DNA from: a virus
Strand: one strand, 5' to 3'
Virus record (IMG/VR): IMGVR_UViG_3300044609_000148
Span: 1-27,584 of that record
DNA length: 27,584 bases
This document shows positions 1-27,584 of the stretch, piece by piece. Under the pieces are notes generated by a model. The model was not told where the DNA came from. It saw only the letters and a program-made list of their open reading frames with translations, and searched no databases. Positions within the stretch are counted from its first letter, which is position 1, and each line of letters opens with the position of its first letter. The position numbers and the translations under genes were made by a program.

Positions 1-415
1 TAATGTTGATACAACGTTTGACCCATGGAAGATCAGCTCTACCAACAGTGATAAACTCAAGTACGTCAGGGTGGTTAAGATCAAGATGACATACAACAGC
101 TCCATTTTTATAAACACCCCCGCGTCGGAGTACTTCATTCAGGGTTGAGTAGATCTTGGCAAAAGAGACCGGGCCAGAGGCTACGAGTCCTTTTCCATTT
201 TCAGCTCCTTTGGGTCGCAGTTTGCTAAGGTGGACAGCAACGCCTGCACCATATCGGAGTGCATGGCTAACGAAACGCCAACTGGCTTCGATTCCATTTT
301 CTCCTTCCATCGTGTCTTCCACAACGAAGACTGTGCAGGAGACAGGCAAGCGAGAGGTGGGGTCATCGATCCAACTTTGTACACGACCAGTACGAGCGAT
401 TAGTTCTTTGTTCAT
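1..415 (-). CDS. nrd: Ribonucleotide reductase large chain, N-terminal part (3' end outside window)
   Basis: The frame starts at an ATG at 415 and stays open to the window edge, giving 138 residues. It contains the ribonucleotide reductase signatures RPKGAENGKG, VASGPVSF, GGVYKNGAVV and HLDLNHPDVLEFI, with an early cysteine in LPVSC that fits the first active-site cysteine. Known role of the family: reduction of ribonucleotides to deoxynucleotides. Cyanopodoviruses usually carry a B12-dependent class II form, but the part seen here cannot settle the class. The ATG overlaps the TGA of mazG (ATGA), so the two are probably translationally coupled. With MazG, the gp1.7-like kinase and ThyX it would supply dNTPs for phage replication. 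The C-terminal cysteines and the rest of the barrel lie outside the window. Confidence 0.9.
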   Translation of the reverse strand, partial: MNKELIARTGRVQSWIDDPTSRLPVSCTVFVVEDTMEGENGIEASWRFVSHALRYGAGVAVHLSKLRPKGAENGKGLVASGPVSFAKIYSTLNEVLRRGGVYKNGAVVCHLDLNHPDVLEFITVGRADLPWVKRCINI

Positions 416-792
416 ACCAAATTATTAAGATTGGGTGGTTGATAGTTTGGTCCCTTCAAGACCTTCCCATCTTCACGGTAAATAGGGTTGCCGCTATCGT
501 CTAGTTTAGATAAGTTACTTTGATGAACACGATTCAGAGCTTCATCTAGATCCCATCCAAGATTAGCGGCATACTGATAACACACATAGACCAGATCCGC
601 TAGCTCCTTCAAACACTCAGCAGAGTTGATTGTAAGCCCCATGATTAGCTGGTTCTCAGCATCTAGGAACTCTTTAAACTCTTCAACGATCAAACGCCTC
701 TGCAAAGTCCGTGAAGCCGGCGTAGTACTGTTCTTCACCCGGAAACTTTTCCGGAATTCGACGGCTTGCTGCTGACGGGTGGAGGATGTCAT
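412..792 (-). CDS. mazG: MazG-like nucleotide pyrophosphohydrolase
   Basis: This 126-residue protein has the MazG helical metal-binding pattern: E38xxE41 in the EEFKEF helix and E63xxD66 in KELADLVYV, followed by GWDLDEALNRVHQSNLSKL. Family enzymes hydrolyse nucleoside triphosphates, or (p)ppGpp, to the monophosphate and pyrophosphate. In cyanophages MazG is thought to alter host nucleotide signalling or recycle nucleotides. The first 37 residues are coded inside the 3' end of the upstream gp1.7-like gene in another frame, about 110 bases of overlap. The N-terminal residues look MazG-like (QAVEFRKSF), so the long overlap appears genuine. The stop overlaps the ribonucleotide reductase start. 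No strong Shine-Dalgarno sequence is visible. Confidence 0.88.
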   Translation of the reverse strand: MTSSTRQQQAVEFRKSFRVKNSTTPASRTLQRRLIVEEFKEFLDAENQLIMGLTINSAECLKELADLVYVCYQYAANLGWDLDEALNRVHQSNLSKLDDSGNPIYREDGKVLKGPNYQPPNLNNLV

Positions 793-985
793 TTTCTAGT
801 TCGTTTTGAAGATAGTGGATTGCTTTGCGTAGATCATCACGTCGGCTTTCTTTGTAACCAGCACGACAAATATATTTAATTGCATTACCAAGGTGAAAGT
901 TTAGTCCTTGGTCTCGAACGAAATCCCAAACTTGGATATTACCTCGTCGATAATATTCGGGTCCGGTACTGTTGGTGTTGGCCAT
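683..985 (-). CDS. gp1.7-like nucleotide kinase (DUF3310 family)
   Basis: This 100-residue protein has the DUF3310 signature: the start YYRRGNIQVWDFV, then LNFHLGNAIKYICRAGYK and DLRKAIHYLQNEL (about residues 11-64). T7 gp1.7 belongs to this family and is known to phosphorylate dGMP and dTMP, so a role in dNTP supply is likely. It sits between the nblA-like gene and mazG and overlaps both (about 85 and 110 bases). The C-terminal tail after residue 70 is not obviously conserved and shares its DNA with the start of mazG. The start at 985 is kept because family members begin a few residues before the GxIQVWDF motif. There is no clear ribosome-binding site. Confidence 0.82.
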   Translation of the reverse strand: MANTNSTGPEYYRRGNIQVWDFVRDQGLNFHLGNAIKYICRAGYKESRRDDLRKAIHYLQNELENDILHPSAASRRIPEKFPGEEQYYAGFTDFAEAFDR

Positions 986-1188
986 TTAGAGACAAGATTA
1001 GAAACGTTGTTGCTTAAAACGAAGCACTGCTTTTGTAGAGCTAGAAAGAGGGTGATGATAGCATCAATCTCTGTCTTAGAGCTGTTCAGTGCGTCTTCAA
1101 TTTGACGCATCTTGAACTGTTGCTCTATTGTTAACTCAGTCACTGGTGGTGGGGGTCCAGTGTTTGATTTGTTCATTGAAAAAGTCAT
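901..1188 (-). CDS. nblA: NblA-like phycobilisome degradation protein
   Basis: Ninety-five residues. Residues 18-69 resemble NblA: a proline run, then LTIEQQFKMRQIEDAL, an amphipathic helix, and LQKQCFVLSNNVSNL ending in KW. NblA of cyanobacteria is a small helix-hairpin adaptor that links phycobilisome proteins to the Clp protease. Viral copies are known in freshwater and marine cyanophages. The match is by eye and strongest over the EQQF helix. The start at 1188 is chosen over one at 1245 because GGAG lies four bases upstream. The 5' end overlaps the exonuclease gene by 53 bases and the 3' end overlaps the gp1.7-like gene by 85. Residues 70-95, beyond the usual NblA length, share DNA with that gene. 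It could still be an unrelated small helical protein. Confidence 0.65.
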   Translation of the reverse strand: MTFSMNKSNTGPPPPVTELTIEQQFKMRQIEDALNSSKTEIDAIITLFLALQKQCFVLSNNVSNLVSKWPTPTVPDPNIIDEVISKFGISFETKD

Positions 1189-1864
1189 AGTTCTCCGCTT
1201 GTAGGATTTTAGCAAGACGTGCGTTAAGTAGTGCAGCGTCTTCATCTAGGCCCTTCTCAGCAAAAGCATCTACAACTGTCTGCCAATTAGATCCATGTTG
1301 TTCAAGGAGGGCGTCTGCTCTCTTGATGCCAATACCAGGTATACCAGCATAGCCATCTGTCTGATCCCCTGCCATGGTTTGTATTAGATGCCACCTATCA
1401 CCTTCTTCTTTGGTAATTTCGATAACACCATCGTTGAAGTCATAGAGTTGACCAGGTATCTGTCTCATGTCCTTATCTGGACTGCAGATGATGTGACCTG
1501 ATTCTTTAGTGGCGTAAATACCTAAGGCATCGTCCGCTTCAAGCGTTGACATAATGATAACCGGGAACGTCTCTTGAAGCGCTTTGATGACTCGTTTGTA
1601 ACCACACGGTTTCTTTCTGTTTCTATGTCCTTTATAGTTTGGGTCGAGAGATTTACGAAAGTTAACAGAATCAGAAAAAAACAGAATAGAATCGTCAAAA
1701 CAGCCTAAGTTATTAGCAATGTTGTACAGTTCTCGCTCTACGTGCTGGTAAGCTTCAGAGAAGCGACTTGTTACTGTGATAACATCGTTACCCCAGTCAA
1801 TCTCAGTCTCGTTGGCTGCACAACACTTATAAACGATGTAATCGGCGTCAATTAAGAGGCTCAC
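1136..1864 (-). CDS. 5'-3' exonuclease (T7 gp6-like, FEN/PIN family)
   Basis: This 242-residue protein has the family's metal-binding acidic residues in order: D6 and D8 in LLIDADYI, EADD at 109-112, the SPDKD pair at 130/132, and GDQTDGYAGIPGIG at 166-179, which combines metal ligands with the helix-hairpin-helix DNA-binding turn. In T7, gp6 removes RNA primers, degrades host DNA and acts in concatemer processing. The start is a GTG at 1864 that overlaps the TGA of the small basic gene upstream. Its 3' end overlaps the nblA-like gene. It follows the DNA polymerase, as in other cyanopodoviruses. Confidence 0.93.
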   Translation of the reverse strand: MSLLIDADYIVYKCCAANETEIDWGNDVITVTSRFSEAYQHVERELYNIANNLGCFDDSILFFSDSVNFRKSLDPNYKGHRNRKKPCGYKRVIKALQETFPVIIMSTLEADDALGIYATKESGHIICSPDKDMRQIPGQLYDFNDGVIEITKEEGDRWHLIQTMAGDQTDGYAGIPGIGIKRADALLEQHGSNWQTVVDAFAEKGLDEDAALLNARLAKILQAENYDFFNEQIKHWTPTTSD

Positions 1865-1998
1865 TTACCTTGTCCCCGCTTGAGCTTGCGCCCATGCGAA
1901 GGAAGACTACGAGTGCCGTTACCTTGACGGGTGTGTTTGAATTTTGCACGGGATTGAAAGGGGACACGACCCAGTGCGGTTTTAGATTTTACTGCCAT
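1861..1998 (-). CDS. Small basic conserved phage protein (45 aa)
   Basis: The ATG at 1998 opens a 45-residue frame beginning MAVKSKTALGRVPFQ and ending HGRKLKRGQGK. It is strongly basic, rich in Lys, Arg, Ser and Gly, with no hydrophobic segment, so a nucleic-acid-binding role is possible but unproven. The lines GRVPFQS and RQGNGTRS recall a small protein often seen beside replication genes in cyanophages (from memory, not searched). It sits between the DNA polymerase (stop at 2013) and the exonuclease, and its TGA overlaps the exonuclease GTG start, which suggests translational coupling. Confidence 0.75.
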   Translation of the reverse strand: MAVKSKTALGRVPFQSRAKFKHTRQGNGTRSLPSHGRKLKRGQGK

Positions 1999-2012
1999 TA
2001 TACTGTGGTGAA

Positions 2013-3338
2013 TTAGTGAACGTCTGCCCAAGTTTGTCCGACTTTGGACTCAGCTTCGATAGGGATTCTAATGCCGTAGCTTTCTCCAGCGGTGAGGGAG
2101 GATAATTCAAGGGCTGATTTAAGTGTGTCAGCATAGTCAGAGGGGCATTCAAATTGAAGTTCGTCGTGAACAAAGGCTAGTTGATAAGCTTCGATTTCAT
2201 TCAGTTTGATTACGTTATGAGTGTGAACCATCCATAACTTCGCTACACAGCTCGCACTCCCCTGGAGAAGGTAGTTAAGGGCTTTGTGGCTACCATCAAC
2301 AGGGCAGCGGCGACCGTCACACAACTGTATGTAACCAGATTCCGCCTTGGACTTAACCGCAGTAACCAGTTTCTCAAGTCCTGGAATTGCATCCATGTAA
2401 GCTTGACGAATCTCTTTACCCTTGGCAGTTGCATTTTTATCAGATAGTTGTGGGTCATAACTTAAGCCTATCTTCTTATCTCCAGCACCGTACAAAAAGG
2501 CATAAGTTACAGTCTTGACTAGACGGCGGCTAATGCCTATTTTGTCTGCATTCTCTTGGTGTATATCGCCGTTGAGAAGAACGTCTCCGTACCTGCCTCC
2601 ATCATATCTAGCCAGATAGTGAGCGAGGAGTCGCAATTCAATGCCTGCGAGATCAGCACCAACCATGACATAGCCAGGACTAGCGCAGAATAGCTTTCTA
2701 AAATTAAGATCACTAGGTACCTGTGCAAGGTTTGGGTTTCTGTGAGCGCATCTAAAAGTATTAGTGGCTACAGAACAGTGGTGGTGTACTCGGTTATCCT
2801 TGACAAGTTTAAGCCAAGCATTGTTACCCTCAGATAACATACCGAGGTGTTTAGTTAGCTCAAGACAACGAAAGAACTGCAGAGATTCCTCTGTGCCTAT
2901 GTCCTTGAGTACCGTCTCATCAATAGCAGTTTTACCAGCTTTGGTTTGTTTATCAGGTTTCCAGCCATGTAGATTCTTCATCACCCACGCAATGTGATCA
3001 CGACTAGTTGGGGAGAATTCAATCAGCTTTGTACAGGGTGCTCCTTCGACATATCCGAGGGATCGGTTAACTCGCTTCGGAGTAAACTCGCGTCCTGCGA
3101 TGTAAGGATACCGCTTGCGTAATAGACCTTTAAGACCATCAAGCTCGGTATAGAGAGTTTGTGCAAGTTGCCGTGCAGCATCCTCATCAAATCTCCATCC
3201 ATATAATTCCTGATCAGTAAGTATTTGTGCGACCTGATGCTCTAGCGAGATCCATTCAGGTACGGTTGAAAGTGTTTCCAAAGTTTCGTAGTAACAACAA
3301 CATCTTGTACCATGTAGTCCTGCATTTCCTGCGACCAC
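2013..3338 (-). CDS. DNA polymerase, palm/fingers/thumb part (T7 gp5-like, family A)
   Basis: This frame holds the polymerase domain of a T7-type family A enzyme: motif A GADLAGIELR with D229, motif B RRLVKTVTYAFLYGAGDKK with K275 and Y279, and motif C FVHDELQ with H391 and D392 (numbered from the GTG at 3338). The exonuclease domain is coded in a different frame just upstream (3242-3760), so the enzyme is split. Real homology begins only near ISLEHQVAQIL, about residue 30. The first residues, with three cysteines in a row, are antisense to nothing known and are probably untranslated. Tyrosine at the O-helix position corresponding to E. coli Pol I residue 762 is the T7-like state. Either a frame-disrupting base, a sequence error or two separate polypeptides explains the break. 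Confidence 0.85.
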   Translation of the reverse strand: MVAGNAGLHGTRCCCYYETLETLSTVPEWISLEHQVAQILTDQELYGWRFDEDAARQLAQTLYTELDGLKGLLRKRYPYIAGREFTPKRVNRSLGYVEGAPCTKLIEFSPTSRDHIAWVMKNLHGWKPDKQTKAGKTAIDETVLKDIGTEESLQFFRCLELTKHLGMLSEGNNAWLKLVKDNRVHHHCSVATNTFRCAHRNPNLAQVPSDLNFRKLFCASPGYVMVGADLAGIELRLLAHYLARYDGGRYGDVLLNGDIHQENADKIGISRRLVKTVTYAFLYGAGDKKIGLSYDPQLSDKNATAKGKEIRQAYMDAIPGLEKLVTAVKSKAESGYIQLCDGRRCPVDGSHKALNYLLQGSASCVAKLWMVHTHNVIKLNEIEAYQLAFVHDELQFECPSDYADTLKSALELSSLTAGESYGIRIPIEAESKVGQTWADVH

Positions 3339-3760
3339 TCTTTCCAGTCTGATGTCTTACCGAATGAGCCCTTGTACTCACCAAGACGGTACCCATAAGA
3401 CTCCAAAGAATGCCTACCATATAGTTGTAGAGGCATGTGATTCCAGTTGCGTCTCTTGTCTATACTAAGTATATCCGGATGACATATACGACTAAGCACC
3501 AGAGTATCAAGAACAAGGGACCTGGTATCAAACCATGGATATAGTTTGCGAATAACGGGTATGTCATAATTGATAATGTTATGCCCCACAATACACTCAG
3601 CGTCTTCAAGTCGTTGGAGACCACGACTAAGAGGTTCAGTGTTACCTTCGTCATTGTATACAAGCATCTGTTCAGCTTCTGTATCGTAGATAGCCAAACA
3701 GTGGATGCAGGTAACATCATGAAGAAGTCCGTTGGTTTCTAGGTCAAAGATAAGCGTCAT
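3242..3760 (-). CDS. DNA polymerase, 3'-5' exonuclease part (T7 gp5-like)
   Basis: One hundred and seventy-two residues with the three DnaQ-type exonuclease motifs: IFDLETNG at the start (Asp and Glu ligands), VGHNIINYDIPV near residue 60, and YMVQDVVV near residue 149. In T7 this is the N-terminal proofreading domain of gp5. Here it ends at a TAG after PYLNGSR, where the polymerase domain should follow. The remaining polymerase is in the -1 frame, overlapping by 97 bases. As family members are normally one chain of about 600-700 residues, the two frames together (about 172 plus 410) match a whole enzyme. The ATG at 3760 has only a weak ribosome-binding site. Confidence 0.87.
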   Translation of the reverse strand: MTLIFDLETNGLLHDVTCIHCLAIYDTEAEQMLVYNDEGNTEPLSRGLQRLEDAECIVGHNIINYDIPVIRKLYPWFDTRSLVLDTLVLSRICHPDILSIDKRRNWNHMPLQLYGRHSLESYGYRLGEYKGSFGKTSDWKEWSQEMQDYMVQDVVVTTKLWKHFQPYLNGSR

Positions 3761-3816
3761 TCCAATGCCGGATTACACCAGCGACAATAAACAAATTAGT
3801 AATGAAGATGAATAGT

Positions 3817-4014
3817 TCAAGAAGGTTTAGCCGCCTTACTAGATTCCTTCCAGACATAGGTCTTGTCTACAAATTGTGCTCGCTTGACTGCCTCAGGTGT
3901 GGGAGGATTAGGCCGCTTGACGTAGTAACCAGTATCTACATACAGAATATAATTATCAAATGATTCAAAAGTCTGTACTGGGGTCGAAGTCGTCTTCAGT
4001 TGCTGTGCTTTCAT
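3817..4014 (-). CDS. Small hypothetical protein between primase-helicase and DNA polymerase
   Basis: A 65-residue frame starting MKAQQLKTTSTP and ending SSKAAKPS. It overlaps the last 50 bases of the primase-helicase gene and otherwise fills the gap before the polymerase. It is hydrophilic with aromatic residues around YILYVDTGYYVKRP and shows no recognisable domain. Small genes at this place are usual in cyanopodoviruses, which is the main support. The ATG at 4014 has no clear Shine-Dalgarno sequence, so the true start may be elsewhere. Function unknown. Confidence 0.5.
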   Translation of the reverse strand: MKAQQLKTTSTPVQTFESFDNYILYVDTGYYVKRPNPPTPEAVKRAQFVDKTYVWKESSKAAKPS

Positions 4015-5548
4015 TGAATTTACAGGTGGATAGATCGTAAGTCAGTCGGCAAGCGACGCCAACTTCGCCTGAATAGCGATTCTTGAGGACTCTAACAGTT
4101 GTATCAGACTGTTTGCCTGAACTCTGTTGATCTCGTTCGAGTGCAATAACTCCGTCACTAAGTTGTGCAATTGCTGCACTTCCGCGCAACTGTCCAAGTG
4201 TAACACGTGCTCCCTCTTCATGGTTCTTATCTTGTGTAGTGCGTCTGAGGTGGGAGACGAGGAACAGTGCAATGCCAGTACGCTCAACAAGCGAACGCAG
4301 TTTAGTCATTGTAGTGTCAATCATCCGCCTCTCATCGCCATCAAGACCACTCAATAGAATGGAGAGGTGATCAAGAAAGATGACACGAGTATCAAGACCT
4401 GTTGCAAGGTACTCAATACGATTGTATATCAAGTCCGGATCAAAGGAACCGAAACCATCAAATAGGAACAGGTTCCAGTTAGCAAGTGTCTTGTCATATG
4501 CATCAACAAGTGTACTGTGATCATGCTCACCAAGATGCAAAGACTTACCAACAGCAGCGGACATCAGTCCGAGAGCTGTTCTACGGTTACTTTCTTCAAG
4601 TGCCAAGTAACCAACCCGTTCTCCTTTGTTGAGAAGGTGTGTGGCAAGATCTCGGCATACGGACGATTTCCCTATGCCTGAGCCGGCTGTAATTGTTACC
4701 AGCTCGCCATAACGAATACCATGCAGCTTTGACTGAAGTCCGTTGAAGGGGTAGTCATGATCAGAAGGTGGAGTAGGTGTAGTTACAAGTTCTAGGAGTG
4801 ACTTACCGTCTACAATTCCATCTGGACGGTACGGCTTTGCATTCCATATCGCTCGACGAACTGCTTCAGAGTCATTGGATTGTAGGGCATCTGACGCATC
4901 CTTATATTCCTCAATTCTTGCGATCTTTGTCTTGCCAGGTGGTAGGACCCCTGCTGCGTCCTCCGTCGCCTTACGGCCAGCCTCGTCATTGTCGAAGAAC
5001 AGGACAATCTCCTCATAACCCTGCAGCCATGGGATAGCCCGTTGTATCGACTTCTTGGCCGCTGCGGCACCGCTAGGTAGAGATACCATCGGCCACCCCG
5101 GCATAGCCTCACTACATGAAGCTGCATCGAGTTCCCCTTCAGTGATGACAACTCGTTTTCCAGTGGCGGGAAACAAATGCTGTCCAAAGAGGCAGGTTGG
5201 TGGTTGCCCTTCATAACTAAAGTCCTTGTGTTTAGTCTTAGTCTTGCATCCAATCAAGATGCCGGTGTCGTCATAATAGTAAAACCTAAGTAGGTCACCA
5301 TCACGGTAGATTTTGTACTGTTGACATACCTTCTCAGATATGTTCCGCTTACTCAGTCTTGAGGCGGATCCTTTAAGTTGTACATTAGTTTGCATTTTAT
5401 AGGAGCTAACAACTTCCTCTTCTGTGTGACCGTAAGTATTACATGAGAAACAGAAAGTGTGGCCATCAGAGTACAAAGAGTTTGCGTCTGATGACCCACA
5501 CGTGTCACACGGTAAGTGCCTGACGAACTCGCTTTCGGAGTTCTGCAT
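3965..5548 (-). CDS. Primase-helicase (T7 gp4-like)
   Basis: A 527-residue bifunctional replication protein. The N-terminal zinc site uses C14, C17, C33 and C36 (LPCDTCGSS and TFCFSC). The TOPRIM primase core has TEGELDAAS with E137 and FFDNDEAGR with D186/D188. The RecA-like helicase has Walker A GSGIGKSS at 289-296, Walker B FLDH with D393, VSHLRR near 431 and QLRGSAAIAQLSD near 453. The tail ATEDDFDPSTDF is acidic and ends in phenylalanine, as in T7 gp4, where that end contacts the polymerase. The ATG at 5548 is preferred over ATG 5566 and TTG 5590 because MQNSESEF-HLPCD aligns with the start of T7 gp4. It overlaps the upstream small gene by 44 bases. Confidence 0.95.
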   Translation of the reverse strand: MQNSESEFVRHLPCDTCGSSDANSLYSDGHTFCFSCNTYGHTEEEVVSSYKMQTNVQLKGSASRLSKRNISEKVCQQYKIYRDGDLLRFYYYDDTGILIGCKTKTKHKDFSYEGQPPTCLFGQHLFPATGKRVVITEGELDAASCSEAMPGWPMVSLPSGAAAAKKSIQRAIPWLQGYEEIVLFFDNDEAGRKATEDAAGVLPPGKTKIARIEEYKDASDALQSNDSEAVRRAIWNAKPYRPDGIVDGKSLLELVTTPTPPSDHDYPFNGLQSKLHGIRYGELVTITAGSGIGKSSVCRDLATHLLNKGERVGYLALEESNRRTALGLMSAAVGKSLHLGEHDHSTLVDAYDKTLANWNLFLFDGFGSFDPDLIYNRIEYLATGLDTRVIFLDHLSILLSGLDGDERRMIDTTMTKLRSLVERTGIALFLVSHLRRTTQDKNHEEGARVTLGQLRGSAAIAQLSDGVIALERDQQSSGKQSDTTVRVLKNRYSGEVGVACRLTYDLSTCKFNESTATEDDFDPSTDF

Positions 5549-5714
5549 ACGCTCGTGCTTGTGCATCGTGATGTTCAAACCATGAATCAAGTGCTCGATA
5601 GAACCCGTCGATTAGGTTCTTGGTTGTCTTTGGATCGTTTGCATCTACATCAGCAAGGCAATCACTAAAGCACTCTTCGTAGTACTCAGGTGTACCGTAT
5701 TCTACGTAAGCCAT
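5505..5714 (-). CDS. Small acidic hypothetical protein (69 aa)
   Basis: Starts MAYVEYGTPEYYEECF and ends KRVRQALTV. It overlaps the end of the endonuclease gene by 13 bases and the start of the primase-helicase by 44, so it lies in a tightly packed replication operon. It is rich in Asp, Glu, Tyr and Trp in the first two-thirds and basic at the end, predicted mainly helical, without membrane segments. No family is recognised. Its frame is open exactly across the space between two well-defined genes, which supports it being real. Confidence 0.65.
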   Translation of the reverse strand: MAYVEYGTPEYYEECFSDCLADVDANDPKTTKNLIDGFYRALDSWFEHHDAQARAYAELRKRVRQALTV

Positions 5715-6055
5715 TCAATGGGAATAGAGTGGAATGCACACCAAGGGAAGCCGTGTTTATCAGCCCACTTGGCATAGGTGGTTTTAGATCCTTTGTAGAT
5801 CTTATTAAAGGGAGCTTGGAAGACGAAGCGTATGTCCAACTCTGGGTTTGCTTTCTTCACTGCTTTCATCTTCCTTCGGTCCTCCTCGGTTAGTTGTCCC
5901 TTTGTTTCTAAGTAGACACCATTCGGCAAAAGAAAGTCTGGAGTGTAGGTGCATTGCAGTATGTATGGAACTTTGGTGGATTCGTATTCGTACTTAACTC
6001 CCAGCTCAAGAAGAAGGGTTGATACCTTCTCCTCAAGACCGGAGCGGAATCTCAT
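5702..6055 (-). CDS. Endonuclease I / Holliday junction resolvase (T7 gp3-like)
   Basis: One hundred and seventeen residues, closely matching T7 endonuclease I: FRSGLEEKVS at the start, KYEYESTKVPY, YTPDFLLPNGVYLETKG, PELDIRFVFQ, and IYKGSKTTYAKWADKHGFPW. The catalytic set is present: E8 (T7 E20), D40 (D55), E50 (E65) and K52 (K67). In T7 the enzyme resolves branched DNA and breaks down host DNA. It is shorter than T7 gp3, missing the N-terminal extension and the basic C-terminal tail. Its ATG overlaps the TAA of the ssDNA-binding protein by one base. Confidence 0.96.
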   Translation of the reverse strand: MRFRSGLEEKVSTLLLELGVKYEYESTKVPYILQCTYTPDFLLPNGVYLETKGQLTEEDRRKMKAVKKANPELDIRFVFQAPFNKIYKGSKTTYAKWADKHGFPWCAFHSIPIEWLT

Positions 6056-6621
6056 TAGAAGTCGTCGTCCTCAACTACGTCACTGATGGTTACGTTAGGT
6101 TCAGCAGCTTTGAAACCTTTTGTCTGACCAAAGAGTGCTGCTACCTCAGTTTCACCGAGGTCGCCAGTATCAACACCAGCAGAGGATCCAACAGTAATGA
6201 CCTGAATCCCTACAAGCTTTAGACTTGTGCCGTAGGTAACACCATCACGTAGGATGTAGGGTTTCTGTCGGAATGCAAGCTTAACGGTGCTACCACTGTA
6301 GATCGGCGTGTTGGCGTCAGTGATTACTGTACCCTCAGTATCTACTACAGGAGGCTTGGTCTCTTCATTCCAACTGAACTTAACTTTGTACTTACCATCG
6401 GAAACCTCTTCCCATGGTTCAGGCTTAAGAGTAGAGCGCTTAGGATTCTTCAGCTTAGACTCTGCCCATTTAATGGAATCAGCTCGATCTTGCTCAAGCC
6501 TATCGACAAGATCTTGATCGACAATAGCAGACAATGAATAGCCAAACTTACTTGGCTTCAGTACAGCTTGATAACCTTCAAGGACAACAGGCTGTTGAGT
6601 AACGTGGATGGATTGTGCCAT
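6055..6621 (-). CDS. Single-stranded DNA-binding protein (T7 gp2.5-like)
   Basis: A 188-residue protein placed between RNA polymerase and endonuclease I, the T7 order. It has the features of gp2.5-type proteins: a moderately sized OB-fold-like middle region with basic and aromatic residues, and a short acidic C-terminus ending SDVVEDDDF. In T7 the terminal phenylalanine after acidic residues is essential for contacts with the polymerase and primase-helicase. The same ending occurs on the primase-helicase in this window. The assignment rests on position, length and the tail more than on a motif. The start overlaps the RNA polymerase stop by one base. Confidence 0.85.
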   Translation of the reverse strand: MAQSIHVTQQPVVLEGYQAVLKPSKFGYSLSAIVDQDLVDRLEQDRADSIKWAESKLKNPKRSTLKPEPWEEVSDGKYKVKFSWNEETKPPVVDTEGTVITDANTPIYSGSTVKLAFRQKPYILRDGVTYGTSLKLVGIQVITVGSSAGVDTGDLGETEVAALFGQTKGFKAAEPNVTISDVVEDDDF

Positions 6622-8960
6622 TAACAGAAAAAGTAGGTTGATTCGATAACGGATTCCGGTTCAAGGTCTCCGACAATCGGTGGGTCGGTCTCTGCCCCTA
6701 TGTGAGAGGCAAAGTCCCGCAGGTAATCGTGCTCGGCAAAGAGATGCATGTAGATCTCTCGTACAATGGAGGATAAGGTAGACATGTCCGTTGCACGACA
6801 AAGCACAGAATCGTGGATAAGAGCAATAGGTGCATCAAAACGTAAGACACTCAAATGCAACAGGCTAGCATCTAAGCTGTGAATAAGATTGGGAGCTGTT
6901 GCGTTCTTGTGATGGTTGAGATCAACCTCATCTGAATCATCAACTGCGACACTCATCTTGCAAGTGCCAAGAAGTTGTAGCTCAATTCTTACAAGGAGTT
7001 TCTTATTGAGCTTCTGGTGTACAACAAACCCTGATGGTGTTGTCCACTCAAGAAACTCCTTACCAGCTTTGATTGCATTAGCAACTTCTTGCTCGATCCA
7101 ACTCATAACAGCCATGGGACCAGGTACGACAACATCCATGGCATTGCGTACTGCTTTGACTGTTTTGGTTAGATCTTCAGTGCTAATCTCTACACCCTTC
7201 TCAGCTAGTGCGTCTCTGATGTACCCACGATTAGAGAACGGTTTAGCATTGTAAGGTACGGTCATTACGACACGCTTAACTGTCTTCCTATCCATGAAAG
7301 GTTGGATAGATTCAGGACAGTAAGGAGTAGCTGTTTCAGCAACTACCTTATATGCATCCTGTGGTTTATCACCAGGTAGGACATTCACAAGACGTGCGGT
7401 GGACTTATCCCTAGCAAGTCCTGCGAGGATTTGTAATCCTGAACAGGTTGCATCAGTTGCCACCATAAGACGTGTGAACTGCCTATCGGCAATTACGACA
7501 CAATGGTAGTACTCTTCAGCAGCAGCTAAGAACTGCCAAGGTTCTTCAACTGCTTCCCATAAAGGTAGATTACCAATTGGATCTGTTGCGATGAGTGTGA
7601 ATAACTCATGGTTATCTTTCGCCCATTCTAGTCGCTCAGTCATTGGTGCTTTATCAAGACCAAATGTAGTAGCTACTTGAAAGGCTAACCACTCCTCTGA
7701 TTCAGGTGTTACATAAGACCCATCAGCAAAGACTAAAAGACTTTTTCCAAAGTCTGTATCTTGAGGAGTAAGAAAGGCAGGAATAGGATAAGCTCTTCCT
7801 CTATAGTCAAAGCTCCAAGGAATGTAGAACCTAGCTACGTCCTTGAATCTATTCACTGCCTCCATAGTCATACGAGTACGACATGATTTCTTGAACTCTT
7901 GTGCGTTCAAGTTCATTGTCTCCGCCGCTGCTCTTCGATATGCCTTACGAGAATCATTGTTCTCTGCAATATCAAATGGCTTTGGTGGTAACTCATGATT
8001 CACAATAGGGAGGAACTTACCAACAGCTCGTTCCAATCTGTCTAGTTCTTCCGCTACCTCCACAATGAATGGATTAAGAGTGAAGGCAACCTTCTGAATC
8101 TTGTTCAGAAAGTTGATTGGTGTTTCTCCCTGTATACGGGACGGGTTGCCCCTCCGTACTAGATCGTGACCACGCATCACCTCATTGAGTATGTAGCCAC
8201 CAGCTCGCTCGTTTGTCCAATCATTAGGCTCGATGAGCATTGGCCAAGCAAGTGGAGCAAATAGCTCAGCATCAGCCATCACCTTGTCTTTGATTGAAAT
8301 GAACTCAGGTGTTGGGATGATGTAGTTAACTGTTCGCTTACCCTCTCTGCGTAGGTCCTTGGTGAACCATTGTGATGTCTCAATGATACAATCAAGTAAC
8401 CACCCACCTAACTTAATTCGGTTAGCCCTTCCCCATGTTTGCCATTGTTGGATATCACTACGGTTCATCAGTGTTTGAATGACCGTTAGCTTTTGATCAG
8501 TACCACATGACTTATGCCAGTAGTTCTTCTTCAAGGTATTGAGAAGACCAGGTGCACATCGCTCATAGTAACGCATCTGACACTCAGCCTCAACAGCTGA
8601 ACCAATTGCATCACATACTGATTGCGCCTGATCACTACCATCCTTGTAACTGAAGACCTTATCAAAGGTAAGCTTCAGTGCAATAGCAGCAGCAGCAAGG
8701 GGTTCTAGACCACTAATGTATTGTGCAATCTCTTTGAATGCAACACCATTCTGTCTCTCGTGTATTCGATGATTAGTATCTTCAATACGTTTGACAAGTA
8801 CTGGAAGAAGAAGATCAATAGAAGCTACACCATACACCGTAGCGGACGCATAGCTACGTTGCTGCAGTGCGTCTGTGTTATCCCTTAAACGCTTGAGACC
8901 TTGACGTATTTGATCACGCTCAAGCTGCACCTGTTCATCAATCTGAGCAGGTGTAGGCAT
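6621..8960 (-). CDS. Single-subunit DNA-dependent RNA polymerase (T7 gp1-like)
   Basis: A 779-residue T7-type RNA polymerase, shorter than T7's 883 as is usual in cyanophages. The active-site residues are visible: D503 in TDATCSGLQ (T7 D537), K562 and Y570 in KRVVMTVPY (T7 K631 and Y639), and D717 in LIHDS (T7 D812). Also present are FDYRGRAYP near 385, APNLIHSLDAS near 689 and the aromatic C-terminus YFFC, like FAFA in T7. It would transcribe the replication and virion genes from phage promoters. A good GGAGG lies seven bases before the ATG. A 27-base promoter-like element is embedded in the gene at 8125-8151. Confidence 0.98.
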   Translation of the reverse strand: MPTPAQIDEQVQLERDQIRQGLKRLRDNTDALQQRSYASATVYGVASIDLLLPVLVKRIEDTNHRIHERQNGVAFKEIAQYISGLEPLAAAAIALKLTFDKVFSYKDGSDQAQSVCDAIGSAVEAECQMRYYERCAPGLLNTLKKNYWHKSCGTDQKLTVIQTLMNRSDIQQWQTWGRANRIKLGGWLLDCIIETSQWFTKDLRREGKRTVNYIIPTPEFISIKDKVMADAELFAPLAWPMLIEPNDWTNERAGGYILNEVMRGHDLVRRGNPSRIQGETPINFLNKIQKVAFTLNPFIVEVAEELDRLERAVGKFLPIVNHELPPKPFDIAENNDSRKAYRRAAAETMNLNAQEFKKSCRTRMTMEAVNRFKDVARFYIPWSFDYRGRAYPIPAFLTPQDTDFGKSLLVFADGSYVTPESEEWLAFQVATTFGLDKAPMTERLEWAKDNHELFTLIATDPIGNLPLWEAVEEPWQFLAAAEEYYHCVVIADRQFTRLMVATDATCSGLQILAGLARDKSTARLVNVLPGDKPQDAYKVVAETATPYCPESIQPFMDRKTVKRVVMTVPYNAKPFSNRGYIRDALAEKGVEISTEDLTKTVKAVRNAMDVVVPGPMAVMSWIEQEVANAIKAGKEFLEWTTPSGFVVHQKLNKKLLVRIELQLLGTCKMSVAVDDSDEVDLNHHKNATAPNLIHSLDASLLHLSVLRFDAPIALIHDSVLCRATDMSTLSSIVREIYMHLFAEHDYLRDFASHIGAETDPPIVGDLEPESVIESTYFFC
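8125..8151 (-). promoter_or_regulatory. Candidate phage promoter element, copy A (inside RNA polymerase gene)
   Basis: On the minus strand this element reads GGGCAACCCGTCC, then CGTATACA, then GGGAGA. It agrees with a second copy at 14264-14290 at 25 of 27 positions. The end TATACAGGGAGA resembles the T7 promoter's TATAGGGAGA initiation region. It would drive transcription toward the end of the RNA polymerase gene and the replication genes. That it is a promoter is inference. It also codes for residues around GNPSRIQGE. Confidence 0.45.
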
Positions 8961-9076
8961 CAGTTATCCTCCAAATTGATGGGCACTTCTACCTCATCAA
9001 GACATACAAGTTGTGCAAGTTCAGGATACTGCTCGCTGAACTCTTCATTAAACTGTTCAATGGTAATGATGCTCAT
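8960..9076 (-). CDS. Small acidic protein just upstream of RNA polymerase (38 aa)
   Basis: ATG at 9076 to TGA, overlapping the RNA polymerase ATG by one base (TGATG). The product starts MSIITIEQFNEEF and ends VPINLEDN. It is strongly acidic and has no recognised family. The Shine-Dalgarno sequence GGAGG for the RNA polymerase lies inside its last codons. This may be a coupling leader for polymerase translation as much as a functional protein. Confidence 0.6.
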   Translation of the reverse strand: MSIITIEQFNEEFSEQYPELAQLVCLDEVEVPINLEDN

Positions 9077-9390
9077 CAGAAATCTCGGCCAGGTGGAATA
9101 AGAAGATGGATAGAGTCATGATCGCAGACAACAAACTCGCTATCTGCGTCAGACATTAACTCGTTGACTTTACGTTGAGCTGCTGCACGTTGACGGTAGA
9201 CATGTTCGCTTATCTTACGTGTCTTAGGATCAGTAACACGAATAATACACACAACAGAAGATGGTAACTCCCAACCACCTACCTTCCACGACATAACCTC
9301 TTCGAAGGTATGAGACTCGAACAGTTCATCAGGTGCGTCCTTGTATTCTTGCCAGTTGTTGTCAAAGTACTTTTTCTTCTTACCACTCAT
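9076..9390 (-). CDS. Early hypothetical protein (104 aa)
   Basis: The product begins with a lysine run (MSGKKKKYFDNNWQEYKDAP), continues with ESHTFEEVMSWKVGGWELP, a possible beta-strand SSVVCIIRV, and a basic helical segment RQRAAAQRKVNEL, and ends DSIHLLIPPGRDF. No membrane segment or recognised domain. Its stop overlaps the start of the 38-residue gene and its start overlaps the previous gene, so it is part of the last early operon before the polymerase. Function unknown. Confidence 0.75.
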   Translation of the reverse strand: MSGKKKKYFDNNWQEYKDAPDELFESHTFEEVMSWKVGGWELPSSVVCIIRVTDPKTRKISEHVYRQRAAAQRKVNELMSDADSEFVVCDHDSIHLLIPPGRDF

Positions 9391-9544
9391 CAGTTTGCCT
9401 CACATTTAACAGTTGATCGTTACGTTCACGGGACAACTCTAAAGCTTTCCATGCGGCTTGCTCAGAATCGGGTGCTAAGAGATACCAAACACCTGAACGA
9501 AGGGTGATCTCGTACTCACGAAGACCCTTGTAAGTCGTGTACAT
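9380..9544 (-). CDS. Early small protein (54 aa)
   Basis: ATG at 9544 to TAA. The product is MYTTYKGLREYEITL-SGVWYLLAPDSEQAAWKALELSRERND and so on, ending TDEW. A short beta-hairpin-like start followed by an amphipathic helix is the likely shape. It overlaps its downstream neighbour by 11 bases and the end of the small membrane gene upstream by 70. There is no strong ribosome-binding site, so translation may depend on the upstream gene. No family recognised. Confidence 0.6.
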   Translation of the reverse strand: MYTTYKGLREYEITLRSGVWYLLAPDSEQAAWKALELSRERNDQLLNVRQTDEW

Positions 9545-9618
9545 TTATTGTTAAGCGAGTGAACAAAGAGACCAAATGTGTAGCCACAAGTATATACAAA
9601 AGCGATACTTGCAGCCAT
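9475..9618 (-). CDS. Early small membrane protein (47 aa)
   Basis: ATG at 9618. The first half is hydrophobic (MAASIAFVYTCGYTFGLFV, one predicted membrane segment), the second half basic and polar (NNKCTRLTRVF). The start is chosen because its context, TTTCACACTCAT followed by A-ATGGC, is nearly the same as the context of the 186-residue gene starting at 11348. A longer frame opening at 9774 would overlap the 46-residue gene. A hairpin at 9635-9652 lies just upstream. The membrane end overlaps the next gene by 70 bases. Function unknown. Confidence 0.5.
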   Translation of the reverse strand: MAASIAFVYTCGYTFGLFVHSLNNKCTRLTRVFVSTRSPFVQVFGIS

Positions 9619-9631
9619 TATGAGTGTGAAA
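9614..9631 (-). repeat. Shared translation-start context, copy 1
   Basis: Seventeen of 18 bases agree with 11344-11361, spanning the start codon of the small membrane gene. The two sites also both follow a TGTAG-loop-CTACA hairpin. Confidence 0.7.
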
Positions 9632-9634
9632 AAC

Positions 9635-9652
9635 TGTAGGTATTGTCCTACA
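9635..9652 (-). promoter_or_regulatory. Leader hairpin TGTAGG/CCTACA
   Basis: A perfect six-base-pair stem with a six-base loop. On the minus strand it is followed by GTTTTT and then the shared start context. It could act as a weak terminator or as a translation-control structure for the 47-residue membrane gene. Confidence 0.5.
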
Positions 9653-9658
9653 AGTATA

Positions 9659-9799
9659 TCACTTGGTAGCTTGAAGTTTGGCATCAATCTTCTCCATGTA
9701 ACGTGTGCGTTGGTGCTTACCTCGAAGGATAGCATCTTTACATTGACGAGCAATCTCCTCAATGTTGATACCACGTTCTGTGTCGATGTTATACCGCAT
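9659..9799 (-). CDS. Early small basic protein (46 aa)
   Basis: ATG at 9799 to TGA. Product MRYNIDTERGINIEEIARQ followed by CKDAILRGKHQRTRYMEKIDAKLQ and a short end. It is mostly helical and basic, possibly nucleic-acid binding, but no family is recognised. It sits just after the 61-residue gene with three bases between them. It is followed by a small hairpin with a T-run on the transcript side. Confidence 0.6.
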   Translation of the reverse strand: MRYNIDTERGINIEEIARQCKDAILRGKHQRTRYMEKIDAKLQATK

Positions 9800-9802
9800 T
9801 AA

Positions 9803-9988
9803 TCAAATACCCTCGTTAAGTGCAACGTCAGAGAAATCATCAAGCCACGCATTAAGCGTAGCCCACTCATCTTCATTAAGTACCTTGCGTGAGTCATCAC
9901 ACAATAAGGCGTACCTAACTGCTTTCATGATTGGCTTGAACTCATCAGGGAAGACATCAACTTTTACTGCTGTGCTATGTACAGTCAT
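9803..9988 (-). CDS. Early small acidic protein (61 aa)
   Basis: Product MTVHSTAVKVDVFPDEFKPI then MKAVRYALLCDDSRKVLNEDE and WATLNAWLDDFSDVALNEGI. It is acidic with three likely helices. The start overlaps the stop of the gene before it (ATGA type). Phage proteins of this size and charge early in infection are often host-directed inhibitors, but nothing here shows a target. Confidence 0.65.
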   Translation of the reverse strand: MTVHSTAVKVDVFPDEFKPIMKAVRYALLCDDSRKVLNEDEWATLNAWLDDFSDVALNEGI

Positions 9989-10191
9989 TCTTTGTAATTA
10001 ACAAGGACAATTAGAGCATCAAACTCACCATATGTCATCTGGAATAACTCACGTCTACCACTTGAGTTAATCTCGACATCAAACCCCTCAGCATTGTGCC
10101 ACTCAGTGAGTGTTATAAAACTATCATCCTTAGCACAATGATCGTATGGCTTTAACTCAGTAAAGAGCTGGCGTACATTGTTGACTTTCAT
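9985..10191 (-). CDS. Early small protein (68 aa)
   Basis: Product MKVNNVRQLFTELKPYDHCA, then KDDSFITLTEWHNAEGFDVEI and a C-terminal half with FQMTYGEFDALIVLVNYKE. A mixed alpha/beta protein without membrane segments. The ATG at 10191 overlaps the TGA of the upstream gene by one base. A GTG one codon earlier is also possible. No family recognised, though FDVEI-FQMTYGEFDALI looks like a compact beta-sheet domain seen in other small phage early proteins. Confidence 0.68.
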   Translation of the reverse strand: MKVNNVRQLFTELKPYDHCAKDDSFITLTEWHNAEGFDVEINSSGRRELFQMTYGEFDALIVLVNYKE

Positions 10192-10454
10192 CACTCCTCC
10201 TTCAGATATTCAGTAAGTGCGTCCTTGATCTCATTCAAGCGGTTAACTTGATGCTCACACAACTTGACCCTATCTGTACGCTTGAGATCAACCACAAGGA
10301 AGTTACGAGCAAAGCACAGTACCTCACCTAGATCAGCACCGTAGATCTCAATGTGCTCATCATCAGTAGTGTAGAACGTAAACGACTCATCACCACTAAA
10401 ATAGTTGATGTGAGAGATGTTAGCGTGAACAGTGTAGTTGGTGGAAACTTTCAT
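10191..10454 (-). CDS. Early small protein (87 aa)
   Basis: Product MKVSTNYTVHANISHINYF, then an acidic beta-rich middle (DESFTFYTTDDEHIEIYG), a hydrophobic stretch LGEVLCFARNFLVV and a basic-acidic helical end LNEIKDALTEYLKEE. It starts two bases after the TGA of the previous gene. It resembles its downstream neighbour in plan (a short beta domain followed by a helix), so the two may be distant duplicates. This is an impression only. Function unknown. Confidence 0.68.
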   Translation of the reverse strand: MKVSTNYTVHANISHINYFSGDESFTFYTTDDEHIEIYGADLGEVLCFARNFLVVDLKRTDRVKLCEHQVNRLNEIKDALTEYLKEE

Positions 10455-10456
10455 GA

Positions 10457-10630
10457 TCAGTTGTTATCGTCGAAGTTGAAGTAGGTATCAATCTGTAGCC
10501 AGATGTGCTCCCTAGCTTTGAAGATAAACTCTTGCATCTTAGGATATGGCATGTCGTCGATAGCATATACTGCCAACTCTAAACCATCATCAATGCAGCT
10601 AGATAGTAGGCGCTGCTTGTTGACTTGCAT
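10457..10630 (-). CDS. Early small acidic protein (57 aa)
   Basis: ATG at 10630 overlapping by one base the TAA of the membrane protein upstream (TAATG). The product begins MQVNKQRLLSSCIDDGLELA, continues VYAIDDMPYPKMQEF and ends in a helical segment with WLQIDTYFNFDDNN. The C-terminus is acidic. No recognised family. The frame fits exactly between its neighbours, which is the main support. Confidence 0.62.
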   Translation of the reverse strand: MQVNKQRLLSSCIDDGLELAVYAIDDMPYPKMQEFIFKAREHIWLQIDTYFNFDDNN

Positions 10631-10788
10631 TAATTAAACATCTCCTCGTTTAGTTTGATCAGATCTTGATTGATCTTAGTTGCTTTGTAGTAACGATCAG
10701 TCACACGATTAGCACGTGAGTAAACAGCAAACGTAGTAAGTAGGCCAATGCTACCAATGATAGCAAGGATGATGTTGGATTCAGTCAT
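10630..10788 (-). CDS. Early small membrane protein with helical tail (52 aa)
   Basis: ATG at 10788, overlapping the TGA of the AbrB/ArdA-like gene by one base. Residues 5-23 (NIILAIIGSIGLLTTFAVY) form a clear membrane segment, followed by a basic stretch RANRVTDRYYKATK and an amphipathic helix NQDLIKLNEEM. Topology is probably N-out, basic side in the cytoplasm. No family recognised. Its coupling to the antirestriction-like gene may matter. Confidence 0.65.
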   Translation of the reverse strand: MTESNIILAIIGSIGLLTTFAVYSRANRVTDRYYKATKINQDLIKLNEEMFN

Positions 10789-11348
10789 CAGTTGTTGTGA
10801 AAGAAGAACGTACCGTTGTTAGTTTCAATGGTGTTAAAGTCATAGCGTAGGTTATGATCCCACACCTGTTGCCAGTCTACAGCATGTGCAATGGTCTCGC
10901 TAGGAGCCTCACACAATACTTCACATACAAAGTACTCGGCAAATTCTTTCTCTGCCCAGTACTCATCAGCTTGGTAGAAATAAGCATTCTCAAACTCACT
11001 CAATGTAGTGATACCGAGATCACCTAACTCATCAATGAATTCCATGATCTCTTCATGATCCCACTTCTCACCAAGTTGATCATGTACACCATCATACAAG
11101 TCCTTGGTGTCATTATCAAGCTCCTCATATTGTGCATCCTCAGCTTCTTGCTTGGATACATATGAAGGATCAAGTACTTCCTTAGCTTTCAACAATTCAG
11201 TGTAGAACTCTACAAATTGAGGCTTACCGTTATTGTAGACATAGCCAGAGTCAATTACTAGCTGCGTCCTTGAGACATGATCACTATTCTCGTTAACAAA
11301 GTCAATTAGTTGTTGACCAGTGTAACGAACTGGAGCACATGTTGCCAT
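10788..11348 (-). CDS. AbrB-like N-terminus fused to ArdA-like antirestriction domain (186 aa)
   Basis: The ATG at 11348 is preferred to an upstream start at 11453. Residues 9-57 (TGQQLIDFVNE, then SRTQLVIDSGYV, NGKPQFVEFYTELLKAK) match the pattern of the cyanobacterial AbrB-like regulators: TGKELL, a hydrophobic GYV step, and FxxFYxxLLxAKG. Residues about 100-186 resemble ArdA: an acidic helical region, LSEFENAYFYQADEYWAEKEFAEYF, then VDWQQVWDHNLRYDFNTIET and FFF. ArdA proteins mimic DNA and block type I restriction enzymes. The protein is very acidic, as that role needs. The domain matches are from pattern memory, not a search. A fusion of host-regulator-like and antirestriction-like parts would suit an early anti-host protein. 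Confidence 0.7.
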   Translation of the reverse strand: MATCAPVRYTGQQLIDFVNENSDHVSRTQLVIDSGYVYNNGKPQFVEFYTELLKAKEVLDPSYVSKQEAEDAQYEELDNDTKDLYDGVHDQLGEKWDHEEIMEFIDELGDLGITTLSEFENAYFYQADEYWAEKEFAEYFVCEVLCEAPSETIAHAVDWQQVWDHNLRYDFNTIETNNGTFFFHNN

Positions 11349-11361
11349 GATGAGTGTGAAA
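11344..11361 (-). repeat. Shared translation-start context, copy 2
   Basis: On the minus strand TTTCACACTCATCATGGC. It differs at one of 18 positions from 9614-9631 (TTTCACACTCATAATGGC). In both the ATG is a gene start and the protein begins Met-Ala. No purine-rich Shine-Dalgarno sequence is present in either. Confidence 0.7.
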
Positions 11362-11374
11362 CAAGGTGGACATT

Positions 11375-11393
11375 TGTAGCCGTGAAGACTACA
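11375..11393 (-). promoter_or_regulatory. Leader hairpin TGTAG/CTACA
   Basis: Five base pairs with a nine-base loop, about 26 bases before the ATG of the AbrB/ArdA-like gene. On the transcript it is preceded by TTTTC and followed by AAATGTCC. It matches the hairpin at 9635-9652 in stem sequence and position. Confidence 0.45.
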
Positions 11394-11449
11394 GAAAAGG
11401 AGACACATGTGTGCATCCTTTAGTGTAATCATCAAGTGGTAGATGTTAA

Positions 11450-11608
11450 TCAATCCTCATGAATAGGGAATACATCAAACACTTTCTCAGGGTATACTGC
11501 CCTACCCATACCTAGACGATACGCTTCATCGTACGTCTTTGCATCTACATATTCAGTGGCACATACACAGGTGTTGTGACCACGGTTATAGTTAACTTGG
11601 TAAATCAT
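11450..11608 (-). CDS. Early small protein (52 aa)
   Basis: ATG at 11608, two bases after the stop of the previous gene. Product MIYQVNYNRGHNTCVCATE, then YVDAKTYDEAYRLGMGRAV and YPEKVFDVFPIHED. Two neighbouring cysteines (CVC) occur early. The plan (a beta-strand, then a helix TYDEAYRLGMGRAV) recalls small phage proteins that re-sort covalent or metal sites, but no family is recognised. A longer frame begins at 11719 and overlaps the neighbour; the shorter start is preferred for spacing. Confidence 0.6.
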   Translation of the reverse strand: MIYQVNYNRGHNTCVCATEYVDAKTYDEAYRLGMGRAVYPEKVFDVFPIHED

Positions 11609-11610
11609 AA

Positions 11611-11895
11611 TCAAACAAACGACATCGAAGGAAGAACTTGTACACCTACTGCATCCTGACTGAATGCATTCTTGTAAGCAATAGCTACGTCCTTGATCTT
11701 GTCTGCACATGTAGTACATACAGTCACAAGTAACGTAGGCTCATGCTCACCCTTCCATACACCTTGAACGTGTTGTATTGTGTAACCCTCGAAGGCAACA
11801 TCTAACACACCCTCAATGAATGCACGAAGGTTGAGATCACCAACGTAACCACCATTGGGTATGTTACGACCAAAGAACAGTTGATAGGTTTGCAT
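11611..11895 (-). CDS. DUF3574-like early protein (94 aa)
   Basis: Product MQTYQLFFGRNIPNGGYVGD, then LNLRAFIEGVLDVAFEGYTI, a central VQGVWKGEHEPTLLVTVCT and the end IAYKNAFSQDAVGVQ. The order FGRNIPNGG, a helix ending in a phenylalanine-glycine turn, GxWKG, and AYKxxFxQxAV is that of DUF3574 proteins, which are of unknown function. The resemblance is from memory. Preceded by a GTAGC/GCTAC hairpin and a TTCACTTACAATTGTT leader. It starts the run of closely coupled genes below 11.9 kb. Confidence 0.7.
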   Translation of the reverse strand: MQTYQLFFGRNIPNGGYVGDLNLRAFIEGVLDVAFEGYTIQHVQGVWKGEHEPTLLVTVCTTCADKIKDVAIAYKNAFSQDAVGVQVLPSMSFV

Positions 11896-11915
11896 AACAA
11901 TTGTAAGTGAACAAT

Positions 11916-11938
11916 CGTAGCATTTTGTGTAAGCTACA
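11916..11938 (-). promoter_or_regulatory. Leader hairpin GTAGC/GCTAC
   Basis: A five-base-pair core with an eleven-base loop, 21 bases before the start of the DUF3574-like gene. On the transcript it follows TTTCTGTAGC, as the hairpin at 11375-11393 follows TTTTCTGTAG. Third member of the TGTAG-type leader set. Confidence 0.4.
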
Positions 11939-11942
11939 GAAA

Positions 11943-11960
11943 CCCATCGTAAGTGATGGG
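11943..11960 (-). terminator. Possible terminator after the 79-residue gene
   Basis: CCCATC/GATGGG six-base-pair stem with a six-base loop, 24 bases after the stop at 11984. On the minus strand it is followed by TTTCTG, a weak T-tract. It may only reduce transcription. Confidence 0.4.
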
Positions 11961-11983
11961 AGAGTGTAACTAACAGGTAACGA

Positions 11984-12223
11984 TCAAGCGTAGTTCAATG
12001 AGCACTCAAAGGTACGCTTAGCGTTGACCAGGTTCTCATTAACCCAGAAACCCAGGCTCATATTCTTGTTAGCAAGTAGGTTGAGAATAGCACGACGGCT
12101 TACGTTGAGGTAAGCGTAGCTATACCCATTCTTGAATACGACACAAGCAGTGCCACGGGCAGGATCAACAAGCAGACAATCGATAGCACCGGAAGTACGG
12201 TTGGTAACGTTGAAGCTGAACAT
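11984..12223 (-). CDS. KTSC-domain-like first early protein (79 aa)
   Basis: ATG at 12223 (a TTG at 12238 is the alternative). Product MFSFNVTNRTSGAIDCLLVD, then a segment VVFKNGYSYAYLNVSRRAIL, NLLANKNMSLGFWVNENL and KRTFECSLNYA. The pattern VxFxNGxxYxYxxVxxxxxxxLLxxxSxGxxxN fits the KTSC domain, a short domain of unknown role found in phage and bacterial proteins. It is the first gene after the host-type promoter and the long structured leader, so it is probably the first phage protein made. A strong hairpin at 12249-12286 lies just upstream. Confidence 0.65.
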   Translation of the reverse strand: MFSFNVTNRTSGAIDCLLVDPARGTACVVFKNGYSYAYLNVSRRAILNLLANKNMSLGFWVNENLVNAKRTFECSLNYA

Positions 12224-12248
12224 GTAAACAAAAGACAAGTGGATAGTT

Positions 12249-12286
12249 GCGTCTTAGCGTGTCGCTTTCACCGCTACAACAGACGC
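12249..12286 (-). promoter_or_regulatory. Strong leader hairpin before the first early gene
   Basis: GCGTCT at 12249-12254 pairs with AGACGC at 12281-12286, and TAGCG at 12255-12259 with CGCTA at 12272-12276, leaving a four-base bulge and a twelve-base loop. It lies 26 bases before the ATG at 12223. It may protect the 5' end, be cut by RNase III, or regulate translation. Confidence 0.55.
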
Positions 12287-12410
12287 ATGAAACCCATGAG
12301 CAAACTTGTATACCGCATGTGGGTCTGCGGGGTGACGGCTAGTCGCCATCTGTACTGGTGCTCACCCTTCTCGGCGTGGCACGGCTGGCACCTAAGGAGT
12401 GTACCCTAAC

Positions 12411-12440
12411 CCACAACTGGAACCCGCTCGGCAGTTGTGG
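12411..12440 (-). promoter_or_regulatory. Nine-base-pair hairpin in the early leader
   Basis: CCACAACTG and CAGTTGTGG form a perfect stem with a twelve-base loop. It lies within the transcript expected from the promoter at 12502-12530, about 60 bases from the predicted RNA start. Confidence 0.6.
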
Positions 12441-12501
12441 CGGCAGTGACTCGTGGTCCTACTCAGCCTTGGCTATTGAGTTTTCGAGGTTCGATGCTCT
12501 C

Positions 12502-12530
12502 ACCATAGCATGGCTGGAGCGGTTTGTCAA
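12502..12530 (-). promoter_or_regulatory. Host sigma70-type promoter for the early genes
   Basis: On the minus strand TTGACA (12530-12525, perfect -35), a 17-base spacer, and TATGGT (12507-12502), which keeps T, A and final T of the -10 hexamer. TGC before it gives an extended -10. The RNA would start near 12495 and run through about 270 bases of leader to the first early gene. This is where T7-like phages have promoters for the host RNA polymerase. Confidence 0.65.
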
Positions 12531-12625
12531 GGAGTGGTGGTCGGCTTGTCAGGTGGCACAGTGCCAAGGACTGCTTGCCGTATTCAGTTGGTGGTGTCTC
12601 TCATCTCTTCTGGTTGAAGTTTCGA

Positions 12626-12654
12626 GACTCTCCTCACCCTTAACAGGGAGAGTC
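12626..12654. repeat. Hairpin GACTCTCC/GGAGAGTC
   Basis: A perfect eight-base-pair inverted repeat with a loop of about 13 bases, upstream of the early promoter as read on the minus strand. No T-tract follows. Tested as a tRNA arm and rejected. Confidence 0.5.
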
Positions 12655-13085
12655 GAGTAACTCTCAACATCAAAGAAGAGTATGGGTTTAGCCTAGCAGC
12701 TCAGAGTGGTGGACAGTGATGGTAAGTGGCACATAGTACAGCTTGATCCCTGTTGTTGCAGTGGTTATCAGTGTTACTTATGGTACAGCTGATTGCTGAG
12801 ATCAGTTGGTATGACTGGGTTCTCAATAACGTTCTCATTAAGGCAGGACAGATGTTTGAGATTGAGGGGTAGTGCAGTTGTACTACTGTCCACTCCTCGT
12901 GTGCTCCCATGCTCACCCGTGTCCAGCGTACCTGTGCCTGATGCAGATGCTCTGGACAGGGCTACACATGTGCGTGCGTGAACATAAACGCGCGTGTGCC
13001 TGCCTGCGCCTGTGTGCATCCGGGGGTACCCCTATGGGGGGTTGCGTCGCTGCTTCAGCGTAGGATAAGGCTTGAGAAATTTTAG

Positions 13086-13125
13086 TCAAAAAGTAAGACC
13101 CCTCCAGAATGACCTGTAAGGGGCT
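13086..13125 (-). terminator. Rho-independent terminator after thyX
   Basis: On the minus strand GCCCCTTACAG, a six-base loop, CTGGAGGGG, then TCTTACTTTTT. Nine base pairs with one bulged base and a T-run, about 70 bases after the thyX stop. It would end late-gene transcription. Confidence 0.65.
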
Positions 13126-13195
13126 TTAACATCAACCACAGTACCAATACCCTAAACAGCGACTAAAGACCCCCTACAGCCGTTCCTAGCTTCCT

Positions 13196-13858
13196 CTAAA
13201 CGTCTTTATCCCACATAGCGCTACACACACTCGGTAACTCTTCATAAAGAATATCCTGAATCTGTCCAGCAATCACCGCGTGTTCTTTCTGAGTACCATT
13301 ACTAGTCCTCAAATCACAATAGTGCAACCACGACCGAATAGTTCCATTCATATACAACTTAGTTGGAGCTGCCAACGGTAACACTTCTCTTGCACACTCT
13401 TTAGCTACCCCAGCTTCCAACAGTTGTTCATAGAGATCTATACTACTTTGAAAGTGATCATCAATTTGAATCTGTAGATACCCTACCTCTTCACTATTAA
13501 GATCATCAACACTATTCTGTCTATTTGTATGATCTTGACGACGTAGTTCCGGTATAACAGGAGCTGTTGTTACTTTTGCATACCGTTGACTAAACTCTTG
13601 AAAGCTGAAGGACCTATGTCGAAGTATTTGAGCTGCAATACTTCTTGTTGTTTCAATTTCTACACACATGTTCACCATTTCAAAAGGTGACCAATGATGA
13701 TGATCAATAAGATACTTAATCAAACGAGCACTAGTCTCAGTGTTGTTTTGATTAGATGGGTTAGACACTCTTGCCATATAAGCTATGAGTTCTTCAGAGT
13801 TAGGAGTGATGTGTACAAGTTGAGCAGAGTGAAGCAGTTGGGTGGTGGTATGTGTCAT
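13196..13858 (-). CDS. thyX: Flavin-dependent thymidylate synthase ThyX
   Basis: A 220-residue protein with the ThyX motif RHRx7S at residues 80-90 (RHRSFSFQEFS), followed by QRYAKV, and with the early HHWSPFE segment that binds flavin and substrate. ThyX enzymes make dTMP from dUMP using FAD, NADPH and methylenetetrahydrofolate, independently of dihydrofolate reductase. It lies between the terminase and the early control region, far from the other nucleotide genes. Its ATG overlaps the TGA of the preceding small gene, and a terminator follows. It would be expressed with the late genes unless it has its own promoter. Confidence 0.96.
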   Translation of the reverse strand: MTHTTTQLLHSAQLVHITPNSEELIAYMARVSNPSNQNNTETSARLIKYLIDHHHWSPFEMVNMCVEIETTRSIAAQILRHRSFSFQEFSQRYAKVTTAPVIPELRRQDHTNRQNSVDDLNSEEVGYLQIQIDDHFQSSIDLYEQLLEAGVAKECAREVLPLAAPTKLYMNGTIRSWLHYCDLRTSNGTQKEHAVIAGQIQDILYEELPSVCSAMWDKDV

Positions 13859-14052
13859 TTTTGGTGGTGATCAAGTTGGTAATAAGCTCCTACCTTAATA
13901 TCATCATAAAGGGTAGGGATATAACGTTTACGAATATGTGGCGTATATTCGTCATCATAATAATCGTTACTAACTTTGACTTGCTTTAATTCATTAGCAG
14001 TTTTTACACCTCTAAAGATGTAAGTAGGTTGTTTACGATATGTTCTACTCAT
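13855..14052 (-). CDS. Small basic conserved phage protein (65 aa)
   Basis: ATG at 14052 (a longer frame opens at 14088). Product MSRTYRKQPTYIFRGVKTAN, then ELKQVKVSNDYYDDEYTPHI, RKRYIPTLYDDIKVGAYYQL and DHHQK. It is rich in Tyr, Lys and Arg. The opening MSRTYR is similar to small basic proteins in other cyanophages (from memory). The stop overlaps the thyX start, so they are likely co-translated. Function unknown. Confidence 0.65.
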   Translation of the reverse strand: MSRTYRKQPTYIFRGVKTANELKQVKVSNDYYDDEYTPHIRKRYIPTLYDDIKVGAYYQLDHHQK

Positions 14053-14194
14053 TACGCATACAGTAGTATCAGTAGAGACGGGATTCAAATGGATGGGGAG
14101 AATCAGTACTCACTGGATTCAGTTAGTAGAGTAGATGAATGAACTAAGAGGGAGAATGTTGTCTTTTGTTCCCTCACTGTTCATTAAAGAAAGA

Positions 14195-14237
14195 GAGGAA
14201 TAGAACAAGACAACTTGTTTGTCTTGGATTATTCCTC
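14195..14237 (-). promoter_or_regulatory. Large hairpin after the terminase gene
   Basis: GAGGAATA pairs with TATTCCTC (outer eight base pairs), then a three-by-three internal loop, then CAAGACAA/TTGTCTTG (inner eight base pairs) with a five-base loop. The architecture of two helices with an internal loop recalls T7 RNase III processing sites. A competing pairing is possible with GTTGTCTT at 14159-14166. Confidence 0.6.
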
Positions 14238-14263
14238 CCGCAGGGGTCGGGTCCACCCTTCCC

Positions 14264-14290
14264 TCTCCCTGTATACGGGGCGGCTTGCCC
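14264..14290 (-). promoter_or_regulatory. Candidate phage promoter element, copy B (after terminase)
   Basis: Shares 25 of 27 positions with 8125-8151, ending TATACA then GGGAGA on the minus strand. It begins one base after the terminase stop, and would drive the small gene and thyX. The RNA would begin GGGAGAGGG and pass into the large hairpin at 14195-14237. Confidence 0.5.
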
Positions 14291-16048
14291 TTAAACCCAG
14301 GTGGGGACTGACTTTTTACCTTCAAGCATTCTTGCTTGTTTTCGTTGATCTAAGTTAAATCCAAATGCCATATGATTAGCTGCAGATTGGGGGTCATCTA
14401 ACCACGCTTCTTGAAGATCATTCCAATCTTCTTGTCTACGTTGTTTGATTGTCTCATGAGCGCTAATAGCTAGTGCATCTGTGAAATATTTAACACCTTG
14501 AGCTAGGCAATCGAGTCTATCGTCATGTCTAACTGCACCTTTTTCACGACACATACGAGACATCTGGTAGAAGAGCATGTATAGGAGTCGTGTTTCAGGT
14601 GCTGCGTCTTTATTTGAGTTAAAGTCCCATTCAATGACTGCTCTATTGACGATTAATTTATGTTGATTAAAGACTGGTTCAAGTGTATCAATGATTCGAT
14701 CTTCTTTACGGACGTTAGCACGTACTTCTTCGATGTCAATAGCTTGTTTAGTTTGTTGAAGGTGTTTACGAAATAGTTCTGCTACAATACCATCACCAAA
14801 GTTAGTTTCAATAAGAAGCTTAGTTACATTAAACTTTTTACAACCTCTAAGAATGTCTAACAATGTAGCATCACTATAGCCATCGTTATAGGCACGTACT
14901 TCATGAAGGTAAATAAAACCATTACGTTGGCTAAGGAAACAAGCTGCTGTTTCGTCAGTACCTCTACCTGATGGGTCTACTGAGCAGATAGTTTCAGTGT
15001 ACGGTAACCAATCACCTTGCATGATTTGTGGTGAGTAAAAGTAATCACCAGGTAGACCAACGGTTGGCAGGTCTTTAATAACATTAGATGGGTCTGAACA
15101 CCAGACAACAGCATCAGGACATTCTGTTGGGTTAACTGCTGTAACAATAAGGTCAGCCATCTTAAGTGGGAACTTTTCAGCGTCACTAAGACTGGTGTCG
15201 AGCATGAACTGCAGCATGAAGTTGCTTCGGCCCATTGCTGCTTCCCGTTCCAATAGGTCGTTGTTGGAGAAACGATCAGGGTCTGTTACATCCCAAGGTT
15301 CAGCACCATTATCTACATCTTCTTGGATTTGAGGAGCAAGAAGACCTTCGTAGTTAGATAATTTACGTGGATAACGTGCTGGCCAAACAAATGGTTTATA
15401 GTTACGTTCAGCTAGTTTTCGGTAGACGGTAAAAACTGTTTGGGGTGTACCGAGGTACATAATTCGAGAATCCTTCTTTGGTGTTAAAATGGATTCTGCT
15501 TCTGTACACAGTTGGAGGAGCTTCTCTCGCATCATTTCACTGAGACTGTTGCCCGGAACCTCAATGTCGTCAAGAATCATTAGATCAGCACGGCTACCAG
15601 TAAGCTGACCTGTGATTCCAACTGACTTAACTGAAGGTGCTTGGTGAGGAGAACAGTTCACGTCAAAGCTAATCCGTGACCACCGAGCATCATCCGACTT
15701 CGGTCTTAGATGTACTAGCCAAGGTGTCTCAATGATCAGCTTCTGTAGGAAGATAGACATGTTATCTGCTCGCTCTTTAGAAGCGGAGATGATCATGATC
15801 TTTCGTTCTGGATCATTAAATAGTGTCCACAATACAAAAGCTCCAGTAATCCAGGATTTACCAACACCTCGGAAGGCTTGGATCTGTAGTCGTTTAGGTC
15901 CGTGCTGTAAGTAGTCAGCAATAGCGTATTGAGCACGGGTAGGTGAGGGTAGATCTAGTTGAGACCATAGTGCTTGAAGAAAGATCTTAAAATCACTCTT
16001 TAAGAGATCAAGCGTAGAATCGCCTCTAGCAGTCTTGTTATTAGTCAT
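14291..16048 (-). CDS. Terminase large subunit (T7 gp19-like)
   Basis: A 585-residue packaging motor. The ATPase has Walker A AFRGVGKSW at 58-66, Walker B LMILDDIE at 156-163, and YLGTPQ at 198-203, the motif III region. The nuclease has VDPSGRGTDE with D358, LLIETNFGDG with E414, and HDDRLDCLAQGVKY with D509-D513. The enzyme would cut concatemers and pump DNA into proheads. A long G-rich leader and a hairpin lie before its ATG. The last codons stop one base before the candidate phage promoter. Confidence 0.97.
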   Translation of the reverse strand: MTNNKTARGDSTLDLLKSDFKIFLQALWSQLDLPSPTRAQYAIADYLQHGPKRLQIQAFRGVGKSWITGAFVLWTLFNDPERKIMIISASKERADNMSIFLQKLIIETPWLVHLRPKSDDARWSRISFDVNCSPHQAPSVKSVGITGQLTGSRADLMILDDIEVPGNSLSEMMREKLLQLCTEAESILTPKKDSRIMYLGTPQTVFTVYRKLAERNYKPFVWPARYPRKLSNYEGLLAPQIQEDVDNGAEPWDVTDPDRFSNNDLLEREAAMGRSNFMLQFMLDTSLSDAEKFPLKMADLIVTAVNPTECPDAVVWCSDPSNVIKDLPTVGLPGDYFYSPQIMQGDWLPYTETICSVDPSGRGTDETAACFLSQRNGFIYLHEVRAYNDGYSDATLLDILRGCKKFNVTKLLIETNFGDGIVAELFRKHLQQTKQAIDIEEVRANVRKEDRIIDTLEPVFNQHKLIVNRAVIEWDFNSNKDAAPETRLLYMLFYQMSRMCREKGAVRHDDRLDCLAQGVKYFTDALAISAHETIKQRRQEDWNDLQEAWLDDPQSAANHMAFGFNLDQRKQARMLEGKKSVPTWV

Positions 16049-16074
16049 GCGGTAGAATATACCTAAGTAAGGGG

Positions 16075-16107
16075 AGAGGCGCCTTGTAGAGTCTTCTAGA
16101 CGCCTCT
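16075..16107 (-). promoter_or_regulatory. Hairpin in front of the terminase gene
   Basis: AGAGGCG and CGCCTCT form a seven-base-pair stem. The loop can fold further through GTCT/AGAC. No T-run follows on the transcript, so RNA processing or translation control is more likely than termination. Confidence 0.45.
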
Positions 16108-16116
16108 GGTGAGGTT

Positions 16117-17220
16117 TTAATTAAAATAAGGGATCCTACCTAACCTAACTTGACCACCAATAAACTTTAATTCATTAGTAATCGAAGCACCAACAGGATT
16201 AAGAAGACGTTCAATCTGTTGGATATTTTTAACTACCGTAGGTGTCGCCTCTATAGCCCCTTCTAGTGCTCCAGATTGTACAGCAGCAGCCCCTGCTCCG
16301 CTAACTGCAGATGCAACACCAAGAAAAGGTGAAGCTGGTGTAGGGACCATAGCAGCAAGACCAGTAGCCCCAGATAACGCCTGAAGACCACTGCCAAATT
16401 GTTGCATTGGTGTTTGCTGTTCGTTCATATAGCCTTGAACACCAGCTTGTACATCACCTACATCAAATATAGAACCAACAACAGGTAATGCACCAAGTGC
16501 TGCACCTAATTTAACACCACCACCACTAAATTTAAACTTTTGCCCAACAGCTTGAACCATTTCACTTTGCTGTAGAGCTGCTCGAACATCACGAGTAGTC
16601 TTAGGAGCTTCTTGAGTGGCAATATCCTCAAGAATAATGTCAACTCGACGTTGATCTGTAGGTAATGGTAGCTGATTAAAGTCAGCAAAAAGAGCACCTT
16701 GTTTAGTTAAAGGTATTCCTGCTTCTCTAGCTGCCGGTATAGATGCAAGGTAGTCAGATTTAGCAAGGTTTTCCTCGCTACCCATCATTACAATGTTACG
16801 ATAATGCTCTACTCCTCCACGCATAGGAGAACGTGTAGGAAGCAAATGCTCATAATGCTGAGTAGCGCTCTTTTGACCCTTTAGTTCTTTAAGGCGAGAT
16901 TCATTTTCTTCAAATAATTGATTAGCTTGCTCAACTGGATAACCATTTCGCTTAGCAAAATCAATATAGTCCTCACGTGTTAAGGTCTGTTCATTTGTAG
17001 TAGCACGCCTTGCTTCAGAACCACGAGTCTCTTTTCTAACACGGACATTCTTTTTTCTGAGAACACCATTTTGAAAGTTAAAACCCCATTCCTCAGGGTC
17101 TAGATCAGAAGGAAATCCCCAATCTCTGATCATTTCTTTAACGCTATATTGGTTTTTTACGTACTCAGTTTCAGCTTTTTGCTTCCACTTCTCCCAAGGT
17201 AAACTTTTACGAGGAGCCAT
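16117..17220 (-). CDS. Hypothetical protein with Gly/Ala-rich hydrophobic region (367 aa)
   Basis: Residues 1-75 are charged and basic with several Trp (MAPRKSLPWEKWKQK, IRDWGFPSDLDPEEWGF). A helical charged middle follows. Residues about 230-325 are Gly/Ala-rich and hydrophobic (VKLGAALGALPVVGSIFDVGD, LSGATGLAAMVP, FLGVASAVSGAGAAAVQSGA), which could insert in a membrane. The end is polar. No domain is recognised. The hydrophobic pattern resembles ejection or internal virion proteins, but the gene lies between the HNH nuclease and the terminase, not in the core block. Its ATG overlaps the HNH stop by one base. Role unknown; a minor virion or ejected protein is one guess. Confidence 0.7.
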   Translation of the reverse strand: MAPRKSLPWEKWKQKAETEYVKNQYSVKEMIRDWGFPSDLDPEEWGFNFQNGVLRKKNVRVRKETRGSEARRATTNEQTLTREDYIDFAKRNGYPVEQANQLFEENESRLKELKGQKSATQHYEHLLPTRSPMRGGVEHYRNIVMMGSEENLAKSDYLASIPAAREAGIPLTKQGALFADFNQLPLPTDQRRVDIILEDIATQEAPKTTRDVRAALQQSEMVQAVGQKFKFSGGGVKLGAALGALPVVGSIFDVGDVQAGVQGYMNEQQTPMQQFGSGLQALSGATGLAAMVPTPASPFLGVASAVSGAGAAAVQSGALEGAIEATPTVVKNIQQIERLLNPVGASITNELKFIGGQVRLGRIPYFN

Positions 17221-17546
17221 TACTGTATATGTTGTAGAATAAGTCTTTCCCTATGGGTAATACCAAAGGTTTCCCTCATCCATGATAACCAATTTTTACT
17301 TCCTTTAGCCTGATTACATTTCCAACAACTGGGAACAAGGTTTGATGTAAGGTCTTCCCCACCAAAACAGCGAGGACGAACGTGATCCAATGTAAGTTCA
17401 TGTAGTTCATAGCGATTTCCACAGTAGACACACTGACAATTAAAATGTTCCTTAATGGCGCGTCGCCAAAGACGCTTTGCTTCAGGACTTGTCATCGTTA
17501 TTAGGTTGTGGAGGTAATGATCAGGGGACGGAAGTAGCGGTGTCAT
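17220..17546 (-). CDS. HNH endonuclease
   Basis: A 108-residue protein with a complete HNH fold: CVYCG (C39, C42), LTLDHVRPRCFGGEDLTSNLV with D54 H55 and N69, and SCWKCNQAKGSK (C74, C77, N78). Such nucleases bind a zinc ion with the cysteines and cut DNA with the histidine and metal. It lies between the small and large terminase genes. HNH proteins there can help packaging in some phages, or be free-standing homing-type nucleases. It is co-translated with its neighbours (ATGA overlap at the start, TAATG at the end). The ATG at 17495 is a possible shorter start. Confidence 0.9.
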   Translation of the reverse strand: MTPLLPSPDHYLHNLITMTSPEAKRLWRRAIKEHFNCQCVYCGNRYELHELTLDHVRPRCFGGEDLTSNLVPSCWKCNQAKGSKNWLSWMRETFGITHRERLILQHIQ

Positions 17547-17788
17547 TTCCGAGATCTGTTTCTAGCTCGATTAGTTGCGGCTTTTTCAAGGAATGTTGAA
17601 CCATCCTTTTTGTGTGATACATCCATGCCATCTCCGTTGCCGTAGGTGCCACGTTTTCTGTTTTCACGATTAAGTTCAACACGTTTTTGAATTTGTAAGG
17701 ATTGACGATTGTAACGAGCTTGTTGTTTAAGACGCTTTTTGTTAGCTTCTGGGTTTTCTTTGTAGTACTTAGAGGTACGACTTGCCAT
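17543..17788 (-). CDS. Small basic conserved phage protein (81 aa)
   Basis: Product MASRTSKYYKENPEANKKRL, then KQQARYNRQSLQIQKRVELN, RENRKRGTYGNGDGMDVSH and a final KKDGSTFLEKAATNRARNRSRK. It is strongly basic with repeated Asn, Arg and Lys. The segment TYGNGDGMDVSH-KDG-LEKA is a conserved box seen in similar small proteins of marine cyanophages (from memory). A DNA-associated role with the terminase is plausible. It overlaps the small terminase end by 20 bases and the HNH start by four. Confidence 0.72.
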   Translation of the reverse strand: MASRTSKYYKENPEANKKRLKQQARYNRQSLQIQKRVELNRENRKRGTYGNGDGMDVSHKKDGSTFLEKAATNRARNRSRK

Positions 17789-18023
17789 ACAACCTCGTTT
17801 GTATAAGTTCGGGGTCTACCTTTGGCATAATGGTAGCGAGTTTATCCAATGGGTTGCCATCATAAGCCACACCACTGATGTCATTCTTAGCAAGCCAGTC
17901 ACAAGCGGCTTTTAAGTCTTGTGTAGATGCTTCACCAGATTTAATCCGATTAAGCAACTCTTCTGTTACAATATTGTGGAGTTCATTAAACATGTCCTCC
18001 GTAGCTTTTGTCTTTTTAGCCAT
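17769..18023 (-). CDS. Terminase small subunit (T7 gp18-like)
   Basis: Eighty-four residues, near the 89 of T7 gp18. The helices EDMFNELHNIVTEELLNRIK, SGEASTQDLKAACDWLAKND and the tail PLDKLATIMPKVDPELIQTR fit the packaging protein family. It would choose the DNA to be packaged with the large terminase. Its start overlaps the end of the membrane/coiled-coil gene. Other genes (a basic protein, HNH, the 367-residue protein) separate it from the large subunit, while T7 has 18 and 19 nearly adjacent. Confidence 0.75.
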   Translation of the reverse strand: MAKKTKATEDMFNELHNIVTEELLNRIKSGEASTQDLKAACDWLAKNDISGVAYDGNPLDKLATIMPKVDPELIQTRLYGKSYL

Positions 18024-18261
18024 TTCTCAGTACAATCTGATCTAGCTTGTTTTCAATGCGGATCATGTGATCCTCCATCTTTTGTAGCGCATTAGCCAGT
18101 TCCTGGCGTGGTACATACTTCTCAGCAAGACGTAACTCAATCTCATCGATACGCTTATCAATGCGATCCATACGTGCGTTAGTTCTATTAGTGAGAGAAG
18201 CTACACCACCGCCAACACCAAGTACAAGGGATGCAACACCTGTAATAATTGCTTCAATCAT
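18016..18261 (-). CDS. Membrane plus coiled-coil protein, possible holin or spanin-like (81 aa)
   Basis: Residues 1-22 (MIEAIITGVASLVLGVGGGV) are hydrophobic. The rest is a long heptad-rich helix: MDRIDKRIDEIELRLAEKYV and MEDHMIRIENKLDQIV. This layout of a membrane anchor and coiled coil would suit an inner-membrane spanin or a lysis accessory. It sits directly after the lysin, overlapping by eight bases, which supports a role in lysis. No holin family is recognised. Confidence 0.65.
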   Translation of the reverse strand: MIEAIITGVASLVLGVGGGVASLTNRTNARMDRIDKRIDEIELRLAEKYVPRQELANALQKMEDHMIRIENKLDQIVLRNG

Positions 18262-19222
18262 TTTCAGACATCAATCGAATAAGTTTCTCGGGATAGGTTG
18301 GGTCAGTTGCGTAACCTTCTTTTTGAAGAAGACGAGCGCAGTCATCACGAGAGGTGGCTCGGTTGATGCCTTTATAAGTTTTGTAGTCGCGATACCAACG
18401 ATCTACAAGATATGAGATACAAGTTTGAAGATCAGGGAAGTTGATAAAACCAGCATTAATGGTAACCCAATTACCGTTAATAAATTCTTTGGTTTCACGT
18501 TCAGAACCCTCACCTTTTAAACCAAAGTAATTGTGTGTGCCTGAAGTGTGCTTGCCATAGCCCGACTCAAGAGCCCACTGAGCAGCGACTACCTCTGGAA
18601 ACTTAGCTCCAGCAGCTTTAGCAGCAGCTACAACGCCATCCCAGGTGTTAGCCGTAGCAGTCTTAGGGGTAGGAGTTGCGGTACTACGGAAGGTCATGAA
18701 CCAACCAGTACGAGCGCCTTCAACTTCCCAACGCTTTAGCCAGTTTACCCAGGAGTAACGGACTTCCTTACCACCGGATCCAACAGTGACGTAGCCACCG
18801 TTGACGTTATCCATTTCACCGTATGGATCGTGAAAGACACCCTTACCACCTTCGTCACCAATCAGGAGCATCCAGTGGCCACCACCAGTAGGTCGTGATG
18901 CATGTCCGCGATGCAGGATACCTGTAGCAGTTGGGAAACCGTTCTTTAGTTCGTTCAATAGTGCTTGCTTGGTACCGTTCTTATAAAAGGTGGCAGTAAC
19001 ACCGTAATCCTTACAAGCTTTGATGTGGGCTGTGTATTCAGTTGTGTCTCCGTACTTCAATACGGTACGGAGGTAATCATCGTCAGCGTTGCTACCACGT
19101 AGTGCATCGGGACGGAGATACTTAATAGCCATAGCACATGTCGAGCTAAAGCACATTCGGTCTCCATGTCCCGTAGCACTGTCAGTTTGTGGGTAGTACT
19201 GTTTAACAGGAAGTACTACCAT
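18254..19222 (-). CDS. Two-domain lysin: C39-like peptidase plus glucosaminidase-like domain
   Basis: A 322-residue protein. Residues 1-178 look like a C39-type cysteine peptidase: Cys24 in MCFSSTCAMA, His116 in GGGHWMLLIGD and Asp132 in FHDPYGEMD. A TATPTPKTATA linker follows (180-193). Residues 194-322 resemble a FlgJ/glucosaminidase-type muramidase: AAQWALESGYGKHTSGTHNY with Glu219, FGLKG, then YLVDRWYRDYKTYKG and YPEKLIRLM. Cyanobacterial peptidoglycan would thus be cut at both peptide and sugar bonds. No signal peptide is seen. T7's own lysozyme is a different amidase, so this is a replacement. Confidence 0.85.
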   Translation of the reverse strand: MVVLPVKQYYPQTDSATGHGDRMCFSSTCAMAIKYLRPDALRGSNADDDYLRTVLKYGDTTEYTAHIKACKDYGVTATFYKNGTKQALLNELKNGFPTATGILHRGHASRPTGGGHWMLLIGDEGGKGVFHDPYGEMDNVNGGYVTVGSGGKEVRYSWVNWLKRWEVEGARTGWFMTFRSTATPTPKTATANTWDGVVAAAKAAGAKFPEVVAAQWALESGYGKHTSGTHNYFGLKGEGSERETKEFINGNWVTINAGFINFPDLQTCISYLVDRWYRDYKTYKGINRATSRDDCARLLQKEGYATDPTYPEKLIRLMSEND

Positions 19223-19225
19223 GGG

Positions 19226-19432
19226 TCATTTCCTGGTAAAGGTACGACGTAGACGACGTATGGTATCGTCTTCAGTACGTGTCTTGCCGAAATAGGCAGC
19301 AGCCATAGAGATGGCTTGGGTGACGCTGTTGGAGCGACGCTTCTTAGTTAGACCAAGGTATTCAGATGTAATAAAAAGAATGAAAAAAGCCAAGGTCTCA
19401 TAAGAAACCTTGACTCCAAGGATGGTAAGCAT
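19226..19432 (-). CDS. Small membrane protein, possible holin (68 aa)
   Basis: Residues 8-28 (KVSYETLAFFILFITSEYLGL) form one membrane segment, followed by a basic tail KKRRSNSV and a helical segment ending with an Arg-rich end IRRLRRTFTRK. It lies immediately before the lysin (four bases between), the usual place for a holin. The single membrane segment and a basic tail fit class III or pinholin types, but no family is recognised. Confidence 0.6.
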   Translation of the reverse strand: MLTILGVKVSYETLAFFILFITSEYLGLTKKRRSNSVTQAISMAAAYFGKTRTEDDTIRRLRRTFTRK

Positions 19433-19437
19433 GGTAC

Positions 19438-19986
19438 TTAAAGGGAAATTGTGTCGTTACCAGTTGCACCAGAAACAACACTATAAGTGATTACAGTGCC
19501 GCTTGTAACACCGTCCACAACAATGGGTGGTGCATCTTCAATTGAGGACCCACTTTCCCAGTTATTGAATGCCGGGCTGGTGACATACTCAGCAAGCTGC
19601 TCAGTGGTCGTTGTAAGGCTCAGGAAGCCCTCCTTATCGTTGCTCATGTAGCGAATCAAGGAACGACGGTCAAGGACGCTCTGAGGGGCAGCTAGGCCCG
19701 TCTCAGCTTGACGTGTGATATACCAGTCCGTTTGAGCAAGTAGGGAGCCAGCAGTTTGTTTGACTTGACCTATCCATTGTTGTACAAGTTCTGCGTGATC
19801 CTTGGGAATACCTGTATCCCAGTAGAAGCGTTGATCTACGGGAATGGGGTCCGGTTCTTCGGTGATGCCGATTGCTTCACGCTCTTCAGGGCTGGATAAT
19901 CTCAGCCAGTTTGCAGGGAACTGGGTTCCATCTTCAGTTGTAAAAGCCCGGTCTGGTGACAAAGGCTGATTGTTAAGGATAAACAT
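19438..19986 (-). CDS. Tail-fibre-associated protein, possible assembly chaperone (182 aa)
   Basis: Starts MFILNNQPLSPDRAF; the first part TQFPANWLRLSSPEEREAIG followed by ITEEPDPIPVDQRFYW is like phage proteins that begin with a fibre-linked beta segment. A helical middle LVQQWIGQVKQTAGSLLAQT leads to DWYITRQAETG and the DUF4376-like region RRSLIRY-SNDKEGFLSLTTTTEQLAEYV. The end is beta-rich. Tail-fibre assembly proteins have this plan. It follows the large adhesin gene. The family assignment is tentative. Confidence 0.55.
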   Translation of the reverse strand: MFILNNQPLSPDRAFTTEDGTQFPANWLRLSSPEEREAIGITEEPDPIPVDQRFYWDTGIPKDHAELVQQWIGQVKQTAGSLLAQTDWYITRQAETGLAAPQSVLDRRSLIRYMSNDKEGFLSLTTTTEQLAEYVTSPAFNNWESGSSIEDAPPIVVDGVTSGTVITYSVVSGATGNDTISL

Positions 19987-20004
19987 GATTAGTCTTGTTC
20001 ACTA

Positions 20005-22407
20005 CTAGCGGGCGCGGTTGTTAGCGGCAAAGGGCGATTCGGCGAAGGCGGCGTAGATATGTGTACCGCCATTTTCTGAGGAATAGGTAGCTCTGAGCTT
20101 GAATCCATTGCTGAGAATATCAATCAATCCGAAATTGGCCTCTGCGTCGGAGAGGTTGGCATAAAGGCTGTCATTGCGGACGTTATACCCAAGTCGAGTC
20201 GCATCCAGAATTGCCCAACTAGATGTTGAGTCAGTGCGTTTGAGCATGATCCACCTCGGCCTAAACCCGGTATACACAAACGGCCCATCCGCGCTGCCGT
20301 TGCCGGTGTAGCTGCCGAAGGCGCTCAGGCCAGCCACAGTGGTGAAGCAATAGGCGACGTGTGCCTCGGCATTGTTGACGCCATTTTTGTCGGCTCCACC
20401 GGTTAATGAAAAAACAGAGCTAGTTGGATTGGTGTTGGCAAAAGCTGCGTATGTAGCCGCTGCCGCAGTCGTGTTAAAGGCAAGAACTTTATCATTTCCC
20501 ACTGATGCGTGGTAGACCACCCAGTTCCAAGTATTTGAGCGGCTCTTTACAATAATCAGACTTGGTGCAACGCCCAATCCGTGACCGACTGTTCCAGCTG
20601 AACCAGTTCCGGTGTACGTGACAATCGAGAACCCCGCACTCGCATTAGCCCGCACCTGAGAAGTGATGGAGCCTTGTGTGTTCGTGACTGTTGTATTCCC
20701 GGCGTCCCAGCACCAGGCGACATGAGAATTACCGTTACTATTGACAGTGAAGCTTCCGTCAGCCCCGAGACTAAACCCGTCAGAATTAAAAGATGTAAGA
20801 GAATTTGCGGAAGTCTCTTCTGCATTCGTCAGCGATGGATAAATCAGCTTTGTCGCTCCGCGAACTGTGTCGTAGAGAGCGCCGTGATAAGAGACGTTTC
20901 GTGCTTTGGCCCACACCAGATCCGGCGAGAACCCCAACCCCGAGATCGTCTGCGAACTGCCATTGCCCGTGTAGAGCTTCACATCGAACGCCGTGGAAGG
21001 CTTTGTGACTTGTGGCGCTGGTAACGATGCCGTATTGAGACACTTATACCCCGCCACGGGATAGGCGAAGGGGCGTTGGCCGAAGTTTAATGTTGCTGTG
21101 CAGACGCCGCCGCCAGATGAAACGTAGAAATTGTAACCGGCAGTGCTCGCAGCAATTGTCTTTGTGGTCAGAAGAGTATTGTTCTTGCGTATTTCAACAG
21201 ACCGTGCATCTGCGTCAAAAGCGAATGAGATAATATCACCGGCCGCAGCCGCTGATGTCGTGCCCGTGTTTACAGCATTAACATATATACGGCCATCGCT
21301 GACGTAGTAAGTTACGTCCCCAGCTCCTGCGGTTGCCCACGGTGCATTGTTTCCTGTCCCGTAAAAAGCAGATCCACACAGGCCGAACATTTGGATCGTG
21401 CCGGTAGAGCCAACCGTAAATTCAACATACCATTTTCCTGTAACTACATTTATGGTAGAGCCTGTCCAGTATGTGCTAGAAATAGATGCATCTAAATTTC
21501 CATTGCTTAACGTATTGCCGGTGTTTTGCAAGGGATTCAACGTGCAGTAGTTTCCCCGAACTTGATTCCCGAGCCCAGAATCTACCTCGCTGCCATTCAC
21601 TGGTACATCGACAAGGCTGTCGTTGCCTGCACCAGCGGTGACGGATAGGTTGTTGGGGGTGAAGTTGTTCCCCAGGTTGAAGTTGTCCTTACCCAGCGTC
21701 GTTGCCGTAGCTGCCGAGTTGTCACTGAAGGGCAGCCAGAACGAGTTGCCGGTGGCAGCGGGACCGCTATATGCCTTTGGCACCCACACGCCGGTGGTCG
21801 CGGAGAACTCGCCGAAGCTGGTGGGGGTTAGCGCTTGGCCGTCGATGAAGTGGATGTCGGCGAGGAGGCCGGAGAAATAAGATGATGATGCATTAAACGT
21901 GCCGATCCTTTGCGTGTACGTTGAGTTTGTTATTGTGTCGTAGTTGAGCGAAGGATAGGACGCTGTGGCAAAGGCTGTAACCCTTGTCCCGTTTACAAAG
22001 ATCTTTGCTCGATCACCCGATGTTGCGTTTGTAGTGTCCAGTTGAACAATTAGGTGGAACCACGCTCCGGGATCACGAAATACCTGCGTCGTTTGCAGTT
22101 GCCATACAAAAAAGCCGTTCCAGTTATCGTATGTGAATACGCCTAAAGTATTGTCTGTATTAAACTGAATGTAATCGGTGTATTCCGTCGTTGATGTGCC
22201 GCCGTTCTGATAAACATGCCAGAGCTGCTGTTCCGCTCCCAATGCACTCCGCTTCACCCATCCCGCCCAAGTCCACGTCTTGCGGCTGCCGGATGATGCG
22301 GGGGTGCGACTGAGAAAACTGCTGTCGGCTGCGTTGAAGCGGAGGCTGCGGCTGATGCTGTAGCCACCCGCTGCTGCCGTATTAAAGAACTGTTCTCCGT
22401 TATTCAT
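20005..22407 (-). CDS. Large tail adhesin: LamG-like, SPRY-like and three repeated modules (800 aa)
   Basis: ATG at 22407, one base overlap with the tail-fibre stop (TGATG). Residues about 17-210 look like a laminin-G/concanavalin-type lectin domain (LRFNAADSSFLSRTP, WTWAGWVKRS, FHLIVQLDTTNATSGDRAKIFVNG). About 315-445 is SPRY-like (KWYVEFTVGSTGTIQMFG, DIISFAFDADARSVEIRKN). Three related segments follow at about 478-568, 593-692 and 698-793, each starting YTGxGS, then G-x-x-P-x-h-h-h-x-K-x-R and ending with VAWCWD, VAYCF or IYAAFAE; this resembles DUF7483. It probably binds the cell surface. Its GC content is visibly above that of the internal virion protein gene. Likely exchanged between phages. 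Confidence 0.8.
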   Translation of the reverse strand: MNNGEQFFNTAAAGGYSISRSLRFNAADSSFLSRTPASSGSRKTWTWAGWVKRSALGAEQQLWHVYQNGGTSTTEYTDYIQFNTDNTLGVFTYDNWNGFFVWQLQTTQVFRDPGAWFHLIVQLDTTNATSGDRAKIFVNGTRVTAFATASYPSLNYDTITNSTYTQRIGTFNASSSYFSGLLADIHFIDGQALTPTSFGEFSATTGVWVPKAYSGPAATGNSFWLPFSDNSAATATTLGKDNFNLGNNFTPNNLSVTAGAGNDSLVDVPVNGSEVDSGLGNQVRGNYCTLNPLQNTGNTLSNGNLDASISSTYWTGSTINVVTGKWYVEFTVGSTGTIQMFGLCGSAFYGTGNNAPWATAGAGDVTYYVSDGRIYVNAVNTGTTSAAAAGDIISFAFDADARSVEIRKNNTLLTTKTIAASTAGYNFYVSSGGGVCTATLNFGQRPFAYPVAGYKCLNTASLPAPQVTKPSTAFDVKLYTGNGSSQTISGLGFSPDLVWAKARNVSYHGALYDTVRGATKLIYPSLTNAEETSANSLTSFNSDGFSLGADGSFTVNSNGNSHVAWCWDAGNTTVTNTQGSITSQVRANASAGFSIVTYTGTGSAGTVGHGLGVAPSLIIVKSRSNTWNWVVYHASVGNDKVLAFNTTAAAATYAAFANTNPTSSVFSLTGGADKNGVNNAEAHVAYCFTTVAGLSAFGSYTGNGSADGPFVYTGFRPRWIMLKRTDSTSSWAILDATRLGYNVRNDSLYANLSDAEANFGLIDILSNGFKLRATYSSENGGTHIYAAFAESPFAANNRAR

Positions 22408-23867
22408 CACGCAATCCCCGCAACTGCATTGCCCATCAGGATGGTTGAACTTCCCGAGACGTAATACGGGATCACTGCTGGGAACGTCGCAATGGTCGGT
22501 GCTGTGCCGCCAGGGAACTTGAAGTTGGACGACCACACCACAGGACCAGCGGTGATGCGGATGGCCCCGGTCTGACCGGCTACAGCGTTGGTGGGGTTAG
22601 GAACCGTGATGGCTCCACAGGTCCACAGGTTGCCGGTGCTAAGGTCAAATGCACCAGAGGTAATGGTACGTTCGGTGGTACGAGTGGCAACAGTGAAGGT
22701 GGGGAGAACGTCAGTCTTAACAGTGTCGGCATCATATGCCTGAACTGTTGTCCCAATATCGGCAGTGGCTACATAACTACTCATACCTGCCTGTGTTTGG
22801 TAGGTACTGGCAGCACTAGCAGTAGTCAGGTAACCAGTAACAGTAGACCCAGCAGGGATAGTAACTGGATTAGTAAAACTTGCATTACCAGATGAATCAA
22901 GCGTAAACCGTGCTACACCATTGGTGACCAATGCTAGTTCATCTACACCTGTATGAGCAATACCAGTATTAGTATCTCCATCAAAGGAATAGACAGGAGC
23001 TACAACACTAGTGCTATCATCAGCCCTTAGTTGGCCAGTGAGCGTACCACCAGTAAGTTTGAGGTAACGGGCATCAGAATCAGTAGGATAATAGCGTACC
23101 CAAACCCAGCTAGATGTAGAACTACTATAGTAAATCTCAACAGTCAGACCAGATTCACCAACAAAACCAACAGGTTTACCACTCAATGGTGTAAAACTTT
23201 GAATACCTGTTGAATCAGTGACACGAATTGCGTCACCATTAACAGGTGAAGCAGGAATAGCAGCAACGTTAGCTACAATAACATAAGCAAGAGCTTCTGC
23301 AGCAGCATTAAGTGCAGCAGCTGAGTTAGCGTTAGCTGTGTTGGCAGTAGCTACAGCACTAGCAGCAGAAGCAGAGGCAGCATTGGCTGTACTAACTGCA
23401 CTATTGGCAGTAGACACAGCAGAGTTGGCTGTAGACAGAGCAGAGTTAGCCGTTGATGTAGCAGAGTTAGCTGTTGCCGTAGCAGCATTAGCCGTACTTA
23501 GTGCTGTATTAGCGGTGCTAGTTGCGCTGTTAGCTGTAGTAATAGCAGAAGTAGCATCTCTGCTAGATTCCTGCGTTACATATAAGTTCTGAGTAAAGTT
23601 TTCATTCAGATCTGTAGCACGAATAGCAGCACCAGAATAGAAGGTAGCAGCAAGAGCAGAGTCATCCGTAACACGGTAGATCCTGATTGCTGCACCATTA
23701 ACTGGAGCTGTCGTAAACTGAATAGTGGTAGGGTTGGCTAGAGTATATGCAGTTGTAATTGTACCATTGATAGTAACTTTAATATCAGTGGTCTCAAGAT
23801 ATGGAAATGTAAAGGAATAGTTGGTGGCAGAACCATTCCCTGTGTATAAGTTTTCAGTGACAGCCAT
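22407..23867 (-). CDS. Tail fibre protein (T7 gp17-like N-terminus)
   Basis: A 486-residue fibre. Residues 1-100 (MAVTENLYTGNGSATNYSF, DIKVTINGT, IRIYRVTDDS, FYSGAAIRATDLNENFTQ) match the N-terminal domain by which T7-like fibres attach to the tail. Residues about 105-190 are a run of seven-residue repeats of the STANSAx type, a trimeric coiled coil. The rest is beta-rich: SFDGDTNTGIAHTGVDELAL near 290, the YLTTASAA region, and a hydrophobic C-terminus. Its stop overlaps the start of the LamG adhesin. The two may form one attachment organelle, the fibre as anchor and the adhesin as tip or side protein. Confidence 0.9.
   Translation of the reverse strand: MAVTENLYTGNGSATNYSFTFPYLETTDIKVTINGTITTAYTLANPTTIQFTTAPVNGAAIRIYRVTDDSALAATFYSGAAIRATDLNENFTQNLYVTQESSRDATSAITTANSATSTANTALSTANAATATANSATSTANSALSTANSAVSTANSAVSTANAASASAASAVATANTANANSAAALNAAAEALAYVIVANVAAIPASPVNGDAIRVTDSTGIQSFTPLSGKPVGFVGESGLTVEIYYSSSTSSWVWVRYYPTDSDARYLKLTGGTLTGQLRADDSTSVVAPVYSFDGDTNTGIAHTGVDELALVTNGVARFTLDSSGNASFTNPVTIPAGSTVTGYLTTASAASTYQTQAGMSSYVATADIGTTVQAYDADTVKTDVLPTFTVATRTTERTITSGAFDLSTGNLWTCGAITVPNPTNAVAGQTGAIRITAGPVVWSSNFKFPGGTAPTIATFPAVIPYYVSGSSTILMGNAVAGIA
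23298..23560 (-). repeat. Tandem 21-base coding repeats in the tail fibre
   Basis: The DNA repeats in units of 21 bases coding seven-residue units (STANSAL, STANSAV, STANSAV, STANAAS and others). Copies differ at single bases. Such tracts readily gain or lose copies. Confidence 0.75.
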
Positions 23868-23874
23868 TGTTTAA

Positions 23875-26800
23875 TTAGTACGAAAAGTTTTGTTCCATTG
23901 ATTTAAGAAACTTTTCAGCTCCTTCCACATCACCAACTTCAAGGAAGTTCTCAACTGTTTGATTCCTGTACAACTTATCTTGAATCTTATCTCTACTAGA
24001 GACATAAGACTCAGCATAACGAGTAGCTGAACGAAGAGAAGAGTCAAGCATCAATTGAATACCCTTAAAGCTCTGAAGATCAGGGGTAAGACCCATCTCT
24101 CGTGCTTTCTTAAATTCCTTACGGAATGCTTTACCTTCTTGAGTCTGCATGATCTGTTGGATGGATTGCTTAAACATCCCTTGCTGACCCATGATATTCA
24201 TTACTTCAGAACGTTCTTCATTGCTGTATTCAATTCCACGACCGTTAGTACGAAGGGAAGGGCGGGCTTCGTATTCAATGTCAATCAGGAATTGCTTTTC
24301 AGGAGAGATTGAACCGCTTACCTTCCAAGGAAGATAGGTATTCCAAACCCTTGCAAAGAAGCTAGAAGGTACACCAACCTTACCACCATCAATCCAATCG
24401 TAGGCATCAGGAAGACCTTGCTTAAGAATAGGATTACGGTTAGCTACAAGATCAAAAAAGTTATTCTCAAGTTCTTTTTTGTTAGCAGTAATCAATCGTC
24501 CAAACTCACCCATCAAGCTTGAACCAGGCATCATAGAGCTGGTAGCAAACGATGAAGTCCAACGGTTAATAGCACCAACATCACCACGTACAACGTCATT
24601 CAGAGGCTCTAGAGCAGCAAGCATAGACTTATCTGCAATAGTTGCACTTAAGATAAAACCAGCAGCACGTAGGCTCTCAGCAAGCTCAGCAGAGTTAAGG
24701 GTATCAAAGTTATCCATGATATTAGCAGTTAGAGCAACCCAATCACTAACACCAGGGATACCATCATAGGATACCCAACCACCACCAGGAACACGAATAG
24801 AACGCTTTTGCCAATCAGCATCCCGACGTAGACGTTGCTTCTCTTTGTCGTAGAGACCATCACCAGTGATGTTATCACTCATGAATAGACCTACAGTTCC
24901 CATCACACTCAACGCACCAATAGCCTTACGACCCTTAAGTTCAGCTCGTGTTGTGTTGTATACACTTTCAATGGTTTCAGGTGTGTACTTAATACCACGA
25001 GCAGCAAGTAATTGCTCTACTTCAGGACCACTCATAGAATAGAATGGCTTATCAAATGCATTAAATGTATCAATAAATGCACCAATCGGATTATGAGTAC
25101 CAAAGTACTGCGCCATATTAAGCGGAGTCTTGGTAAACAACAGGAATGGTTTAAGGATTGGAGCACTACGAATTAAGTTAGACAGAGCATCGTTGGCTGC
25201 GTTATCCAAAGCCATCGAGATCTCACCAGATGAAGCCCTAACAGCAGTATCAGTGATGTTATCATTTTCATCAAACATCTCACTATAGAGACGCTTGGAA
25301 AGATCATCTGCTTGCTTACCATTAAGAGACAACTTACCTGATTTGGTAACTTCATCCCATGCTCTACCACGTGCTTCCCAGTTAGCAACAACAGCTTGAG
25401 TAAAGCCATCAAATGCTTGCATACCACGCTGACCAAAACGAAGCCACGGATGCTTAGCAAGATCATTGATTTCCTCAACAATCGAAACCATTACCTGAGG
25501 TCCAAACTCTCCATTCTGTGCTTTAGCATCAGCAAATGCTTTGAGAAGCTCTACCTGCTGATCTTCAGCTACATCCATATCTTCACGTAGTGCCATGACA
25601 TAAGGATCACTGGCAGAACGACGGAAAACTTGATTCATGTAACCCAGACCTTTATTAAGGGTATCCCAAGCAGCACTATACTGGTACCAACCTTTACGAG
25701 CTACTGATGCATCACCATTAATCAAAGCGCCTGCAGCTTGAGCAATAGGGCGCTCAGCAAGTAGTGCAATGTTAGATGCACCAGCTTTGATTGGAGTGCC
25801 AATAGCAGACAACGTAGAGTTATAGACGTTAGACCAGAAGCCTCTCAGTACAGCAGAGGGGATGTTAGGCTCACCATCAAAGATTGCCTTACTAAATACA
25901 CCAAGAGAGTTACGAACGTAGTTGTTAAGTTTGGAGATTGTATCTACCTTACCATCAGTAAACTCATACGCCATCAGAAGAGGTGCAAGAAGCTCAGGAC
26001 GTTCATCCTTTACTTCACGCAGAGTATCGATGGTTTGCTTAGCATCGCTTTTAATACGTTCAATAGCTTGAAGAGTAGAGTTCTCTTCATTCTTAATAGC
26101 ATTCTGAACTTTAGTTGCATAACCAGCATCAGCAGCCTCACTACCTTTTACAGTAAGACGATTCCACAGGTTAAGCATATTAAGAGCACGACCACGGGAG
26201 TACGAAGTCATACCCTTTTGTGCCATCAAGAATTCAAGGCGATCAAGAATTTGTTCTTGTGCTCGGTTAACAGCAGCAGTGCCATCCATAAGACGGACAC
26301 CTTGAGACATGTCAGAGATCTGCCCAGCAAAGGAAGTACCGACATAGGCTTGTGCTTTCATCACATCCATGTCTACGTAATCCTTCATTAGCTTATTGAT
26401 AGTCTTAAAGACACCAGCATAAGCTTCGCTCTTAAGTACAGGGATGTTAGTATCAACATCAATACCTTGCCACTTCTTGACAGCATCACGAAGTTGAGAA
26501 GTATCCATCTTATAGAAATCCATAGCCAGTGATTCACCAGCATCCATGATTTCCTTGTGGGAGATATAACGACCAGCAGCGGTCTTATATCCATACTCAC
26601 CAGCTTCTTTAAGCTGTCCAGCAAGCCCCCTGACAATGGCTTCCATGCCATCAGGTACTTCTAGCCCAAACTTAAGTGCAGGCTCCGAGATGACGCTTCC
26701 AACGCGCCCATAGACGCTATCCACATTATTGTTAATGCGGACAACATCAACGGATGCACCAACAACACCAAGAGGATCTACAGAACGAATGCCTGATTCT

Positions 26801-27584
26801 TCGTAACCATACAGGTCATGAACACCAAGCATAGGTTCATCTAGGTTAGCATTCTTAGAGAAGTTATATTCTCCAAGTTCATCTAATGCATCAGATCGAC
26901 GTGCAGCAGATTCAGCAATAGCTTCTTCTACATTATCGGTAACATCAAGGTCTAGGTTCTTTTGAAACCAATTTTTAGCTTTTTCAGATTCAGGAATCCA
27001 TTGAGTGGAACGTACTGTACCATAGATACCTTTAAGTGTTTTAGCAACACCTTCAATGGTATCAGCAAAGAAACCAAGCCCAACACCTTCAGTTACGTTT
27101 TTTTGACGTTTAGCATCAGGACTGTCGCTATCAAGTGTAGCAACATTATCAGGAATCCAACCAAACTGAGCAGGGAAGTTTTTCTTTAATGTACCGCTTA
27201 GGTTATCATCTGTTTGGTTAGGCTCAGCAATATAATCTACTGCTGCACCGACACCAGCACCTAATGCTTTTTCACCAATCCACTTAACAAATGGATCGCT
27301 AAGCATCTTCATGCGGCTAGCAGATGCCGCAGCGCCAACTCCCCTGACACCCATTCTAGATAGAATGATAGTAGGAGCAACAATGCTGCTAATCTCTCGA
27401 ATTGATTGGAAAATATCGTTTTGAAACTTAGGAAGTTTCTGAACCTTACCGTCAGGCCTAAATGGATTACGAACACCAGGTACTTCCTTACTAGGAAGAA
27501 TGTTTAGTAGATCAGCTCCAAAGTCAAGGACACCAGTAGGTACAGACATCACACCTTCAAGGTATTGACGAGCTAACCCACTAA
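23875..27584 (-). CDS. Internal virion protein (T7 gp16-like), N-terminus outside window
   Basis: The frame stays open to the window edge: before MMSVPTGVLDFGAD the codons read SGLARQYLEGV, so the apparent starts at 27552 and 27549 are probably internal. At least 1236 residues are present. It is rich in charged helices with a few hydrophobic stretches, e.g. FQSIREISSIVAPTIILSRMGV and LGAGVGAAVDYI, and PFLLFTKTPLNMAQYFG near the middle. No lytic transglycosylase motif is visible in this part. It lies just before the tail fibre, the place of gp16, which in T7 is ejected into the host to form a channel for DNA. The C-terminus ends GAEKFLKSMEQNFSY. Confidence 0.82.
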   Translation of the reverse strand, partial: SGLARQYLEGVMSVPTGVLDFGADLLNILPSKEVPGVRNPFRPDGKVQKLPKFQNDIFQSIREISSIVAPTIILSRMGVRGVGAAASASRMKMLSDPFVKWIGEKALGAGVGAAVDYIAEPNQTDDNLSGTLKKNFPAQFGWIPDNVATLDSDSPDAKRQKNVTEGVGLGFFADTIEGVAKTLKGIYGTVRSTQWIPESEKAKNWFQKNLDLDVTDNVEEAIAESAARRSDALDELGEYNFSKNANLDEPMLGVHDLYGYEESGIRSVDPLGVVGASVDVVRINNNVDSVYGRVGSVISEPALKFGLEVPDGMEAIVRGLAGQLKEAGEYGYKTAAGRYISHKEIMDAGESLAMDFYKMDTSQLRDAVKKWQGIDVDTNIPVLKSEAYAGVFKTINKLMKDYVDMDVMKAQAYVGTSFAGQISDMSQGVRLMDGTAAVNRAQEQILDRLEFLMAQKGMTSYSRGRALNMLNLWNRLTVKGSEAADAGYATKVQNAIKNEENSTLQAIERIKSDAKQTIDTLREVKDERPELLAPLLMAYEFTDGKVDTISKLNNYVRNSLGVFSKAIFDGEPNIPSAVLRGFWSNVYNSTLSAIGTPIKAGASNIALLAERPIAQAAGALINGDASVARKGWYQYSAAWDTLNKGLGYMNQVFRRSASDPYVMALREDMDVAEDQQVELLKAFADAKAQNGEFGPQVMVSIVEEINDLAKHPWLRFGQRGMQAFDGFTQAVVANWEARGRAWDEVTKSGKLSLNGKQADDLSKRLYSEMFDENDNITDTAVRASSGEISMALDNAANDALSNLIRSAPILKPFLLFTKTPLNMAQYFGTHNPIGAFIDTFNAFDKPFYSMSGPEVEQLLAARGIKYTPETIESVYNTTRAELKGRKAIGALSVMGTVGLFMSDNITGDGLYDKEKQRLRRDADWQKRSIRVPGGGWVSYDGIPGVSDWVALTANIMDNFDTLNSAELAESLRAAGFILSATIADKSMLAALEPLNDVVRGDVGAINRWTSSFATSSMMPGSSLMGEFGRLITANKKELENNFFDLVANRNPILKQGLPDAYDWIDGGKVGVPSSFFARVWNTYLPWKVSGSISPEKQFLIDIEYEARPSLRTNGRGIEYSNEERSEVMNIMGQQGMFKQSIQQIMQTQEGKAFRKEFKKAREMGLTPDLQSFKGIQLMLDSSLRSATRYAESYVSSRDKIQDKLYRNQTVENFLEVGDVEGAEKFLKSMEQNFSY

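Follow-up and report, generated by a model that had tools for sequence, protein, structure and literature searches.

An nblA-like gene overlapping the exonuclease and gp1.7 genes in a T7-like cyanophage genome

In a 27,584-base stretch of a virus record (the whole of the sequence examined, hereafter the window), the minus-strand frame 1188..901 is a real gene and not a chance open frame, and sequence comparison makes it very likely that its product belongs to the NblA family. The gene is probably the cyanopodovirus NblA, a small helix-loop-helix proteolysis adaptor through which the host light-harvesting antenna would be dismantled. The window is part of a T7-like cyanophage genome, probably that of a Synechococcus phage, with Synechococcus phage S-CBP4 as a relative (83.6% identity across 79% for the first 12 kb of the window).

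Locus, gene order and selection

The features of the locus are as follows:

412..792, minus strand: MazG-like nucleotide pyrophosphohydrolase (PF01503, 38.9 bits; phrog_671, E=5.4e-36)
683..985, minus strand: gp1.7-like DUF3310 gene, called "nucleotide kinase" in the annotation of relatives (PF11753, 48.1 bits; phrog_236)
901..985, minus strand: 85-nt overlap of the gp1.7-like 5' end with nblA, holding the overprinted nblA C-terminal tail
901..1188, minus strand: nblA-like gene, 95 aa (phrog_27006, E=2.4e-41; PF04485, 18.9 bits, sub-threshold; core pN/pS 0.21)
1084..1137, minus strand: codons of the NblA N-terminal motif (profile positions 1-18), ELTIEQQFKMRQIEDAL, from a six-frame PF04485 search
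1136..1188, minus strand: 53-nt overlap of the exonuclease 3' end with nblA, where conservation favours the nblA frame
1136..1864, minus strand: T7-like 5'-3' exonuclease (PF02739, 40 bits; phrog_107, E=2.8e-67)

The nblA-like frame has no internal stop, encodes a protein beginning MTFSMNKSNTGPPPPVTELTIEQQFKMRQIEDALNSSKTEID, and is out of frame with both the exonuclease and the gp1.7-like gene. Positions 412-1864 form a four-gene chain of exonuclease, nblA, gp1.7-like and MazG-like genes joined by successive out-of-frame overlaps of 53, 85 and 110 nt. Elsewhere in the window (2013-3760), the DNA polymerase is spread over two overlapping frames, an exonuclease frame (3760..3242) and a polymerase frame (3338..2013); this possible frameshift is annotated likewise in S-TIP37 and P-SSP7.

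Using tblastn, we found the nblA-like gene in 37 cyanophage records (GenBank/RefSeq duplicates counted) and in 57 IMG/VR contigs, with homologues in S-CBP1, S-CBP3, S-CBP4, S-RIP2, KBS-P-1A, S-SBP1, S-TIP37, S-B28 and S-SRP01, and in the Prochlorococcus phages P-SSP7, P-SSP3, P-SSP2 and NATL1A-7. The exonuclease adjoins nblA in all 36 loci inspected, and in 34 of them the overlap with gp1.7 has the same relative frame, the remaining two (S-RIP1 and the IMG/VR contig L035) carrying an HNH endonuclease gene between nblA and gp1.7. These HNH genes sit at the same spot, the nblA/gp1.7 junction (L035:2704-3075 and, in S-RIP1, L069:1676-2011), and the S-RIP1 nblA appears frameshifted. The window gene belongs to phrog_27006, a family of unannotated function, both by sequence match and by its position between exonuclease and gp1.7. 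Exonuclease-nblA-gp1.7 is thus the standard order in cyanopodoviruses, so that the placement among replication genes remarked upon in the sequence-only reading is indeed seen in the window, but is not peculiar to it.

For the core of the gene, defined as the 49 codons outside both overlaps, 29 homologues were compared: the nblA frame has a pN/pS of 0.21, the two alternative frames have 1.30 and 4.14, and differences are concentrated at third codon positions of the nblA frame (0.47, versus 0.18 and 0.10). Because strong purifying selection in the core is confined to the nblA frame, we conclude that 1188..901 is a gene. The start at ATG 1188 is preceded 5 nt upstream by GGAG in the window, and the initial "MT" is kept in most homologues. 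The sequence-only reading had proposed a gene with both ends out of frame inside its neighbours, which is borne out by the 53-nt and 85-nt overlaps and by the core value; it had also held that poor conservation of this frame relative to the overlapping ones would speak against its proposal, and in the core, outside both overlaps, it is the nblA frame that is conserved. In the overlaps the picture is divided: the nblA frame is better conserved than the exonuclease frame where these two coincide (pN/pS 0.51 versus 0.77), but selection tracks gp1.7 at the other end (0.46 in the gp1.7 frame versus 0.84 in the nblA frame).

This division bears on the C-terminal tail, since the residues after Trp69 lie mostly within the gp1.7 overlap. 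Across homologues the tail after the conserved Trp measures from 10 to 34 residues, its length being set by where the frame meets a stop, and in L035, with its intervening HNH gene, the tail is unrelated and the core intact. Given that selection follows gp1.7, that length varies and that the L035 tail is replaced without loss of the core, the tail is best read as mainly a by-product of overprinting on gp1.7 and not an extra domain; we considered a functional C-terminal extension and rejected it on the selection and length evidence. The 26 additional C-terminal residues pointed out earlier do make the protein longer than NblA, but represent no conserved addition to it.

Relationship to NblA

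The window protein by itself scores 18.9 bits against PF04485, below the curated cut-off of 25 bits, and covers profile positions 1-17 only. Four homologues exceed the cut-off (S-TIP37, 27.8 bits; L045, 28.5; L057, 27.7; L060, 28.7), with matches that span nearly the whole profile (positions 1-47 to 1-49), so that in the profile check suggested by the sequence-only reading the window protein falls short of the cut-off and these four relatives surpass it. An NblA match at E<=1 is obtained for 26 of 28 family members (best 1.2e-7). When the profile of these 28 members was searched against the PDB, all four matches at E<=10 were NblA entries (3cs5, at 0.0035, 2q8v, 2qdo and 1ojh), and their alignments run through both helices. 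Comparison by hhalign with an alignment of 40 cyanobacterial NblA sequences gave a score of 37.8, whereas none of 200 column shuffles exceeded 12.5. In the reverse direction, tblastn of Synechococcus elongatus NblA (identical in sequence to PDB 3cs5) against 50,697 phage records retrieved at E<1 the nblA locus only, with matches in S-RIP2, KBS-P-1A, S-TIP37 and S-SRP01. The NCBIfam NblA model did not match the window protein and gave sub-threshold scores for its relatives L018, L057 and L060; a single-sequence phmmer search of the window protein against the PDB returned nothing relevant.

Splitting the profile shows where the likeness resides: the motif part scores 32.8, a value reached by 0 of 150 shuffles, and the helix-2 part 6.6, reached by 13 of 150. 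The NblA-like N-terminal motif noted earlier is thereby confirmed. In the window it reads LTIEQQF, which fits the NblA form LSxEQ[QE]F, the family form being LTxEQQFKxR; L19, E22, Q23 and K26 are invariant in 28/28 homologues, and F25 is present in 24/28. At the level of sequence, then, the similarity to NblA is mainly in the N-terminal motif, and membership is carried by the homologues and the profile comparison.

An AlphaFold monomer model places helices at residues 21-35 and 41-68, that is, short then long as in NblA, with low confidence (pLDDT 66.6, pTM 0.41), and the spacing of the two predicted helices is conserved. Foldseek comparison of this low-confidence model with the PDB and BFVD yielded weak, unrelated helical matches, with no NblA among the chains compared, and VIA-align on Foldseek's matches likewise gave only weak unrelated helical matches, NblA being absent from the chains compared; this outcome does not count against an NblA fold. 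The predicted helix hairpin therefore agrees with the earlier expectation as far as the helix-loop-helix is concerned, but the pLDDT and the absence of NblA from the Foldseek matches hold it short of confirmation.

Compared with the NblA that T7-like cyanophages of marine and estuarine waters carry (for example S-TIP37, S-CBP4 and S-RIP2), the window gene shares family, position between exonuclease and gp1.7, overlaps and frames, and differs by sequence divergence only: the S-CBP4 copy is 88% identical to the window protein, and relative to S-TIP37 the inter-helix loop is 2 residues longer and the overprinted tail is longer. An nblA mutant of S-TIP37 was reportedly used by Nadel et al. in 2025. 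With cyanobacterial NblA (PF04485; 3cs5, 2q8v, 1ojh) the window protein has in common the pattern P-P...L[ST]xEQ[QE]F, the predicted helix-loop-helix spacing and a Leu close to where helix 2 ends; it differs in its length (95 aa versus about 54-65), in a Gly/Pro-rich N-terminal leader and the overprinted C-terminal tail, and in the weak similarity of helix 2. Freshwater cyanophage NblA (Ma-LMM01, MaMV-DC, PaV-LD) is also phage-borne and, as described in PMC9602691, affects phycobilins; a tree in that source places marine and estuarine cyanopodovirus NblA in a cluster apart, distant from the freshwater proteins.

Proposed function and alternative readings

NblA acts as an adaptor that brings phycobilisome proteins to ClpC (PMC7966870). 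By homology, the viral protein would dimerise through its two helices, the dimer would bind phycobilisome proteins and hand them to the host ClpC/ClpP protease, and the dismantled antenna would then harvest less light and release amino acids. This is in line with Nadel et al. 2025 (Nature), cited in PMC12892361 for an oceanic cyanophage NblA that degrades host light-harvesting complexes, and with Nadel et al. 2019, credited in PMC9602691 with predicting nblA in 14 cyanopodovirus strains. The general role of viral NblA and the predicted presence of nblA in cyanopodoviruses are hence already published, and the window gene is one more copy. Its position within the replication module points to production alongside DNA replication proteins; the further proposal, that antenna breakdown is tied to nucleotide supply, is drawn from gene adjacency alone and is speculation.

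Two other readings were weighed. That we are dealing with a phage-specific small protein of unrelated function, in which LTxEQQFK arose convergently, seems to us very improbable: the sub-threshold Pfam match, the shortness of the motif and the lack of a structural match would fit such a protein, but the whole PDB yields NblA entries only, the profile score stands far outside its shuffle control (37.8 against at most 12.5), the helix spacing is conserved, the reverse search finds the nblA locus only, and nblA assignments in cyanopodoviruses are reported in PMC9602691. A genuine relative of NblA might instead share the motif, possibly its protease-facing part, and present Clp with some other host substrate, such as a protein of the photosystems, of transcription or of defence, with phycobilisome loss secondary or absent in some hosts. 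We judge this distinctly unlikely for the window gene, although the Prochlorococcus phages give it substance.

Prochlorococcus has neither phycobilisomes nor nblA (PMC7439483), and the gene is nevertheless kept in P-SSP7, P-SSP3, P-SSP2 and NATL1A-7, with a pN/pS of 0.07 between P-SSP7 and P-SSP3; in addition, helix 2 is indistinguishable from shuffled columns in the profile comparison. Against a change of target stand the oceanic cyanophage NblA reported, as cited in PMC12892361, to degrade light-harvesting complexes, the Synechococcus phage members whose match to the NblA profile continues through helix 2, and the possibility that cyanopodoviruses isolated on Prochlorococcus have a broader or recent Synechococcus host range, the host on record for P-SSP2 being Synechococcus WH8017. 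It is a tentative and rather unlikely idea that in Prochlorococcus phages, and perhaps in cyanopodoviruses generally, the adaptor has been retargeted off phycobilisomes, the motif half being retained to engage the protease while helix 2 could diverge. The Prochlorococcus phage loci are L004, L062, L063 and L064, and the P-SSP7 copy, PSSP7_019A, has no Pfam NblA match. Phycobilisome-directed NblA remains our preferred reading.

Annotation and significance

The gene is unannotated in S-TIP37, S-RIP2, S-SBP1, NATL1A-7 and P-SSP3, and in S-CBP4 and S-CBP1 the annotated start lies inside or after the NblA motif. Reference records with a mis-started or omitted nblA are L003:4082, L066:1561, L002, L065, L068, L062 and L063. 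With nblA missed or given a wrong start in several reference genomes, surveys of annotated proteins undercount it. The window is a further confirmed carrier of a viral gene that, according to the literature, lowers marine cyanobacterial light capture, and the maintenance of nblA under purifying selection in phages of phycobilisome-free Prochlorococcus presents a testable puzzle.

Follow-up and report, generated by a model that had tools for sequence, protein, structure and literature searches.

We identified in a T7-like cyanophage contig (IMG/VR record IMGVR_UViG_3300044609_000148; the window analysed here is the whole stretch of 27 584 nt) a gene whose 186-aa product, P0001, joins two parts that are homologous to two different protein families. 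Residues ~7–58 are, as judged from profile comparisons, homologous to the N-terminal half of the cyanobacterial AbrB-type regulators (cyAbrB), with the DNA-binding half absent; residues ~86–186 are, as judged from links through relatives and from a structural model, homologous to a part of domain 2 and the whole of domain 3 of ArdA. We give about equal weight to belief and doubt in the reading that P0001 is a counter-host DNA mimic, probably early, with a self-associating N-terminal domain that possibly binds host cyAbrB. The gene, the parts of its product and two reference genes are located as follows (positions are those of the window).

6621–8960, minus strand: T7-like RNA polymerase gene, downstream of the P0001 gene (open reading frame; RNA polymerase annotation in relatives)
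10788–11348, minus strand: P0001 gene, encoding the fusion protein of 186 aa (ATG at 11348, stop codon at 10788–10790; open reading frame and translation)
10791–11087, minus strand: ArdA-like part, P0001 residues 88–186, net charge −20 (Pfam ArdA matches of relatives; model compared with 2w82)
11088–11174, minus strand: acidic linker, P0001 residues 59–87, net charge −8 (alignment and charge count)
11175–11330, minus strand: module, P0001 residues 7–58, a homologue of the cyAbrB N-terminal half, which lies outside the AbrB domain (hhalign, shuffle control, phage-only HMM)
13196–13858: thymidylate synthase gene (named from the annotated gene order in relatives)

The open reading frame is real. 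The plus frame across the same positions is closed by many stops, and the start codon is supported because relatives of P0001 start at the same position (MTTCAPV..., MTATLSK...). A sequence-only reading of this DNA had placed the gene at exactly these coordinates, leaving the minus strand unmentioned, and had pointed to a strong negative charge of the C-terminal part, which the count of −20 over residues 88–186 bears out. The whole protein has a net charge of −30 (pI 4.1), of which the module contributes −2 and the linker −8. Across the fusion family the ArdA-like part has a mean charge of −19.9 (range −23 to −15) and the module one of −1.8. Comparison with the three closest relatives gives pN/pS values of 0.12–0.28 in all three segments, and both halves are under purifying selection.

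The phage fusion family aligns with positions 9–65 of the cyAbrB profile (hhalign probability 95, E 2e-8); when the phage modules alone were compared with cyAbrB, the probability was 96 and the E-value 3e-9, with a score of 49.8 against a best score of 22.4 in 200 column shuffles. As a non-circular test, an HMM built only from 14 phage modules was searched against 146 cyanobacterial-phylum genomes: matches were found in 60 of them (best E 3e-16), the strongest in genomes of 1.7–2.6 Mb, and in all 38 cyanobacterial ORFs that were read among these matches the module is followed by an AbrB domain. Identity between the module and host cyAbrB is about 30–45% in the alignment. The AbrB domain itself (PF14250) has no match in P0001 or elsewhere in the window, and in an Acaryochloris plasmid cyAbrB, reached via a weak match, it spans residues 52–123 only. 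We rejected an AbrB DNA-binding fold for the module, because the half of cyAbrB to which PF14250 aligns is the other one; of the earlier suggestion that the N-terminus is cyAbrB-like, the relatedness is upheld by the family comparison and the AbrB DNA-binding domain is dropped. Weak tblastn hits that the module gave to relaxases and to P-type ATPases (E 2–9) were put down to chance.

A Cys precedes the conserved Gly-Tyr of the module in 38 out of 38 cyanobacterial copies, and this position holds Ala or Ser in 46 out of 47 phage fusions; in P0001 it is occupied by Ser34. In Synechocystis, glutathionylation of the single conserved Cys of AbrB2 has an effect on both its oligomerisation and its binding to DNA, and AbrB1 shows self-interaction (PMC4264147). 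We infer from its conservation that the Cys glutathionylated in AbrB2 is the one replaced in the phage module; the N-terminal half of cyAbrB is the putative self-association domain (we found no solved structure of this half).

The module is also encoded in other contexts. In the cyanomyovirus P-TIM68 it makes up a 52-aa protein by itself (gp074; L102, 998–1156), and in another cyanomyovirus, B23, it stands ahead of an unrelated C-terminus (gp246; L097, 1971–2399). A 1110-aa protein encoded on a 1.75-Mb cyanobacterial contig (genome G117; L241, 1740–5072, minus strand) carries the module after a hydrophobic N-terminus and before LRV/HEAT repeats, so that the cyAbrB N-module is used beyond DNA-binding regulators. 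With its presence in these three proteins, the N-module is a mobile domain. A complete cyAbrB, with both the module and the AbrB domain, is encoded on many cyanophage-like contigs; in four of these, L331, L354, L359 and L360 (~1459–1830, plus strand), the gene lies between two long ORFs, one terminase-like and one structural (portal-like). In a 168-aa ORF of L302 (from 1162) the module is at the C-terminal end, the reverse of the other architectures.

Searches of Pfam, NCBIfam, PADLOC and PDB sequences with P0001 directly gave nothing usable (the Pfam ArdA family, PF07275, leaves P0001 itself unmatched), and PDB profile searches with two family alignments gave chance-like matches only. The ArdA family does match relatives of P0001: L095 at 33.9 bits (5.9e-8), over the cut-off of 27, and L090 at 25.0 bits (3.3e-5), just under it. 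P0001 in turn aligns with L090 over residues 7–172 (36% identity, blastp E 1e-20) and with L095 over residues 7–186 (blastp E 5e-10). The C-terminal part of L090 finds ArdA in 2137 plasmid records, with weak E-values (~0.03 at best among the matches listed), and six plasmid ArdA proteins, compared directly by profile, likewise gave a weak score, though one above every shuffle (26.9 versus a maximum of 21.8 in 200 shuffles).

An AlphaFold2 model of P0001 was built from 50 sequences (pLDDT 83, pTM 0.60) and replaced a single-sequence model (pLDDT 42), which was discarded. With this model, Foldseek against the PDB ranks ArdA (2w82) first (probability 0.89, E 0.12), and VIA-align places model residues 86–186 on residues 75–165 of 2w82 (Z 5.7, 86 residues, 2.7 Å), a match of moderate strength and the only one with Z >5. 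In BFVD, two antirestriction proteins of phages are among the matches with probability 1.00, as is a phage protein named 'AbrB family transcriptional regulator', whose match spans 59 columns, as many as the module is long.

ArdA of Tn916 has three domains (residues 1–61, 62–103 and 104–165); domain 3 is the dimer interface, carries the antimodification activity and has been placed on the methyltransferase core, and the antirestriction activity is assigned to domains 1 and 2 (PMC3906837). This three-domain architecture is not found in P0001, which corresponds to ArdA residues 75–165 only and is cyAbrB-like at residues 7–58; since domain 1 is missing, P0001 is not a canonical ArdA. The proposal of an ArdA-like C-terminus made in the sequence-only reading therefore survives as an acidic, ArdA-homologous part (2w82 at rank one, and the chain of blastp matches) and not as a full ArdA. 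The structure prediction and profile comparisons suggested there yielded an ArdA fold match and a cyAbrB profile match, and neither half of P0001 is a chance likeness.

By DNA, the nearest named relatives of the contig are S-CBP4, S-CBP3, DSL-LC07 and other Synechococcus podoviruses. The P0001 gene is placed among small genes between the thymidylate synthase gene and the RNA polymerase gene, ahead of the latter, in keeping with the early-type location assigned to it before. It is this position that suggests early expression; a sigma-70 promoter scan found 8, in line with the 7.7 expected from shuffles.

Two genes upstream of the fusion lies a gene for a 94-aa protein (11611–11895, minus strand), 78–97% identical in 13 viral contigs, which matches DUF3574 above the cut-off (6.4e-9) and the S-adenosylmethionine lyase family PF23780 below it (3.1e-5); such a lyase next to a DNA mimic, if true, would be a second counter-restriction gene. 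By eye, CVYCGNRYELHELTLDHVRPRCFGGEDLTSNLVPSCWKCN in a 108-aa ORF (17220–17546, minus strand), among small genes near the terminase, resembles an HNH endonuclease, and a 486-aa protein (22407–23867, minus strand), possibly a tail fibre, has a series of near-repeats, STANTALSTANAATATANSATSTANSALSTANSAVSTANSAV.

Seven records found by tblastn against phages cover at least 80% of P0001, representing five phages after removal of duplicates: DSL-LC07, S-CBP1, S-B28, WH11-B and 7B11-B, with 44–55% identity to P0001. The relatives in Synechococcus phages DSL-LC07, WH11-B and 7B11-B are labelled 'antirestriction protein', and those in S-CBP1 (YP_009103166) and S-B28 are annotated as hypothetical proteins. 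An alignment query against IMG/VR gave 75 loci. Among the IMG/VR loci surveyed, 73 ORFs consist of the module and the ArdA-like part, 151 of the module and the AbrB domain (phage-encoded cyAbrB) and few of one part alone (these counts come from searches seeded with the same parts, with some overlapping loci, and are not unbiased). The ArdA part continues C-terminal of the module in all 73 fusions. Of the 73 fusion loci, 43 showed a T7-like RNA polymerase, in every case downstream and on the same strand (at a distance of 1.2–3.0 kb among the loci listed), and many of the others have too little downstream sequence to judge its presence. The fusion is a conserved family of T7-like cyanophages and no oddity of one contig, and its recurrence upstream of the RNA polymerase refutes the earlier expectation that neither half belongs at this place in a T7-like phage.

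A baseplate gene of gp25 type is present on the contig of L090, and the fusion therefore probably extends beyond podoviruses. On L087, a contig whose fusion is divergent, there are also a phage integrase and a match to the N-terminal part of T7-like RNA polymerase (8067–9092 and 9310–10533, plus strand); it is possibly a temperate relative. A profile search of genome contigs with one fusion pattern, a weak negative, confirmed no bacterial relative, and a tree built from the module (52 residues) did not separate a single from a repeated origin of the fusion.

We infer DNA mimicry and dimerisation for P0001 and propose the following mechanism. The ArdA part would offer an acidic, DNA-like surface, would dimerise through domain 3 as in Tn916 ArdA, and would fill the sites at which host DNA-binding proteins hold DNA. 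The cyAbrB module would replace ArdA domain 1 and drive self-association, and it would probably associate with host cyAbrB, either delivering the mimic to this nucleoid protein or poisoning its oligomers; the host protein attacked may be, at a guess, a restriction enzyme, cyAbrB or both. The reading as an early DNA mimic draws on the relationship of the module to the cyAbrB N-half and of the C-terminal part to ArdA ~75–165, on the conserved acidity, on the position upstream of the RNA polymerase gene and the purifying selection on both halves, and on the self-interaction of AbrB1, the effect of the AbrB2 Cys on oligomerisation and the dimerisation of ArdA domain 3. It is weakened by the moderate Z of 5.7 to ArdA and the weak direct profile match (26.9 versus 21.8), by the fact that the domains assigned antirestriction in Tn916 ArdA, 1 and 2, are mostly missing in P0001, and by the presumptive nature of the self-association role of the cyAbrB N-half.

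Somewhat short of an even chance, in our estimate, is plain antirestriction or antimodification, in which the ArdA part would bind the methyltransferase core of a type I restriction–modification system or a BREX-like methylase, and the cyAbrB module would be a borrowed dimerisation scaffold that never contacts host cyAbrB. The ArdA homology of the C-terminal part and the existing antirestriction annotation of relatives agree with it, as does the retention of domain 3, the very domain placed on the methyltransferase core (PMC3906837); T7 Ocr inhibits BREX (PMC7261183). This explanation, however, leaves the choice of a host-type nucleoid-protein domain unexplained. It can also be set against nine host-like genomes of 1.5–2.6 Mb, which were chosen on size, module match or genus and may not be true hosts, and are weak evidence for that reason: a type I HsdS was found in one and a strong HsdM match in two, and with so few, a role confined to type I antirestriction is less evident. 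cyAbrB was found in all nine, and this difference from the type I specificity subunit (9/9 versus 1/9) suggests that cyAbrB may be the target. The same difference, together with the homology of the module to cyAbrB, speaks for anti-silencing, in which the module would enter assemblies of host cyAbrB while the acidic ArdA part competed with DNA, stripping this nucleoid protein from the DNA of phage or host; restriction would not be the target. cyAbrB2 has been described as a nucleoid protein that resembles H-NS in function (PMC11368403), and H-NS is attacked by T7 gp5.5 via the oligomerisation domain of H-NS and by T4 Arn as a DNA mimic (PMC8501957). One polypeptide carrying both the N-domain of a nucleoid protein and a DNA mimic would, hypothetically, unite these two strategies. 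Hetero-association of the module with cyAbrB is uncertain, however, as the module has diverged (about 30–45% identity) and is without the conserved Cys, and we consider anti-silencing rather unlikely. Quite improbable is that the module is a small winged-helix-like domain binding DNA or RNA polymerase and shutting off host transcription in an Ocr-like manner: Ocr does bind RNA polymerase (PMC7064336), and residues ~9–63 weakly resemble several winged-helix domains (Z 2.1–4.0), but such Z values are common by chance and the module is slightly acidic (family mean −1.8), which is untypical of a DNA-binding domain.

In the literature searched, which left most subscription journals outside its scope, we found no description of the fusion; within these limits the fusion and the identity of its N-terminal half appear undescribed. 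The ArdA-like label pre-exists in some phage records, and half of the finding is known to that extent. Returning to P0001 as a counter-host DNA mimic, we suggest, tentatively and with more doubt than belief, that it is a dedicated cyAbrB counter, in which a copy of the N-domain of cyAbrB itself, devoid of the conserved Cys, would bring a DNA mimic into complexes of cyAbrB and so release the phage genome from silencing. If true, it would be, to our knowledge, the first described phage anti-silencing factor against cyAbrB and the first in which one polypeptide unites a DNA mimic with a domain of a nucleoid protein. The fusion suggests a new way for a cyanobacterial virus to disarm its host; if true, this would show how phages of major photosynthetic bacteria handle host DNA-binding proteins, supply a common gene, entered so far as 'antirestriction' or 'hypothetical', with a target that can be tested, and open a way into the little-known cyAbrB N-half, which lies outside the Pfam model.

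Among known systems, T7 Ocr and T4 Arn (DNA mimicry) and T7 gp5.5 (attack on a nucleoid protein through an oligomerisation domain) are possible functional parallels to P0001. None of the three showed sequence likeness to P0001 in the searches run, and Ocr is absent from the sequence and fold matches listed; we know of none among them that joins a nucleoid-protein domain to a DNA mimic. The anti-restriction protein of S-TIM5 and CYPG_00064 of NATL2A-133 have an ArdA-like C-terminal part related to that of P0001 and, unlike P0001, are without the cyAbrB module. The proteins of DSL-LC07, WH11-B, 7B11-B, S-CBP1 and S-B28 belong to the same two-domain family, and their database records make no mention of the module. 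With cyAbrB (AbrB1 and AbrB2) the likeness covers the N-terminal ~52 residues of P0001, homologous across the entire cyAbrB N-half; cyAbrB has the PF14250 DNA-binding domain and the conserved Cys, whereas P0001 is without this domain and has Ser in place of Cys. With ArdA (PF07275; Tn916 ORF18, PDB 2w82) it covers the C-terminal ~100 residues, homologous and in both proteins strongly acidic, including a C-terminal motif of P0001 that is comparable in the alignment with FDYEAYARDLF...F.FIDGHVF of ArdA; but where ArdA has its domain 1 (residues 1–61), P0001 has a cyAbrB N-domain in front instead.
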